Below, in pieces: positions 1 to 64,000 of a DNA stretch of 64,000 nt; the first letter of the stretch is position 1; each line of letters starts with the position of its first letter. Location of the stretch: contig CAMBIX010000001.1 of NCBI GenBank assembly GCA_945867815.1, positions 248,001 through 312,000 on the forward strand. The letters are read 5' to 3'. This stretch comes from an uncultured Veillonellaceae bacterium (GTDB taxonomy: Bacteria > Bacillota > Negativicutes > Veillonellales > Veillonellaceae). The position numbers and the translations under genes are program-made. Below the pieces are notes generated by a model. It had not been told where the DNA came from. It searched no databases and was given only the letters and a program-made list of their open reading frames with translations.

Positions 1-2
1 TG

Positions 3-1004
3 GGTTTTGTCGGTCGATTGGACGGTTTATTTGATTTCTTTACCTTAGGTGGTATTGGCCCTAATCCACAAATTGGTGTAAAAACAGCTGAAGCTATAGA
101 GCCAGCTGATATCCTTTATTATATAGAAGCCTTTTTACAGACCTATGTCTCTTTGGCTGATTTTAAGGCTCGTAGCCGTAATCGTAGCCGCTACTTGCAA
201 AAATCGCCTGGATTAGATACGTATTTAGAACGTTTTGGTCAGGAACTAGCTAAGGTTTATGAAAAAGATTTATCTTATACATTTGAACCAACTAAGATAC
301 GAACAATTAGCCCTAATGATACAGAGGTTCTTGTCGATACGAAACAACAGCCACGCATTCATAGGCAAAAACAGGATGGCCTCTACTATGTTACCTATCA
401 TCCCTTAGGTGGTATGATTAGTGGCCAAGAATTTCTTGCTTTTGCTAAGACTGTGCTTGCTATAGATGGTGCCCTTGTCCGCCTTGGTGGTGAAGAAACT
501 TTATACATTGCTAATCTTACTACTGAGGAAGCTTTAGCCGTAAATAAAGTAACCGCTTCTTCCGGCACTACGGCTTTTGAACGGTCAGTAGCTTGTGTGG
601 GTTCTAAGACTTGTCAAATAGGGGTTCGTGATTCACAAGATCTATTAGCTTCTATATTAGAGGCAGCTAGACCTTATCAATTTGCTGATGGTGTATTACC
701 ACAGATTTATATTTCTGGTTGCAGTAATTCTTGTGGTACCCATGAAATTGGAGAACTTGGCTTTCATGGATTTGTAAAATTAGTAGATAAGAAACCACAA
801 GCCGCCTTCTCCCTTCATTTCGGTGGTAGCGAACATTTAGGAACAGAGAAATTCGGTCAACAAATGGGCGTATTGTTAACTGAAGATATTCCTTCTTTTA
901 TTATCGATTTAGGTAAAGCCGTTAGCCTATCGGGGCCGACTTTTACTGAATGGATAAAAAGACATACAAATGACTTTCAAGACTTATTAAAACCTTATCT
1001 CTAA
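3..1004 (+). CDS. Siroheme/[4Fe-4S] nitrite/sulfite reductase family protein (3' part)
   Basis: The reading frame is open to the left edge, so the N-terminus is missing; about 333 codons remain. The start of the visible part (GFVGRLDGLF, then GGIGPNP) resembles the ferredoxin-like half-domain of siroheme reductases. The ligand pattern of the family is present: C-x5-C in ACVGSKTC (tgt codons at 594 and 612) and C-x3-C in CSNSCG (codons at 720 and 732). These four cysteines coordinate the 4Fe-4S cluster, one of them bridging to siroheme. The expected reaction is six-electron reduction of sulfite or nitrite in the cytoplasm; the substrate cannot be decided here. The gene ends at a strong hairpin. 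Confidence 0.85.
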   Translation, partial: GFVGRLDGLFDFFTLGGIGPNPQIGVKTAEAIEPADILYYIEAFLQTYVSLADFKARSRNRSRYLQKSPGLDTYLERFGQELAKVYEKDLSYTFEPTKIRTISPNDTEVLVDTKQQPRIHRQKQDGLYYVTYHPLGGMISGQEFLAFAKTVLAIDGALVRLGGEETLYIANLTTEEALAVNKVTASSGTTAFERSVACVGSKTCQIGVRDSQDLLASILEAARPYQFADGVLPQIYISGCSNSCGTHEIGELGFHGFVKLVDKKPQAAFSLHFGGSEHLGTEKFGQQMGVLLTEDIPSFIIDLGKAVSLSGPTFTEWIKRHTNDFQDLLKPYL

Positions 1005-1011
1005 ATGCCAA

Positions 1012-1082
1012 AAAAGCGACTTTCTATATAGACCTTATTGAACTAAGAGTAGTAATGAGGGTCTTTGTAGGGAGTCGCTTTT
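1012..1082 (+). terminator. Bidirectional hairpin terminator after the reductase gene
   Basis: The arms AAAAGCGAC (1012-1020) and GTCGCTTTT (1074-1082) are perfect complements. An inner pair of arms (about 1029-1033 with 1059-1063) extends the stem. Both sides have A/T tracts, so it can stop the reductase transcript and the convergent peptidase transcript. Confidence 0.75.
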
Positions 1083-1163
1083 ATACTTATGTCTATAGAA
1101 AGGGATTACCTTTTTTCTTTTTTTTATGCCTTACCTTCTATTTTCTATGCCTTTGTATATAAT

Positions 1164-2273
1164 TTAAACTTGAACATTAGCTAGAAACTCTTCATTACTA
1201 ACATGAGAGTGTTTAATAGCATCCATAATGGCAAAGCCCATAACTTCAGCAGCTAGTGTACCGACTACATTACAATCAGCTTCTATTAAGTTCCCACAAG
1301 AAGAAGCATAAATGGTATCTCCATCGGCCAAGGTAGACACAGGGTTGATACAGCGGGCATAGCCATTTTCTGCCTGTCTAGCTATACGACTTAGCTCCGC
1401 TTTATCAAAATCTCCATTCGTAAAGATACAGCCAATTGTCGTATTTGTTCGGTGCACTTTATTAGGAACAGTTATATCTTCTTTATTAGTTTTGTAAATA
1501 TCTCTACTGCTAATTGGGGATTTTTCTTCAACCGTATTATTTTGCTTATTATGAGTTGCTTTTTTATGATTAGCAAACAAATCGTGTGGCAATACTTTTT
1601 CATAGAAAGGATCCAGGCCATTGATAAAATTAGTTCGAGATACATCCATGGTACCAGCTATTTTTTCACCTGTTTTATAATTAAAAATATCTCCATAAGC
1701 ATTAAGGACAACAGCAGCCCCTACAATTAGCTTTCCTAATTGAATGGCATAATAGCCTATACCTGATTTACTAGCTCTAGCCATACCAGCTAATTTACCT
1801 ACACAAGCACCACGACCGCCACCGATAAGTCCACTTTGCGGATTAGATTTATTGTAGGCGGCTAGGCAGGCCTCATAGCCCATTTGGGCACTAGGTCTAT
1901 GTGAAGCCTTGCCATAAGCCAAATCATAAATACAGCTTTGGACGACTAAAGGTACTTTAGCATAGCCTGTATCAAAACCGATTCCCTCTTCTTCTAAGAA
2001 CTGCATGACACCAGTTGAAGCAGCTAGGCCAAAGGCACTCCCCCCAGAAAGAAGGATAGCATGAATACCTAAATTTTCTTTTGTAGGATCTAAGACGGGG
2101 GTCTCCCTTGACGCAGGACCACCCCCACTAATAGACAGACCTGTTTTAGCTGGTTTATCAAATAAAAATACAGTAAGGCCTGTTTGTCCTAGCTTATCTG
2201 TGGCATTACCAATTTTAATGCCTGGAACTTTAGTAAAATCTATTCTTTTATATAGGTGCTCTCCCGTCTGCAT
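1164..2273 (-). CDS. P1 family peptidase (S58, DmpA/NylC-like)
   Basis: A 369-residue Ntn-hydrolase-like protein of the S58 family, which contains the aminopeptidase DmpA and the oligoamide hydrolase NylC. These proteins self-cleave into two chains, exposing an N-terminal Ser or Thr nucleophile. The expected cleavage site is visible as NTTIG, Asn277-Thr278, so Thr278 is the likely nucleophile. The Gly-rich N-terminal core (SISGGGPASRETPVLDP, then LLSGGSAFGLAASTG) is typical. Residues about 235-275 form a charged, low-complexity linker just before the cleavage site. The ATG has GGAG eight bases upstream. The natural substrate is unknown, though small peptides or amides are likely. Confidence 0.85.
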   Translation of the reverse strand: MQTGEHLYKRIDFTKVPGIKIGNATDKLGQTGLTVFLFDKPAKTGLSISGGGPASRETPVLDPTKENLGIHAILLSGGSAFGLAASTGVMQFLEEEGIGFDTGYAKVPLVVQSCIYDLAYGKASHRPSAQMGYEACLAAYNKSNPQSGLIGGGRGACVGKLAGMARASKSGIGYYAIQLGKLIVGAAVVLNAYGDIFNYKTGEKIAGTMDVSRTNFINGLDPFYEKVLPHDLFANHKKATHNKQNNTVEEKSPISSRDIYKTNKEDITVPNKVHRTNTTIGCIFTNGDFDKAELSRIARQAENGYARCINPVSTLADGDTIYASSCGNLIEADCNVVGTLAAEVMGFAIMDAIKHSHVSNEEFLANVQV

Positions 2274-2324
2274 ATAAGGTTCTCCATAACTCGTAGTAAT
2301 AATAGAATAGGTCTGAATAATTAA

Positions 2325-2380
2325 TTGTCCATAGACAAAGTTGTCTCAATATGCTATAATAATAACACATTGAGACAACT
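2325..2380. promoter_or_regulatory. Promoter with two overlapping TTGTC/GACAA palindromes (putative operator)
   Basis: The plus-strand promoter is TAGACA (2332-2337), a 17-bp spacer and TATAAT (2355-2360). A compact palindrome, TTGTC-N4-GACAA (2325-2338), covers the -35. A second palindrome has perfect 12-bp arms, AGTTGTCTCAAT (2339-2350) and ATTGAGACAACT (2369-2380), flanking the -10 and start region. The four half-sites in one promoter suggest a repressor operator. Its transcript would enter the riboswitch just downstream. The diverging peptidase gene could share the site. Confidence 0.6.
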
Positions 2381-2385
2381 AAATG

Positions 2386-2489
2386 TATATACCTCTTATA
2401 GTTAGGCTGACGGATAAGTAGAATTAACTACGTGCCCCTATGAGAGTAAGCCGACCGTCTGGGCAATTGCTCAGATGGTCTTTTTTATT
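2386..2489 (+). ncRNA. ZTP (pfl) riboswitch with terminator
   Basis: An outer stem CTCTTATAG (2392-2400) pairs with CTATGAGAG (2439-2447). It encloses the conserved GCTGACGGATAAG segment and a GTAG/CTAC hairpin. The conserved CCGACCGTCTGGGCAA segment follows; its CCGTC can pair back to GACGG, the pseudoknot-like contact of the ZTP class. The same CCGTCTGGGCAA forms the 5' arm of a terminator (about 2455-2480) ending in TTTTTTATT, so ligand binding and termination are mutually exclusive. ZTP aptamers sense ZMP/ZTP, a signal of low 10-formyl-tetrahydrofolate. The assignment rests on recalled consensus. Confidence 0.8.
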
Positions 2490-2727
2490 ATCTTCTGATG
2501 CTTCTATATACGTAGTTATAAAAGCTGACGATAGTTTTTTGTCATTCTTTTATAGATAAACCCTGCTTTGTATTGATAAGATTTTAATTCTTATTTAATC
2601 GGATTAAATGAGTATGATTTTCTTTACTTGTATTTATGCTTACTTTATATATATCAATAATTAGGCTTAAATACTGAATATATTCATGTTTTACTAGATG
2701 CACGAGTAGGATTAATAAAACTATTTA

Positions 2728-2820
2728 TTGACAATTATTATCATATGCTTTTATACTCAATGCATAAGATTAGGTGATGTAGTCCATCCCCTACTTCATT
2801 TTATGTATTGTATAGGAGGT
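2728..2820 (+). promoter_or_regulatory. pflB-proximal promoter and ribosome binding site
   Basis: TTGACA (2728-2733), an 18-bp spacer and TATACT (2752-2757) form a near-consensus vegetative promoter. AGGAGGT (2814-2820) sits eight bases before the pflB ATG. This promoter lies downstream of the riboswitch terminator, so pflB can be transcribed without passing the switch. The AT-rich stretch between the terminator and this promoter (2490-2727) shows no convincing gene. Confidence 0.65.
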
Positions 2821-2828
2821 ATTAACCT

Positions 2829-5081
2829 ATGTTAGAAAACAAGGCATGGAGTCAATTTACAGGACGTCTATGGAAAGAAGAATGTAATGTTCGTGACTTC
2901 ATTCAAAAGAATTACACACCTTATAATGGTGATGAATCTTTTTTGGCAGCTCCAACAGAAGCGACTAATCAACTTTGGGGCAAGTTACAGGAATTACAAA
3001 AAGAAGAACGTAAAAATGGTGGCGTCTTAAAAGAAGATGCGGATGTAGTCTCTTCCATTACCGCCTATGGTCCTGGCTATATTGATCCTAGTTTAAAAGA
3101 TTTAGAACAAATCGTTGGCTTGCAAACAGATGAACCATTAAAACGAGCTTTTATGCCTTATGGTGGCATTAAAATGGCTGAAGAAGCCCTTACTATGTAT
3201 GGCTATGAACCAAATCCAGAACTACATAAAATATTTACGGAGTATCATAAAACCCACAATCAGGCAGTCTTTGATGCGTATACACCAGAAATGAAAAAAG
3301 CTCGTCATAGCCATGTAGTTACAGGCCTCCCTGATACCTATGGCCGAGGTCGTATTGTTGGCGACTATCGACGCATTGCCTTATATGGTATCGATCAATT
3401 AATTGCTTGGAAAGAAGCAGATAAGGCTAATTGTGGCTGCGGTCAAATGTATGATGACGTGATTCGCTTACGGGAAGAAATTGCAGAACAAGTTAAAGCC
3501 TTAAAAAGCATGAAAGCGATGGCAGCTACTTATGGATATGACATTTCACAACCGGCTACGAATGCAAAAGAAGCCGTACAATGGTTATACTTTGGTTATT
3601 TGGCGGCGGTTAAAACGCAAAATGGTGCGGCTATGTCTGTTGGTCGTATTTCTACTTTTTTGGATATTTATATTCAGCGAGATTTAACAAATGGCAGCCT
3701 AACTGAATCAGAAGCACAAGAATTGATTGATCATTTGGTTATGAAATTCCGCATGGTTAAATTTGCTCGTATAAAATCCTATAATGAACTCTTCTCTGGT
3801 GATCCAATTTGGGCCACCTTGGAAATGGCGGGTATTGGTATGGATGGCCGGTCTATGGTTACTAAGAATGACTTCCGTTTCTTACATACCTTAGAAAATA
3901 TGGGACCATCACCAGAACCTAACTTAACCGTACTTTACTCCTCGGCTCTGCCAGAAGCTTTCAAAAAATATGCCGCTCATATTTCCGTTATTACGAGCTC
4001 CATTCAATATGAAAATGACGATGTGATGAAACCGGTTTGGGGGGACGATTACTCTATTTGCTGCTGTGTATCGGCTACACAAACAGGCAAAGAAATTCAG
4101 TTCTTTGGTGCGCGCGCTAATTTAGCTAAAGCCTTGTTATATGCTATTAATGGTGGCGTAGATGAAAAGTTTGGACAGCAAGTGGCTCCTGCCTATGCCC
4201 CTATTACTTCAGAGTACTTAGACTATGACGAAGTTATTGCTAAGTATAAAGTCATGCTAGATTGGTTAGCTGATATTTACGTAAACGTATTGAACTTAAT
4301 TCATTATATGCACGATAAATATTATTATGAAGCAGCTGAAATGGCTCTTATCGACACGGATGTGCGTCGTACTTTTGCTACAGGCATTGCGGGATTCTCT
4401 CATGTAATTGATTCCCTATCCGCGATTAAGTATGCTAAAGTTAAAGTTATTCGTAATGAAGATGGTTTAGCTACTGATTTTGCTATTGAAGGTGACTTCC
4501 CTAAATATGGTAATGATGATGACAGAGCTGATAACATTGGTGTATGGCTCTTAAAAGAATTCTTAGATGATATCAAAAAACGTCATACGTATCGAAATTC
4601 TGAACCAACCACTTCTATTCTGACGATTACATCCAATGTTGTTTATGGTAAATATACAGGCGCTTTGCCAGATGGACGTAAAGCATGGACACCATTTGCG
4701 CCAGGTGCTAATCCGAGTTACTTAGCTGAAACACATGGTCTCTTAGCCTCCTTAAATTCAGTCGCTAAATTACCTTATGAATGGGCTTTAGATGGTATTT
4801 CTAATACTCAGAGTATGAACCCAAGTGCACTAGGTCATTCGGACCAAGAACGAGCTGAAAATTTAGTTCGTGTTATGGATGGTTATTTTGACCAAGGTGC
4901 CCATCACTTAAATGTAAATGTTTTCGGTAAAGAAAAATTAATTGATGCTATGGAACATCCAGAAAAACCAGAATATGCAAACTTTACTATCCGTGTATCT
5001 GGCTATGCGGTTAAATTTATTTCCTTAACGAGGGAACAGCAATTAGATGTGATTGCTCGTACCTTCCATGACAGAATGTAA
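2829..5081 (+). CDS. pflB: Formate C-acetyltransferase (pyruvate formate-lyase)
   Basis: A 750-residue glycyl-radical enzyme converting pyruvate and CoA to acetyl-CoA and formate in the cytosol. The catalytic cysteine pair is in ICCCVSA at residues 411-413; the pair preceding Val is Cys412-Cys413. The glycyl-radical loop RVSGYAV near the C-terminus places the radical at Gly725, 25 residues from the end, as in classical PflB. The motif [19 protein letters not shown] is also typical. Length matches the family. The start is fixed by AGGAGGT. Its activating enzyme follows in the same orientation after a terminator, so the two genes are probably transcribed with partial uncoupling. Confidence 0.97.
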
Positions 5082-5138
5082 GATAATTACTTTCTTATTC
5101 TAATTCATCCTTACCCCATTAAGTCGAACCTCAGTTAT

Positions 5139-5177
5139 AAAAAACAGCCTTGGTCTTTTTAACCTTGGCTGTTTTTT
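5139..5177 (+). terminator. Terminator between pflB and pflA
   Basis: AAAAAACAGCC (5139-5149) pairs with GGCTGTTTTTT (5167-5177), with a small inner CC/GG extension and a T run. It should reduce read-through into pflA. Confidence 0.75.
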
Positions 5178-5242
5178 ATAGCTTCTTTCTATTACTTTAT
5201 ATTTGTACCACTTTTCATGATAAACTACCAGGAGGTATGTAC

Positions 5243-5998
5243 ATGCTAACCATAAGCAATGAATTAAAAAATACAAAAGGATATATCCATTCTACCGAAT
5301 CTTTTGGTGGTGTAGATGGGCCAGGTATTCGTTTCATTGTCTTCATGCAAGGCTGCCAGATGCGCTGTCAATATTGCCATAATCCAGAAACTTGGTTTCT
5401 CCGTAAACATGGTACTTGGCGTACAGCAGAAGATGTGCTGCAAGAAGCTCTTCGCTATAAGAGCTATTGGAAAAATGGCGGCGGCCTTACCGTCAGTGGT
5501 GGTGAAGCCTTATTACAAATCGATTTTCTGATTGCTTTATTTACCTTGGCAAAAGAAGCTGGCGTGCATACTACCTTGGATACATCTGGTCAGCCCTTTA
5601 CTAGAGAATCTCCTTTTTTTGATAAGTTCCAAAGGCTATGCCGACTGACTGACTTGTTTCTTCTCGATATAAAACACATAGCTGATAATAAACATAAGAA
5701 ACTAACAGGTCAAAGTAATAAAAATATCTTAGACTTAGCTTCTTATCTATCCTATATAGGTAAACCGGTTTGGATTCGCCATGTATTGGTGCCTGGCATT
5801 ACGACAGATAAAGATAAGCTAGAAGAATTGGCTGTCTTTATTCATACCTTAAAAAATGTAGAACGGGTAGAAGTTCTTCCCTATCATAAAATGGGACTTC
5901 CTGAATACGAGCGTTTAGGCATCCCCTATTCATTAAAAGATATAGAACCACCAAGTACAGAAGAAATTGCCTTAGCAGAAGAAATATTAAAAAGGTGA
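5243..5998 (+). CDS. pflA: Pyruvate formate-lyase-activating enzyme (radical SAM)
   Basis: The radical-SAM activase abstracts hydrogen from the PflB glycine using 5'-deoxyadenosyl radical and a 4Fe-4S cluster. The cluster motif C-x3-C-x2-C is CQMRCQYC at residues 38-45, followed by HNPETW. The motif GGLTVSGGEALLQ is the glycine-rich SAM-binding strand of activases. The start at 5243 is chosen because AGGAGG (5230-5235) lies seven bases upstream. The frame is open further left to 5150, but that extension runs into the pflB terminator and is not expected to be translated. The protein is 251 residues, normal for PflA. Confidence 0.95.
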   Translation: MLTISNELKNTKGYIHSTESFGGVDGPGIRFIVFMQGCQMRCQYCHNPETWFLRKHGTWRTAEDVLQEALRYKSYWKNGGGLTVSGGEALLQIDFLIALFTLAKEAGVHTTLDTSGQPFTRESPFFDKFQRLCRLTDLFLLDIKHIADNKHKKLTGQSNKNILDLASYLSYIGKPVWIRHVLVPGITTDKDKLEELAVFIHTLKNVERVEVLPYHKMGLPEYERLGIPYSLKDIEPPSTEEIALAEEILKR

Positions 5999-6014
5999 TG
6001 AGAGGCGGCAAACT

Positions 6015-6082
6015 AAAAGCGTCAACCAACTTATAAGTAATCCTTTAGCTAGGTTTACTTACAAGCTTGAGTTGACGCTTTT
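6015..6082. terminator. Bidirectional terminator between pflA and mtaD
   Basis: AAAAGCGTCAAC (6015-6026) and GTTGACGCTTTT (6071-6082) are perfect 12-bp complements, with further inner pairing (TTATAAGTAA region). Both flanks are T-rich on the relevant strand. It separates convergent transcripts. Confidence 0.8.
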
Positions 6083-6151
6083 ATTTGTTATATGTATTTA
6101 AATGAGAAAGTCTATTCTTTGTAAAGATTTTGTCTTATAGATAATTACCAT

Positions 6152-7426
6152 TTATTCAAACACCTTTTGTGCTTTTTCCATTTCAAAACGTAACTGTTCT
6201 TCGTCGATAGTTAATAATTCACGGTGCTTCATTAAGCATTTACCAGCAACGAATACCGTATCAGCATCTGATGAATTAGCCGCATAAACTAAAGACGCTA
6301 AATCATTATAACGAGGCATCCAGTGCATGCCAGATACATCATAAAGAACGATATCCGCACGGTACCCCTTTTCTAATTTACCAAGGTCTTTATAGGACAG
6401 TGCCTTAGCCCCTTCAACTGTCCCCATAGCCCAAGCCGTAGCGGCTGGTACAACCTTAGGATCATAGGTATTGCCTTTATGAAGCATAGCCGCTAGGCGT
6501 ACTTCTTCTAACATGTCCGCATTGTTATTTGAAGCAGACCCATCTGTACCAAGACCAACAATAATACCTTTATTTAATAACTTAGGTACAGGAGCAATAC
6601 CGCTGGCTAATTTTAAATTTGACTGTGGATTATGAGCGACACGAACATTCTTTTCCTTCATGATGTTCATGTCTTCATCTGTTAAATGAACACAATGGGC
6701 TGCTAAACAACCATTATCAAAAAGACCTAAGTCATTCATATGGGCGATTGGTGTTTTACCTGTCGCCTTAATAACATTATCGACTTCGCCTTTTGTTTCG
6801 CATAAATGCATATGGATTTCCGCATTTAACTCATCTCGAAGGGCAATTACTTTCTCCAAAAAATCATCTGGGCAAGTATAAGGAGCGTGTGGACCAAGCA
6901 TAACCTTAATACGATCATTATCATGACCATTCCAATCAAGAAATAGTTGTTTTTGTTCTTCTAAAGCTTGGTCAGCTGTTGGCGATACGCCGGCAAGACC
7001 ACGAGATAAAACAGCGCGAATACCTGTTTCATCGACAGCTTTAGCAGTTTGGTCCATAAAGAAATACATGTCGCTGAAGCAAGTTGTACCGCTACGAAGC
7101 ATTTCAGCAATCCCTAGACGGGTGCCCCAGTATACAACATCATTGTTTAATTTAGCTTCAGCTGGCCAAATGGCGTTTTCTAACCAATCCATTAAGTCGC
7201 GGTCATCAGCATAGTTGCGAAGAAGACCCATAGCAATATGCGTATGTGTATTAACTAAGCCTGGTGCTGCTAGCATATGCTTACCGTCAACCGTTTCAGA
7301 TGCTTCTATCGTATTTTTACTATCTACAATATCTGTAATATAACCTTTATTGACTATAATCGTAGCATCCCGTTTAATCGTATCTGTTCCTAACACATCT
7401 ACATGTGTAATTGCCAATTCATTCAT
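6152..7426 (-). CDS. mtaD: 5-methylthioadenosine/S-adenosylhomocysteine deaminase (amidohydrolase)
   Basis: A 424-residue metal-dependent amidohydrolase of the MtaD/SAH deaminase group, converting MTA, SAH or 5'-deoxyadenosine to inosyl products in the cytosol. Metal ligands are visible: H-x-H at His61 and His63 in NTHTHIAMG, His207 in HMHLCETK and Asp295 in GLGTDGSASNNN. GAGGA precedes the ATG. It follows ahcY on the same strand, separated only by three hairpin repeats, so both probably share the ahcY promoter. Adenosine-type substrates other than MTA/SAH remain possible. Confidence 0.9.
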   Translation of the reverse strand: MNELAITHVDVLGTDTIKRDATIIVNKGYITDIVDSKNTIEASETVDGKHMLAAPGLVNTHTHIAMGLLRNYADDRDLMDWLENAIWPAEAKLNNDVVYWGTRLGIAEMLRSGTTCFSDMYFFMDQTAKAVDETGIRAVLSRGLAGVSPTADQALEEQKQLFLDWNGHDNDRIKVMLGPHAPYTCPDDFLEKVIALRDELNAEIHMHLCETKGEVDNVIKATGKTPIAHMNDLGLFDNGCLAAHCVHLTDEDMNIMKEKNVRVAHNPQSNLKLASGIAPVPKLLNKGIIVGLGTDGSASNNNADMLEEVRLAAMLHKGNTYDPKVVPAATAWAMGTVEGAKALSYKDLGKLEKGYRADIVLYDVSGMHWMPRYNDLASLVYAANSSDADTVFVAGKCLMKHRELLTIDEEQLRFEMEKAQKVFE

Positions 7427-7470
7427 TTACATTCCTCACTTTAAATGCATAACCTATGACCTAATTTAAG

Positions 7471-7643
7471 AAAAGGTCTCTTCCCCAGTAAGGAGCTTTA
7501 CGGTAGTATCGCTCGCGAGAGGGAGAGACCTTTTTGCTTTCCCCGTAAAGAACCTTACGATAGTATCAGCTCGCGAGGGAATAGCCCTTTTTGCCCTTCC
7601 CTGTTAAAGAGCCTTATAATAATACCAGCTCAGAGAGGAAAAG
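7471..7643. repeat. Three tandem intergenic hairpin repeats between ahcY and mtaD
   Basis: Three hairpins of about 50-65 nt follow one another. Copy a is 7471-7534 (outer arms AAAAGGTCTCTtCCC and GGGaGAGACCTTTT), copy b about 7535-7586 and copy c about 7594-7643. Each has an outer stem, an internal loop, an inner stem (GAGC/GCTC in a and c; GAAC/GCTC in b) and an apical loop. The plus-strand loops are TTTACGGTAGTATC (a), CTTACGATAGTATCA (b) and CTTATAATAATACCA (c). On the minus strand they lie 3' of ahcY. Copy a could act as a terminator because a T-rich stretch follows it on the minus strand. Related copies occur elsewhere in the window. Confidence 0.85.
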
Positions 7644-7662
7644 ACTCTTCTATTCTTTCATT

Positions 7663-8907
7663 TTAGTTTACTTTATGTAAGTAATCGTATTGTTCTTGTG
7701 TCAAATGGTCACAGTTATATCCCATGGATTCCATTTTTACACGGGCGATACGTTCATCTAATTCATGTGGTAATACATAAACTTTAGATTCCATATCTTT
7801 ACCATGATTTAATAAATATTCAGCAGCTAAAGCCTGCATGGAGAAGGACAAATCCATAATTTCTGCTGGATGGCCATCGCCAGAAGCTAAGTTAACTAAG
7901 CGGCCTTCAGCCAACAAGTATAATTGACGACCATCAGCCATAGTATAGCCTTCAATATTATGACGAACTTCTTTATGAGATACAGCGAGTTCTGCCAATT
8001 CTTTACCATTAACTTCGCAGTCGAAATGGCCTGCATTACACATAATCGCCTTATCTTTCATAACATCAAAATGAGCACGGCGGATAACATCTTTACAGCC
8101 TGTTACGGTAATAAAGATATCCCCAATTGGTGCGGCATCAATCATAGGCAATACAGTAAAACCATCAAATACAGCTTCAATAGCCTTAATTGGATCTACT
8201 TCGGTTACAAATACATGAGCGCCTAAGCCTTTAGCACGCATAGCTACGCCCTTACCACACCAACCATAACCAGCAACAACAACATTTTTACCTGTTACTG
8301 TTAAGTTAGTGGTCCGCATAATGCCATCCCATACGGATTGGCCAGTACCATAGCGATTATCGAATAAGTATTTGCAGTAAGAATCATTAACCGCAATCAT
8401 AGGGAAGGTTAATTTCTTTTCATTTTCTAAAGAATGTAAACGATGTACACCTGTTGTTGTTTCTTCAGAGCCACCAATTAAGCGTTCTTTCGCATCTTGA
8501 CGCGTTGTATGTAACAAGTGAACTAAATCGCCACCGTCATCAATAATAATATGTGGTTTATGGTCTAAAGCTTTATTTAAATAACCAAAATACTCTTCTT
8601 CTGTACAAGCATGTGTAGCATATACGGTTAAACCATCATCAACCAAAGCAGCCGCTACATCGTCTTGTGTAGACAATGGATTAGAACCCGTTACAATAAC
8701 GTCAGCACCAGCACGCTTCAATACCGTTGCCAAATAAGCCGTTTTGGCTTCTAAATGGATACATACAACAATGGTCTTACCTTTGAAAACTTGTGTTTTA
8801 TCAAAATCAGCAACCAAAGAATTTAAAGCAGGCATAAAATTAGATACCCATTCAATCTTTTTATGTCCTTCAGGTGCTAATTTAATATCTTTAATAATCG
8901 ATTTCAT
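7663..8907 (-). CDS. ahcY: Adenosylhomocysteinase
   Basis: A 414-residue S-adenosylhomocysteine hydrolase producing adenosine and homocysteine, which relieves product inhibition of SAM methyltransferases. The NAD-binding glycine motif is GYGWCGKG at residues 213-220, preceded by the conserved DGIMRTTNLTVTGKNVVV segment. DDGGDL near 123-128 and NDSYCKYLFDNRYGTGQS near 174-191 are substrate-site signatures. GGGAAGGGAAACG before the ATG supplies the ribosome site. It probably begins an ahcY-mtaD transcript with hairpin repeats between the genes. Together with mtaD and mtnP/mtnA it handles all major SAM by-products. Confidence 0.97.
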   Translation of the reverse strand: MKSIIKDIKLAPEGHKKIEWVSNFMPALNSLVADFDKTQVFKGKTIVVCIHLEAKTAYLATVLKRAGADVIVTGSNPLSTQDDVAAALVDDGLTVYATHACTEEEYFGYLNKALDHKPHIIIDDGGDLVHLLHTTRQDAKERLIGGSEETTTGVHRLHSLENEKKLTFPMIAVNDSYCKYLFDNRYGTGQSVWDGIMRTTNLTVTGKNVVVAGYGWCGKGVAMRAKGLGAHVFVTEVDPIKAIEAVFDGFTVLPMIDAAPIGDIFITVTGCKDVIRRAHFDVMKDKAIMCNAGHFDCEVNGKELAELAVSHKEVRHNIEGYTMADGRQLYLLAEGRLVNLASGDGHPAEIMDLSFSMQALAAEYLLNHGKDMESKVYVLPHELDERIARVKMESMGYNCDHLTQEQYDYLHKVN

Positions 8908-8943
8908 CGTTTCCCTTCCCTTCCATAATAGACAATATATATT

Positions 8944-8972
8944 ATTGTACGATAATACGCTCTTAGATACAA
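8944..8972 (-). promoter_or_regulatory. Candidate ahcY promoter
   Basis: On the minus strand TTGTAT (8967-8972), a 17-bp spacer and TACAAT (8944-8949) precede ahcY. The start point would fall about 30 bases before the gene. The region lies between the mtnA stop and the ahcY start. Confidence 0.5.
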
Positions 8973-8977
8973 TACTT

Positions 8978-10051
8978 TTATTTCATTCGTTGAATGGATT
9001 CCTTGAAATCAGGCCTTAAAACGCCTCGTTCTGTAATAATGCCGGCAATTAATTCATGAGGTGTTACATCAAAAGCTGGATTTAATACATCTACATCAGC
9101 TGGTGCGGTTCGACGATTACCAAAGTAACGCACTTCATCTGGATCACGCATTTCAATAGGAATCTGATTACCACTTGTTAAGGTTAAATCAAAGGTACTA
9201 TACGGAGCGGCTACATAAAAAGGAATCTTATGATATTTCGCTAATACAGCTACACCATAGGTACCGATTTTGTTGGCTACATCTCCTTGAGCTGTAATAC
9301 GGTCAGCCCCTACAATAATGGCATCAATAAGGCCATGCTGCATAGCATAAGCGGCCATATTATCGGTTTGCAAGGTGACCGGTATCTTATCTTCCATTAA
9401 TTCAAAGGTGGTTAAGCGAGACCCTTGTAATAAAGGCCGCGTTTCATCAGCATAAACACGTTCTAATTGACCACGTTTATATAGCTCTCTAATAACACCT
9501 AAAGCGGTTCCTATACCAGCAGTGGCTAAGGCACCAGCATTGCAGTGAGTCATAATGCGTAGGTGCTGCTGACCCTTAAAAATATCCGCCCCTGCACTAG
9601 CCATAGCTTCCGTAAGAGCCTTATCCTCTTTTTCAATCTGTACAGCTTCTTCTTCTAAAGCTTGCACAATTGAATTCCATGTATCAGTCGTTTGTGTTTT
9701 GCTATCTATATTAGTTGTCAACTTACTTAATAATTGATTCATGCGGTCAATAGCCCACATAAGATTAATAGCGGTTGGCCGAGTGGATCGTAACTCTTCC
9801 GCCCAGGATACAAGTTGTTTTTGTTTCTCTGCTAAACTAGGTAATTTAGCATCTGAACCAGCTTCCTTAGCGGCCAATACATAAGCATAGGCGGCGGCTA
9901 CCCCAATGGCTGGGGCTCCTCGTACACGAAGCATTTTAATTGCTTCGGCTACTTGCCGCCAATCAGTGCAATGAATATAGGTTGTTTTAACTGGTAATAA
10001 TGTTTGGTCTAATAATTCTAACTGACCTTTTATCCAGCGTAATGTATACAT
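8978..10051 (-). CDS. mtnA: S-methyl-5-thioribose-1-phosphate isomerase
   Basis: A 357-residue member of the MtnA/eIF2B-like family that isomerises methylthioribose-1-phosphate to methylthioribulose-1-phosphate. Characteristic segments are MLRVRGAPAIGVAAAYAY near 40-57, HCNAGALATAGIGTALG with the conserved Cys, and GADRITAQGDVANKIGTY with the catalytic Asp. AAGGAG lies eight bases before the ATG. The gene follows mtnP by 95 bases. Downstream methionine-salvage enzymes are not in this window. The product may enter a shortened pathway or be salvaged elsewhere. Confidence 0.95.
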   Translation of the reverse strand: MYTLRWIKGQLELLDQTLLPVKTTYIHCTDWRQVAEAIKMLRVRGAPAIGVAAAYAYVLAAKEAGSDAKLPSLAEKQKQLVSWAEELRSTRPTAINLMWAIDRMNQLLSKLTTNIDSKTQTTDTWNSIVQALEEEAVQIEKEDKALTEAMASAGADIFKGQQHLRIMTHCNAGALATAGIGTALGVIRELYKRGQLERVYADETRPLLQGSRLTTFELMEDKIPVTLQTDNMAAYAMQHGLIDAIIVGADRITAQGDVANKIGTYGVAVLAKYHKIPFYVAAPYSTFDLTLTSGNQIPIEMRDPDEVRYFGNRRTAPADVDVLNPAFDVTPHELIAGIITERGVLRPDFKESIQRMK

Positions 10052-10054
10052 GCA

Positions 10055-10117
10055 AAAGGCTCCTTATCTCTATCGAATAAGACCCTCTTTATACAAGATA
10101 GAAAAAAGAGAGCCTTA
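10055..10117 (-). promoter_or_regulatory. Hairpin that can sequester the mtnA ribosome binding site
   Basis: On the minus strand AAGGCTC (plus-strand 10111-10117) can pair with GAGCCTT (about 10055-10061), whose 5' end overlaps the mtnA AAGGAG. An inner CTATC/GATAG pair adds to the stem. No T-tract follows, so a role in translation or RNA stability is more likely than termination. No known riboswitch class was recognised. Confidence 0.4.
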
Positions 10118-10146
10118 TAATTTTTTATTTTTATTATATTACTAAC

Positions 10147-10947
10147 CTAGTCAGCTAAATGGAAACCACCAAAACCAGCAATGCGGTGATGACATTCACA
10201 ATCTTGTGATGGATCTAAGGATTCAATTGTAGCTAAAATTAGAGACTTAAAGGAACTAGACAATTGGTCCATAACTTCTAACACTTCTTGGTGTGTTAAT
10301 GGTTCCTTAGAAATACCTGCTGCAAAATTGGTAACCATAGAAATCGTCGAATAAGCCATTTCAGCTTCCGCTGCTAATACAACTTCTGGTACATTGGTCA
10401 TACCAACCGTATCCGCACCTAATTGCTTATACATTTTAATTTCAGCTGGTGTTTCAAAACGAGGACCTTCTGTGCAGACATAAGTGCCTCCATTATGAAT
10501 TGGCAAATTCAATTTTTTAGCATTGGCTTCAATTAAAGCACGTAATTCAGGGCAATAGGGATTTGTTACGTCTACGTGAACGACGCCATCTTTTCCTCCT
10601 TCAAAGAAGGTGGATACACGAGATTTTGTAAAATCTAAAAATTGGTCAGTTAATACAAAGTGCCCTGGTTTAAAGTTCAAATTCAAAGAACCAACTGCAG
10701 TGGTAGAAATAATATGGGTAACACCTAATTTTTTTAAGCCCCAAATATTCGCTCGGTAATTGATCAAATGTGGAGGAATGGAATGATGGCTACCATGACG
10801 AGCCACAAAAATAACATTTTTTCCCTTATAGGAGCCCTTTGTATAATTAATATCACCATACGGCGTTTGTAATGTACCTTCTTTAATATTTTCAAAAATT
10901 GATGGATCATACACACCTGTACCACCAATAACTGCTATAACACCCAT
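10147..10947 (-). CDS. mtnP: S-methyl-5'-thioadenosine phosphorylase
   Basis: A 266-residue trimeric-type purine nucleoside phosphorylase cleaving methylthioadenosine with phosphate to adenine and methylthioribose-1-phosphate. The N-terminus IAVIGGTGVYDP has the phosphate-binding glycine/Thr region. VARHGSHHSIPPHLINYRAN and STTAVGSL are family signatures; TEGPRFETPAEI and VGMTNVPEVVLAAEAEMAYSTI form the substrate site. A good AGGAGG precedes the ATG. It lies directly upstream of mtnA on the same strand, matching consecutive reaction steps. Closely related purine phosphorylases cannot be fully excluded, but the mtnA neighbour favours MTA. Confidence 0.93.
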   Translation of the reverse strand: MGVIAVIGGTGVYDPSIFENIKEGTLQTPYGDINYTKGSYKGKNVIFVARHGSHHSIPPHLINYRANIWGLKKLGVTHIISTTAVGSLNLNFKPGHFVLTDQFLDFTKSRVSTFFEGGKDGVVHVDVTNPYCPELRALIEANAKKLNLPIHNGGTYVCTEGPRFETPAEIKMYKQLGADTVGMTNVPEVVLAAEAEMAYSTISMVTNFAAGISKEPLTHQEVLEVMDQLSSSFKSLILATIESLDPSQDCECHHRIAGFGGFHLAD

Positions 10948-11030
10948 AAAACACCCTCCTATAGATTTCTTAACTATTTTATTACTCGTGGGAGCATAAA
11001 AAGCAAAATATCTTTAACAACTGATAAATT

Positions 11031-11056
11031 AATAGGCAGTCTTTATAGAGACCTAT
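11031..11056 (-). terminator. Weak hairpin between hslO and mtnP
   Basis: On the minus strand ATAGG and CCTAT pair around a short inner GTCT/AGAC stem, followed by TTAATTT. It could be a weak terminator for hslO. The remaining bases of 10948-11122 show only a possible promoter for mtnP (TTGTTA, 16-bp spacer, TATGCT). Confidence 0.35.
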
Positions 11057-11122
11057 CCATTAAATAATACAAATAAAAGATAATGTATCAATCATAGCAT
11101 AAACAAAGAAAAATAACAGCTT

Positions 11123-12001
11123 CTATTGAATGTGTGTTGGTTTTTCAAATAGAGCTTTCAATTCCTCTTGCGAGTAATGATATTTTTCATTGCAATAATG
11201 ACAAACAAGCTCTGTTACCTTATCTTGTAAAATCTCATCCTTATCTTCCTGCCGCAAGGAGAGCAATGCATTCAAAAAACGGTCTCGACTGCAAGTACAT
11301 TGAAAATGCACATCATGACTGAAAACTTCATGACTGTTTAAAGTCCCCAGCAAGCGTTCTTTTAGCCCTTCTCCATTAGGATTATCCTTTAAATAAGCGG
11401 TAATAGGCCCCAATTGATTCACATTATGTTCTATTTCAGCTAATACATCATCACTACAATCTGGCAAGGCTGATAATAAAAAGCCACCGGCTACAATCGT
11501 ATGATAATCAGGGTCGACTAATACACCAAGACTAATCGTCGATGGTACCTGCTCTGACGTATATAAATAATAGGCTAAATCTTCTGCGATTTCCCCACTT
11601 TGCAAAGGACTTTGCGATGTATAATCCTGCCGCAATTTAGTGAAACGAGTGACTTGTACTGTCCCATCAATACCTACGGCAGCTCCTACATCAAGCTTGC
11701 CAGCCCGTTTTAGAGGTACATCTACATGAGGATTATCTACATAACCGCGCACCGTATTATCACTAAAAGCATCCACATGAATAGCACCTAGAGGACCCCT
11801 ACCATTAATGCGAATACTTACATTTTCCTGATTTTTAAAATCACTGGTCAATAATAAACCGCCCATCATCGTGCGACCTAAAGCGGCCGTAGCTACAGGC
11901 CATAAATCATGACGAAGGCGTGCCTCCTCGACCGTATCCGTTGTGACAGCTATAGCTAAACGGATACCCTCGTCCGTTGTATATCGTTTAATAAAATCCA
12001 T
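11123..12001 (-). CDS. hslO: Hsp33 redox-regulated chaperone
   Basis: A 292-residue cytosolic holdase that is activated when its zinc-binding cysteines oxidise. The redox switch is intact: C-x-C at Cys235/Cys237 (QCTCSRDRF) and C-x2-C at Cys267/Cys270 (CHYC). The N-terminal substrate-binding domain has the usual GRTMMGGLLLTS and VRGYVDNP motifs. AAGGATA lies before the ATG. In an anaerobe this gene probably protects proteins during oxygen exposure. It is not obviously co-transcribed with the rib genes upstream. Confidence 0.95.
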   Translation of the reverse strand: MDFIKRYTTDEGIRLAIAVTTDTVEEARLRHDLWPVATAALGRTMMGGLLLTSDFKNQENVSIRINGRGPLGAIHVDAFSDNTVRGYVDNPHVDVPLKRAGKLDVGAAVGIDGTVQVTRFTKLRQDYTSQSPLQSGEIAEDLAYYLYTSEQVPSTISLGVLVDPDYHTIVAGGFLLSALPDCSDDVLAEIEHNVNQLGPITAYLKDNPNGEGLKERLLGTLNSHEVFSHDVHFQCTCSRDRFLNALLSLRQEDKDEILQDKVTELVCHYCNEKYHYSQEELKALFEKPTHIQ

Positions 12002-12049
12002 ACACTATCCTTATCTTATCTATTTTTTTATTTACTATTAGCAGGCCCC

Positions 12050-12511
12050 TTAGAACTGTTCTAATAAGCTTACCATTTCTAAAGCACCCATAGCTGCATC
12101 GAATCCTTTATTGCCGGCCTTTGTACCTGCCCGTTCAATAGCTTGTTCAATATTTTCTGTTGTTAAGACACCAAACAATACAGGGACTTCCGTTTCAAGA
12201 CCAACAGTAGCAATGCCTTTAGACACTTCATTACATACATAATCATAATGACTAGTAGATCCACGAATAACAGCACCGACACAAATAACAGCATCATACT
12301 TACCGGATTTAGCGGCCTTCTTTGCTAGCAATGGAATCTCAAAAGCGCCAGGTACCCAAATCGTATCAATATCGCTGTCGGTCACTTCATGACGAACTAA
12401 AGCATCCTTAGCCCCACTAATTAACTTCGACGTAATAAACTCATTAAAACGAGAGCCAATAATTGCAAACTTTTTACCCTTGCCAACTAACTTACCTTCT
12501 ATTGTTGCCAT
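12050..12511 (-). CDS. ribH: 6,7-dimethyl-8-ribityllumazine synthase
   Basis: Lumazine synthase, 153 residues from the chosen start, condenses the ribityl-amino-uracil with dihydroxybutanone phosphate in the penultimate step of riboflavin synthesis. Motifs [42 protein letters not shown] and FGVLTTEN are conserved. The ATG at 12511 is preferred to an in-frame GTG at 12520 because AAGGAG lies eight bases before the ATG and overlaps the GTG. It is the last rib gene, separated from ribBA by a hairpin repeat. Confidence 0.95.
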
Positions 12512-12678
12512 AGTATACACTCCTTAATTTAACTACTTTACCTTTCTATACGCCGCTCACTGCGACTAAAATTATTACTATATGTCTATATAACAATAAT
12601 CTTAGTGCCTCTGAAACATTTTATGCTAAAAACGAGTAAAACTTTTATTAATGTTTACCTATATACAGGAAATAATAA

Positions 12679-12721
12679 TGCCTGCAGTGGTGCCTTACGA
12701 TAGTACCAGCACCCGAAGGCA
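12679..12721. repeat. Hairpin repeat copy d, 3' of ribBA
   Basis: The outer stem is TGCCT (12679-12683) with AGGCA (12717-12721). The inner stem is GGTGC (12689-12693) with GCACC (12709-12713). The 15-nt apical loop is CTTACGATAGTACCA (12694-12708). No T-tract follows on either strand. It lies between ribBA and ribH, inside the rib operon if that is read through. Confidence 0.85.
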
Positions 12722-12758
12722 CATCATTTTCTCGCCTAAGCACCCCTATAAGGATGGA

Positions 12759-13970
12759 TTAATCCTGCTCGCTATTAAGCAAGTGCCCCATTTTTTCCCG
12801 TTTCGTCTTCAAGTACCCAGCATTAATACTATTAGCTTTAATAATCACAGGAATTCGCTTGTGCACATCAATGCCCCAATGTTCAATATTATGCTTTTTA
12901 TCTGGATTATTTGTCATTAATTTAATACTTTTAATGCCCAGATAGCGAATAATTTGGGCAGCTAGCGAATAGTCACGCATATCAGCAGGGAAACCTAACT
13001 TAATATTCGCTTCTACCGTATCAAGCCCTTCTTCTTGCAAAGCATAGGCCTTAATCTTATTAGTTAAGCCAATACCGCGTCCTTCTTGCCGCATATAAAC
13101 AACAACGCCACAGCCTTCTTTTTCGATAGCTTCTAAGGCATAGTGTAATTGTTCACCACAATCGCAACGTTTAGACGCAAATACATCACCAGTTAAGCAT
13201 TCGGAATGTATGCGTACTAAAACATCATCTTTATCTTTTACATCGCCTTTAACGATAGCTAAATGTTCTTTATGGTCTAATTCATTATGGAAGACAAAAA
13301 TCTTAAAGTCCCCATGAGCCGTTGGTAAATGACTTGTTGCTGCCATAGTTACCAATTGTTCGTGCCGTTTCCGGTAATCAATTAATTTAGCAATAGAGGA
13401 AATTTTTAGTCCATGCTTTTTAGCAAACACCATTAGATCTTTAGGTCGAGCCATCGTGCCATCATCTTTGGTAATTTCGCAGATAACAGCGGCTTCTTTT
13501 AAGCCAGCCAAACGGCATAAGTCAATAGATCCTTCTGTGTGACCACGGCGCACTAATACGCCACCCTTTTTATAAACTAAAGGAAAAACATGTCCAGGAC
13601 GACGTAAATCTTCTGGCTTCGTTGTCGGATCTAATAGACTACGTACCGTTATGGCCCGTTCTTCTGGGGACACACCCGTTGTTGTCGTCTTATAGTCAAC
13701 CGTTACCGTAAAAGCTGTCTCGTGATTGTCAGTATTTTTAGTCACCATAGGCATAATCCCTAGGCGTTCTAAGTCCTCCTGTAACATCGGTGTGCATACA
13801 ATACCACGGGCTTCTTTTACCATCATGTTCATCAATTCACGATTAGCAAATTGAGCAGCGAAAATTAAATCCCCTTCATTTTCACGATTTTCATCGTCCA
13901 TCATAATGACTGGACGACCTTGTTTTAATTCTTCAAGAATTTCTTCAATACTATTTAATTCGATTTGCAT
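12759..13970 (-). CDS. ribBA: Bifunctional 3,4-dihydroxy-2-butanone-4-phosphate synthase / GTP cyclohydrolase II
   Basis: A fusion of RibB (about residues 1-200) and RibA (about 205-403), supplying both precursors of riboflavin. RibB motifs DDENRENEGDL and RRGHTEGSIDLCRLAGL are intact. RibA has the zinc motif SECLTGDVFASKRCDC and the catalytic YMRQEGRGIGL. The chosen ATG has AAGGAAG about eight bases upstream; a TTG-initiated form ten codons longer is possible but has no better ribosome site. The gene lies 46 bases after ribE and belongs to the FMN-riboswitch operon. Confidence 0.96.
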   Translation of the reverse strand: MQIELNSIEEILEELKQGRPVIMMDDENRENEGDLIFAAQFANRELMNMMVKEARGIVCTPMLQEDLERLGIMPMVTKNTDNHETAFTVTVDYKTTTTGVSPEERAITVRSLLDPTTKPEDLRRPGHVFPLVYKKGGVLVRRGHTEGSIDLCRLAGLKEAAVICEITKDDGTMARPKDLMVFAKKHGLKISSIAKLIDYRKRHEQLVTMAATSHLPTAHGDFKIFVFHNELDHKEHLAIVKGDVKDKDDVLVRIHSECLTGDVFASKRCDCGEQLHYALEAIEKEGCGVVVYMRQEGRGIGLTNKIKAYALQEEGLDTVEANIKLGFPADMRDYSLAAQIIRYLGIKSIKLMTNNPDKKHNIEHWGIDVHKRIPVIIKANSINAGYLKTKREKMGHLLNSEQD

Positions 13971-14016
13971 ATCTATCTCTTCCTTAGTTAATTTTGCCAA
14001 TACAAATCAGCGATTT

Positions 14017-14697
14017 CTATATAAATCCATTTTCTAGTAATGTCTCTTTGCTTAGACCTTGTCTATTAGGTCTTTCTTGTTTATTACCTTTTTCAGATAA
14101 GGGTGCATCTCCTAATTGTACGAAATGTCTAACATAACGGCCAATCATATCTGTCTCTAGGTTAACAAGCGTACCCACCTTCGCCTGTCCCAATAAGGTA
14201 TGGGCAATGGTATGAGGAATAATGGAAACTTCAAAAGCGTTCTTTGTTACCTTGGATACAGTTAAACTCGTTCCATCAATAGCGATAGAACCCTTGTAAA
14301 TCACGTAAGCTAAAACATCTGGTGACGTAGTAATGGTAAAAATAACGGAATTGTCATTGTTGATGATATTCGTGATCCGTCCCGTGCCATCTACATGGCC
14401 GGCTACCATGTGTCCACCAAAACGTCCATTGGCTGCCATAGCCCTCTCTAAGTTAACTGGCATACCAACCAAAGCACTAGCCAAGGTCGTCATAGCCACT
14501 GATTCAGGCATCATATCTACGGTAAAGCTATTTTTAGTAAATGAAGTGACGGTTAAGCAGACGCCATTGACAGCAATAGAGTCGCCTATATGTATATCTT
14601 CTAGCACATGCTGAGCTTGAATCGTTAATACGAGAGAGCGGCTTCCTCGTTTCACTTGACTAATATGACCCATTTCCTCAATGATTCCGGTAAACAT
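14017..14697 (-). CDS. ribE: Riboflavin synthase, alpha chain
   Basis: Dismutates two lumazine molecules into riboflavin and a ribityl-amino-uracil. Two tandem lumazine-binding repeats are visible: the first starts MFTGIIEEMG with AVNGVCLTV, the second starts AGHVDGTGRI with AIDGTSLTV. The protein is 226 residues from the ATG at 14697, preceded by GAGG. A GTG two codons earlier is the only alternative. The start overlaps the end of ribD by 20 bases, consistent with translational coupling. The C-terminal 25 residues, rich in charged residues and Asn, go beyond the usual core. Confidence 0.95.
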   Translation of the reverse strand: MFTGIIEEMGHISQVKRGSRSLVLTIQAQHVLEDIHIGDSIAVNGVCLTVTSFTKNSFTVDMMPESVAMTTLASALVGMPVNLERAMAANGRFGGHMVAGHVDGTGRITNIINNDNSVIFTITTSPDVLAYVIYKGSIAIDGTSLTVSKVTKNAFEVSIIPHTIAHTLLGQAKVGTLVNLETDMIGRYVRHFVQLGDAPLSEKGNKQERPNRQGLSKETLLENGFI

Positions 14698-15811
14698 AAG
14701 CACCCTCGCTTTTAGTATTATAAGCTATAATTTTTATATTTTGACCTAGCATTTCTACTGAAGCAAAATGCAACGGTACCGCATCTTTTAATTGTTCAAT
14801 CCCTTGGCCGCCAACTGCTGGTAAAGCTTGTGTGCCACCAATGATTAAATTACCAATATAAGTAATAATTTTATCAAATTGACCAGACTCAATGAAAGAC
14901 GCAATAATTTGACTGCCTCCTTCAATTAAAAGCGAAGTATATTGTCTTTTACCTAATTCTTCTAAAAAAGAGCGAATCGGAATACAAGACGTATCACCCT
15001 GCTGTTCGGTTGAAAAGGTAAGGATTTCCGCGCCAGCAGCTTCTAAGGCTTCTTTACGTTCTTTTGCTACATTCAAACCCGTACATATAATGACATGCCG
15101 TTCCTTACAAGCAAAAACTTGACTATCGGCCGGTGTCTGTCCTTGGCTGTCTAAAATGATAATATCTGGTTGATGCGGATGACCTTTCAAACGGCAAGTT
15201 AAGCGTGGATTATCTGCTAAAATTGTACCAATGCCAACTAACATAGCATCATGAGACCGACGTAAAGCCTGCCCATCAGCACGAGCGGCTTCATTGGTTA
15301 TCCATTTTGACTGCCCTGTTCGGGTCGCAATTTTTCCATCTAAGGACATAGCCGATTTTATAGTGATAAAAGGACGGCCCGTTTGAATATAAGTCAAAAA
15401 ATGTTCATTTAAGGCACTGCAAGCACCAGCTTCTACACCGACAGTAACTTCAATGCCGGCTTTTTTTAAGATAGCAATGCCTTTACCAGCTACTAAAGGA
15501 TTAGGGTCAACAATACCAATAACAACTCGTTTAACGCCGGACTCTACCACTCGTTTGGCACACGGTGGCGTCTTGCCGTAATGGGCACATGGCTCTAAGG
15601 TTACATATAAGGTAGCCCCCTTAGCGGCCTCGCCTGCTTCATTCAAGGCATTGACTTCGGCATGTGCCTGACCAGCCTTATGATGATAGCCTTCACCAAT
15701 GATATGACCATCTTTGACAACAAGGCAGCCGACCATAGGATTAGGAGACGCATAGCCTTCAGCTAATTTAGCTAAAGTCAGAGCACGTCGCATATAGTCT
15801 GCATCCGTCAT
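14678..15811 (-). CDS. ribD: Bifunctional diaminohydroxyphosphoribosylaminopyrimidine deaminase / 5-amino-6-(5-phosphoribosylamino)uracil reductase
   Basis: First gene of the riboflavin operon. The N-terminal CMP/dCMP-deaminase fold has the zinc site HAEVNAL and PCAHYGKTPPC. The C-terminal reductase has IKSAMSLDGKIAT and ILIEGGSQ-type motifs (SLLIEGGS). The start at 15811 gives MTDADYMRRAL, with AAGGAG eight bases upstream; the longer open frame to 15859 runs into the leader and lacks a ribosome site. The protein is 377 residues, standard for RibD. Expression is expected to fall when FMN binds the leader riboswitch. Confidence 0.96.
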   Translation of the reverse strand: MTDADYMRRALTLAKLAEGYASPNPMVGCLVVKDGHIIGEGYHHKAGQAHAEVNALNEAGEAAKGATLYVTLEPCAHYGKTPPCAKRVVESGVKRVVIGIVDPNPLVAGKGIAILKKAGIEVTVGVEAGACSALNEHFLTYIQTGRPFITIKSAMSLDGKIATRTGQSKWITNEAARADGQALRRSHDAMLVGIGTILADNPRLTCRLKGHPHQPDIIILDSQGQTPADSQVFACKERHVIICTGLNVAKERKEALEAAGAEILTFSTEQQGDTSCIPIRSFLEELGKRQYTSLLIEGGSQIIASFIESGQFDKIITYIGNLIIGGTQALPAVGGQGIEQLKDAVPLHFASVEMLGQNIKIIAYNTKSEGAYVYRNH

Positions 15812-15870
15812 AGTATCAACTCCTTCTTTACTATTGACGCTAGATAATCCTATTGGCATTATATAGACAT

Positions 15871-15900
15871 AAAAAAGAGGACTACTCAGATAGTAGTCCT
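15871..15900 (-). terminator. Terminator of the FMN riboswitch
   Basis: On the minus strand AGGACTACT and AGTAGTCCT form a 9-bp stem with a 5-nt loop followed by CTTTTTT. It lies between the aptamer and ribD, as expected for FMN-dependent premature termination. Confidence 0.85.
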
Positions 15901-15927
15901 CAAGAGATTATGGTTACATACATGCTG

Positions 15928-16053
15928 TCTTTTTCCATCCAGACTATACTGTCGGTATCGGACTTGCACCGAATCAACCCCGCAGGGCTTGCGGACTATC
16001 ACCGCCGGTCAGGAATTGAATGCCAACGCATTCTCACCTTGCCTCAAAGACTC
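15928..16053 (-). ncRNA. FMN riboswitch (RFN element)
   Basis: Read on the minus strand, the conserved RFN blocks occur in order: AGGCAAGGTGAGAAT, GACCGGCGGTGATAGTCCGC, a GGTGCAAGTCCG hairpin and ACCGACAGTATAGTCTGGATGG. The closing stem uses GTCTTTGA at the 5' side and AAAAAGAC at the 3' side. The element binds FMN and controls the ribD-ribE-ribBA-ribH transcript. Confidence 0.96.
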
Positions 16054-16067
16054 TCTACGTCTCTTAT

Positions 16068-16096
16068 AGTATACAATGAATATAAATTATTTTCAA
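16068..16096 (-). promoter_or_regulatory. Promoter of the rib operon
   Basis: On the minus strand TTGAAA (16091-16096), a 17-bp spacer and TATACT (16068-16073) precede the FMN riboswitch. The left end of the IS30 element lies only 44 bases upstream of the -35, so the promoter has escaped disruption. Confidence 0.75.
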
Positions 16097-16139
16097 GGCT
16101 AATTGATAGGTGGACTCACTATAAAGAAATAAATCGTAA

Positions 16140-17331
16140 ATTGCAAATCGAAATTGAACACTTTCTTAAAAGTCATCAATTACCCTAATAACCTAACTTC
16201 TTCTAGGAATGCCTCTAGTGGTGTTTTATAGCCTAAGATCTTACGTGGTAAATTATTGCACTGACGCATAGCTCTTCTAATCAGACTTTCTGATACAGTA
16301 GAGATAGGCATTCCTTTAGGGATGAATCGTCTAAGTAATCCATTATGCCGTTCGTTAGAACCTCGCTCCCATGAAGAGTAAGGATGGGCAAAGTAAATAT
16401 CAAGTGAATCTGAGGCTAATTCAGCTATAGTACTGAACTCGCTGCCATTATCACTAGTAATACTCTTGCATATGTCCTTAAGGTTCTCAGAATCTGTAAA
16501 AGTGGATAACCAAGTTTCTAGCGTACATTTTACATCTTCAGCTCGTCCAGATTGACTTCGTAAAACGACGTATAAGCGCGTTTTACGTTCAATCAGGGTA
16601 ACTAGTACCTGGTCATTTTTATTCTTAGTACCTCGCACAGTATCTATTTCCCAGTGACCAAATTCTTCTCTAGTATCTATTGAAGAAGGACGTTCATCAA
16701 TAGATGCCCCTAATCGCTTTTTATTCTGGCGAGTATGAGCTTTGCGTTGAGAGCGCTTAACTATTAGTGGCAAATCAATTGGACGTATAGATAATGAGGC
16801 CTGATGAATGTAGTTATATATTGTTTTAGTACATGCCATCTCACACTCTTTAAACAATGCCATACGTTTAGCATGTCCGACGGTTGAATCAACAGACCAA
16901 CCGTCTTTTATGAAACGTTCTTCAACCCAATCTAGGAAGCGACCTATGCGTATAACCTTCTTATGTGAGATAGAATGACTATGCATTTTCTCATACTTAA
17001 TTTGTCCAGCATCAGCACAGTAAAGAAGGCAAGATTTACCTTGCTTTATCTGCACAACTGTACCCCGCTTTAACTCTGAATATATCGTGGTACGAGACCT
17101 TTTTAAGTCTTGAGCTATTCGTGTTATGTTGCATTTAGCGCGTGTTCTTTGCTCGATGTAGAAGCGTTCAGCATAATTTAGATGTTTTCTTGAACGGGTA
17201 GACGTGATATGATTAGTGTATTCCATAGTGGGTACCTCCTTGGTTATGACATTTAATATGTGGTTACAACATAATCATATCACAGGTCACCTACTATGGA
17301 ATTTTTTATGTGTTCAACTTCATTTTACAAT
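16140..17331 (-). mobile_element. IS30-family insertion sequence, about 1.19 kb
   Basis: Imperfect terminal inverted repeats bracket the transposase. The left end is 16140-16161 and the right end 17310-17331; 18 of 22 positions match, and the inner part TTGAACAC is identical. No convincing target duplication could be read at the flanks. The element sits at the extreme 3' end of a cysT remnant and just upstream of the rib promoter. It separates what was probably a longer sulfate-transport operon from the rib genes. Confidence 0.85.
16180..17226 (-). CDS. IS30 family transposase
   Basis: A 348-residue DDE transposase. An N-terminal helix-turn-helix region (about 15-55, LNYAERFYIEQR then RIAQDLKRSRTTIYSELKRG) binds the terminal repeats. 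The catalytic triad is visible as Asp195 in GHWEIDTVRG, Asp259 in SITSDNGSEF and Glu292 in RGSNERHNGLLRRF. The protein appears full length and in frame, so the element may still be mobile. AAGGAGGT lies seven bases before the ATG. Confidence 0.95.
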   Translation of the reverse strand: MEYTNHITSTRSRKHLNYAERFYIEQRTRAKCNITRIAQDLKRSRTTIYSELKRGTVVQIKQGKSCLLYCADAGQIKYEKMHSHSISHKKVIRIGRFLDWVEERFIKDGWSVDSTVGHAKRMALFKECEMACTKTIYNYIHQASLSIRPIDLPLIVKRSQRKAHTRQNKKRLGASIDERPSSIDTREEFGHWEIDTVRGTKNKNDQVLVTLIERKTRLYVVLRSQSGRAEDVKCTLETWLSTFTDSENLKDICKSITSDNGSEFSTIAELASDSLDIYFAHPYSSWERGSNERHNGLLRRFIPKGMPISTVSESLIRRAMRQCNNLPRKILGYKTPLEAFLEEVRLLG

Positions 17332-18118
17332 CAATCAAAGATAATAAAATAAACGAAGCTCCTAATAATACAAGAGCGATAAAAATAGCGCCTGCATAAT
17401 CATATTATTCTAATCGTGACATAATAACGACAGGGGCTATTTCTGTTTTAAAGGGGAGATTACCTGCTATGAAAATAACACTACCATATTCACCGATACT
17501 TCTTGAAAAGGCAAGCGCACTACCAATAAATAAAGCCGGTTGAATTTCCGGTAAAATTACTCGTTTAAACACTTGCAAAGAAGAAGCTCCCATAAGGTAG
17601 GCTACTTCTTCATAATCTTTTTCACACTCTTTTAATACAGACTGTACCGTTCTTACTACAAAGGGAAGACCAACAAATATGAGAGCAATAGTGATGCCTA
17701 CTAAAGAATAAGCCGAAGTAATTCCTACTTCATATAAAACCTGACCAAACCATCCCGTTGAGGCAGACAAATTAGTTAAGGCAATCCCTGCGACAGCCGT
17801 AGGTAAGGCAAAAGGCAAATCTATGAATCCGTCAATAATACGACGGCCCCAAAATTTATATCTTACTAATACCCAAGCTAATAAAAGACCAAAGATAGCA
17901 TTGACTAACATAGCAATAAAGGAACACAAGAAGCTAACATAATAGGCATGTAGGACTTGCTTAGAAAAAATAATATCTATAAAATGAGTTAAAGAAATAT
18001 GCCAAACCGAAAATAAAAAGGTACCACCAGGCAGGCCTATAAAAAAGCTCATATATAAAACAGTAATCCCTAAAGTCAAATTAAATCCAGGCAGCTGCTG
18101 TTGCTTAGTTTTATTCAT
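17332..18118 (-). pseudogene. cysT: Sulfate/thiosulfate ABC transporter permease CysT, inactivated
   Basis: The first 237 codons encode a CysT/ModB-type inner-membrane permease with several hydrophobic segments and the loop motif EEVAYLMGASSLQVFKRVILPE. The conserved SIGEYGSVIFIAGN-x-PFKTEIAP segment points to the sulfate branch. An in-frame TAA follows SRLE where homologues have Gln (SRLEQYDY), a likely CAA-to-TAA change. The same frame then continues for about 30 conserved codons (YDYAGAIFIALVLLG and on) until the IS30 end. The gene thus has a nonsense mutation and an insertion at its 3' end. The usual cysW and cysA partners do not follow. The start overlaps the sbp remnant by four bases. 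Confidence 0.85.
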
Positions 18119-18585
18119 AAGGTATCACCACCTTTTACCTGTTCATAAAGTTGATCAAAAAGACCACCATCTTTAAATTGCTTATCAGTCACTGTAGCCC
18201 AGCCACCATAACGGCTAATTAGAATTAAGGACATAGGAGGGAATTGCATCTTATAAGATTCTAATATATTAGCATCTACGGGCCTAAAAAAGTGCTGGGC
18301 AATTATATTTTGCCCTTCCTTAGAATACAAATAGGACAAGTACGCCTGAGCCTCTTTTTCTGTCCCCTTCTTTTGAGCTATGGCTGTAACAACTGCTACT
18401 GGTGGTTGAGCCAGTATACTAAGACTTTATCATAGTCACTATATAATTCTCTTGTTGAGTCGTAAGACACATTGACTAAGCTAATGGTTTTAGGCTGAAA
18501 AATGTAATTATATAAGCCATAGCCTAGAATGACAAGACTAATAAATCCCCCTAGTAAAAAAAGTCCCCTTTTTTTCTCCCCACAT
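18115..18585 (-). pseudogene. sbp: Sulfate-binding protein Sbp/CysP, remnant with internal deletion
   Basis: Fragments of a periplasmic sulfate-binding protein remain. The N-terminal part has a membrane/signal segment (LFLLGGFISLVILGYGLY) followed by the mature start ISLVNVSYDSTRELYSDYDKV. The C-terminal part starts SILAQPPVAVV, continues through AYLSYLYSKEGQ and GGWATVTDKQFKDGGLFDQLY, and ends normally. About 200 residues between them are missing, and the two parts are in different frames. A run of seven A near the start codon shifts the N-terminal frame by one base relative to ATG. The gene cannot make a functional product. Confidence 0.85.
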
Positions 18586-18604
18586 ATTAACTCTCTTCTT
18601 TCTA

Positions 18605-18642
18605 AAATAAAAAGACATCATAGATAAAAATCTTGATGTCTT
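18605..18642 (-). terminator. Terminator of the sulfate-transporter SAM riboswitch
   Basis: On the minus strand AAGACATCA and TGATGTCTT pair around a short loop, followed by TTTTATTTT. It lies between the S-box aptamer and the sbp remnant. Confidence 0.85.
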
Positions 18643-18644
18643 AC

Positions 18645-18745
18645 CTTCACTTCATCTACCAGATTTATATCTGTCGGAATTAGCACCTTCTACCAGGTTG
18701 CTGCAATTTTATTGGGCCAGTCCCTCCACTGCTCTTGATGATGTT
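18645..18745 (-). ncRNA. SAM-I (S-box) riboswitch upstream of the sbp/cysT remnants
   Basis: The minus strand carries the S-box core: ATCAAGAG, GTGGAGGGACTGGCCC, GCAGCAACC, then GGTGCTAATTCCGAC and a closing GATGAAG. A terminator follows. The switch represses downstream genes when SAM is abundant. Its target genes are now broken, so it may be a vestigial switch. A second S-box in the window precedes metK. Confidence 0.93.
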
Positions 18746-19027
18746 TTCTATATACTGTTGTTACTATCTCCCCAATGTTCTCGTACAACAGTTATGTTAT
18801 ACAACAACACGTTTCTCTTTTATATACATAAACCATAATAACTACTCCTAATCAAAATCTCAAACCAAGTGAATTTAAAACCTGTTAATTCCGATAACTT
18901 TACTATGAATTATTGACTCTATGTTACTGATATTCGCCTCGAAAGTCAATATAGACTTGGCCTTTTATATAATGTAATTTATAATATATTCATAGGTATT
19001 TACTTATGGTACTTGTGAGGTAGACAA
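18746..19027. promoter_or_regulatory. Divergent regulatory region between the S-box leader and the LysR gene
   Basis: For the LysR gene, TTGGCC (18957-18962), a 17-bp spacer and TATAAT (18980-18985) form a candidate promoter, and GAGGT sits six bases before the ATG. A TGTTGTATAAC-like inverted arrangement near 18787-18812 could be an operator. The S-box promoter on the other strand is not clear. No gene is visible here. Confidence 0.45.
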
Positions 19028-19903
19028 ATGACATTACGACATTATGCTATATTTATTGCGGTTTGCAAAAAACAGTCTATGACGGCGGCCGCTAAAGACT
19101 TACATATGACACAGCCCTCTATTAGCCAGGCGATTAGAGAATTAGAGGATCATTTCAACGTCCTTTTGTTTGAACGATTACGCCGACGTCTCTATATAAC
19201 ACCGGCAGGTCAGCGATTATTAAACTTTGCTAAGCAAATTATAGAATTAAATCAACGAGCGGAACGTACAATGAACGGAGACAATTATCTATATCCCATT
19301 CGCCTAGGCGCTAGCCTAACCATTGGCGAAACCCTATTAGTTAACACACTGCAACAAATCAAGAATACCCTGCCAGCTCAGCCTATCATTTCTGAAATCC
19401 ATAATACGGAAGTCCTGCAAAATAAACTCTTAGACGGCTCCTTAGATATCGCTTTGGTAGAAGGCGACATTACCTCTCCTTACTTAAAAAAGATACCTTT
19501 TACTGATGATGAACTCGTACCTGCCTTTTCCTCTTCCCTATGGAATCCAAATAATCCATCGATTACGCTAGAAGAATTATGCCAGTTTCCCCTCTTTTTA
19601 CGTGAAAAAGGGAGTGGCACACGTAATCTCTTTGAACAAATTATTCGTAAAGAGCAAATAAATTATCATGTAATTGGTATTTATAATAATTCTGAATCGA
19701 TAAAAAATGCTGTTATGGCTGGTTTAGGTGCAACTGTCATTTCTCGTCGCCTTATAGAAAATGAAATTAAAGATGGACGCATTCTGTCGCCCAAACTAGA
19801 AAATGTAAGGCTTTCTCGTATTTTTACCATTGTCTACCATCAACATAAATTTATCTCTCCCGCCTTACAAACCATTATCCAAATCGCCCATACTCTGAAA
19901 TAA
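19028..19903 (+). CDS. LysR family transcriptional regulator
   Basis: A 291-residue LysR-type regulator. The N-terminal winged helix-turn-helix (residues 1-60) contains FIAVCKKQSMTAAAKDLHMTQPSISQAIRELE. The C-terminal effector-binding domain covers about residues 90-285, with LREKGSGTRNLFEQI being typical. It diverges from the sulfate-transport remnants and their S-box leader, so it was probably a regulator of sulfur assimilation of the CysL/CysB sort. That is inferred from position only. Its frame is intact although the likely target is decayed, so it may have other targets. Confidence 0.9.
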   Translation: MTLRHYAIFIAVCKKQSMTAAAKDLHMTQPSISQAIRELEDHFNVLLFERLRRRLYITPAGQRLLNFAKQIIELNQRAERTMNGDNYLYPIRLGASLTIGETLLVNTLQQIKNTLPAQPIISEIHNTEVLQNKLLDGSLDIALVEGDITSPYLKKIPFTDDELVPAFSSSLWNPNNPSITLEELCQFPLFLREKGSGTRNLFEQIIRKEQINYHVIGIYNNSESIKNAVMAGLGATVISRRLIENEIKDGRILSPKLENVRLSRIFTIVYHQHKFISPALQTIIQIAHTLK

Positions 19904-19936
19904 AAAATACGTAGCTTTTAAAGCTACGTATTTTTT
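19902..19936. terminator. Terminator after the LysR gene
   Basis: AAAAAATACGTAGCTTT (19902-19918) pairs perfectly with AAAGCTACGTATTTTTT (19920-19936), so the outer A/T tracts serve both directions. The stem overlaps the stop codon. Confidence 0.85.
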
Positions 19937-19957
19937 ATTTCAAAGGTTTATTTTATT

Positions 19958-20018
19958 TAAGAAAACAAGTCATTCCTAATAATGAACCTCCCAATATTAC
20001 CAGCTGGCTGATAGATAA
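19958..20018. repeat. Degenerate hairpin repeat copy next to copy e
   Basis: The stretch starts AAGAAAACAAGTC and contains GAACCTCCCAATATTACCAGC. It aligns with copy e (AAGAAAACGAGTC ... GAGCCTTACGATAGTATCAGC) over about 60 bases. The outer stem is largely lost, so it looks like a decayed tandem duplicate. Confidence 0.55.
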
Positions 20019-20069
20019 AGGTTAGTGTATATAAGCAGTAAATAAATCTATCTTCACTTAAGAAAACGA

Positions 20070-20120
20070 GTCTATCCCGTTAAAGAGCCTTACGATAGTA
20101 TCAGCTCGCGAGGGACAGAC
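20070..20120. repeat. Hairpin repeat copy e, 3' of the OPT transporter gene
   Basis: The outer stem GTCTATCCC (20070-20078) pairs with GGGACAGAC (20112-20120), with one wobble on the minus strand. The inner stem is GAGC (20085-20088) with GCTC (20104-20107). The 15-nt loop is CTTACGATAGTATCA (20089-20103). The weak T-run on the minus strand (TCGTTTTCTT) makes a terminator role possible but unproven. Confidence 0.85.
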
Positions 20121-20132
20121 CCTATTTTCGCT

Positions 20133-22091
20133 TTATTCTATATGTGACATTTCTTCAACTTCGCCTTCCTTACGGTTTTTCTTAGTTACATGAAGAGCAT
20201 AGCCGCCAAGGAACAAGCACAACAAAGCATACATAAAAATGCCTAAATAGGTAGCTCCTGCGGTCTTAGCCCACGTACCAGCAAAGACATCAACACCACC
20301 AATTTTTAATACAGCACTAATTAGACTACCAATAGCACCACCGGCAACAAGACCAGACGCAATGGTATTACCACGACTATCGCGCATTTCATTAACCATT
20401 GGACTCTTACTGCTGTGAGTTACTAGGTAAGAAATAATACCACCAACTAATAAAGGCGTATTAATTTCAATCGGTAAATAAGCCCCTAGAGCAAAAGCAA
20501 GTGGCGGTACTTTAATCATCCACATGAGTACGGCCAAGAAAGCACCACAAATATATAAAGGCCATGGTGCACTGCCACCTTCCATTAATGGCACTGTAAT
20601 AGCTGCCATGGCATTAGCCTGTGGTGCCTGTAAGGCATTAGGTCCTACGTACCCATAGGCATTATTTAACAAAACAACAACCCCAACAGCAATAATACCC
20701 GATAAAATAACGGATACTAACTGCCATTGTTCCATCTTCTTTGGTGTAGCCCCTGTTAAGTAAGATACCTTTAATTCTGACATAAAGTTACCTGCTACAC
20801 CTAGAGTCGCACATAAGAAAGCAGCCATCATTAAAATAGCAATAACACCACTTTGCCCATGCATACCTGTTAAGCCTAAGATAACAGCTGATACGATAAT
20901 CATAAAGATTGTCAAACCAGATACTGGTTCGTTACCAGTAAAGGCAATGGAACTAATCCCCACAACAGATAATAAAATGGAGAATACAGAAATAATAACA
21001 AAGACAATGACTGTCTGTAATAAATTATCTGAAAAAGTAAAATGGAAAAATACAGTGAAAGCAAGTAATAAAACGATAATACCGAAAACAATCCAGTTCA
21101 TAGGAATATCGCGATTAGTACGACCTGTATCAGCTTCTACTAAATTCTTATGCGTCATATCACTAATAGCTGTTTTTGCTACGTTAAATACAACGGAAGA
21201 CATACTCAATAGGCCAATGATACCAGCCATAGCCAACATGCCAATACCAATTAGACGAACATATTGGTTAAACACTTCCTTAATTGGTGCATCAGCTAAT
21301 AACATATCTTTACCAGCTACTACCATATGGAAATCGCCGCCAAAGAAATAAACAATAGGCACAACAACAATATAAGAAAAGAAAGAACCTGCTGCGATAA
21401 TAGCTGCATAACGAAGACCTGTAAAATAACCTAGCCCTAATAAGGCAGCATCACTATCAAGACCAATATAAATGTGATGGAATTTAGCTAGCGACTGGCC
21501 CCATCCACTAATCGTTGACCGTAATACTTCTTCCCACCAGCCGAAAGTGTTTAATACAACATCATAAATTAAAGCAATAACAGCACTACCTAACATCAAT
21601 TTAGCCTTAGAGCTTTCATTAGATGTTAGTACTTCAGCCGCTGCTTTACCAGCTGGAAAGTTATAGTAATTATGCATATCCACACAGAAATACCGCCGGA
21701 ATATAGCTGAAATCAAAACCCCTAACAGACCACCAAAGACAAGAGGAATCATCATATCAATAGCCGATACTTTATTTTCCACACCTACAATAAAAAAGGC
21801 TGGCAAAATAAAAATAGCACCACCTAAAATATTTGTCCCCGCACTAGCAATGGCCTGGATATGAACGGTTTCTGGAAAGGCATTTTTACGCTTAAATAAA
21901 ATAGCCATCCCCATAGCCATAATTGATACTGGTGCAAAGGCATCAACAGTTTGACCAATCTTTAAAGCCAAGTACCCTACTGCTAAGGCAAATAAGCAGG
22001 CAAAAAAGAGGCCCCAGAAAATGACGTACCCATTAATTTCTACATAATTCTTATTGGGATCCATCATTGGTTGGTTTTGTCCATCTTTCAC
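20133..22091 (-). CDS. OPT family oligopeptide transporter
   Basis: A 652-residue polytopic inner-membrane protein of the OPT superfamily, with roughly 14-16 hydrophobic segments. Signatures include the N-terminal YVEINGYVIFWGLFFACLFALAVGYLALKIGQ, the NYYNFPAGKAAAEVL motif and the C-terminal VTHSSKSPMVNEMRDSRGNTIASGLVAGGAI. Bacterial members import small peptides or metal chelates with protons. The GTG at 22091 is preferred because AAGGAG lies eight bases upstream; an upstream in-frame GTG overlaps that site. TTGTCC, 17 bp and TAGAAT (22132-22160) form a good minus-strand promoter. The substrate is unknown. Confidence 0.92.
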   Translation of the reverse strand: MKDGQNQPMMDPNKNYVEINGYVIFWGLFFACLFALAVGYLALKIGQTVDAFAPVSIMAMGMAILFKRKNAFPETVHIQAIASAGTNILGGAIFILPAFFIVGVENKVSAIDMMIPLVFGGLLGVLISAIFRRYFCVDMHNYYNFPAGKAAAEVLTSNESSKAKLMLGSAVIALIYDVVLNTFGWWEEVLRSTISGWGQSLAKFHHIYIGLDSDAALLGLGYFTGLRYAAIIAAGSFFSYIVVVPIVYFFGGDFHMVVAGKDMLLADAPIKEVFNQYVRLIGIGMLAMAGIIGLLSMSSVVFNVAKTAISDMTHKNLVEADTGRTNRDIPMNWIVFGIIVLLLAFTVFFHFTFSDNLLQTVIVFVIISVFSILLSVVGISSIAFTGNEPVSGLTIFMIIVSAVILGLTGMHGQSGVIAILMMAAFLCATLGVAGNFMSELKVSYLTGATPKKMEQWQLVSVILSGIIAVGVVVLLNNAYGYVGPNALQAPQANAMAAITVPLMEGGSAPWPLYICGAFLAVLMWMIKVPPLAFALGAYLPIEINTPLLVGGIISYLVTHSSKSPMVNEMRDSRGNTIASGLVAGGAIGSLISAVLKIGGVDVFAGTWAKTAGATYLGIFMYALLCLFLGGYALHVTKKNRKEGEVEEMSHIE

Positions 22092-22131
22092 AAAACTCAC
22101 TCCTTACAAACTAAAAAATAAATACACCTTT

Positions 22132-22160
22132 ATTCTACCGAATTTTTCTCAATTGGACAA
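22132..22160 (-). promoter_or_regulatory. Promoter of the OPT transporter gene
   Basis: On the minus strand TTGTCC (22155-22160), a 17-bp spacer and TAGAAT (22132-22137) lie about 40 bases before the GTG start. Confidence 0.6.
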
Positions 22161-22220
22161 TCAAATATCCTTATCTCCTTCATGTATACAAGATTAAGTG
22201 CTGATAAGAGGAGCAAAGAG

Positions 22221-22284
22221 GAGCATGACTTTCTCGCAGACACCTTACATAGTACCAGCGTCCTAGAGAAAACCATGCTCCTCA
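22221..22284. repeat. Hairpin repeat copy f, 3' of the FAD/Fe-S oxidoreductase
   Basis: The outer arms GAGGAGCATG and CATGCTCCTC are perfect complements. An inner TTTCTC/GAGAAA stem and a GACAC/GCGTC stem lead to the loop CTTACATAGTACCA. It is 3' of the minus-strand dehydrogenase gene and upstream of the OPT gene. Only a weak TTT follows on the minus strand. Confidence 0.8.
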
Positions 22285-22314
22285 TCCTCTTAAGCTAATA
22301 TTAGCTCTATTTAA

Positions 22315-25146
22315 TTATTGATTACGTTTACTTGTAGAACAACGGTCAAGTACATAAGCCATGCCAATAAATGGAATACCACCGTTTTCACCTAAACCGA
22401 TTTCACAAGTTGAACTGGAACTTACACCCAAAGTAGCTCCACATTTCTGTACTTCGGCAGCTAAATCTTTGGTTGCACATTTATTCAATTCCGGTGTAAA
22501 GAAACCTTTTTGACCAGCGAAACCATCACAAGCAAAGCTCTTAATCTGGAATACGTTGTCGGAACATAAATGAGCCAATAAATCTAAGTACTGACCGCGG
22601 CCAGAGGATTTAATCTTACATTGTTTATGAACCATCAAACGTTCATGGCATTTCTGAATATTTAATTCTGGTACAACACATTCATACAAGAATTCAGAAA
22701 TATCCATAATCTTAATGCCTTCGATGTGCTTCAAGGCATGAGAGAAGCAAGCCGAATGGTCAATAACGACTGGATAGATACCACCTTGTGTAGCCTGCCA
22801 TAAAGCGTTCTGCAAATCTTTTACGGCTTGTTTATGAACGCCTTCATAATTTTCAAAACTCATACCACAGCATAGGCTTTCAATGTGTGGTGGATAAATA
22901 ACATTATATCCAGCCTTATCACATAAGCTTTCCACTACCTGCTGTAAGCTACGCGTATCGCTATAACCCTGATTAGGACGGAAAGCACGGTTAGCACACG
23001 TACTGAAGTATACGATATTCTTCTGGTAGTTTGGATTACGACGATTCCGTAATTTATAGGTATTAGCCTTTGGCATTGTTTTAGGTACATACGGCGTTTT
23101 GCCTGTTAATTCATGAGCGTCTTCACTGATTTTAGCCAATAATTTCTTAGTAGCAATCTTACCAGCTACACCGCCCAAAGTTACACCTAAGCGAGCACCA
23201 TTTAAAACAGTAGCAAAGTTCTTATATACGGAACGAGCAATGCCTGGTCCAGGTGGATTAATCTGACGCATAGAAAGTGCAATTTGTGCTGTATCAATTT
23301 CAAGTGGGCATAAGTATTTACACATAGAGCAAGCTGCACAAGTGTCTACCCCATAGTATTCATAGCCCTTCTTAATTTCGTCAGCTAGTTCATTATTGCC
23401 AATATCACGCAAACGTTGTTCTTCCCGAACAAGACCGATACGTTGCCGTGGTGTTAAAGTCAAATTGCGACTTGGACAGTTCTTTTCACAATAGCCACAG
23501 CACATACACATGTTGAACATTGGGTCAATAATACCTTGTTCTTTTAAATTTTCTTTATACACATTGGGGTTATCTGTAATGATAACATCAGGGTTTAATA
23601 AGCGTTCAGGGTCAAAAATAGCTTTAATACGCCGATTCATTTCGTAAGCTTTTTTACCCCATTCCATTTCGATAAATGGAGCAATCATACGACCAGTACC
23701 GTGTTCAGCCTTCAAGGAGCCTTCAACACCAGATACACGTTCAGCCATTTCTTTAACCAAATCACCAAAGTTTTTACGGTCTTTAGGGTCACGGAAGTCT
23801 GGTGTAATGTTAAAGTGAACGTTACCGCTCAAAGCATGACCATAAATAGCCGCCCCATCAAGGAAGTCATATTTATGGAATAATTCCGTAATCATTTCCA
23901 TGCCCTTAGTGAAGTCTGGTAATTTGAAGCAAACGTCTTCAGTAATGTTTGTTGTACCAGGCCGGCGATTACCAGCTGCAATAGGAAGAATCCCTTTACG
24001 GATAGTCCACCAAGAATTATATTCTTCAGGATCTTTGGAATACATGCCGGGAATGGATGTCTTAATGCTGGATAATGCATCTTTAATATATTCAAGGTTA
24101 GCATCTAAAGTAGCTTCATCATTGCTTTCAGACTGTAATAAGATAGCACAAGTACCTTCTTCTAAATCTTTTTTCATGAAATCAGGTACATCATCTAAGG
24201 CCTGTACGGCTTTTAGACTTAAATAGTCCATCATTTCAGCAGCGACAACCTTGCTACGAGGCATATTACCTAAGGTAACAACCGCTTCAGACGCATCATG
24301 TAAGCTCTTGAAGAACAACAAGCCACAGCCCTTATAAGGTACGTTTTCTACGCAGTTATACGTAATTTCACTAACAAAGCCTAAGGTACCTTCACTACCG
24401 ATAAATACATGGTTTAAAATATCTAATAGATTTTCATAATCAACAAAGGTATTCAAACCATAGCCTGTCGTATTTTTAATTTTATATTTACGACGAATTA
24501 AATCAACAAGTTCTGGATCATCCATTATGTCCTTACGTAAGTCCATAATGTCAGCAACCATTTTTTTGTGTGTTTTAATGAAGGCATCAACGCTAGATGA
24601 ATCACTTGTATCAAGTACAGTACCATCTAATAAAACCACACGAACAGAACGGATGGTCTTATAAGAGTTTTCAGCTGTACCACAGCACATCCCACTAGAG
24701 TTGTTGTTATAGATACCACCAACAAGAGCTGTACCAATGGTAGCTGGATCTGGTCCAATCTTCATATGATATGGTTCCAAAGCTTCATTAGCATCACAAC
24801 CGATAACACCACAAGAGCAACGAATGGCTTTCCCATTATCTAGTACTTCAATGTATTTAAAACCATCATTGGCAACAATTAATACATCTTCAGAAGAGCA
24901 TTGACCAGAGAGCGAACTACCAGCCGCACGGAATGTAATTGGCGTACCACATTCTCTAGCTAAACGAATAAGTTCAATTACTTCGCCTTCGTTATGCGCT
25001 TTAACAACGACTTTTGGTAGATAGCTATAGCAGGAAGCATCTATACCATATGCGTACCGATGTAAATAGTCGGTAAATACACGTTTAGGACAGATATGCT
25101 CCGCCGCCTTGGCAAACGTCGTATAATCTCTTCTCAGTTCTTCCAT
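22315..25146 (-). CDS. FAD-binding and (Fe-S)-binding oxidoreductase, D-lactate dehydrogenase type
   Basis: A 943-residue fusion of a GlcD/Dld-like flavoprotein and a GlcF-like iron-sulfur subunit. The FAD-binding PCMH domain (about 35-240) has TFRAAGSSLSGQ and IGTALVGGIYNNNSSGMCCG. The FAD-oxidase C-terminal domain (about 260-500) contains GHALSGNVHFNI and EHGTGRM. Two 4Fe-4S motifs follow, CMCCGYCEKNCP near 545-556 and CAACSMCKYLCP near 602-613. CCG-type cysteine motifs come after about residue 700 (CCGMSF near 760). The expected reaction is oxidation of D-lactate or another 2-hydroxy acid, passing electrons to a membrane or flavoprotein acceptor. This fits a lactate-fermenting anaerobe; glycolate or 2-hydroxyglutarate are alternatives. 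Confidence 0.9.
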   Translation of the reverse strand: MEELRRDYTTFAKAAEHICPKRVFTDYLHRYAYGIDASCYSYLPKVVVKAHNEGEVIELIRLARECGTPITFRAAGSSLSGQCSSEDVLIVANDGFKYIEVLDNGKAIRCSCGVIGCDANEALEPYHMKIGPDPATIGTALVGGIYNNNSSGMCCGTAENSYKTIRSVRVVLLDGTVLDTSDSSSVDAFIKTHKKMVADIMDLRKDIMDDPELVDLIRRKYKIKNTTGYGLNTFVDYENLLDILNHVFIGSEGTLGFVSEITYNCVENVPYKGCGLLFFKSLHDASEAVVTLGNMPRSKVVAAEMMDYLSLKAVQALDDVPDFMKKDLEEGTCAILLQSESNDEATLDANLEYIKDALSSIKTSIPGMYSKDPEEYNSWWTIRKGILPIAAGNRRPGTTNITEDVCFKLPDFTKGMEMITELFHKYDFLDGAAIYGHALSGNVHFNITPDFRDPKDRKNFGDLVKEMAERVSGVEGSLKAEHGTGRMIAPFIEMEWGKKAYEMNRRIKAIFDPERLLNPDVIITDNPNVYKENLKEQGIIDPMFNMCMCCGYCEKNCPSRNLTLTPRQRIGLVREEQRLRDIGNNELADEIKKGYEYYGVDTCAACSMCKYLCPLEIDTAQIALSMRQINPPGPGIARSVYKNFATVLNGARLGVTLGGVAGKIATKKLLAKISEDAHELTGKTPYVPKTMPKANTYKLRNRRNPNYQKNIVYFSTCANRAFRPNQGYSDTRSLQQVVESLCDKAGYNVIYPPHIESLCCGMSFENYEGVHKQAVKDLQNALWQATQGGIYPVVIDHSACFSHALKHIEGIKIMDISEFLYECVVPELNIQKCHERLMVHKQCKIKSSGRGQYLDLLAHLCSDNVFQIKSFACDGFAGQKGFFTPELNKCATKDLAAEVQKCGATLGVSSSSTCEIGLGENGGIPFIGMAYVLDRCSTSKRNQ

Positions 25147-25206
25147 GTTAGGACCTCCTAAATATGTTAGATAGTTTACTCTAGACTATCCTATACTCAC
25201 GGAAAT

Positions 25207-25241
25207 AGCATACACCCGTTTATATCATGTGTAAATTTACA
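25207..25241 (-). promoter_or_regulatory. Promoter with palindromic operator for the FAD/Fe-S oxidoreductase
   Basis: On the minus strand TTTACA (25230-25235), a 17-bp spacer and TATGCT (25207-25212) form a promoter about 60 bases before the gene. The perfect palindrome TGTAAATTTACA (25230-25241) covers the -35, so a dimeric regulator could block or recruit polymerase. AGGAGG lies before the ATG. Confidence 0.6.
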
Positions 25242-25371
25242 TTTATGCATAGGTCTTATAGAAAGAGACATATTTTATCAATTTTTTATATAAAAAGAAA
25301 ATAAATAGGTCTTTTATAAAAGAATATTAGATAAATAGATAGAAGAATAAATGATATTCTTATCTTTGCAT

Positions 25372-25400
25372 TTTACAAGCTATCTATTCCTCGGTATAAT
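25372..25400 (+). promoter_or_regulatory. Promoter of the AdoMetDC-like gene
   Basis: TTTACA (25372-25377), a 17-bp spacer and TATAAT (25395-25400) place the start point near 25407. This decides against an upstream ATG at 25351, which would not be on the mRNA. AAGGTG (25420-25425) is six bases before the TTG start. Confidence 0.7.
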
Positions 25401-25431
25401 AGACTGTACTATTAGAAAGAAGGTGTTACGA

Positions 25432-25929
25432 TTGGCAAAAAATAAACCCTTAGGCCAAGAATTACTTGTCGACTTTTTTACCTGTTATGAAGGCATCTTA
25501 TCTTCTGCTAACCTGTTGACAGAAGCCCTATCCTCGGCTCTTGATGCAGCCGATTGTGAAGTGACTGAAATTAACTGCCAAACCTTAGATGACGAAATCA
25601 TTATCTATGCGCCAGGCCTACATACACATATTATTTTACACGCCTATGCTTCGTTAGGCTATGCGACAATTAATGTTTTCACTTTTAATATAGATACCCG
25701 ACCTATGGCTATTATTCGTGAATTAAAACACGTATTAGGTCCTGAACGTATTAAGGCAACCAGTGTTCAGCGAGCTGCTTTCGGTATTGACCGCGATATG
25801 AAACCACGGCGTCATACAACCTTAACCGCCCTAGGTCGTATGACTCGAACTAGCAAAAAATTAAAAAAAACTGGTGGTAAATTAATCAAAGTTATCGCTA
25901 AGCGTAAAAAGAATAAGAAAACTAATTAA
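25432..25929 (+). CDS. S-adenosylmethionine decarboxylase-like protein lacking the Glu-Ser cleavage site
   Basis: A 165-residue protein with the AdoMet decarboxylase proenzyme fold. GQELLVDFFTC at the N-terminus and HIILHAYASLGYATINVFTF (66-85) align with the GHHL-x-DFYGC and [20 protein letters not shown] blocks of SpeH. The Glu-Ser pair that self-cleaves to form the pyruvoyl group is replaced by His64-Thr65 before His66. The conserved processing site is therefore absent. After about residue 125 there is a strongly basic tail (KKLKKTGGKLIKVIAKRKKNKK), unusual for the family. The protein may be a non-catalytic or repurposed homologue. Start TTG is chosen from promoter and ribosome site. Confidence 0.7.
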   Translation: MAKNKPLGQELLVDFFTCYEGILSSANLLTEALSSALDAADCEVTEINCQTLDDEIIIYAPGLHTHIILHAYASLGYATINVFTFNIDTRPMAIIRELKHVLGPERIKATSVQRAAFGIDRDMKPRRHTTLTALGRMTRTSKKLKKTGGKLIKVIAKRKKNKKTN

Positions 25930-25940
25930 GAATAACTACT

Positions 25941-25981
25941 AAAAAGAGAAGGTAAGACTTATAGTCTTACCTTCTCTTTTT
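25941..25981. terminator. Bidirectional terminator between the AdoMetDC-like gene and the HAD gene
   Basis: AAAAAGAGAAGGTAAGACT (25941-25959) pairs perfectly with AGTCTTACCTTCTCTTTTT (25963-25981) across a 3-nt loop. It serves both convergent transcripts. Confidence 0.9.
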
Positions 25982-25996
25982 TAATATAACTAATTC

Positions 25997-26671
25997 TCAT
26001 AGCAAACCATCAACAGCTACATTTAAAAGAATATCTTCTGGCGAGTGACACATATAATCTGGTTTAGCTGCTTCTAATTCTTCAGGAAAACCATAGCCAT
26101 AGGTAACTGCTAAGGCACGACACTGTAAACGTTTAGCCGCTTCAATATCATATTTTCTATCTCCCACCATATAATAGCGAGTAATCTTCTTTTTACCACC
26201 ATCAGTCATAGCTTGAAAGGCATTCAAAGCCGATTGCAAGATATCATATTTTTCAACAACACCTTCCTTAGGATGGGCGCCTTTAATGATATCAATCATA
26301 GGTGCGAGGTCATAATGTTTTAAAATCTCAATAGCTTCCACTTCGGGTTTAGCCGTAGCTACACCTATATAGGCCTTCCCTTGTCTAAAAGAAGAAAGCA
26401 TTTCTTTAATATGGGGATAGGGTTCGTTTTCAAACATCCCCTTACTAATATATCGTTCATGGAAGAAAGAATAGGTTTCATCAGCTTCCTGATCCGTCAT
26501 ATGACAATGTTCTTTAAAGGAGTGTAATAAAGGTGGTCCAATAAATAACTGCAAGGTCTTTTCATCAGGAATCGGATGATGTGTCTTTTCTAAAGCATAT
26601 TTTACAGAGTTTAAAATACCTGGTTTGGAATCAGTTAAAGTACCATCTAAATCAAATAATACAGCTATCAT
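25997..26671 (-). CDS. HAD family phosphatase (phosphoglycolate phosphatase-like)
   Basis: A 224-residue haloacid-dehalogenase hydrolase. Motif I is FDLDGTLTDS (Asp7 nucleophile, Asp9 acid/base). Motif II is VATAKPE and motif III/IV is the Lys followed by MVGDRKYDIEAAK. The small helical cap between motifs I and II is the Gph/PGM type. The ATG at 26671 overlaps the sufU stop as ATGA, so translation is probably coupled and the gene ends the suf operon. The substrate is unknown; phosphoglycolate or a small sugar phosphate is a guess from the family. Confidence 0.88.
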   Translation of the reverse strand: MIAVLFDLDGTLTDSKPGILNSVKYALEKTHHPIPDEKTLQLFIGPPLLHSFKEHCHMTDQEADETYSFFHERYISKGMFENEPYPHIKEMLSSFRQGKAYIGVATAKPEVEAIEILKHYDLAPMIDIIKGAHPKEGVVEKYDILQSALNAFQAMTDGGKKKITRYYMVGDRKYDIEAAKRLQCRALAVTYGYGFPEELEAAKPDYMCHSPEDILLNVAVDGLL

Positions 26672-27111
26672 TGTTCCTTTTGTTCTTCTTTTACTAGTGC
26701 TTCTTGTAAGGTATGCCAAGCAAGTACAGCACATTTTACACGTGCCGGCATATTGGATATATTTTTAAGAGCAATGGCGTCTTCTAATTCTTCTAATTTG
26801 TCATCATCAGTAACTTCTTTTTTAATCATTCCTAAAAAGAGATTAACTAGCCGCAAGGCTTCTTTAATCGGCTTACCTATTATAATATCTAACATCATAG
26901 AAGCAGATGCCTGACTAATAGCACAACCACTACCAGTATAAGCTGCATCTTTTATTACGCCATCTTTAACATCAATTTCAAGGGTTAAGTCATCACCACA
27001 ACTAGGGTTATGACCGTGTTCTGATGTAGTCGCTTCGGCTAATTTATGCTTATACGTTTTATCTGCATTATGTTCTAAAATCAGTTCCGTATATAACTGA
27101 TCCATTTCCAT
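26668..27111 (-). CDS. sufU: SufU-type Fe-S assembly / sulfur-transfer protein
   Basis: A 147-residue IscU-like protein. In Gram-positive SUF systems it takes sulfur from SufS via a zinc-bound cysteine. The three conserved cysteines are Cys38 (NPSCGD, with Asp40), Cys63 (GSGCAIS) and Cys127 (RVKCAVL). The 18-20 residue insertion between the second and third cysteines separates SufU from IscU. GGAGGA lies seven bases before the ATG. Gene order C-B-D-S-U supports the assignment. Confidence 0.94.
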   Translation of the reverse strand: MEMDQLYTELILEHNADKTYKHKLAEATTSEHGHNPSCGDDLTLEIDVKDGVIKDAAYTGSGCAISQASASMMLDIIIGKPIKEALRLVNLFLGMIKKEVTDDDKLEELEDAIALKNISNMPARVKCAVLAWHTLQEALVKEEQKEQ

Positions 27112-27162
27112 AACTAATTCCTCCCCAATTCAACTCGTTCTAGTACCTACTGAATCGATTTT

Positions 27163-28392
27163 TTAATCATTAAAGCCCATAGTTGGACGTACATGCTTTA
27201 AGGCCTCTAAGAACGCATCTAAGTCTTCTTTACGAGTATATACATACATACTTAAGCGGCAAGACGCTGGTACCTCATAATAAGCACCTAAAGGCTGAGC
27301 ACAATGATGCCCAGACCGACAGCAAACGCCATAAGAATCCAAAATCTGAGCTACATCATGAGGATGTACATCATCAATGGTAAAGGCAATAACGCCATGC
27401 TTTTCATTTGGATCATGAGAACCTAATACATGGACATGAGGCATAGCAATAATCTTAGGTAACACATAGGAAATAAGTTCATGTTCATAAGCCTGAATCT
27501 GATCCATACCAAATTCTTCCAAATAATGAATGGCTGCTTCTAAAGTAACAGCACCATGTGCATTTGGTGTGCCTGCTTCAAACTTGTAAGGGATTTCATT
27601 GAAAGTCGTGGTCTGTTCCTGTACGTATTCAATCATATCGCCACCTAACAAGAAAGGCGGCATTTCTTCTAGGAATTGACGTTTCGCATACATAACGCCA
27701 ATTCCTTGTGAAGCACACATTTTATGACCAGAGAAAACAAAAAAATCACAATCTAAAGCCTGTACATCAATCTTCTGATGCGGTGTAGATTGAGCGCCAT
27801 CAAGTACCACCGTAGCCCCTACTGCATGGCCTCTTTTAATAAGTTCCTCTACAGGGAATGACATACCTAGGACGTTACTTACATGGGCAAAGGCTAAAAT
27901 CTTAGTATGTTCATCAATTTTATCCATTTCACCTGGCAATAAATGGCCATAATCATCTAAGTACATATATTCCAAGGTAGCACCCGTCACTTGACATACA
28001 TGCTGCCACGTAACTAAGTTGGCATGATGTTCAGCAACAGTGATAACAATTTTATCACCTTTTTTTACGTGATGCATACCATAGCTATTAGCAATTAGAT
28101 TTAAAGATTCTGTTGTATTACGAGTAAATACAATTTCTTCCCTATGAGCCGCGTTAATAAACTTTTGCACCGTATCGCGTGCCCCTTCATAAGCTTTAGA
28201 GGCTTCAATAGCCAATACATGAGCCCCACGATGAGGATTCCCATTGCTATGCTTAATATAATCATTAACCGTATCTAATACTTGTTGCGGCATCTGTGTG
28301 GTAGCCCCACTATCTAAATAGACCAAACGATGACCATGATGCTGTCTTTGTAATATAGGAAAATCTTTATAAGCTTCTTTTATATCTCTCAT
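27163..28392 (-). CDS. sufS: Cysteine desulfurase SufS
   Basis: A PLP enzyme that liberates sulfur from cysteine as a persulfide for Fe-S assembly. The PLP lysine is Lys224 in FSGHKMCASQG. The persulfide-forming cysteine is Cys364 in CRSGHHCAQPL, which matches the SufS (group II) motif rather than IscS. The start at 28392 has AAGGAGG about six bases upstream and gives MRDIKEAYKDFP, 409 residues. A longer open frame to 28488 covers the sufD-sufS gap without a ribosome site. SufU, encoded next, is the expected sulfur acceptor. Confidence 0.96.
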   Translation of the reverse strand: MRDIKEAYKDFPILQRQHHGHRLVYLDSGATTQMPQQVLDTVNDYIKHSNGNPHRGAHVLAIEASKAYEGARDTVQKFINAAHREEIVFTRNTTESLNLIANSYGMHHVKKGDKIVITVAEHHANLVTWQHVCQVTGATLEYMYLDDYGHLLPGEMDKIDEHTKILAFAHVSNVLGMSFPVEELIKRGHAVGATVVLDGAQSTPHQKIDVQALDCDFFVFSGHKMCASQGIGVMYAKRQFLEEMPPFLLGGDMIEYVQEQTTTFNEIPYKFEAGTPNAHGAVTLEAAIHYLEEFGMDQIQAYEHELISYVLPKIIAMPHVHVLGSHDPNEKHGVIAFTIDDVHPHDVAQILDSYGVCCRSGHHCAQPLGAYYEVPASCRLSMYVYTRKEDLDAFLEALKHVRPTMGFND

Positions 28393-28492
28393 ATCTATCC
28401 TCCTTATCAACTTACAATAGATAGAATGGATAACGCGTATATAAGCTATCCCTATATACGCGTTACTAATATCTGCTAAAACAGACAATATG

Positions 28493-29548
28493 TTAAATTT
28501 TAGCTCGTACAGCTGCTAACGCTTCTTCTTCCAAATCTTCTTTACCAATTCGGTCAATTAATGGGCGGAGCATAGATTCAACAATAATATGCTTGGCTTC
28601 ATTTTCACTAAAGCCACGGCTCATTAAATAGAAAAGCTTACTCTTATCTAATTGCCCTGCACTGGCTGCATGATTACCAACGACATTATCTTCCTTGCAC
28701 AGTAATAAAGGTAAGGAATTGGAATGCACATTTGGCGTTAACAACATACATGTATCTTCTTCAGCCCCTTCAGCAGCAGAACAGCCACGTAAGAAGTCAA
28801 TAGTACCTCTAAAGGTCTTTTTAGAGTGACCATTCAAAGCGCCTAAGGCATGTAAATCACAGTTACTACGCTTACCCCGATGGGTCATTAAGGCAGAAAT
28901 ATCAAATTTCTGTTCTTTGTCGCCCATATAGGCAATGTCTTGTACAAAATTACAATCGGCCCCATCTAAATCTTCTTGATAATTTAGAATGTTATCATTA
29001 CCACCTAATTCCAGACTCATATAGGTAACTTGGCTCTTGTCAGCTAATTTTGTATATCTGTGTTCAATTTGTTGAATGGATTCACCCAAAAGTTGTACTT
29101 TTTTAATAGATACTTTGGCGTTATCTTGAGCATTAACTTCTGTTAATAAATTAAGATGTCCCTTATTAGCGGTTCCCTTTAGTACATATAAAAGTTCTAA
29201 GGATGCGCCTTTTTCTGCTTCAATAAAGACACGTGTCTTATCCCCAAGACTCATAGTCTGTACATCAAAGACGATTTCTACCTTTTCCGTCTGCCCTTCA
29301 GGTACTAGAATATGAAAACCAGCTGTATAATGCTTAGCTACTTCTTCAAGAGCTGTCTTATTAGCCCCCTCATAGTCAGCTTTCATTAGGTCATTTGTCT
29401 TTAAAGGTGAAACAACACCTTCATCAGCATATACAGTAATCTTAGCAGCTTCCATACCTTCTTGAATACTATCTTCAGTATGGTTCATGCCTAACCAACG
29501 GAATGTAGGTCTAGGCAATTCATTAAATAACAATGTATTATTATCCAT
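28493..29548 (-). CDS. sufD: Fe-S cluster assembly protein SufD
   Basis: A 351-residue scaffold subunit of the SufBCD complex with a right-handed beta-helix core. The C-terminal helical segment FYLMSRGFSENEAKHIIVESMLRPLIDRI is the SufC-binding region shared with SufB. His near ANVHSNSLPLLLCKEDNVVGNHAASAGQLD is the conserved SufD histidine environment. GGAGGG precedes the ATG. It lies between sufB (10 bases upstream) and sufS in a tight operon. Confidence 0.95.
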   Translation of the reverse strand: MDNNTLLFNELPRPTFRWLGMNHTEDSIQEGMEAAKITVYADEGVVSPLKTNDLMKADYEGANKTALEEVAKHYTAGFHILVPEGQTEKVEIVFDVQTMSLGDKTRVFIEAEKGASLELLYVLKGTANKGHLNLLTEVNAQDNAKVSIKKVQLLGESIQQIEHRYTKLADKSQVTYMSLELGGNDNILNYQEDLDGADCNFVQDIAYMGDKEQKFDISALMTHRGKRSNCDLHALGALNGHSKKTFRGTIDFLRGCSAAEGAEEDTCMLLTPNVHSNSLPLLLCKEDNVVGNHAASAGQLDKSKLFYLMSRGFSENEAKHIIVESMLRPLIDRIGKEDLEEEALAAVRAKI

Positions 29549-29557
29549 AATGCCCTC

Positions 29558-30970
29558 CTATCCGATGGATCCTTCTAATTCTAAGGAAATCAAATTATTC
29601 ATTTCAACAGCATATTCTAATGGTAATTCTTTAGAAATTGGTTCTACAAAACCACGAACTAACATGGCACGTGCTTCTTCTTCGCTAATACCACGAGTCA
29701 TTAAGTAGAAAATAGCTTCATCGGAAATACGTCCAATCTTAGCTTCATGGCCTAAATCCACATTATCATTATCTACCTTAATCGATGGAATAGTATCTGA
29801 CTGTGAAATTTCATCGAGCATCAAAGATTCACAAGATACCGTTGATTTAGCATGGTCTGCATTCTTTTCAATATTAACCATGCCCCTATAAATAGCAGCC
29901 CCACCGCTCTTTGAAATGGATTTCGTATTTACATTACTTGTTGTATACGGTGCTGCATGTACTACTCCAGAACCCGTATCTAAGAACTGTCCTTCACCAG
30001 CAAAAGTAACCCCAGTAAATTCACAGTGAGCCCCTTCGCCACGAAGAATACTCGTTGGATATAAACAAGATACATGAGACCCAAAAGAGCCACTAACCCA
30101 TTCAATGGTACCATTTTTATCAACAAGAGCCCGTTTCGTATTCATGTTATACATGTTTTTAGACCAGTTTTCAATCGTTGAATAGCGAAGGCGGGCATTT
30201 TCTTTTACAAATAATTCAACAGCCCCTGCATGCAAGTTAGCTACATTGTACTTAGGCGCCGAGCATCCTTCGATAAAGTGAACACTAGCACCCTTTTCAA
30301 CGATAATCATGGTATGTTCAAATTGGCCAGCCCCTGGCGCATTTAAACGGAAATAGGATTGCAAAGGAATATCAACTTGTACACCTTCTGGAATATACAC
30401 GAAGGAACCACTAGACCAAACCGCGCCATGTAAGGCAGCAAATTTATGGTCAGTCGGTTTAATCAAAGTCATCCAATATTGGTGCACAATATCTTCATAT
30501 TCATTCAAGGCTGTTTCCATATCCATGTAAACAACACCTTGCTTTTTTAAATCTTCCTGTAAGCTGTGATAAACCATTTCAGAGTCATACTGGGCACCTA
30601 CACCAGCTAGCGTCGTCTTTTCTGCTTCTGGAATACCTAAACGATCAAACGTATCCTTAATATCTTCTGGTACTTCATCCCAGCTACCCTTCATATCCGT
30701 CTTTGGCTTAACATAGGTTACAATATTATCCATATGAAGGCCACTAATATCGGGTACCCAATTAGGAATATCTAATTGATTATATATTTCTAGGGATTTT
30801 AGACGTGCTTCTAACATCCATTTTGGTTCATTCTTATTTTCCCAAATTTCACGAATAACATCTTCTGTAAGACCAGCATCTGATTTATAGGAATATTCAA
30901 AGTCATTCTTAATATCATAGACTCCGCGATCCACATCAGCAATTTGAGATTTTTTAAGCTTTTCTGCCAT
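29558..30970 (-). CDS. sufB: Fe-S cluster assembly protein SufB
   Basis: A 470-residue scaffold on which the nascent Fe-S cluster forms. Typical segments are WSSGSFVYIPEGVQVDIPLQSYFR, FIEGCSAPKYN with a candidate ligand Cys, and the C-terminal KIGRISDEAIFYLMTRGISEEEARAMLVRGF for SufC contact. AAGGAGG lies seven bases before the ATG. It is 12 bases after sufC and 9 bases before sufD, as in compact SUF operons. Confidence 0.97.
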   Translation of the reverse strand: MAEKLKKSQIADVDRGVYDIKNDFEYSYKSDAGLTEDVIREIWENKNEPKWMLEARLKSLEIYNQLDIPNWVPDISGLHMDNIVTYVKPKTDMKGSWDEVPEDIKDTFDRLGIPEAEKTTLAGVGAQYDSEMVYHSLQEDLKKQGVVYMDMETALNEYEDIVHQYWMTLIKPTDHKFAALHGAVWSSGSFVYIPEGVQVDIPLQSYFRLNAPGAGQFEHTMIIVEKGASVHFIEGCSAPKYNVANLHAGAVELFVKENARLRYSTIENWSKNMYNMNTKRALVDKNGTIEWVSGSFGSHVSCLYPTSILRGEGAHCEFTGVTFAGEGQFLDTGSGVVHAAPYTTSNVNTKSISKSGGAAIYRGMVNIEKNADHAKSTVSCESLMLDEISQSDTIPSIKVDNDNVDLGHEAKIGRISDEAIFYLMTRGISEEEARAMLVRGFVEPISKELPLEYAVEMNNLISLELEGSIG

Positions 30971-30982
30971 ATAAAAGCCTCC

Positions 30983-31729
30983 TTATGCCAACGTCTTATA
31001 GGCATCATAGCCATTTTGTTCAATTTCATTAACTAAGGATGCATCCCCAGTCTTAACAATCTTACCGTTAATTAAGATATGTACAAAATCTGGTTTTAAG
31101 TTTTGTAAAATTGAATTATGATGAGTAATAATCAATACGGAGTTATTTTCATTATGAAAACGGGATACCCCTTCAGATACTATGCGAACAGCATCAACAT
31201 CAAGGCCAGAATCTGTTTCATCAAGAATAGCTAACTTAGGATCCAAAATAGACATTTGAAGAATTTCATTTTTCTTCCGTTCGCCACCACTGAAACCTTC
31301 ATTAACATAACGTTGTGCATAAGAGGTATCAAAAGATAGTTCATCCATCTTAGCCTTTAATTCTCGCTTAAAAGCTAAGGCACGAATCTGTTTACCTATT
31401 ACCATAGACTTAGCTGTTCGAATAAAGTTTTCTACCGTAATCCCTGGGATAGAAATAGGACTTTGGAAGGACATAAAAATGCCTGCCTTTCCCCGATCAT
31501 TAACAGCCTTATCCGTAATATCTTGTCCATCAAACCAAACATTACCTTTTGTTACTGTATATTGAGGGTTACCCATAATGGCATTGGCTAACGTTGACTT
31601 ACCAGCCCCATTAGTCCCCATAACTACATGGATTTCACCCTTATTAATTGTCAAATTAATACCTTTTAATATTTCCTTCTCATCTACGGATACGTGTAGA
31701 TCGCTCACTTGCAGCAGTTTATCTCCCAC
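30983..31729 (-). CDS. sufC: Fe-S cluster assembly ATPase SufC
   Basis: A 248-residue ABC-type soluble ATPase that drives conformational change of SufBD. Walker A is GTNGAGKST near residue 38, the signature is GFSGGERKKNEI and Walker B is LAILDETDSGLD, all SufC-specific. It starts with GTG, preceded by GAAGGAG about ten bases upstream. It is the first gene of the suf operon. The 245-base leader contains a palindrome and a strong hairpin, so attenuation or repression is likely. Confidence 0.97.
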   Translation of the reverse strand: MGDKLLQVSDLHVSVDEKEILKGINLTINKGEIHVVMGTNGAGKSTLANAIMGNPQYTVTKGNVWFDGQDITDKAVNDRGKAGIFMSFQSPISIPGITVENFIRTAKSMVIGKQIRALAFKRELKAKMDELSFDTSYAQRYVNEGFSGGERKKNEILQMSILDPKLAILDETDSGLDVDAVRIVSEGVSRFHNENNSVLIITHHNSILQNLKPDFVHILINGKIVKTGDASLVNEIEQNGYDAYKTLA

Positions 31730-31793
31730 TGTGTCGTCACTCCTTCAATCATTCTATCACTTTGTTTTATCACTCTAAGGGCTCGCTAAAGAA

Positions 31794-31832
31794 AAAGCGG
31801 CATTCCACCAAGTGAAATACCGCTCTTATGTA
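31794..31832 (-). terminator. Strong hairpin terminator in the lysA-sufC interval
   Basis: On the minus strand GCGGTATTTCAC and GTGGAATGCCGC form 12 bp with two wobbles and a TTG loop, followed by TTTTTCTTT. It can end lysA transcripts. It also lies about 60 bases downstream of the candidate suf promoter at 31889-31917, so it could act as a suf attenuator. Confidence 0.85.
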
Positions 31833-31862
31833 TTGCATCGCGTCGCCACTTTGGCATAGCTA

Positions 31863-31917
31863 TTATAGATAATCTATATCTATAACGTATTATACAATCT
31901 ATTCTCGACAGACGCAA
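31863..31917 (-). promoter_or_regulatory. Candidate suf promoter and 23-bp palindromic operator
   Basis: On the minus strand TTGCGT (31912-31917), a 17-bp spacer and TATAAT (31889-31894) form a good promoter. Just downstream, TTATAGATA-N5-TATCTATAA (31863-31885) is a perfect AT-rich palindrome over the start region. Its form recalls Fur/PerR-type sites, but the regulator is unproven. A second, weaker TAGAAT near sufC may be an alternative promoter beyond the terminator. Confidence 0.55.
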
Positions 31918-31973
31918 GGTTAATTTCTACTATTTTACTATGAATTTGACAATTCTTATAAATACTGGCTTTT

Positions 31974-33230
31974 TTATAATTTTGAAAAGTCCAACGTTGC
32001 AAATAAATCATCCAATGTCTCTGCTCGACGAATCTGTTCTACGCTGCCGTCTGCATGTAATAATAACTCTGCTGATCGTAGTTTACCATTATAATTAAAC
32101 CCCATGGCGTGACCATGAGCACCAGCATCATGAATAACGATACGGTCACCAATATCAATCTTAGGCAATTTGCGGTCAATAGCGAACTTATCGTTATTTT
32201 CGCAAAGAGACCCTGTTACATCATATACATGATCTTTTGGCGCATTTTCTTTACCCATAACCGTAATATGATGATAGGCACCATATAAAGCAGGACGCAT
32301 TAAATTAGCCATACAAGCATCTAGACCAATATAATGTTTATAAATATTCTTTTCATGAATAGCCGTCGCTACTAGATAGCCATAAGGGCCAGTAACCATA
32401 CGACCACATTCAAAAGCCAAGGAAATAGGACTGTGTCCCTTGCTAATTAAGATTTCTTCATATTCTTTACGAATACCAGCACTTAAAGCTTCAAAATCAA
32501 CAGGTGTATCTTCTGGTTTATAAGCAACCCCAATGCCACCGCCTAAATCCATAAAGGAAATTTCAATACCTGTCTTAGCCTTAATATCCTGCGCCATATT
32601 AAACATAATACGAGCCGTACCAATTAAGCCTTTAATATCTAACTCATTGGAAACAACCATAGTGTGTAAACCGAACTTTTTTACACCATGATTCTTACAA
32701 TAATTAATAGCCTCAATAATTTGGTCATGCATCATGCCATACTTAGCTTCTTCTGGTAAGCCAATGATATCATTACCGCCCTCTTTTAAAGACCCTGGAT
32801 TATAACGGAAGCATAAGGTTTCTGGCAACTTACCTAAATTCTCTTCAATATAGGCAATATGGGTAATATCATCTAAATTAATAATAGCCCCTAGCTCCAT
32901 AGCCTTCTTATATTCTACATAAGGCGTATCATTAGATGAAAACATAATGGATTCACCCGATAGCCCTACCTTTTCACAGAGAACCAGTTCAGCCAAAGAA
33001 GAACAGTCCGCACCAACGCCTTCCTTCTTTAATAATTTCATAATATATGGATTAGGCGTCGCCTTAACAGCAAAATATTCTCTAAAATTAGGTGCCCAAC
33101 TAAAAGCCTTTAAAAAACGACGAATATTTTTAACAATACCTGCTTCATCATAAATATGAAACGGTGTTGGATACTTTTTAATAATTTTTTCTAATTGCTC
33201 TTTTGTAAATGGTACTTTCTTTTCGTTCAT
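31974..33230 (-). CDS. lysA: Diaminopimelate decarboxylase-like PLP enzyme
   Basis: A 418-residue fold-type III decarboxylase that makes lysine from meso-diaminopimelate. The PLP lysine is Lys56 in YFAVKATPNP. DLGGGIGVAY and ECGRMVTGPYGYLV bind phosphate and cofactor. GSLCENNDKFAIDRKLP carries the catalytic Cys and GAHGHAMGFNYNGKLRSAE closes the site, matching LysA more than ornithine or carboxynorspermidine decarboxylases. The ATG is preceded by a modest GGAG. It forms a single-gene unit between groESL and suf. Related lysine/ornithine decarboxylase activity cannot be excluded from sequence alone. Confidence 0.85.
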   Translation of the reverse strand: MNEKKVPFTKEQLEKIIKKYPTPFHIYDEAGIVKNIRRFLKAFSWAPNFREYFAVKATPNPYIMKLLKKEGVGADCSSLAELVLCEKVGLSGESIMFSSNDTPYVEYKKAMELGAIINLDDITHIAYIEENLGKLPETLCFRYNPGSLKEGGNDIIGLPEEAKYGMMHDQIIEAINYCKNHGVKKFGLHTMVVSNELDIKGLIGTARIMFNMAQDIKAKTGIEISFMDLGGGIGVAYKPEDTPVDFEALSAGIRKEYEEILISKGHSPISLAFECGRMVTGPYGYLVATAIHEKNIYKHYIGLDACMANLMRPALYGAYHHITVMGKENAPKDHVYDVTGSLCENNDKFAIDRKLPKIDIGDRIVIHDAGAHGHAMGFNYNGKLRSAELLLHADGSVEQIRRAETLDDLFATLDFSKL

Positions 33231-33365
33231 AAGCTCTCCTTTATCTCGACAATATATTTTTTATTATACCGAATATATACCTAGCCCGCAAGCAAGCACT
33301 CAGTATTATTCTGTATTAAGCACTATATTACAAGTAAAGAAGCGAGATAATTATTCTGTATCTAA

Positions 33366-33463
33366 TCTTAGCAGAATGTCACGAAGCACCTTGTGCTTCT
33401 CGTAGGCTACTACGCTAGTCAGGAGCCCTAGAGAACGTACAAGGTGCTTCTGTAGATCAAAAT
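33366..33463. repeat. Hairpin repeat h1 (tandem unit 1 behind groEL)
   Basis: A 98-bp unit starting TCTTAGCAGAATGTCACGAAGC. Arms GAAGCACCTTGT (33383-33394) and ACAAGGTGCTTC (33439-33450) are perfect. An inner CTC/GAG and GGCT/AGCC stem holds the 15-nt loop ACTACGCTAGTCAGG. No T-tract follows on either strand. The next unit repeats the layout with a different stem. Confidence 0.8.
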
Positions 33464-33560
33464 TCTTAGCACTATGTCACGAAGCGTCTGAAGATTCTTG
33501 AAGGCGACTTGCGAAGAACGGAGCCCTGAAAGAACTTCAGACGCTTCCGTACTCTGGATT
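33464..33560. repeat. Hairpin repeat h2 (tandem unit 2 behind groEL)
   Basis: The unit starts TCTTAGCACTATGTCACGAAGC, 98 bases after h1. Arms GAAGCGTCTGAAG (33481-33493) and CTTCAGACGCTTC (33535-33547) are perfect, but differ from h1 by paired changes. An inner GGC/GCC stem holds a loop containing ACTTGCGAAGAACGG. The shared flank and kept pairing argue for a selected structure. Confidence 0.8.
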
Positions 33561-33561
33561 A

Positions 33562-33600
33562 TAAAAAAAAGGACAAACAGCTAACGCCATTTGTCCTTTC
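33562..33600 (-). terminator. groESL terminator
   Basis: On the minus strand AAAGGACAAA and TTTGTCCTTT pair around a 12-nt loop, followed by a run of eight T in total. It is placed just after groEL. The rest of 33231-33635 holds only the two hairpin repeats and an AT-rich lysA upstream region. Confidence 0.85.
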
Positions 33601-33635
33601 GTATTTTAAATTATGTAGCTAAATGAGCTAGCTGA

Positions 33636-35291
<1,656 letters not shown>

Positions 35292-35294
35292 CTA

Positions 35295-35576
35295 TTAAAG
35301 AATTGCTAAAATATCGCGTTCACTAACGATAAGATGATCAACACCGTCAAGTTTCACTTCTGTACCAGCATATTTGGAGAACATAACTTTATCTCCTACT
35401 TTTACTTCTGGAGCTACACGCTGACCATTATCATAAATCTTACCAGCACCAACAGCGACTACTTCACCTTCAGAAGGTTTTTCTTTAGCTGTATCTGGAA
35501 GGAAAATACCACTTTTCGTCTTTTCTTCTTTTTCTAATACACGAATAATAACACGATCGCCTAATGGTTTCATCAT
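35295..35576 (-). CDS. groES: Co-chaperonin GroES (Hsp10)
   Basis: A 93-residue lid subunit for Gro[14 protein letters not shown]-like [19 protein letters not shown] at the N-terminus and the mobile loop [17 protein letters not shown] are typical, as is [25 protein letters not shown] at the end. Two adjacent ATG codons exist; AAAGGAG favours the first. It starts the groESL operon. Confidence 0.99.
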
Positions 35577-35612
35577 TATAGATCTCTCCTTTGATTAACA
35601 TGTTTGGTATTA

Positions 35613-35639
35613 TTAGCACTCACACGACCTGAGTGCTAA
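35613..35639. promoter_or_regulatory. CIRCE operator of groESL
   Basis: TTAGCACTC-N9-GAGTGCTAA is a perfect CIRCE inverted repeat, the binding site of the heat-shock repressor HrcA. It lies just downstream of the groESL start point, so it blocks transcription at normal temperature. Confidence 0.97.
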
Positions 35640-35650
35640 CTACAAGTATT

Positions 35651-35678
35651 ATTATATCCAAATTTAGAATAAATGCAA
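35651..35678 (-). promoter_or_regulatory. groESL promoter
   Basis: On the minus strand TTGCAT (35673-35678), a 16-bp spacer and TATAAT (35651-35656) precede the CIRCE element. Confidence 0.75.
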
Positions 35679-35702
35679 GTCTATTTTGACTTTTTGACTA
35701 AA

Positions 35703-36269
35703 TTATTTTTTTCTTTGCTTAAGAATTTGTTGACACACAGCTATCATAGGACGCTTCTTATCCATACTATACTGACGAATGCGCTTATACGCCTCCTCCT
35801 CTGCTAAGCCATATTGTTCTTGAATCAGGCCAACAGCCTTATGAATAACAATTTGTTCTTGCCTCTTTTCTTTTTCTTTAACCATCATCTCTTGCATAAC
35901 TTGTTCATCTTTAAAGCGACCTAAAGCCATCTCTAAAGCAGGCACTAATTGTTCTTCCCTTACTGGTTTTATTAAATACCCATAAACACCAGACTCTCTC
36001 GCCTTTTTTACTAACTCTTGTTGACTATAGGCGGTTAATAAAACAACTGGCAACCGATTAAGGTGGCGAATTTGTCTAGCCGCTTCTATGCCATCAAGCT
36101 CTGGCATTTTTATATCCATAAGGAGAACATCAGCAGCTATCGTTTTCACTAAATCTAAAGCTTCTACACCAGTACGCCCTTGACCCACAACTCTATGCCC
36201 TTGGGATTCTAGTTGATCTTTTAAATCCATTCGAATCAAGGATTCATCATCCACAATAAGTACACGCAT
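35703..36269 (-). CDS. Response regulator with ANTAR RNA-binding domain
   Basis: A 188-residue two-domain regulator. The receiver (1-118) has Asp7/Asp8, phosphoacceptor Asp52 in LLMDIKMPE and Lys101 in LIKPV. A coiled linker leads to an ANTAR domain (about 125-185; AVGLIQEQYGLAEEEAYKRIRQYSMDKKRPM), which binds paired hexaloop hairpins to prevent termination. The architecture equals EutV. GAGGAG lies seven bases before the ATG. The cognate kinase gene is immediately upstream but a terminator stands between them. No clear ANTAR target was recognised in this window. Confidence 0.93.
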   Translation of the reverse strand: MRVLIVDDESLIRMDLKDQLESQGHRVVGQGRTGVEALDLVKTIAADVLLMDIKMPELDGIEAARQIRHLNRLPVVLLTAYSQQELVKKARESGVYGYLIKPVREEQLVPALEMALGRFKDEQVMQEMMVKEKEKRQEQIVIHKAVGLIQEQYGLAEEEAYKRIRQYSMDKKRPMIAVCQQILKQRKK

Positions 36270-36321
36270 AACGTCTCTCCTCTTTTTTATTAAGCAATAT
36301 ATGTCTCATTGTAAAAAAAAT

Positions 36322-36351
36322 AGAATACTTGTCAATATGCCGACAAGTATT
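36322..36351 (-). terminator. Terminator between the kinase and ANTAR regulator genes
   Basis: On the minus strand GAATACTTGTC and GACAAGTATTC form a perfect 11-bp stem with an 8-nt loop, followed by TATTTTTTTT. It falls inside what looks like a two-gene operon, so regulator expression needs read-through or its own promoter. Confidence 0.85.
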
Positions 36352-36390
36352 CCACTCTTATATTTTTCTTATACAATTACGAATTATCCA

Positions 36391-37797
36391 TTACTCCTTA
36401 GCAAAACTTATGGATACCTGAGTACCCTGATCTTGCGGATTTTTTTGAAAAACTAACTGCCCAGCTAACTCGTTTTGTACTAAATTTTTCACAATAGATA
36501 GGCCAAGACCTGAAACAGATGCTAAAGAAAAATCATCTGGCAATCCTTGTCCATTATCTAAAATAGTAAGGCGCACTCGCTGGGATTCTTCTTTGACTTG
36601 AATACGAATTCTACCACTGGTCCCTGGTAAAAACGCATGCTCAAAAGCGTTGGTTAAAATCTCATTAATAACTAAGGATACATACGTAGCCCGATGAGAG
36701 GCTATTAAATAAGAATCCCCTTCATAATAAAAATCTATCTGACTGTTGTTAGGCATCATACCTTGTTGTAATAACCTAAAAAGCTCCTCGCAGATAATCT
36801 TAATATCCACATATTCTTCTTCATAATGAGAAACAGCTTCATGAACAAGAGCCATACTCTCAATGCGCTGAATACCTTCTTTAAGGGCTAACTTTGCCTC
36901 TTCTGAATGTGTCCGTCTAGCTTCCATCCGTAAAAGGCCTGCTACCGTCTGCAAATTATTTTTCACCCTATGGTGAATCTCCTTAATAACTGAATTCTTA
37001 ACTAATAATTCCCGCTCCTTTTCTCTAAGCTTTGTCTTATCTTTTAGTAAAATAATACATCGCTGTAAAGAACTAGACCGCACGGGAAATAATACCTGCT
37101 CAACGACTAAATCACCATAAAATTCTTCTACTTCCCGACCTTGTCTCTTATGCAACACCTCTTGCAAATCAGATATTTTTAACAAGCCGGCATGAACAGA
37201 TGACCCTAGTAATCGACGATCCATACCAATACTATCAGCAAAACGATGAGCTGACTCATTGGCATAAAGGATACGCCCTTTTTCATTACATACTAAAATA
37301 CCATCATTGAAATCAGCTGGTTGATAAATACTTGTATCTAGATTTTGCGGCAATACAAGCACCATATAAATCGTTTCGGCTAAGAGCCGCATAGCTTGCA
37401 ATACATCATCAGCCACATCAGGACCTACATCAATATCAGAAAATGATAGCCCCCCTATGCATTGTCCTCCATTATCTATAACGGGGAAGGCAATGGTGCT
37501 AGCTAAGCCTTTTCCTTCACCTTGTTGAAAGCCTGTCACACGCCCACCTGTTTGTAAGAGACTAACCCATAAAGGATAATTTCTTCGACTAGCTATCAAT
37601 GCCTCCTTAATTGTCTGTTCCTTATTATGATAGCTACAAGTAATAAAACCACCCTGTATAGCTGGTGTAAAAAAAGTAATCTCTTGCTTGGTTAAGGACT
37701 CAGCAAAAGAAAATAGAGAAAAAATTTGACTAATAAGTTGTCTTTGTAAATCACTAAGTCCTGTATCTGTTATTAGCAAACTCTCTTTTTTTAACAT
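36391..37797 (-). CDS. Sensor histidine kinase (HisKA_2 type, EutW-like)
   Basis: A 468-residue soluble kinase with no visible membrane segment. An N-terminal sensing region (about 1-150) is followed by a PAS-like domain (about 160-255). The dimerisation box EIHHRVKNNLQTVAGLLRME has the candidate phospho-His at 275/276. The ATPase domain (about 360-466) shows NEILTNAFEHAF (N box), DNGQGLP (G1) and GLGLSIVKNL (G2). This is the kinase class that pairs with ANTAR regulators. The signal is unknown. It starts eight bases after tsaD ends. Confidence 0.93.
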   Translation of the reverse strand: MLKKESLLITDTGLSDLQRQLISQIFSLFSFAESLTKQEITFFTPAIQGGFITCSYHNKEQTIKEALIASRRNYPLWVSLLQTGGRVTGFQQGEGKGLASTIAFPVIDNGGQCIGGLSFSDIDVGPDVADDVLQAMRLLAETIYMVLVLPQNLDTSIYQPADFNDGILVCNEKGRILYANESAHRFADSIGMDRRLLGSSVHAGLLKISDLQEVLHKRQGREVEEFYGDLVVEQVLFPVRSSSLQRCIILLKDKTKLREKERELLVKNSVIKEIHHRVKNNLQTVAGLLRMEARRTHSEEAKLALKEGIQRIESMALVHEAVSHYEEEYVDIKIICEELFRLLQQGMMPNNSQIDFYYEGDSYLIASHRATYVSLVINEILTNAFEHAFLPGTSGRIRIQVKEESQRVRLTILDNGQGLPDDFSLASVSGLGLSIVKNLVQNELAGQLVFQKNPQDQGTQVSISFAKE

Positions 37798-37804
37798 CGC
37801 TAGC

Positions 37805-38821
37805 TCACCCTAATCCTAAAGCTAAGGCTGGCTTAGCATTTAAGCTTAAATCAGAAAATTTACCGGCTTGAGCCATATAGTAAGCCCTACAGCCAATCAT
37901 AGCTGCATTATCTGTCGATAGAATTTTTCCCGGCTTATAAAAAATGAGCCCTTCCTTATGCGCTCTTTTTTCTAAGGCCTTTTGCAATCCTTGATTGGCA
38001 GATACCCCACCAGCGACGGTAATTACTTTTTGCCCGCTCATATAAGCGGCTTCCATAGTCTTATCTACTAATACATCAATAATAGCCTGTTGAAAGGAGG
38101 CGGCTAAGTCCGCTTCAGGAATAGACTCGCCCTTCATTTTAGTCGAATTAATGTAATTCAATACAGCTGATTTCAAGCCACTAAAACTAAATTCTAAATT
38201 CCCCTTTTCCGCTAAGGCTCTAGGAAAGGCAATCGCTTGAGGATTGCCTTTAGCGGCTAACGCATCAATAGCTGGACCTCCTGGGTAAGAATAACCCATG
38301 ACGCGAGCTATTTTATCAAACGCTTCACCAGCAGCATCATCTCGAGTCTGTCCTAGGACTTCAAACGTTTCATAGTCTTTTAAGACAACTAACATTGTAT
38401 GGCCCCCGGAAACAACTAGGCTTAAAAAAGGCGGCTCTAAGCTAGGATTAGATAAAAAATTAGCAAAAATATGCCCTTCCATATGATGAACGCCAATTAA
38501 AGGTTTATTAGCAGCAAAAGCTAATCCTTTAGCCGCTGCCACACCAACTAACAGGGCACCAACCAATCCTGGTCCATACGTAACCCCTATATGATCAATT
38601 TCATCAAGGGTAAGGCCTGCATCAGTTAAGGCTTTATCCACAACCGGAATAACTTGTTCTATATGATGGCGAGACGCAATCTCTGGTACGACACCACCAA
38701 ATTTACGATGGATAGGCACTTGACTAGATATAACATTGGCCAAGACTTTCCGACCATCCTGCAAAATAGCCGCTGATGTTTCATCACAGCTACTTTCAAT
38801 AGCTAAGGTATATATACTCAT
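37805..38821 (-). CDS. tsaD: tRNA N6-adenosine threonylcarbamoyltransferase TsaD
   Basis: A 338-residue ASKHA-fold enzyme that transfers the threonylcarbamoyl group to A37 of ANN-decoding tRNAs, with TsaB and TsaE. The metal-binding H-x3-H is His113 and His117 in [24 protein letters not shown] at the N-terminus and [10 protein letters not shown] are conserved. The start overlaps the rimI stop by four bases (ATGA). It ends the tsaE-tsaB-rimI-tsaD run. Confidence 0.98.
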
Positions 38822-39267
38822 TCTTTTTCCTTTACTAGTGACATAATATAGGCATCTTCTGTCGGTTTAGAATAATATTGTTTGCGAAGGCCTTTGACGG
38901 TAAATCCTAAGCGACGATATAGGGTCTGCGCTGCCTGATTTGATACACGTACTTCTAGAAAAATTTCTTGCATGCCTTGGGCAAAACATTCCTTAATAAG
39001 TTTGCGCGTAAGAATAGCCCCATAACCTTGCCTACGATAGTTAGGCAAGACCGCAATATTCGTAATTTGCCCTTCATCAGCTACTAGCCAAGCCCCTGCA
39101 TAAGCAATAACCTGGTCATCCACATCAATTACATAATAAATTCGGTTATCCTTATCTTCTATATCATCACGAATAGATTCAACCAACCAAGGAATCGTAA
39201 AAACAGCCTTATCCACTTGATAGATAGATTCTATATCAGCCTCTACTGCTCGTCGTAACACAAACAT
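38818..39267 (-). CDS. rimI: Ribosomal protein S18-alanine N-acetyltransferase RimI
   Basis: A 149-residue GNAT acetyltransferase. The acetyl-CoA motif is [14 protein letters not shown] and the C-terminal core contains [19 protein letters not shown], the usual RimI pattern. The start at 39267 has AGGAG about eight bases upstream, five bases after tsaB. The longer open frame to 39351 lies inside tsaB and is not supported. It is placed between tsaB and tsaD, a common order in Firmicutes. Confidence 0.93.
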
Positions 39268-39272
39268 AACCT

Positions 39273-40037
39273 TTACTCCTGTCCGGCTGCTTCTGTAACT
39301 GTTACCTGTGGTGTTATAGTATTTTGAGCTTCTGGATGTTTTTGATCCCATACATCTTCCGCATCCGCTCGACGAATATAATAGGGTAGTAATGTCATAG
39401 CGTCTTCTGTATCACCAGTCATAAACTTAGGAATAGCTAATAATAAAAGATTCTCCGCTAATGGTCGTCCTTGCCCTATATCGGCTAGTCTTAATTGATG
39501 ACCTTCTGATAAATCAGCTACGGCTTTTTTACCAGCACGACTTATAATGCCATCGCCTGATAAGTAAACAATTTCTTTTCTAGCTGCTAATTCTTCTAAT
39601 GCATCTACCCGTGCTTTTACTTGGGGCTCCTGAATTCTAATAAATTGTCCATTTACATTCTTATAACGACTTTCATAGACATTTTTTTTTTGCGCATCGA
39701 CCATAATGGATACTAAATCACTTGTCGTTCGGAAAGATTGGGCCCATACATCCATAGACATAATACCGACTAACGGTACCTTCCACACATAGGCCATAGC
39801 CTTAGCCGTAGCAAGACCAATCCGCAGGCCGGTAAAAGAACCGGGACCAATGGAAATAGCGATACCCTGAACTTCATTTTTAGCTACCTTGGCCATTTTT
39901 AATAATTGATCAATATGGGGCACGAGTTGTTCTGAATGGGTTAAACCAGCCTCTACGGTCAAGGATCCTTTCAGACAATCTTCATTACCTACAGCCAAGC
40001 TAGAGACCGCACTACTCGTCTCAATGCCTATATACAT
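39273..40037 (-). CDS. tsaB: tRNA threonylcarbamoyladenosine biosynthesis protein TsaB
   Basis: A 254-residue TsaD partner that forms the t6A core heterodimer. N-terminal IGIETSSAVSSLAVGN and GPGSFTGLRIGLATAKAMAY are the hallmarks. GGAGGT within the end of tsaE lies before its ATG; the two genes overlap by 17 bases, suggesting coupled translation. The protein is slightly longer than the 230-residue norm because of its C-terminal Thr/Val-rich tail. Confidence 0.96.
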   Translation of the reverse strand: MYIGIETSSAVSSLAVGNEDCLKGSLTVEAGLTHSEQLVPHIDQLLKMAKVAKNEVQGIAISIGPGSFTGLRIGLATAKAMAYVWKVPLVGIMSMDVWAQSFRTTSDLVSIMVDAQKKNVYESRYKNVNGQFIRIQEPQVKARVDALEELAARKEIVYLSGDGIISRAGKKAVADLSEGHQLRLADIGQGRPLAENLLLLAIPKFMTGDTEDAMTLLPYYIRRADAEDVWDQKHPEAQNTITPQVTVTEAAGQE

Positions 40038-40509
40038 AAGAACCTCCTAAGACCTTTAACTCATCCATTTTAAAAATAGGAGAAGTCACCATAAAACGCC
40101 GAGTTTTCTCATCCATTATTTCTATGGTTAGCACCAATGCCTCTTCTGGCAAGGCCTTAGGAAATTTATTTCCCCATTCAATAATGGATTTGCCTCTTTC
40201 CGTTAATTCATAAAATCCAATATTTTCTAATTCCTCTTCCTCTTCTAAGCGATAGAGGTCAAAATGATATAAAAACTGACCGTCCACTTCATAGGTATTA
40301 ACAATAGCAAAAGTAGGACTGGTCATTGTCCCTTGTATACCAAAACCTTGACCAATGCCTTGCGACAATTGGGTCTTTCCAGCGCCCAAATTGCCGATTA
40401 ATATAATCGCCATAGGCTGATCTTGTTCTTTTAGCCACTGGCCTAGTCTTTCTCCTAATAGATGTGTTTCTTCTGGCGACTGTGTTTGCCATATGACTTG
40501 TTCACTCAT
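40021..40509 (-). CDS. tsaE: tRNA threonylcarbamoyladenosine biosynthesis ATPase TsaE
   Basis: A 162-residue P-loop ATPase required for turnover of the TsaBD complex. Walker A is GNLGAGKTQLSQG and switch I is GTMTSPTFAIVNTY. HFDLYRLEEEEELENIGFYE is the conserved DLYR region. It starts directly at the thiL stop and overlaps tsaB. Confidence 0.97.
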   Translation of the reverse strand: MSEQVIWQTQSPEETHLLGERLGQWLKEQDQPMAIILIGNLGAGKTQLSQGIGQGFGIQGTMTSPTFAIVNTYEVDGQFLYHFDLYRLEEEEELENIGFYELTERGKSIIEWGNKFPKALPEEALVLTIEIMDEKTRRFMVTSPIFKMDELKVLGGSYVYRH

Positions 40510-41517
40510 TTATTTATCCTCATTCCTTGTAAAATGATTATACCCCTTAGCCTCTAAAGAACGAGTTTGTCCTTCCTTCAACCTAATAAAAAGGCCTGGC
40601 GCGCCTGCTTTGACATAGCCAATCGCTCTTACTGGTTCCTGCGGATGGGCCTTTTTCCAAGCCTGCCAAGAAGCCGTAGGCATCGTTCCTACAAGCTGAA
40701 AATCTTCACCACCATATAGAGCATAATCCAGCGGACTCTTATAGGTCCCTTCCCCACTCTTTGCCCAAGCTCTTACATCTGAATGAAAGGGAATGTCTTT
40801 TGGCTTAAGAAACAAAGACACTTGCGAAGCCTTTGCTATTTCATTTAATTCACTGGACAGTCCATCACTAACATCATTTAAGGAAGAAGCACCTTCTTGT
40901 CGGAGTAATTGACCTAACCGCACCTGTGGCTTTGGCCCCTTATGTACTTGTTTAGCAAAATCATACCCATCGATACCGGCCTGTAAGCTTTCAAGCCCTA
41001 CTTGTGCATTACCTAAAGTACCGGTAACAAAAACGATATCCCCAGGCTTTGCGCCCTGCCGTAAGACAGCCTGTCCTCTTGGCACCTGCCCCAATAGAGT
41101 AACCGACAAAGCTACCTGCCCTTTAGTATGGACTGTATCACCGCCAATTAGATTGACCCCATACGTCTGCATACAGGCATGGAGACCTTCATATACGGCT
41201 GTATACCATTCTACTTCATGTTCCATAGTCGCTGCCAGCGAAACAACAGCTTGACTAGGCTCTCCTCCCATAGCGGCAATATCACTAATATTAGCAGCTG
41301 CTAAACGATAGCCAATCCAATAAGGTTCTAGTAGAGACGAATCAAAATGAATCCCTTCTACCATCATATCCGTAGTTACTAATTGATCCATGCCTTGGAT
41401 CGTCCGATAGACAGCACAGTCATCACCAATACCGACAGCCACTGTCTCGGGATGAGGTAACTGGGCTTTTTTTATTCTATTTATAAAACCAAATTCCCCA
41501 AGACTTGCTAGCTCCAT
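40510..41517 (-). CDS. thiL: Thiamine-monophosphate kinase
   Basis: A 335-residue PurM-fold kinase converting thiamine phosphate to thiamine diphosphate, the active cofactor. The acidic nucleotide/metal motifs are GIGDDCAVY, TTDMMVEGIHF and IGGDTVHTKG; DVSDGLSSELNEIA completes the site. It immediately precedes tsaE. TDP is needed by pyruvate-metabolising enzymes of this type of organism. Confidence 0.96.
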   Translation of the reverse strand: MELASLGEFGFINRIKKAQLPHPETVAVGIGDDCAVYRTIQGMDQLVTTDMMVEGIHFDSSLLEPYWIGYRLAAANISDIAAMGGEPSQAVVSLAATMEHEVEWYTAVYEGLHACMQTYGVNLIGGDTVHTKGQVALSVTLLGQVPRGQAVLRQGAKPGDIVFVTGTLGNAQVGLESLQAGIDGYDFAKQVHKGPKPQVRLGQLLRQEGASSLNDVSDGLSSELNEIAKASQVSLFLKPKDIPFHSDVRAWAKSGEGTYKSPLDYALYGGEDFQLVGTMPTASWQAWKKAHPQEPVRAIGYVKAGAPGLFIRLKEGQTRSLEAKGYNHFTRNEDK

Positions 41518-41526
41518 GCTGACTCC

Positions 41527-42111
41527 TTATTTTTTAATGATATTGGTCATGCGCGATAACGGTTTAGATAAGTCATAAGAGCCATAAGTCTTAATTGGCT
41601 TACCATTAACGACAAAAGTAACCGTCTTAACACCAGAAAATTCTGTTGCCGTATCAACAATAGCGGCTAAGCGAAGCTGTGCCGTTAATTCGCTAGTAGC
41701 ACCTGTTAGAAATTCCTTAGATAAACTAATAACAGCGTTTGAGCCATCTAGCGTAACATTAGTCACTTCTGTTCCCTTAGCGAATACCGGATGCTTTTGT
41801 TCACTATCTTGACGAAGAACTTCAGAAACAGCAAATTTAATGGTCTTTTTCACCGTATCTACTGTCATAGCCTGAGCCCGAACCCCGCTGCCATCTTCGG
41901 TAGGTATATAAATAAGCATTTGCGATGTTTTATCTGTTTGTTCTTGTGCTTTAGCCGCAGTATCCGTCTTAGCAAGTCCTGTCTTCTGTTCTACCGCTGC
42001 CGTAATTTTATTCATTTCTGAACCAATAGCACTCTGTGAGTCACAGCCTGCAACAGCAAATACAGAAACAATCATCATAACCGATAAAGCACTACGCATC
42101 CATTTATTCAT
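41527..42111 (-). CDS. GerMN-domain lipoprotein
   Basis: A 194-residue exported lipoprotein. The signal peptide (about 1-22) ends in a lipobox, FAVAGC, with lipidated Cys near 23. A linker rich in Ala, Lys and Thr precedes a GerMN domain (about 65-185). This module also occurs in spore-germination GerM and envelope proteins. The start has AGGAG eight bases upstream; the longer frame to 42159 reads through a hairpin. The amidase gene upstream suggests a peptidoglycan-related role. Exact function is unknown. Confidence 0.85.
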   Translation of the reverse strand: MNKWMRSALSVMMIVSVFAVAGCDSQSAIGSEMNKITAAVEQKTGLAKTDTAAKAQEQTDKTSQMLIYIPTEDGSGVRAQAMTVDTVKKTIKFAVSEVLRQDSEQKHPVFAKGTEVTNVTLDGSNAVISLSKEFLTGATSELTAQLRLAAIVDTATEFSGVKTVTFVVNGKPIKTYGSYDLSKPLSRMTNIIKK

Positions 42112-42124
42112 CGTTTTAACTCCT

Positions 42125-42155
42125 ATAAAAATATCGGCCACCAATGGCGGCCGAT
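42125..42155 (-). terminator. Hairpin between the amidase and GerMN genes
   Basis: On the minus strand ATCGGCC and GGCCGAT pair around a 9-nt loop, followed by ATTTTTA. It could partly terminate after the amidase gene and so lower GerMN expression. Confidence 0.65.
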
Positions 42156-42162
42156 ACACACA

Positions 42163-43257
42163 TTACTTATTAAAATAATTTAGAACCCCTTGAGTAATTC
42201 GTCGTGCAAAGTCTTGCTGTACTGACGGCTGCCGCATTAAGGATTCTTCTGTCGGGTTAGAAATAAAACCTAATTCCACAAGAACAGCTGGCATAGTCGT
42301 ATGACGCAATACATACAAGTTACCAAACTGAATACCACGACTACCACCGAAACCAGGTTCTCCTGCAATCTGGTTTTGAATATCCGTAGCTAACCGTGTA
42401 TCATAAGCTGTCTTATCATAATAATAGGTAGCAATCCCAATAGCATTTGGACTATTGAAGGAATTGATGTGAACACTAATGAAAATATCTGCATGATTAT
42501 TATTAGCCACATCAGAACGAGCCTGTAATTCATCAACGCCACTCGCATAAGGTCCATACACATCCACATCTGTTGTCCGCGTCATTAAGACCTTAGCCCC
42601 TTGTTCTTCTAAGTCCTTCTTTAAGTACATAGCAATCGGCAAGGTGACGTTCTTTTCCATAAGACCGGTAGAACCAACCGCACCAGAATCACTACCACCA
42701 TGACCTGGGTCAATAACAATGGTTTTACCTTTTAAGCCACCGCTAATACTATAAGGCTGGGCTGGTGTCGTATTTGTCGTTGTCTTTGGCGCTGTTGCTG
42801 GCTTACTACCATAATAAGTTGTTCTAGGAGCAACGCCTTTCTTTTGAATATCCACAACCAAACGATAAGGACGATTATTCTTTAAATCATTCTTCAATGT
42901 AAAAACTTTTATATCCTTCGGTTCTATGGAACTTGGTGTATTAATCTTTAATTGTACATTCTTGCCTGTCTGCGTCAATGTCGCCTTAGAGGCAATCGTT
43001 CGATCCATATATACCGTCTGTTGTGCCCCACGTATATTAGAATTTTCCATCGTAATTGTTGTTGTCTGACCTGACTTATCAATAGAAGCCGTCGCTTTTA
43101 CTGGCTCCGACAAGCTTAGTACCATACGTACAAAAGGAACCGGGGCATCAATTCGTGTGACCCAATTAATATTGGTTACATCAGCTGCTGATACAGTTGC
43201 TATCCGCAAGGGAATCAACATAATAGCAAAAAGAAAGATTAACCAAAGTTTACGCAA
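42163..43257 (-). CDS. N-acetylmuramoyl-L-alanine amidase with AMIN domain
   Basis: A 364-residue exported amidase that splits the lactyl-amide bond of peptidoglycan. After a signal peptide (ending near SAA), an AMIN domain (about 30-130) targets the envelope. A linker leads to Amidase_3 (about 175-362), with zinc ligands in DPGHGGSDSGAVG, a Glu in GLMEKNVTL, SVHINS and catalytic Glu in LVELGFISN. The TTG at 43257 is chosen because GGAG lies eight bases upstream; the earlier ATG has no ribosome site. AMIN-type amidases suit a diderm envelope. Confidence 0.93.
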   Translation of the reverse strand: MRKLWLIFLFAIMLIPLRIATVSAADVTNINWVTRIDAPVPFVRMVLSLSEPVKATASIDKSGQTTTITMENSNIRGAQQTVYMDRTIASKATLTQTGKNVQLKINTPSSIEPKDIKVFTLKNDLKNNRPYRLVVDIQKKGVAPRTTYYGSKPATAPKTTTNTTPAQPYSISGGLKGKTIVIDPGHGGSDSGAVGSTGLMEKNVTLPIAMYLKKDLEEQGAKVLMTRTTDVDVYGPYASGVDELQARSDVANNNHADIFISVHINSFNSPNAIGIATYYYDKTAYDTRLATDIQNQIAGEPGFGGSRGIQFGNLYVLRHTTMPAVLVELGFISNPTEESLMRQPSVQQDFARRITQGVLNYFNK

Positions 43258-43327
43258 AAATATCACTCCAATCATAGGTAGCGTTCTTATACAACTTGTT
43301 TATTATACCACAATTTACAAAAATTCC

Positions 43328-44275
43328 CTAACGACTTGTGGTAATCTGCCAAGTCTTACCATCCGTTTCTATATGAATGGTTCCCATCGTATCCGTCCGA
43401 TAAATTTTAACACCCTCTGCCTGCAATCGCTTTAGACTTTGACTACCTGGATGTCCATACGAATTATATAAGCCGCAGGATATAATTCCTATCTCGGGAC
43501 GAACAGAACGAATGAAATCCTTCTGCGACGATCCATTACTACCATGGTGGCCTACTTTTAAAATCCTAGCAGATAATTTTGTATTATCCTCTTTAATCAG
43601 ACGATTTTCTTCTGCTTGTTCTGCATCACCAGTAAAGAGCATAGAAAATTTGCCAAAGGTTAATTTTCCAACAATGGAGTTATTATTTTGATCAACCTTA
43701 CCACTCTTTGTCTTAATGATTTCATTCCATGGTGCATACACTGTATAAAGGGCTCCATTACCAAAATTTAAGGTCATGCCTGCATGAAGAACCGTCGCTG
43801 TCAAGCCTAATCGTTTTAACGTTTTGATATACGTTCGATAGACAGAGCTGCCTTCCTGAACACCATTATCGTATACATGATGAATTTTAAAATTTTGCGC
43901 TAAGGCGTAAAAACCACCTAGATGATCTGCATGGGGATGCGTAATGATCACATTTTCTAATTCAGTAACACCTAAGGCTTTTAACTGTTTTACTAGAGAC
44001 GTCCGATGGTCCACATCACCTGTATCAATCATAGTATATTGATTACCAACTTTAAGCAAGAAGGCATCACCCTGCCCTATATCTAAAGCATAAATATTAA
44101 CTTGTCCTTGTGCGGGCTGATTCGATTGAACTTCACTTGTTGAAGTTATTGCACTCGAACCATTGGTTTCATTTGTTGCACCCGTAGAAGGCGCACACGC
44201 CAATGTACCTATAATCAATCCAATCGCTAAAACAAGACTTAATAGAAACCGAAAAATAACTCGTCCCTTATACAA
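43328..44275 (-). CDS. MBL-fold hydrolase lipoprotein (ComEC-like C-terminal domain)
   Basis: A 315-residue protein with a lipoprotein signal (lipobox LACAP near residue 27) and a metallo-beta-lactamase fold. Metal ligands are THPHADHLGG, the Asp of FTGDAE and the later KVGHHGSNGSS. ALDIGQGDAFLLK at the domain start is typical of the ComEC/Rec2 hydrolase domain found as a separate protein. The TTG start at 44275 has GGGAG eight bases upstream. An extracytoplasmic nuclease or phosphodiesterase role is a family-based inference. Confidence 0.88.
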   Translation of the reverse strand: MYKGRVIFRFLLSLVLAIGLIIGTLACAPSTGATNETNGSSAITSTSEVQSNQPAQGQVNIYALDIGQGDAFLLKVGNQYTMIDTGDVDHRTSLVKQLKALGVTELENVIITHPHADHLGGFYALAQNFKIHHVYDNGVQEGSSVYRTYIKTLKRLGLTATVLHAGMTLNFGNGALYTVYAPWNEIIKTKSGKVDQNNNSIVGKLTFGKFSMLFTGDAEQAEENRLIKEDNTKLSARILKVGHHGSNGSSQKDFIRSVRPEIGIISCGLYNSYGHPGSQSLKRLQAEGVKIYRTDTMGTIHIETDGKTWQITTSR

Positions 44276-44416
44276 AACCAGCTCTCCCTTACACACATAA
44301 CTATTGTTATTTTGTTTTATATTTATGAAAGCCCTATGAACAAACCTATCCTGTTAAAAACAAAAGGACTTTCACCAACATAATTTTAATCTATCCCCAG
44401 ACCAATAACGTCCATT

Positions 44417-46114
44417 TTATACATTTTTATCTAGTAAATCTTTCCACGCCTTAGGTACTTCCTGGGCTACATCAGATGGCAAATAACCAATCGGCCTATC
44501 TTGAGCTAGCCTATCAGCGCTATAACCATGTAGATAAACACCAGCTAAGGCCGCTTTGACAGGAGCCACCCCTTGTGCTAATAAGGCAACTAAAATACCT
44601 GTTAAGGTATCTCCCATACCACCAGTGCCCATACCCGCATTACCTGTACTATTAATATAAGCCTGACCATTAGGTTCTGCTATCACCGTTGGAGCTCCTT
44701 TTAAGACCAAAAGACAAGCGTGCTCTTTAGCAAAGCGACGAGCAAAGCCCAAACGGTCACTTTCTATTTCAGCAATAGTCAAACCACTTAAGCGACTAAA
44801 TTCTCCTGGATGAGGCGTTAAGATAAGAGGTGCTGAACAAAATTCACTTAAAAGCTGCCCTTTCTTTAACTGGCCTAATGCATATAGGCCATCAGCATCT
44901 AAGACTAAAGGTACTCGTATCTCTGATAATATAGCTAATACACCATCAATAACTGCTCGGTCTCGTCCTAGCCCCGGACCTATCGCTAGGGCAGAAAAGC
45001 TATTCAAATAATCAGCCCTAGCTTTTTTATCTAAATCAGATAGCGGCGCCAATGAAAATACATGCGCCATAGCTTCCGGTAAAGCACTCATCTGCAGATT
45101 CTCTATACAATCAGCCGAAACTAAGCTAGTTACTTTACCCGCTCCTATTCGCAAGGCCGCTTGCAAGGCCATACGAGCCGCTCCTAACATACCTTTAGAA
45201 CCAGCAATAAGACCGACATGCCCGTTAGTACCCTTATGCGCCGTTGGTAAGCGTTTAGGTAAATAAGAGGCCACCATAGATGCGGTGACTAAATCCGTTT
45301 GATTTGCCTCCTTATCTAACAATTTTTCTCCCGGAATGCCTAAAGGATAGCAACACACTTGACCACAATAAGTTTTTCCCGGATATAGATGCATACCCAC
45401 TTTTTCATTGCCAAAAGTAACCGTATAATCAGCCTGCACCGCTAAATCAGATACTCTTCCCGTATTCGTATAAAGGCCAGAAGGAACATCAATGGCTACT
45501 ATACGATGAATTTCTTTACTATTACGCCAATCATTTAAGGCTTGTATCGCTTGACCCATAAGGCCATGAACAGAACCATGCAAGCCCGTACCAATAAGGC
45601 CATCAACTAAGGTATAACCAAGTATTTTATCGATTATATCTTCTGTATGAGGGGCATAATCTTGACCATCAATCCAAAAGAAAGACAAAAGCACGCTTTC
45701 TTCTTCTGACATTTGAATGGTATTCGTTATAGGGTCTACGGATAGCCCTTTTTCTTTACCCGTAGAAGTTGACGTTTCTTCATCTACCGGCAACAACTGA
45801 TTTCGCAAATGTTGTAAGATTTTATATTGCTGCTTAAACAGTGGCGTCATGTTAGATTTATTTCCAAAGACAATGACTTGTACAGGAATAGACGCTTCTA
45901 ATAAATGACGAGCCGCCACTAACGCATCCCCACCATTATTACCAACGCCACAAAAGAAAGTAATACCGCACTGCAGACGTATATCTTCTTTATGCCTAAC
46001 TAAATCAGCAACAGCCCGTCCTGCATTCTCCATAAGATAGCCCAAAGGCAGTTCATATTCCTCTTCCGTCTTATGATCGACTACCCTAGCTTCTTCTGCT
46101 GTAAACAAACGCAT
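44417..46114 (-). CDS. nnrD: Bifunctional NAD(P)H-hydrate repair enzyme (epimerase / ADP-dependent dehydratase)
   Basis: A 565-residue fusion. The N-terminal NnrE domain (about 1-260) epimerises NAD(P)HX, with GVGNNGGDALVAARHL and DGLIGTGLHGSV. The C-terminal NnrD domain (about 285-560) dehydrates S-NAD(P)HX with ADP. Its motifs are GLIAGSKGMLGAARMA, LTPHPGEFSRL and GNAGMGTGGMGDTLTG. A charged insert of about 35 residues (near 115-150) in the epimerase half is longer than usual. GGAGGG precedes the ATG. The gene repairs damaged nicotinamide cofactors. Confidence 0.96.
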   Translation of the reverse strand: MRLFTAEEARVVDHKTEEEYELPLGYLMENAGRAVADLVRHKEDIRLQCGITFFCGVGNNGGDALVAARHLLEASIPVQVIVFGNKSNMTPLFKQQYKILQHLRNQLLPVDEETSTSTGKEKGLSVDPITNTIQMSEEESVLLSFFWIDGQDYAPHTEDIIDKILGYTLVDGLIGTGLHGSVHGLMGQAIQALNDWRNSKEIHRIVAIDVPSGLYTNTGRVSDLAVQADYTVTFGNEKVGMHLYPGKTYCGQVCCYPLGIPGEKLLDKEANQTDLVTASMVASYLPKRLPTAHKGTNGHVGLIAGSKGMLGAARMALQAALRIGAGKVTSLVSADCIENLQMSALPEAMAHVFSLAPLSDLDKKARADYLNSFSALAIGPGLGRDRAVIDGVLAILSEIRVPLVLDADGLYALGQLKKGQLLSEFCSAPLILTPHPGEFSRLSGLTIAEIESDRLGFARRFAKEHACLLVLKGAPTVIAEPNGQAYINSTGNAGMGTGGMGDTLTGILVALLAQGVAPVKAALAGVYLHGYSADRLAQDRPIGYLPSDVAQEVPKAWKDLLDKNV

Positions 46115-46253
46115 AGTTGTCCCTCCTCTACAAGTAAGAATATAAAATCTACCATATATATCCTATATTGCTTAAAGCCCTATACCTATTTATTATTCTT
46201 TGGTGAAAAAAATACTACCCATACTGGCAAACACTACCTAATGAAAGATACCC

Positions 46254-46628
46254 CTATTTTTCTATAATAATCTGCGCTACCGCATAAGCCTGACTATGGC
46301 TAATTGACAAGTACAGCGAAGGTGCTTTACCAAAGCGCTTTTCTAATTCCTCTTTGAAAGTATCTTTTACTTTTAATACAGGAGCCCCCAGATTAGTATG
46401 AACCACTTCCATATCCTGCCAAGAGCCTAAGCGCATACCTAAGCCAAGCGCTTTTACAAAGGCTTCCTTAGCAGCAAATATCCCTGCCAGGGAGGCCATT
46501 TTCTGTTTATGACGACTAGCCGCATAAGCTAGCTCAGCACCTGTGAATACCCGTTTACAAAAAGACTCTTTACGACAAGCTCTTTCTATACGATTAATTT
46601 CTATAATATCCGTACCTAAACCTAACAT
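46254..46628 (-). CDS. acpS: Holo-[acyl-carrier-protein] synthase
   Basis: A 124-residue phosphopantetheinyl transferase that activates acyl carrier protein for fatty-acid synthesis. GLGTDIIEINRIER (metal Asp7) and FAAKEAFVKALG are the two conserved motifs. It begins one base after the rpe stop, so the two are co-transcribed. Confidence 0.97.
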   Translation of the reverse strand: MLGLGTDIIEINRIERACRKESFCKRVFTGAELAYAASRHKQKMASLAGIFAAKEAFVKALGLGMRLGSWQDMEVVHTNLGAPVLKVKDTFKEELEKRFGKAPSLYLSISHSQAYAVAQIIIEK

Positions 46629-46629
46629 T

Positions 46630-47283
46630 TTATGCCTCTATAAGAGCCTGTATGGCCGTCTTTCTATCGGTTTGTCCAAAAACAGCCGAACCAGCCACCA
46701 AAACTTGAGCTCCTTCTTTTTTAACTAAGGGTGCTGTCTTCTGATTAATACCACCATCGACTTCGATTAGCGCCTTTATGTTTCCTGCAGCTACCAATAA
46801 TTGCTTAACCTGGCCAATCTTATGCACAACGGAAGGAATAAAAGATTGCCCCCCAAAGCCTGGATTTACACTCATAATAAGTACCAAATCAACATAAGGT
46901 ATTATTTCTTCAATAAAAGAAACCGGTGTTGCTGGATTTAAAGCAATTCCCACCTTCATACCCGCCTTATGAATTTGTTCAGCCAAGCGATGCATATGAA
47001 CAACCGCTTCCGCATGAAAGGTAAAATACTCAGCGCCAGCCTTGGCATACGTTTCTACATAATCACCAGGATTTTCCACCATTAAATGCACATCAAAAAC
47101 CAGCGACGTCTGTTTTCGTAAAGCTGAAAAAATAGGGGCGCCAAAAGATAAATTAGGTACAAAATGGCCATCCATAACGTCAATATGAAGCCAATCCGCT
47201 CCTGCTTCTTCAATATCTTTGACTTCATCTTTTAAATTAGAAAAATCAGCCGATAATAGGGAAGGTGCTATATAAATACTCAT
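46630..47283 (-). CDS. rpe: Ribulose-phosphate 3-epimerase
   Basis: A 217-residue TIM-barrel enzyme interconverting ribulose-5-phosphate and xylulose-5-phosphate. SLLSADFSNL, the metal sites HIDVMDGHFVPNLSFG and MSVNPGFGGQSF, and VDGGINQKTA are conserved. AAAGGAG lies seven bases before the ATG. It follows rsgA by 18 bases in the prpC-prkC-rsgA-rpe cluster common to Firmicutes. Confidence 0.98.
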   Translation of the reverse strand: MSIYIAPSLLSADFSNLKDEVKDIEEAGADWLHIDVMDGHFVPNLSFGAPIFSALRKQTSLVFDVHLMVENPGDYVETYAKAGAEYFTFHAEAVVHMHRLAEQIHKAGMKVGIALNPATPVSFIEEIIPYVDLVLIMSVNPGFGGQSFIPSVVHKIGQVKQLLVAAGNIKALIEVDGGINQKTAPLVKKEGAQVLVAGSAVFGQTDRKTAIQALIEA

Positions 47284-47301
47284 AGGAAAACTCCTTTATA
47301 C

Positions 47302-48168
47302 TTAATACCGTTTCTTAATTTGTTCTTGTATTTCCTGTCTTAACTGTAAATAATTCGCATACCGCGATGGATGAATGGCTCCACTAGCAACAGCTTCTTT
47401 TATAGCACAAACAGGCTCCTTATCATGATAACAAGGATTATATTTACAATGGCCTTCTCGCGCTAATATCTCTGGGAAAAGAGTAGGCAGGCGCTCTAAA
47501 GAAATATGACTCATATCCAGTGAACTAAAACCTGGTGTATCCATAATAAATGAATCCGCTCCTAAAGCATACAAGGAGGCATGACGTGTTGTATGTCGTC
47601 CTCTTTTTATTTTATCACTAACTTGTCCCGTCTGAAAATTAAAGGCTGGTTCTACCGCATTTAAAAGGCTGCTCTTACCTACCCCCGACGGACCAGCAAA
47701 AGCTGTTATTTTATGTTTTAATCGCTCTTTAAGCTCACTAAGACCTTGTCCTGTATACGTTGATGTATATAAGACTTCGTAACCAGCCTGTTTATAAATG
47801 ACTTCTACCTCTTTCGTTCTTTCATCGGCTAAATCATATTTGTTAATGCAAATTAAAAAAGGTAGGTCCTTATCTTCAATGCTGACACACAAGCGATCTA
47901 ATAACAAAGTATTAATATCTGGCATATGAGCAGCTACCACTAAAATAACTTGGTTAATATTGGCAACAGCTGGCCTGTATAACTCAGAATAGCGAGGAAG
48001 GATGGATTCAACGAATCCATCCTCACCATAAACAACTTTATCCCCTACAAGGAGGGAATACCTCTTCTGTTTTAATCGGCCGCGCACCTTGCATTCATGA
48101 AGGCCACCTTCTTGGTCTTGCACATAGAAATAGCCATTCATATTTTTAACAACAATGCCTTCTTTCAT
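47302..48168 (-). CDS. rsgA: Ribosome small-subunit-dependent GTPase RsgA
   Basis: A 288-residue circularly permuted GTPase that checks late 30S maturation. An OB-fold (1-70) is followed by the permuted G motifs, INKYDLAD (G4) before GPSGVGKSSL (G1, near 158) and DTPGFSS (G3). The zinc knuckle CKYNPCYHDKEPVC ends the protein. It lies eight bases after prkC. The kinase-phosphatase-RsgA grouping is consistent with known PrkC phosphorylation of RsgA homologues. Confidence 0.98.
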   Translation of the reverse strand: MKEGIVVKNMNGYFYVQDQEGGLHECKVRGRLKQKRYSLLVGDKVVYGEDGFVESILPRYSELYRPAVANINQVILVVAAHMPDINTLLLDRLCVSIEDKDLPFLICINKYDLADERTKEVEVIYKQAGYEVLYTSTYTGQGLSELKERLKHKITAFAGPSGVGKSSLLNAVEPAFNFQTGQVSDKIKRGRHTTRHASLYALGADSFIMDTPGFSSLDMSHISLERLPTLFPEILAREGHCKYNPCYHDKEPVCAIKEAVASGAIHPSRYANYLQLRQEIQEQIKKRY

Positions 48169-48175
48169 AGGTCTC

Positions 48176-50122
48176 CTATAATACCTGGTCTTGTACTAAA
48201 GCGCCATTTAAATATACCTTAATATGAACGGTACCTGTACCAGACACATCTTTAACAATTCGATCCCCCGGATGGTTAGTCCCATCGTAAACCGTCCTTG
48301 AGCCAGAATCATCTGACTCTACAATTTGTACTTCCTGATTATGCTTACCAGATGGTACGATAATATCAACGGTACCCGTTGCTTTAGATCCAGATGAACC
48401 ACTTGATGAGGACGAAGATGACGGAGCCTTCGCATCCGTTGTCAACGTAATAGATGAACCTTCATCTACATTCGTGCCACCAGCTGGACTCTGGCCAGTA
48501 ACAATGGCAGAACTAGAATCAGAACCACTAATGTTACCAACAGACAAGCCTAGGGCAGAAAGAGCCGCTCTCGCTTCTTTTACCGTTAAACCAGTTACAT
48601 CTGGCAAAGTAACTTGCTTGCTTTGTGGTTTATTAATGACTACATCAATAGCACCACCCTTAGCTATCTGTCCATTAGCTGGACTCTGCGATAAAATAAC
48701 CCCATCTGACTTACTTGGATCATTGCCGGTTGTAATATTACCTATAACAAGACCTAAGGCTTTAAGCTTAGATCGTGCCTGGTCAAGGGTCATCCCCGTC
48801 AAATCCGGCACATTAATATCCCCAGCCCCCTTACTGACAACTAAATGCACAAGGCGCTGTTCTTTAACAGATGTCCCTGCCTCTGGGTCCTGAGAGATAA
48901 CTTGTCCTGATGGCACATTCGGATTACTTACCTCACTTACAGACACACGCAAGTGATTATCTTCCAAGATATGCTGGGCTACCGTTACCTGCTTACCCAC
49001 TACATTAGGTACATCTACATTTACATTGCTCCAGAAGTTACCGAAACTCAAGAAGGCCCATAAAAAGGCAATTAAAAAGACACAAATACCGCCAATAATA
49101 ATATATTTCTGTGGCAAAGACTGTAATTTTTGTAAAAAGCTTTTCTTTTTCTTAGACTTTTTTTCATCCTTGTAGTCATCATCATAGTCGTAATCATCAT
49201 AATCATCGTAGTCATCACCAACAGCTGGTAAGACTTGTGTTGCAAAATCATGTGGTACTAAACGACTACTCTTGGAATTAACAAACCCTTGCGACATCCG
49301 TAAGTCACTAATCATTTCCGTAATAGAATGGAAACGATCATCAGGGTTCTTAGCTAGCGCCTTCATGACAGCCGCTTCTAATAAAGGCGGAATACTCGGG
49401 TTATAGTGAGTTGGTGGCACTACCCGTTCTCTTACATGCTTTAAGGCTACACTGATAGGTGTATCTCCTTCAAAAGGAACGCGACCAGTAAGCATTTCAT
49501 AAAGAACAACCCCTAACGAGTAAATATCGGTACTACCCGTTACCGGTTTACCAGCTGCCTGCTCTGGGGAAATATAATGAGCAGACCCCATAACCGAATT
49601 GGTAAACATCATTGTTGTACCTGCATTCATGGCCCGAGCAATACCAAAATCTGTTACCTTTATACGACCAGCCTTTGTAATCATAATATTATGAGGCTTA
49701 ATATCACAATGCACAATCCCCATGGCATGAGCATGTTCTAACCCCTCAGCTATCGCAATAGTGAACTTAACCGCACTATCGACAGAGATACGCTTATGGC
49801 GAGTAATGTACTCTTTTAAGGTTTCCCCATCTACATACTCCATAATAATGTAATGATAGCCTTGATCATACCCCACATCATACATGCTTACAATATTAGG
49901 ATGACTTAATTTACCAGCAGCCTGAGCTTCTCGTTTAAAACGAGCAACAAAATCTTCATCTTCTGTATAATTTTGATGAAGAATTTTTACGGCTACGGCT
50001 CGTCCCAATAAGGTATCCTGTCCCTTATACACATCGGCCATGCCGCCAATACCTATTTTTTCTTCTATTTTATATCGATTATCTAGGACAAGGCCTTGTA
50101 ACCGATGATTTGCTTCTTTCAT
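48176..50122 (-). CDS. prkC: Serine/threonine protein kinase with PASTA repeats
   Basis: A 648-residue membrane kinase sensing peptidoglycan fragments. The cytoplasmic kinase domain (about 15-275) has Lys46, DFG at 158-160 and a catalytic loop reading HCDIKPHN at 138-145, where the common HRD Arg is Cys. An Asp/Tyr-rich then Lys-rich juxtamembrane stretch (303-328) precedes one transmembrane helix (340-360). Three PASTA repeats (about 369-431, 436-500, 505-565) face outward. A Ser-rich linker and a short C-terminal beta domain follow. The phosphatase prpC is upstream by 21 bases. Confidence 0.96.
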   Translation of the reverse strand: MKEANHRLQGLVLDNRYKIEEKIGIGGMADVYKGQDTLLGRAVAVKILHQNYTEDEDFVARFKREAQAAGKLSHPNIVSMYDVGYDQGYHYIIMEYVDGETLKEYITRHKRISVDSAVKFTIAIAEGLEHAHAMGIVHCDIKPHNIMITKAGRIKVTDFGIARAMNAGTTMMFTNSVMGSAHYISPEQAAGKPVTGSTDIYSLGVVLYEMLTGRVPFEGDTPISVALKHVRERVVPPTHYNPSIPPLLEAAVMKALAKNPDDRFHSITEMISDLRMSQGFVNSKSSRLVPHDFATQVLPAVGDDYDDYDDYDYDDDYKDEKKSKKKKSFLQKLQSLPQKYIIIGGICVFLIAFLWAFLSFGNFWSNVNVDVPNVVGKQVTVAQHILEDNHLRVSVSEVSNPNVPSGQVISQDPEAGTSVKEQRLVHLVVSKGAGDINVPDLTGMTLDQARSKLKALGLVIGNITTGNDPSKSDGVILSQSPANGQIAKGGAIDVVINKPQSKQVTLPDVTGLTVKEARAALSALGLSVGNISGSDSSSAIVTGQSPAGGTNVDEGSSITLTTDAKAPSSSSSSSGSSGSKATGTVDIIVPSGKHNQEVQIVESDDSGSRTVYDGTNHPGDRIVKDVSGTGTVHIKVYLNGALVQDQVL

Positions 50123-50143
50123 TCTTTCACCACTTTCTGACAG

Positions 50144-50845
50144 TTATATGGTTCCGACAATAATCGTTACATTATCACGTGCCCCTTGGTCATACACGAG
50201 GTTAACCAAGTTATCAAGCAGCTGCTCATTTGATTCTTCTGCTTGCATATTAGATTCGATAATATCATTCCGAATATAGCCGGATAATCCGTCAGAGCAT
50301 AATAAAATACGATCCCCTGTTGCTATTTCAACAGTACCTGTATCAACAGCTAGTATAGGGGCAATACCGACAGCCCGCGTTAGCACATTACGCTTAGGTG
50401 ATTGACTGGCTTCTTCTTCTGTGAGTTCCCCTGAATCCACCATATCCTGTACTACTGAATGATCTGTAGTAATCTGATACAAATGACCATCCCTAAACAC
50501 ATATAATCGGCTATCGCCAACATTAGCCCATAGCAAATGATTAGCCTGCACGGCCGCTAGGACTAAAGTCGTCCCCATACCTTCCAAACCCTCTTGGTTT
50601 TTCATTTTCCTATAAATAGCCTCATTGCTGGTTAAGACAGCCTCTCTAAGACTCGTCTCACTTAGTGGCTTTTCTGCCTCTTCCATAGCCTTTCTAACAC
50701 TATCCACCGCGACAGTAGAGGCGACTTCACCGCCCTTATAGCCGCCCATACCATCAGCAATCAAGCAATAGGACGAACCTATATGAAACCGGTCTTCGTT
50801 TTGCTTTCGTACTAATCCAATTTTGCTAATACCTATGGCCTCCAT
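50144..50845 (-). CDS. prpC: PP2C-family protein phosphatase
   Basis: A 233-residue Ser/Thr phosphatase, the usual partner of PrkC. Metal Asp motifs are RKQNEDRF, IADGMGGYKGGE, WANVGDSRLYV and GARDNVTIIV, all intact. It lies directly upstream of prkC. It follows rlmN by ten bases. Confidence 0.97.
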   Translation of the reverse strand: MEAIGISKIGLVRKQNEDRFHIGSSYCLIADGMGGYKGGEVASTVAVDSVRKAMEEAEKPLSETSLREAVLTSNEAIYRKMKNQEGLEGMGTTLVLAAVQANHLLWANVGDSRLYVFRDGHLYQITTDHSVVQDMVDSGELTEEEASQSPKRNVLTRAVGIAPILAVDTGTVEIATGDRILLCSDGLSGYIRNDIIESNMQAEESNEQLLDNLVNLVYDQGARDNVTIIVGTI

Positions 50846-50855
50846 AAGTACCCCC

Positions 50856-51905
50856 TTACTTCTCTATTGATTCCTTATGAGAACCAACTTGCATCTTTAA
50901 CTGCCCGCAGGCGGCCTTAATTGCGTCCCCCATTTCCTTACGAATGGTCACTGGGACACCATACGATTCTACAATTGCCTTAAACTGATTCATAACTGCC
51001 ACACTTGGTTTCACCATATGAATATGTTCATTCCCATTAATGGGAATCAAATTAATATGACAATTAGGAATCACCTTTACTAATTGGCCTAATTGATGCG
51101 CTTCTTTTAACGACGCATTACAATGATTAATTAAGATATATTCAAAGGTAATCCGTCGTTGCTGCTTATTATAATAATACAACAAAGCATCAAAAATATC
51201 CTTTAAGGCGTAAGCAGAGCCAATAGGCATAATCTGCTTACGCAAGACATCATTCGGCGCATGCAATGATAAGGCTAAAGTAATCGGCATATCTTCATCC
51301 GCTAAGCGCCGTATACCATCTATAATACCACAAGTTGATAGCGTCATGCGACGATAGCCAATGCCAAACATAGCCGGTTCGTGAAAAATCCGTAAGGCGC
51401 CTACTACTTCATCATAGTTTTTTAGAGGCTCCCCTGATCCCATCATCACAATAGAATGAATATGCTGACCCGTTAGCTGACTAAAGAGTAGCACTTGCCC
51501 TACAATCTCAGCCCTTGTTAAATTACGAAGTAAGCCATTTGTTGTGGATGCACAAAAAACACAGCCCATGGCACAGCCTACTTGTGAAGAGACACATACG
51601 GACAAACCATAGTCTTGATCCATCAAAACCGTTTCAATACGGCTGCCATCACCTAATTCAAGAAGTAATTTTTGCGTATCTCCCTTAGGAGCCACTTGCC
51701 TAACTACTACCTTTGGCAGACTAATCTGACAATTCGCTAACAACCATTCGCGCAAGGATTTAGGCAACTGGGTCATATCTGCAAAAGTTGTTATGTGTCG
51801 TTTATATATATAGTCAACAATTTGTTTTCCACGAAAAGCAGGAAATCCATTAGTCACCATAAGCGCTCGTATATCATCTAAGGAAACACCTAATAATTCT
51901 ATCAT
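50856..51905 (-). CDS. rlmN: 23S rRNA/tRNA adenine C2-methyltransferase RlmN
   Basis: A 349-residue radical-SAM methyltransferase that methylates A2503 of 23S rRNA and A37 of some tRNAs. The cluster motif C-x3-C-x2-C is CAMGCVFC at residues 111-118, and the C-terminal catalytic Cys is in KAACGQL. VMMGSGEPLKNYD is the SAM-binding GEP motif, with its Gly present. The ATG overlaps the rsmB stop by four bases. Confidence 0.97.
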   Translation of the reverse strand: MIELLGVSLDDIRALMVTNGFPAFRGKQIVDYIYKRHITTFADMTQLPKSLREWLLANCQISLPKVVVRQVAPKGDTQKLLLELGDGSRIETVLMDQDYGLSVCVSSQVGCAMGCVFCASTTNGLLRNLTRAEIVGQVLLFSQLTGQHIHSIVMMGSGEPLKNYDEVVGALRIFHEPAMFGIGYRRMTLSTCGIIDGIRRLADEDMPITLALSLHAPNDVLRKQIMPIGSAYALKDIFDALLYYYNKQQRRITFEYILINHCNASLKEAHQLGQLVKVIPNCHINLIPINGNEHIHMVKPSVAVMNQFKAIVESYGVPVTIRKEMGDAIKAACGQLKMQVGSHKESIEK

Positions 51906-53260
51906 TTAGACTCCTTGTGTAATTTAGCAATAAAGAATCCATCCGTCTGTGTTTTATGAGGCCAAAAGGTAAGCATCGGCCCCTCCATAAGCCATGGCAA
52001 ACCACCAGCTGCATCCTCAAGAGTAAATTCTTTATGGTCATCTATAAAGGCATTAACGATGCCTTCATTTTCATCAAAATTAAGGGTGCACGTGGAATAT
52101 ATTAAATAGCCACCTGCCTTTACAGCCTGAGACGCTTTATGAATAATCTGTTGCTGCAAGGTTACTAGCTGATTCATTTGTTCTTCCGTTTTACGCCATC
52201 GTAAATCTGGCTTCTTTTGTAATAAACCTAAACCTGAACAAGGCGCATCCACGAGCACAATATCAAACTGTTCTCTATACGAATCTGGCAATAAACAAGC
52301 ATCTTGTTTACTTACTTCTAGGCAAGATACATGTAATCTCTCAGCATTCTCTTTAATTAATGCTAATTTATGGTCATAAATATCATTAGCTAAAATCCGT
52401 CCTTTATTATGCATAAGTGTTGCCATATGCATAGATTTTCCACCTGGTGCCGCACAACAATCTAAGATTTTCATACCTTCCTTTGGATTCGCTACATGAG
52501 CTACTGTCATAGACGCTTCATTCATAAAAGTTAAAAAGCCTTTTTCAATATAAGGACTATCTTCTAATTTGCCACCATGCTCTTTAATACGAATGGCCTC
52601 TGACCAATATAAACCATCTTCTATCTGCCAACCAGCCTCTTCTAATTGATTCTTACAAGACTCTATATCAACAGCTAAGGTATTAATACGTGCCGTTAAA
52701 ACTGATGGTTGATTTAAGGTTTCACATAAGGCTTTTGTCTCATCAGGGCCTAAGTCCTTTACCCATCGTTTAACAATCCATGCTGGCTCATTATAAGTTA
52801 GAGATAAGGCCTCAATTTCACTTTTTGCTAACTTAGTTGGCTCTAGCTGGCTGCGTTTACGGTCTACATTGCGTAAGACTGCATTTACAAAACCATGTAG
52901 ACCTGGTGTTAATTTGCGAGCCAATTTAACACTTTCATTAATAGCTGCCCGTGGAGGAATACGGTCCATAAATAGTAATTGATAGGTACCTACTAATAAA
53001 ATATAAAAAACAAAAGGAGATAACTTGCGACTTGGTCGTTTAGTTAAGTAACTAATAATACGTTCCAAATAGTTATACCGTCGCATAAGACCATAGATGA
53101 GTTCTGTATAAAAGCGCCGATCAATATCGCTAATTGGACTACTCCGCAATTGTTTTTGTACTGCCAAATTAGCATAAGCGCCGTCTCTCAAAATCATAGA
53201 CAAGGTCTTTACCGCTAACAATCTAGGATTTACTGTCGCCGTCATACCTTTTTTATCCAT
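51902..53260 (-). CDS. rsmB: 16S rRNA cytosine-967 C5-methyltransferase RsmB
   Basis: A 452-residue methyltransferase. A NusB-like N-terminal domain (about 10-145) is followed by the Rossmann catalytic domain, with the SAM loop LDCCAAPGGKSMHMA. The two functional cysteines are in DAPCSGLG and YSTCTLNFDENE. AAAGGA lies six bases before the ATG, which overlaps the DUF116 gene end by eight bases. Confidence 0.97.
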   Translation of the reverse strand: MDKKGMTATVNPRLLAVKTLSMILRDGAYANLAVQKQLRSSPISDIDRRFYTELIYGLMRRYNYLERIISYLTKRPSRKLSPFVFYILLVGTYQLLFMDRIPPRAAINESVKLARKLTPGLHGFVNAVLRNVDRKRSQLEPTKLAKSEIEALSLTYNEPAWIVKRWVKDLGPDETKALCETLNQPSVLTARINTLAVDIESCKNQLEEAGWQIEDGLYWSEAIRIKEHGGKLEDSPYIEKGFLTFMNEASMTVAHVANPKEGMKILDCCAAPGGKSMHMATLMHNKGRILANDIYDHKLALIKENAERLHVSCLEVSKQDACLLPDSYREQFDIVLVDAPCSGLGLLQKKPDLRWRKTEEQMNQLVTLQQQIIHKASQAVKAGGYLIYSTCTLNFDENEGIVNAFIDDHKEFTLEDAAGGLPWLMEGPMLTFWPHKTQTDGFFIAKLHKESK

Positions 53261-54017
53261 ATATAATCCTTTCTAAAGCCTGTCTTACCTCATTTATATC
53301 AACTTGTGTATTACAACAAGGACCATAAGGTCTATCATTAACAACGCCTAAGACAGGTATGGGGAACACATCACTCATACCACTAGCTAAATCCCGTTCA
53401 CAGGCAATAGCTACAATAGCCTCCGGTCTTATTTTTTTTACTAGCATACGAGCCAAGGTACCTCCACTAACTACCTCCAAATGACAGCCATAGGCCTTAG
53501 CGAGTTCAATTAAATCACCAATCTTACATTGCCCACAATGCCGGCAATTCTCACTCTTTACCGTCACCTTATGAGGACAAGCCTGCCATTGCAAACAATG
53601 AGGGACTAATAATAAAACCTTGTCAGCTGGCACCTTATACAGAGAGCCTCTTACTAAGCGATTAATCATAACTATAAAAGAAGTTTCAACCTGTCTTTTC
53701 TGAACGCCAAATAAGGCCAGTAAAGCGGTCAATAAAGGGAAAAAGACAATCAATGTCTTATGACTCCGCCGTAACCGAGTGGGCGAAACCGATGTCTGTA
53801 AATACACAGCCCCCATTAAAAAGGCATACATAAGCCAATGATAGAAAAAACAAAAAAACAGCACAAATGCAAAGCCTAAGGCTAACCATAGATGAATACC
53901 TTGTAAACCTAAATATATGACATAGCCAAAGACGCCACCTACTAGTGTTAATAAAACAAATAAGAGCCCTAGTCCACCTAAATACAAAAAGGGCGATAAG
54001 GCCTTCTCTCTTGTCAT
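53253..54017 (-). CDS. DUF116 domain membrane protein
   Basis: A 254-residue protein of unknown function. Two or three hydrophobic segments (about 10-80) anchor it in the membrane, with a further hydrophobic stretch near 88-103. The C-terminal DUF116 domain is cysteine-rich: CLQWQACPHK, CRHCGQCKIGDL, ACERDL and GPCCNTQVD. The pattern suggests metal or Fe-S binding. It is conserved between fmt and rsmB in several Firmicutes, which hints at a link to translation, but no activity can be named. Confidence 0.85.
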   Translation of the reverse strand: MTREKALSPFLYLGGLGLLFVLLTLVGGVFGYVIYLGLQGIHLWLALGFAFVLFFCFFYHWLMYAFLMGAVYLQTSVSPTRLRRSHKTLIVFFPLLTALLALFGVQKRQVETSFIVMINRLVRGSLYKVPADKVLLLVPHCLQWQACPHKVTVKSENCRHCGQCKIGDLIELAKAYGCHLEVVSGGTLARMLVKKIRPEAIVAIACERDLASGMSDVFPIPVLGVVNDRPYGPCCNTQVDINEVRQALERIIYG

Positions 54018-54028
54018 GATAGCAACCT

Positions 54029-54976
54029 TTACTCGTTAGTCAATTGCATGCCTACTTGTAATTGATGACCCCTTACATAAGCACCTGCATTCATTCGTTT
54101 TTTATTATCTGGCTGAACTTCCATAACAACTAAGACTCCCTGGCCAGTCGCTACAGTAAAAGAATTAGCATCAAGCTTAAGAATAGTTCCAGGTTCTGAT
54201 TGGCTTACTTCATCACTTACAGGCCGTGCCTTCCAGACCTTTATCCGCTTACCATTAAGAAAGGAAAAACAACCTGGTGCTGGTGATAAGGCCCGAATAC
54301 GACAATCTAAGTCTTTTGCTGATTGCCTCCAGTCAAGCCGACCCATTTCCTTAGTTATCTTTTTAGTATAAGTCGCTGCCGCTTCTTCTTGAGGTTGTTC
54401 CTTAACAGACCCTTGAGCTAATTTAGTAATTTCACTATTGATTAATTGACCACCTAGCTGTGCTAATTGCCCGAACAAACTGCCTGATGTATCTTCTGGA
54501 TGAATGGGAATGGTATGTTCACTAATAATCGCCCCTGTATCCATACCTTCATCCATATGCATAATCGTAATACCCGTCTGTGCATCTCCATTAAGAAGAG
54601 CATAATGAATAGGCGCTGCACCTCTATACTTTGGTAATAAGGAGGCATGCAAATTAATACAACCTAATCGCGGATAATGAATCAGCCACGAAGGCAATAT
54701 TTTACCATAAGCAATAACAATAATAATGTCTGGATGTAATTCATCCATTAAGGCCTTCATATCCTCCGTCTTAAAGGTATCTGGTTGATAAACAGGCAGC
54801 TGATTAGCCAAGGCCTTTTCCTTAACAGGTGACATTTGTACCCTATGCCCCCGCCCTTTTTCCTTATCTGGCTGAGTAAAAACGCCGACTACCTGATGTG
54901 GGCCCTCTATAAGCGCTTCCAATGTGGGTACAGAAAAATCAGGTGTTCCCATAAATACAACTCGTACTTGTTCCAT
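54029..54976 (-). CDS. fmt: Methionyl-tRNA formyltransferase
   Basis: A 315-residue enzyme that formylates initiator Met-tRNA using 10-formyl-tetrahydrofolate. FMGTPDFSVPTLEAL, the catalytic INLHASLLPKYRGAAPI (Asn and His) and MDEGMDTG are conserved. The C-terminal OB-like tRNA-binding domain follows after about 205. It pairs with def, which lies upstream and removes the formyl group. Confidence 0.98.
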   Translation of the reverse strand: MEQVRVVFMGTPDFSVPTLEALIEGPHQVVGVFTQPDKEKGRGHRVQMSPVKEKALANQLPVYQPDTFKTEDMKALMDELHPDIIIVIAYGKILPSWLIHYPRLGCINLHASLLPKYRGAAPIHYALLNGDAQTGITIMHMDEGMDTGAIISEHTIPIHPEDTSGSLFGQLAQLGGQLINSEITKLAQGSVKEQPQEEAAATYTKKITKEMGRLDWRQSAKDLDCRIRALSPAPGCFSFLNGKRIKVWKARPVSDEVSQSEPGTILKLDANSFTVATGQGVLVVMEVQPDNKKRMNAGAYVRGHQLQVGMQLTNE

Positions 54977-55044
54977 ATGACTCCCATCTTATTTGTACTA
55001 ACCTAGCACATCCATTGATTAAACTTAATAAAATCCCTACACGT

Positions 55045-55533
55045 TTACTCAGCCTTATCCGTTACAATGCTTTCTTTTACTGTCGATTCGGCCGTGTCTT
55101 TAATTTTTTCTATAAAAAGAATGCCATTCAAGTGGTCTATTTCATGCTGCAAGGCCCTAGCTAATAGACCTTCCCCTACAATTTTAATTTTTTTATTGTT
55201 GCGGTTAAGTGCCTGTACTTCTACCTTGTTAAAGCGTTTTACATCACCAAATACATCAGGGATACTTAAGCAACCTTCTGGCCCGACTTGTTCCCCTTCA
55301 CCACTAACAATGACTGGATTAACAAGTTCAATCAAACCCTGTCCTATATCAATAACAACTAAGCGTTTCGACTCATTGACTTGCGGTGCCGCTAATCCAA
55401 CACCATCTGCCTTATACATAGTTTCTGCCATATCATCTAACAAACGACGGATTTTTTTACTTACAAAAGGTACTTCCTCTGCCGTCTGTTTTAATACGGG
55501 ATGTCCTACTTTTACTATATCTAATACTGCCAT
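55045..55533 (-). CDS. def: Peptide deformylase
   Basis: A 162-residue metallopeptidase. The three signature motifs are GVGLAAPQV, EGCLSIPD and LQHEIDHLNG, supplying Cys and two His metal ligands plus catalytic Glu. AGGAGG precedes the ATG by about ten bases. It follows priA by 16 bases. Confidence 0.98.
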   Translation of the reverse strand: MAVLDIVKVGHPVLKQTAEEVPFVSKKIRRLLDDMAETMYKADGVGLAAPQVNESKRLVVIDIGQGLIELVNPVIVSGEGEQVGPEGCLSIPDVFGDVKRFNKVEVQALNRNNKKIKIVGEGLLARALQHEIDHLNGILFIEKIKDTAESTVKESIVTDKAE

Positions 55534-55549
55534 ATATGTTTACTGCCTC

Positions 55550-57757
55550 CTAAATAGGATCTACGTCAATAACGATACCCTCTTGCGTAAAAATCCATGA
55601 TGTATATATATATTCTTTAATTTTTTCTATTTTATCATGACTACCACGAATCGTAATAGCCATACGGTACAAATCACGTACCTTTTTAACGGTCTCTTCA
55701 TAAGGACCAAAAACTTCTATTGTCTCTCCCAGATTTGACCAAGTCTTTATGTAGGTCAGTAAATCAGTTGTTACCTTTTCTGCTAAGGCATTAGTCTTAA
55801 CCTCATTAGGCTGTCGTACAATCATATGAATCATTTCCTGCACTGGCGGATACAATAAGGATTGCCTTACCTTGATTTCTTCTTTATAAAAAGCCTCATA
55901 ATCTTGAGCTTTACTAGTTATTATAGCATAATGCAAGGGATTATATGTTTGTATAACTACCTGCCCAGGTTTATTCCCCCGACCGGCCCGACCAGCGCAC
56001 TGGGTTAACAAGTCAAAAGTTCGTTCCGATGCTGTATATAAAGGGATATTTAAAACAGAATCAGCCGTTACAATACCCACAGCCGTTACATCGGGAAAAT
56101 CATGTCCTTTAGCTACCATCTGTGTGCCTAATAAAATATCATATTGGTGTTTACTAAAGCCTTCCAAAACGTCTTCACTACGCCCCTTATGAGCCGCCAC
56201 ATCTTGATCCAATCTAGCTACACGAGCCCCTGGAAACTGCCGTCGTAATTCTTCTTCTACCTTTTGCGTACCATTACCAAAAAATTTTATTTTCTTACTA
56301 CCACAATGCGGACAAACCTTGGGTACCGGCTCATGGTAATCGCAATAGTGACATTTTAATTCCGCCCCTTCTTTGTGATACACCATAGAGACATCACAAT
56401 GAGGACAAGTGATTGTTTGTCCGCATTCCCTACAAAGCACAAAGGTATAATAGCCACGACGATTCAAAAGAATAATCATTTGTTCCTGTTTTTCTAAGGT
56501 TCGTCGTAAAAGACCCACTAGAGCACCAGAAAAAACAGAATAGTTACCATATAGTAATTCTTCTTTCATATCTACTAAGGTTACCTTAGGCATAGGCTGT
56601 TGATGAATCCGATGGGGCAGACGTAACAATGTATAGAAACCTTCTTGTGCCCGATAGTAGGATTCAATTGACGGTGTGGCCGATCCCAAAATAACAGGGC
56701 ACTGATGAGCCTCTCCCCGCCATAAGGCCACCTGCCTCGCATGATAGCGTAGCATATCTTCCTGTTTATAAGACGTATCATGTTCTTCATCAACTACAAT
56801 TAATCCAATATCGTCAGTAGGAGCAAAAACAGCTGACCGGGCGCCAATGATTATATGACTATCTTTACGACGCAAGCGTTCCCAGTTATTATAGCGTTCA
56901 GCTAAGGTAATCTTGCTATGAAAAACAACCACTTGATCACCGAAATGATCCACAAACCGTTTAACAATTTGATTAGTTAAAATAATTTCTGGCACTAAAA
57001 CAATGGCAATCTTGTCTTGTCGAATGCACTGAGCAGCTGCTTTCATGTAAACTTGTGTTTTACCACTGCCTGTCACGCCATACAAAAGAAACGGTTTATA
57101 TTGATGCGTATTTAAGGCTTCTTGAATGGGTTCATACACCTGCGCCTGTTCTTGTGTTAAAGGAATCCCTTCATCAAATTGTTTACTATAACGAGTCGTT
57201 GTATCCTTATAGCGTTCACTAACAATAATACCTAAGCAGTCTCGTATTTGATTAATAACCAAACGAGAAAAACCAGCCGCTAACAAGGTTGACTTAGCTT
57301 GTGGGCCCTTCTCTATTAAATAGGCAAGAAGCTCTCGTTGCCGTCGCTTTCGCTTAGGCAGTTGCTCTACCTGACAAAAGGGAGATGCACTGAACCATTC
57401 TTCCTTAGGTCGTTCATAAGTCTTAGTCTTTTTCTTATTAATAGTAAATAAGCTAAGCGCTTCAGAATAAGTACATAAATAATAATGACTTAAGCGATTA
57501 GCCGTTCCTAACATTTCTTCTGTAAACCAGGGTTTATCTGGGTCTAATATAAGCTGTATCCGCTTTAATTGATAGGACGGACGTTCTTGCAATACATAGG
57601 TGCGCAATACAATACCTTCTTCTTTTGTTGTTCCTAAAGGAATCAATACGCGGGTACCACGAGCGATACGTGTCTGCCCCTTCGGCAATAGATAGATAAA
57701 TGTCCGATTTAACTGCTTGGCCGGACGATTAACAATAATATCAGCTACATACTCCAA
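55550..57757 (-). CDS. priA: Primosomal replication restart helicase PriA
   Basis: A 735-residue DNA helicase that reloads the replisome at stalled forks. After the N-terminal 3'-DNA-binding domain, Walker A is GVTGSGKTQVY and the Walker B box is DEEH in VVDEEHDTSYKQ. The zinc region has paired CxxC motifs: CRECGQTITCPHC, CHYCDYH and CPHCGSKK. The TTG at 57757 is chosen because AAAGGAGG lies seven bases upstream; an ATG six codons earlier overlaps that site. PriA-def-fmt order is common in Firmicutes. Confidence 0.97.
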   Translation of the reverse strand: MEYVADIIVNRPAKQLNRTFIYLLPKGQTRIARGTRVLIPLGTTKEEGIVLRTYVLQERPSYQLKRIQLILDPDKPWFTEEMLGTANRLSHYYLCTYSEALSLFTINKKKTKTYERPKEEWFSASPFCQVEQLPKRKRRQRELLAYLIEKGPQAKSTLLAAGFSRLVINQIRDCLGIIVSERYKDTTTRYSKQFDEGIPLTQEQAQVYEPIQEALNTHQYKPFLLYGVTGSGKTQVYMKAAAQCIRQDKIAIVLVPEIILTNQIVKRFVDHFGDQVVVFHSKITLAERYNNWERLRRKDSHIIIGARSAVFAPTDDIGLIVVDEEHDTSYKQEDMLRYHARQVALWRGEAHQCPVILGSATPSIESYYRAQEGFYTLLRLPHRIHQQPMPKVTLVDMKEELLYGNYSVFSGALVGLLRRTLEKQEQMIILLNRRGYYTFVLCRECGQTITCPHCDVSMVYHKEGAELKCHYCDYHEPVPKVCPHCGSKKIKFFGNGTQKVEEELRRQFPGARVARLDQDVAAHKGRSEDVLEGFSKHQYDILLGTQMVAKGHDFPDVTAVGIVTADSVLNIPLYTASERTFDLLTQCAGRAGRGNKPGQVVIQTYNPLHYAIITSKAQDYEAFYKEEIKVRQSLLYPPVQEMIHMIVRQPNEVKTNALAEKVTTDLLTYIKTWSNLGETIEVFGPYEETVKKVRDLYRMAITIRGSHDKIEKIKEYIYTSWIFTQEGIVIDVDPI

Positions 57758-57815
57758 GAACCTTCCTCCTTTCATCGTTCTATTATACCATGCTCATTAA
57801 ACAAAGAGTAAACGC

Positions 57816-57861
57816 AAAAAGTACATTACACTCCTACAAGTAGGTAGTATAATGTACTTTT
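57816..57861 (-). terminator. metK terminator
   Basis: On the minus strand AAAAGTACATTA and TAATGTACTTTT form a long stem with an inner CCTAC/GTAGG part, followed by TTGCG. The stretch 57862-58000 holds nothing recognisable. Confidence 0.75.
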
Positions 57862-58000
57862 CTATTTATAGCTATAATAAGCAAAGAGACCCCATATAAA
57901 TTAAGTTATCCTTGTATCTCTTCTACCCTTATATATTTTCTATAATAAATGCGGATTACCTAATAGTAAGAAAAATTCTATCTAATAGGCCAGCTATAAA

Positions 58001-59191
58001 TTATAGACCTGCTTCTTTGCGAAGTACGTCTGCCTTATCAGTGTGTTCCCAAGGCAAATCAATATCTGTACGTCCGAAATGACCATAAGCAGCTGTCTGA
58101 CGATAAATTGGACGACGTAAGTCAAGCATCTTAATGATACCAGCTGGACGCAAGTCAAAATGTTTACGAACCAATTCAACAATCTTAGCTTCGTCGATTT
58201 TACCTGTACCAAAGGTTTCAACCATAACGGATACTGGTTTAGCTACACCGATAGCATAAGCAATTTGAATTTCACAACGATCAGCAAGACCAGCAGCTAC
58301 AATATTCTTTGCTACATAACGAGCAGCATAAGCAGCCGAGCGGTCAACCTTTGTAGGATCCTTACCAGAGAAAGCACCGCCACCATGACGAGCCATACCG
58401 CCATAAGTATCAACAATAATCTTACGACCTGTTAAACCAGCATCACCTTGTGGACCACCAATGATAAACTGACCTGTTGGATTGATGAAAATCTTAGTAT
58501 TATCATCAATTAAGTCTTTTGGTACGATAGCATCAATAACATATTTCTTTAAATCAGCAGCAATCTGTTTCTGATCAACTTCTGGACCATGCTGTGTAGA
58601 AATAACGATAGCATCAATACGTTTCGGTTTGCCATCAACATATTCAATGGTAACCTGTGTCTTTCCATCTGGACGAAGATAAGGCAACGTACCATCTTTA
58701 CGAACTTTAGTCAATTGGCGGGATAAACGATGAGCCAAAGCGATTGTCATTGGCATATATTCTTCTGTTTCGTTAGTTGCATACCCAAACATCATGCCCT
58801 GGTCGCCAGCACCAATTTTATCTAATTCATCAGTGTCACCATCACGGGATTCAAGAGCCGCATTAACACCCATAGCAATATCTGGGGACTGTTCGTCAAG
58901 AGCTACGTTTACACCACAAGTATCGGCATCAAAACCATATTTAGCACGTGTATATCCGATATCACGAATCGTTTCACGTACAAGATGTGGAATATCTACA
59001 TAACTTTTTGTTGTAATTTCGCCAACTACATGAACCTGACCAGTTGTTACAAGTGTTTCGCAAGCAACATGAGCCATCGGATCTTTGGCAATGATTGCAT
59101 CAAGCACTGCGTCAGAAATCTGGTCAGCAATTTTATCAGGATGACCTTCTGTTACAGATTCAGATGTAAAAAATACATGTTTCTCTGCCAT
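58001..59191 (-). CDS. metK: S-adenosylmethionine synthetase
   Basis: A 396-residue enzyme forming SAM from methionine and [36 protein letters not shown] and [19 protein letters not shown] are the signature blocks. AGGAGG lies eight bases before the ATG. It sits behind an S-box riboswitch, so its expression drops when SAM is high. It feeds the recycling genes ahcY, mtaD, mtnP and mtnA elsewhere in the window. Confidence 0.99.
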
Positions 59192-59204
59192 TTACAATAC
59201 CTCC

Positions 59205-59243
59205 TAAAAATAAAAGTCCCCATTGCTCAGCAATGAGGAACTT
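59205..59243 (-). terminator. Terminator of the metK SAM riboswitch
   Basis: On the minus strand AAGTTCCTCATTGC and GCAATGGGGACTT pair with a TGA loop, followed by TTATTTTT. It is the regulated stop of the S-box leader. Confidence 0.9.
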
Positions 59244-59245
59244 AC

Positions 59246-59350
59246 CTTCCTCATCTACCGGCTACGCCGTCGGAATTAGCACCTTTTCACAAAGAAGGGT
59301 TGCTGTAGTTTCAAAGGGCCGTACCCTCCACTACTCTTGATGAGACTTAT
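59246..59350 (-). ncRNA. SAM-I (S-box) riboswitch upstream of metK
   Basis: On the minus strand the S-box blocks are complete: CTCATCAAGAG, GTGGAGGGTACGGCCC, GCAACCCTT, GGTGCTAATTCCGAC and closing GATGAGG. The terminator and the metK ribosome site follow. It binds SAM and stops metK transcription. Confidence 0.96.
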
Positions 59351-59390
59351 TTATCACTTATTTTTGCATGACCTCTTAGTCATGACTGAT

Positions 59391-59419
59391 AGTATACGCT
59401 ATTTTTTCAATTCTGACAA
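59391..59419 (-). promoter_or_regulatory. metK leader promoter inside the coaBC 3' end
   Basis: On the minus strand TTGTCA (59414-59419), a 17-bp spacer and TATACT (59391-59396) precede the S-box. The -35 lies within the last codons of coaBC. Confidence 0.7.
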
Positions 59420-60586
59420 GGCGATTATAATACGTTCTGCCACTTCTTTTTTTGATAACAGAGGAAATTCTTTTATAGTGCCATCTGCATAGACCAGAGA
59501 TACTTGATTAGTATCCACATTAAAGCCAGACCCTTGCTGACTTACATCATTAGCTACCAAAAAATCCAAATGCTTACTATCTACTTTTTTACGGGCATTT
59601 TCAATTAAATGCTCTGTTTCAGCAGCAAAGCCAATTAATTTTTGTTTTTGCTTACGCTGACCTGCTTCTTTTAAAATATCTGGATTTTTTACTAAGTCTA
59701 AGGTAAAATCTTCCTGCTTTTTTAATTTTTGAGGTGCCTGATTACGTACCCGATAATCAGCAACAGCTGCTGCCATAATCAAGGCTTGACAATCATCAAA
59801 AACTTCATCAACAGCCTGTTTCATTTCTTTAGCCGAATGAACAGTAACAGCTTGCACGCCCATAGGAATAGCTAATTGTGTTGGTGTAGTTATCAAAATC
59901 GTATGCGCTCCATGTCGAGCCGCCGCCGCTGCTAAGGCATAGCCCATCTTTCCACTTGACCGATTACCTATATATCGAACCGGATCAATGGCCTCTTGCG
60001 TACCGCCGGCTGTTACCACGACTGTCTGTCCAGCCAATTCTTGACTCTTATGATAAGTAAAGTCAAACCAATCAATAATGGCGGCTGGATCGGGTAAACG
60101 CCCCTTGCCTGATGTACCGCAAGCTAAATGCCCACTATCCGGTTCCATTATATGATACCCATAATCACGTAAAGTCTGAAGATTACGCTGCGTGATAGGA
60201 TTTTCATACATATTGGTATTCATAGCCGGACAAATAAATACAGGTGCCTTAGTAGCCATAACCTGTGTACTCAGCATATCATCAGCAATACCATTAGCTA
60301 TTTTACCAATAATATTAGCCGTTGCTGGCACAATAATATAGGCATCAGCCCACGTAGCTAAGGCAATGTGTTCTACATCCCAATTTATCACTTCTTGAAA
60401 CATAGATACGGAAACAGGATGACCACTAATTTCACCAAATGTAAGTGGCGTAACAAATTTTGTGGCATGTTCTGTCATAACCACTTGTACTTCAGCCCCT
60501 TGTTTTCGCAAGCGACTAACAAAATCGACAGCTTTATAAGCCGCAATACCGCCCGTTACACCTACAATAACATGCATACCTTTCAT
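59399..60586 (-). CDS. coaBC: Bifunctional phosphopantothenoylcysteine decarboxylase / phosphopantothenate-cysteine ligase
   Basis: A 395-residue fusion for two steps of coenzyme A synthesis. The CoaC flavin domain (about 1-180) starts IVGVTGGIAAYKAVDF. Its catalytic His is in DVEHIALATWADA and its Asn in FICPAMNTNMYENP. The CoaB domain (about 190-395) has VTAGGTQEAIDPVRYIGNRSSGKMGYA. It follows rpoZ closely, in the usual yicC-gmk-rpoZ-coaBC run. Confidence 0.97.
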   Translation of the reverse strand: MKGMHVIVGVTGGIAAYKAVDFVSRLRKQGAEVQVVMTEHATKFVTPLTFGEISGHPVSVSMFQEVINWDVEHIALATWADAYIIVPATANIIGKIANGIADDMLSTQVMATKAPVFICPAMNTNMYENPITQRNLQTLRDYGYHIMEPDSGHLACGTSGKGRLPDPAAIIDWFDFTYHKSQELAGQTVVVTAGGTQEAIDPVRYIGNRSSGKMGYALAAAAARHGAHTILITTPTQLAIPMGVQAVTVHSAKEMKQAVDEVFDDCQALIMAAAVADYRVRNQAPQKLKKQEDFTLDLVKNPDILKEAGQRKQKQKLIGFAAETEHLIENARKKVDSKHLDFLVANDVSQQGSGFNVDTNQVSLVYADGTIKEFPLLSKKEVAERIIIALSELKK

Positions 60587-60611
60587 TGTATAGGCTCGCT
60601 CTCTTTATCTC

Positions 60612-60824
60612 TTATTTAATACCAATCTTAGGACGGGAATAGGTAATCTTACCTTCTGCAATTTCATATAAAGCTAAGGAAACTGGTTTATCGCTTTCAC
60701 AATCACTTACCAGTGGAGGATCCCCAGCTGTTATTTCGCGTGCCCGTTTAGCTGCTAATGTAACCAAGGTATATTTACTATCTACTTGTGCTTCTAAGAT
60801 TTTCTGTTCTGGTTTGTTCATCAT
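60612..60824 (-). CDS. rpoZ: DNA-directed RNA polymerase subunit omega
   Basis: A 70-residue RNA polymerase assembly subunit. The core SKYTLVTLAAKRAREIT matches the omega signature and KPVSLALYEIAEGKI is the following helix region. AAGGAGAG at the gmk end precedes the ATG. Position between gmk and coaBC agrees with other Firmicutes. Confidence 0.95.
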   Translation of the reverse strand: MMNKPEQKILEAQVDSKYTLVTLAAKRAREITAGDPPLVSDCESDKPVSLALYEIAEGKITYSRPKIGIK

Positions 60825-60830
60825 AAGGCA

Positions 60831-61481
60831 TTACTCTCCTTGTTCAAGATATTTCTGATAAATATAATGAATCTTTTCTTTGTTGCGACTAATCTTACAA
60901 GTTTCAGCTCGTAAAATTGAAGCCACCTTTTCAATAGCTTCTTCAAGCTTATCATTAACTACAATATAATCATATTTATGTGCCAAAGCAAGCTCTGAAC
61001 AAGCTAGGGATAAACGCTTATTAATAACATCATCAGCATCTGTCCCTCGATCACGCAAGCGATGTGTTAGCACTTCTAAAGATGGTGGCACAATATAAAT
61101 AAACACACCGTCTTCAAAGGACTCTTTAACCTGCATAGCTCCTTGAATATCTATTTCAAGGATAACACTTTTACCCGCATTAAGTAAATTCATAACATGA
61201 GCTTTTGGCGTACCATAATAATTATCATATACCTTAGCATATTCAATAAAGGCGTCTTCTTGAATTAATTTTTCAAATTCTTCTTTAGAGCGAAAAAAAT
61301 AATTAACACCTTCTTGTTCACCCACTCTAGGTGCCCGTGTCGTCATAGACACAGAATAAACCAAATTAGGCATACGTTTACGCAGGGCATCACAGATAGT
61401 GCCTTTACCGGCACCAGAAGGGCCTGATAATACAATTAGAATACCCTTATCCTTCATGGATTCTTCTTTACTATTCAACAT
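60831..61481 (-). CDS. gmk: Guanylate kinase
   Basis: A 216-residue P-loop kinase converting GMP to GDP. LSGPSGAGKGTICDAL is the Walker A region and SVSMTTRAPRVGEQEGVNYFF the GMP site. The given ATG overlaps yicC by 11 bases. A second ATG eight codons later (61457) gives the more usual MKDKGILIV start, and neither has a strong ribosome site. Confidence 0.96.
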   Translation of the reverse strand: MLNSKEESMKDKGILIVLSGPSGAGKGTICDALRKRMPNLVYSVSMTTRAPRVGEQEGVNYFFRSKEEFEKLIQEDAFIEYAKVYDNYYGTPKAHVMNLLNAGKSVILEIDIQGAMQVKESFEDGVFIYIVPPSLEVLTHRLRDRGTDADDVINKRLSLACSELALAHKYDYIVVNDKLEEAIEKVASILRAETCKISRNKEKIHYIYQKYLEQGE

Positions 61482-62352
61482 TTTGTACCTGTTCCCGAAT
61501 CTTTTCTAATTCACATTTCAATGCAACAACAGTTGAAGTAATTGTATCAACTGTACTTTTAGACCCCATGGTATTTACTTCTCTATTCATTTCCTGTAGG
61601 AGAAAATCAAGCTTTCGCCCTATAGGCTCCTTTTCCTCTAAGGTATTTTTTAATTGTACCACATGTGACCGAAATCTTACAATCTCTTCTGTAATATCAC
61701 TTTTATCGGATTGAATAGCCAACTCTTCTATAATTCGTTGCTTAGCTGCTTGTATGTCTAAGTCATCCATTAAGTTCTGCATACGTTCTAATAAACGCTG
61801 TCTATATGAACTTAAGGCGTCTTCCGCATGGCTTTCTATATGACTAAGCAATGTCATTAATCCAATAGACCGTTTTTCTATATCTCTTTTTAAGTTAGCC
61901 CCTTCTAGGTCTCTCATAGCAAGCAAGTGCTGCAAGGCCTCTTGTAAGGCTTGCTGAGCTAAGCTTTGAATTTCTTTTGCATCAACATTTATCTCTTCTT
62001 GACTAATCCAGTCGCGAGAAAGAGCCAAACAGTCCTGTAAGGGCACCTCTTCTATCTGCCTATAAAACCCATTACTTACCAATAGTTCACGAATCTGCTT
62101 TAATTGGGCTGTATTAATAACTATAGGAGATAAGGTGTCAAATATCGGCATAAAAGTGACTGTAAGTTCAACTTTTCCCCTTCCTAGCGCCTCTTTAATC
62201 CCCTGCCGAATCAAAGGATCAGCCTCTAAAAAAGGCGTAGGTAATTTAAGTTGTATATCTAAAAATTTACTGTTCACAGAGCGCATGGCTATCTGACAAG
62301 ACCAATGGTCTGATTCAGCTAATCCCTTACCAAATCCCGTCATACTTCGCAT
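61471..62352 (-). CDS. YicC family endoribonuclease
   Basis: A 293-residue member of the YicC/YloC family, which includes a ribonuclease acting on small RNAs in E. coli. The start MRSMTGFGKG is the family hallmark, and the C-terminal domain (DFLLQEMNREVNTMGSKS) contains the conserved Glu/Asn residues. The ATG at 62352 has AGGA about ten bases upstream; a GTG three codons earlier is possible. It starts the yicC-gmk-rpoZ-coaBC run. Confidence 0.92.
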   Translation of the reverse strand: MRSMTGFGKGLAESDHWSCQIAMRSVNSKFLDIQLKLPTPFLEADPLIRQGIKEALGRGKVELTVTFMPIFDTLSPIVINTAQLKQIRELLVSNGFYRQIEEVPLQDCLALSRDWISQEEINVDAKEIQSLAQQALQEALQHLLAMRDLEGANLKRDIEKRSIGLMTLLSHIESHAEDALSSYRQRLLERMQNLMDDLDIQAAKQRIIEELAIQSDKSDITEEIVRFRSHVVQLKNTLEEKEPIGRKLDFLLQEMNREVNTMGSKSTVDTITSTVVALKCELEKIREQVQNVE

Positions 62353-62361
62353 ATGAGCCAC

Positions 62362-62674
62362 ATCCTATTCTAAGTATTTAATTTATTTCTTTATATAGTT
62401 CTATATTATAACACCTTTTCAGACAGGCTCTATAATCGCCCTCTACCCTTTTTCAAAATTTTTTCTTTCTACCTTTTTCACCGCATACGAGCCCTATCTG
62501 TGCTATACTTAATGCACATAAAATAACCTTATTATATCAAAAATGACCTATTCGCTTTTCTTTTTTATAAACTACCTCTCGGCCTATTACATACCAAGTA
62601 AACAAAAAGTAATACTACAAAGACGACCTAAAGCGAATCAGGCACAATTACACATATAACGAACAGGAGCAATT
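62362..62674. promoter_or_regulatory. Divergent promoter region between yicC and rqcH
   Basis: TATAAT on the minus strand (around 62404-62409) and TATACT on the plus strand (62504-62509) are good -10 boxes, but neither has a clear -35. AGGAG lies before the rqcH ATG. No gene or repeat was recognised in these 313 bases. Confidence 0.4.
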
Positions 62675-64000
62675 ATGAACTTAGATGGATTAACTTTATC
62701 TGTTTTAACCAACGAACTACAAGAACATATACAGGGCGGGCAAATCCAGCGCCTCTTACAAATCGATAAAACCTCTCTCTACTTAAAAATACGAACAGCC
62801 AAGAAAGACGAGTATCTCATGATTACTGTTGGCTCAGCACCTGCTTGCTATATAAGCTCACCTATAAAAGACGTACCAAAAGAACCATCCTCCCTTTGCA
62901 TGTTTTTACGTAAACATTTAGAGACCGCCCGTATTACCAAGGTTGAACAAATTAATAGCGACCGCATTCTCTGCTTATCGCTAGATAAACTAGAACTGGA
63001 TGGGCGCATTGCTAACTACAAAATTTATGTGGAACTAATGGGTAAGTACTCCAATTGCATTATTGTTAAAGAAGGCGTTATCTTAGAATCACTTATTCAT
63101 GTAACACCATTTATGAATCGAGAACGAACAATAGAGCCTAAACAAACCTATGAACTGCCACCAGGAAGTAACCGAGTATCTATTTTTGATTTCTCACAAG
63201 ACGAACTAAAAAACTTACTTACTATGTATCAAGACCACGCCGATACAATTGGTGCTTTAATCCGCTATGTATTTAATGGGTTTGGTAATCTTTTATTAGA
63301 TGAAGTCTGCTATCGGGCTCAATTAAATGGATCCTTAGCCATTAAAGACCAACTAGATAAAGAGCCATTATGGGCCGCACTTGCCAAGAGCCTATACTCA
63401 CTTGCTCAAGAATTAAAAAAAGCAACAACCCTAATCCAATACCAAACTGCAGGCAATAAACTAATCTATACTCCGCTGCCCCTACAAGAGGCAATGGAAC
63501 GTGGCTATCATATCAAAGAGGATAACCTATCCCCTTCAGCCCTTATTGAAGGCGATATCAAACGTCAAGGCTCTCTACATACAGCTGGCCACAACCTAGC
63601 CCATTTACTAGAACAAGCCATAAAAAAAGAAAAAAATCGAAACAAAAAAATAAAAAAAGAATTATCTGATAGTTCTAAAGCGGATCAGTACAAGGAATAT
63701 GGCGACTTATTAATGATTAACGCCTATCAACCTTGTCATTACCAAAAATCCATTACCTTAGATAATGTTTTAGTTGACCCTGTCGTTCCTATTACCATCC
63801 CCTTAAAACCTGAATTAAGTCTAGTCGAAAATGCGCAACAATATTATAAATGGTATACCAAGCTAAAAAATCGTCTCATCAGCGGCCAATATCAATTCAA
63901 TAAAAGCTGTCAACGCATTGACTACTTAGACTCCATTCTTTACAGCCTGAGCTTAGCCAAGGACAGCAAGGCCGTACAAGAAATCAAAAGTGAATGTGAA
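62675..64000 (+). CDS. rqcH: NFACT family ribosome-quality-control protein RqcH (5' part)
   Basis: The frame is open from the ATG at 62675 to the window end, 442 codons, so the C-terminus is missing. It starts MNLDGLTLSVLTNELQE, and SLCMFLRKHLETARI and YKIYVELMGKYSNCIIV are NFACT-N blocks. A Lys-rich coiled region (about 310-335) is followed by DPVVPITIPLKPELSLVENAQQYYKWYTKLK, the conserved middle region. RqcH binds stalled 50S subunits with peptidyl-tRNA and adds alanine tails; some homologues were named fibronectin-binding proteins. AGGAG lies five bases before the ATG. Confidence 0.93.
   Translation, partial: MNLDGLTLSVLTNELQEHIQGGQIQRLLQIDKTSLYLKIRTAKKDEYLMITVGSAPACYISSPIKDVPKEPSSLCMFLRKHLETARITKVEQINSDRILCLSLDKLELDGRIANYKIYVELMGKYSNCIIVKEGVILESLIHVTPFMNRERTIEPKQTYELPPGSNRVSIFDFSQDELKNLLTMYQDHADTIGALIRYVFNGFGNLLLDEVCYRAQLNGSLAIKDQLDKEPLWAALAKSLYSLAQELKKATTLIQYQTAGNKLIYTPLPLQEAMERGYHIKEDNLSPSALIEGDIKRQGSLHTAGHNLAHLLEQAIKKEKNRNKKIKKELSDSSKADQYKEYGDLLMINAYQPCHYQKSITLDNVLVDPVVPITIPLKPELSLVENAQQYYKWYTKLKNRLISGQYQFNKSCQRIDYLDSILYSLSLAKDSKAVQEIKSECE

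Follow-up and report, generated by a model that had tools for sequence, protein, structure and literature searches.

A dispersed hairpin repeat with covarying arms in a Veillonellaceae genome, approached from two units between groEL and lysA

The gap behind groEL in an uncultured Veillonellaceae bacterium holds two adjacent 98-bp units whose long arms differ in sequence, yet pair perfectly within each unit. This raises the question of where the two units came from, and of what has kept their fold while the letters of their stems changed.

The two units and their family

Within the window (the whole 64-kb stretch of DNA analysed), the two direct copies begin at 33366 and 33464, at a spacing of exactly 98 bp, and are 70% identical over 64 nt. 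Their flank TCTTAGCA-N2-ATGTCACGAAGC occurs exactly twice in the window, where 100 shuffles give an expectation of 0. The segment GGAGCCCT is found once per unit, at 33422..33429 in unit 1 and 33520..33527 in unit 2; on the minus strand it reads AGGGCTCC and is a core conserved in the alignment of excised hairpins described below (A1). Two further exact matches to GGAGCCCT lie in window sequence lacking the unit flanks. In unit 1 the arms GAAGCACCTTGT (33383..33394) and ACAAGGTGCTTC (33439..33450) are complementary over all 12 nt (100%), and in unit 2 GAAGCGTCTGAAG (33481..33493, plus-strand reading) pairs perfectly with CTTCAGACGCTTC (33535..33547). Folding z-scores against shuffles are -6.0 and -3.9 for the two units on the plus strand, and -4.1 and -3.4 on the minus strand. 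A preliminary description made from the letters of this DNA was accurate in the coordinates, period and common motifs of the units and in the complementarity of both pairs of arms.

It was also right in separating the units from termination of groEL. A complete intrinsic terminator (33567..33600, minus strand; 15 pairs and a T run) stands between the groEL ORF (33636..35276, minus) and the units, upstream of both. On their downstream side, ahead of the lysA ORF (diaminopimelate decarboxylase; 31974..33230, minus), lies a candidate lysA promoter, TTGCGG-N17-TATAAT (33263..33291, minus), picked by eye, with a -35 box that matches at 3/6 positions and so falls under the threshold of the promoter scan and is absent from its list. 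The units thus fill the space between the terminator and the probable promoter. Directly 3' of both stands GTGACAT with no T run, and they therefore do not qualify as intrinsic terminators themselves. Searches with Rfam gave no match to the units above the gathering score and only chance-level matches over them. Elsewhere in the window Rfam recognizes one FMN and two SAM riboswitches on the minus strand (15923-16055, 59248-59346, 18649-18744).

Searched against their own genome (1.97 Mb in 17 contigs) with a BLAST-type method, the units gave 57 matches. From these, 31 hairpins were excised by their paired arms into alignment A1, from which the covariance model R1 was built. Run over the whole genome, R1 yields 129 hits at E<=1, antisense duplicates included. 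In sequence stretches taken around the copies it recovers 88 that do not overlap, at E<=1e-6; unit 1 is absent from these 88, presumably through its 2-base overlap with unit 2. The genome therefore carries about 90 dispersed copies of a hairpin repeat of about 100 nt. As A1 derives from matches to the two units, and R1 in turn from A1, more distant kin could escape the search. Contigs were also seen to break in or beside copies (first 130 bases of contigs C15 and C16, last 80 bases of C17), and the true copy number may therefore be higher.

The canonical element reads CAGnGTAyGGAAGC - variable arm - TCTC..GGGCTCC..GTCGCC..GAGA - arm' - GCTTCGTGACATAGnGCTAA. The family ends are CAGnGTAyGGAAGC and GCTTCGTGACATAGnGC, which are inverted only in part (GTACGGAAGC against GTCACGAAGC in A1). 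In the groEL-lysA gap the canonical strand is the minus strand, that of both genes; neither this nor the genome-wide family was visible to the preliminary description. Unit 2 (33461..33559, minus) is a full-length member and the top-scoring copy of the genome (105.6 bits, E 9.4e-28), and comes first in canonical orientation. Unit 1 (33363..33462, minus; C1:281363-281462) comes second, is also full-length (80.2 bits, E 3.9e-20) and belongs to a different subfamily. A third family-like hairpin of the window (22219-22282, minus, 32 bits) has the core CTCTAGGACGCTGGTACTATGTAAGGTGTCTGCGAG and unrelated arms, and is flanked by two long minus-strand genes.

Covariation, placement and orientation

The preliminary description held that the fold was maintained through paired changes, and this is borne out over the 88 copies of a second alignment, A2. 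There, 89.7% of the cells pair against 74.2% after shuffling, double-changed paired cells number 276 against 96, with 0 of 500 shuffles reaching the observed count, and covariation scores 0.558 (shuffled, 0.247). When the partners are slid by one column, pairing falls to 40-47%. Covariation thus exceeds both the shuffled and the slid controls, as a selected fold would predict. Since A2 was fitted to the model and structure is thereby favoured, 25 independent sister pairs (identity at least 0.75) were compared as well. These show 17 double paired changes where 5.7 are expected, an expectation that treats the two sides as independent and ignores rate differences among positions, for rows drawn from the same alignment. 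One-sided changes in the same pairs number 27 that keep the pair and 32 that break it; paired changes are thus in excess, but breaks are nonetheless common, and the outcome that the preliminary description named as its refutation, breaks as frequent as paired changes, is reached only in part. All 12 outer pairs are intact in just 30 of the 88 copies, so that the perfect arms of the two groEL-lysA units exceed the typical copy. DNA-level processes, however, yield the same covariation signal as a selected RNA fold.

Strong copies are intergenic, with none in a convincing gene; the handful of ORFs that they overlap lie on the opposite strand and are 99-131 aa long. Orientation agrees with the sign of the GC skew in 102 of 105 copies, and in a placement set of 64 arrays, drawn from 92 stronger copies, the element strand has positive GC skew in 62. 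In 57 of 62 arrays the gene upstream has the same orientation as the element. As 87% of the coding bases at array loci lie on the element strand, gene direction and replication direction are inseparable here, and orientation was dropped as a means of telling an RNA role from a replicative one. Median distances are 34 nt to the upstream stop and 113 nt to the next start. With terminators called by a simple fold test, 31 of the 57 arrays with a co-oriented upstream gene have one on neither side.

These placements bear on the main rival to mobility, namely that the repeats are 3'-UTR RNA elements under selection, strong hairpins that shield the mRNA of the gene upstream against 3' exonucleases or define where it ends, a function also suggested for REP. 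Such a role may coexist with mobility. The short distance from the stop is as it would predict, as are the co-oriented upstream genes, the 11 convergent against 3 divergent gaps, and the 42 of 57 arrays (those with a co-oriented upstream gene) in which the interval from stop to element is free of a terminator. Three family-like hairpins with T runs resemble real terminators, and G-U pairs are kept in 27 of 59 one-sided changes, against about 25% estimated from flank substitutions. However, the remaining 15 of the 57 arrays, the groEL-lysA pair among them, already sit behind a terminator, a few strong copies (e.g., C11:6838) lie between genes of opposite orientation, and much of the placement is predicted by gene-strand bias together with promoter avoidance. 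The excess of G-U over A-C cells (107 to 64) is close to the ratio of about 1.5 that the flank substitution spectrum alone predicts, and does not establish selection on one strand. We regard the 3'-UTR role as a possible but minority explanation. At A2 columns 19/203, unlike every other pair, A-C is as frequent as A-U or G-C (26, 26, 25).

Another process that would keep arms paired, here without any selection, is DNA template switching (quasipalindrome correction), in which replication uses one arm to rewrite its partner. It has been described for RNA hairpins (PMC8794818) and for E. coli quasipalindromes (PMC7202029), and the clustering of adjacent double changes in the repeat (6 observed, 2.1 expected, p about 0.01) is compatible with its occasional action as in the former. 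The preliminary proposal put either selection or replacement of whole arms behind the paired changes; the clustering leaves room for template switching. Wholesale replacement is unneeded, since for 60 of the 88 copies there is another that differs by 0-1 arm pairs, and the arm types therefore form a stepwise series. Types one pair apart are what gradual change predicts, and one-sided intermediates are abundant in the sister pairs, both of which speak against template switching as the general explanation. It would account for the upkeep of arms and not for spread, orientation or nesting; it is therefore a contributor at most, and an unlikely answer by itself.

Independent arrival and nesting

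The preliminary description took one unit to be a tandem copy of the other made on the spot, with the paired changes arising afterwards. The exact 98-bp period and common flanks speak for this view, and some other arrays are indeed true local duplications (C1:234882-235201, C2:180451-180752, C9:26156-26384). It is rejected as highly improbable by nearest-neighbour ranks: in a set of 105 copies the nearest relative of unit 1 is C1:7332 (identity 0.75) and that of unit 2 is C1:19453 (0.83), while their mutual identity of 0.59 ranks only 12 and 53 of 104 and their loops fall in different subfamilies. With their nearest relatives elsewhere, the units are independent arrivals, and arrays that mix subfamilies, like this pair, are frequent. 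In the relative G011, groEL and lysA are also neighbours, with a gap of about 235 bp that has a terminator and no units; this shows the lineage-specific presence of the units rather than a precise empty site.

Of 71 arrays, 24% have upstream and downstream flanks complementary at a score of at least 35, a share that falls to 3.6% once flanks are exchanged among arrays by shuffling; about a quarter of the arrays thus sit inside a larger hairpin. Joining the flanks of C7:97201, C7:41114, C7:9757 and C13:25686 gives in each case a single long hairpin whose loop holds the element. By their loops these four copies (L082, L080, L078 and L097) belong to one subfamily. The outer hairpin of C7:97201 is followed by TTTTTT, and at least one of the four flank hairpins is terminator-like. 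Such nested copies suggest insertion into hairpin loops; growth of an outer hairpin around an element already in place is the less likely alternative.

The spread over about 90 gaps, the fixed orientation, the mixing of subfamilies and the nesting argue together for mobility of a folded strand. We therefore lean, with modest confidence, to reading the two units as independent, co-oriented copies of a lineage-specific hairpin repeat that is a non-autonomous mobile element multiplied as a folded single strand. Some trans-acting enzyme would recognize the conserved ends and core and tolerate any paired arm sequence. Relative to the replication fork it would work in a single orientation, with hairpin loops as frequent targets, and copies that land behind gene ends would be tolerated; the groEL-lysA pair would then have come to lie in the stretch that separates the groEL terminator from the likely lysA promoter. 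A search for the Y1 transposase domain (PF01797) gave no match in the genome of the repeat and was positive in 5 of 14 control genomes. Mobilization of the RAYT/IS200 type by a resident enzyme was accordingly rejected. As to an autonomous parent, the conserved ends stand nearly always about 100 bp apart, and no pair was noticed at the distance of an insertion sequence.

Relatives and known repeat systems

The repeat is lineage-specific in comparison with 60 related genomes. R1 found no copy of comparable score in 27 genomes of the family (best 29.7 bits) and, under stricter filters, none at E<=1e-6 in any of 60 other members of the order. A pattern scan of GTDB gave 8 matches, of which all those scored with R1 were weak (about 14 bits); one in a Veillonellaceae MAG (14 bits, within a coding region) was rejected as chance. 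In viral contigs, all 15 pattern matches were at chance level under R1.

Related genomes do hold 0-4 hairpins each with the apical core GCTCCGTTCTTCGCAAAGTCGC (CTCC..AAGTCG), many with T runs and terminator-like (L121 in G015 near 1.919 Mb, and L137-L164). Their core is nearly the same as GGGCTCCGTTCTTCGCAAGTCGCC of unit 2, but their paired arms are unrelated and they have not expanded into a dispersed repeat. The core may thus be older than the repeat family. Downstream of several of these hairpins, at about 30 nt, AGTCCCATAG is conserved. Terminators of the repeat's own genome with GAGCTGGT..AAGGCTC loops represent a third core variant, and four terminator-like hairpins there (L063, L065, L091, L095) have the common loop GAGCTGGTnCTnnnGnAAGGCTC on unrelated arms.

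Our literature search on such repeats in Negativicutes found nothing relevant; several known systems offer comparison. REP/REPIN elements with their RAYT (TnpA_REP) are likewise high-copy intergenic palindromes, for which movement via single-strand recognition and roles in termination and mRNA stability have been proposed (PMC3116915, PMC8266576, PMC3733652). REPs measure 20-40 bp, and most have a GTAG or CGTC tag (PMC3733652). The present repeat, with its unit of about 100 nt and long variable arms, is not a short tagged palindrome, and its genome is without the Y1 (TnpA_REP) transposase. MITEs and the pneumococcal BOX/RUP are small non-autonomous repeats interspersed in intergenic gaps (PMC5896051, PMC3049150). 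Our repeat is also small and interspersed between genes, but has no detected parent insertion sequence, and its stem sequence is free while pairing is kept. ERIC/IRU of enterobacteria are imperfect palindromes of about 127 bp, intergenic, with conserved core and ends. They resemble the repeat in these respects, but its arms are far more variable and its host is another; their sequence is not known to be related.

On balance, the repeat is best read as a new family of the REP/ERIC/MITE kind whose copies spread in folded single-stranded form and may also have an RNA role in 3'-UTRs. A more specific version, which we offer speculatively and hold doubtful, is a miniature element spread as a folded strand by non-Y1 machinery. 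It would prefer the apical loops of hairpins already present (those of terminators and of its own kin), insert in one orientation to replication, and depend on recognition of a paired stem of any sequence together with a small core that terminator loops across the bacterial family have in common. With about 90 copies in one genome, the repeat constitutes a natural covariation experiment in which arm letters are free, pairing is kept, and ends and core are conserved. Together with close strains, the family could separate selection, template switching and mobility. Should empty sites bear out the placement in terminator loops, this would argue for insertion guided by structure, with no known transposase involved.
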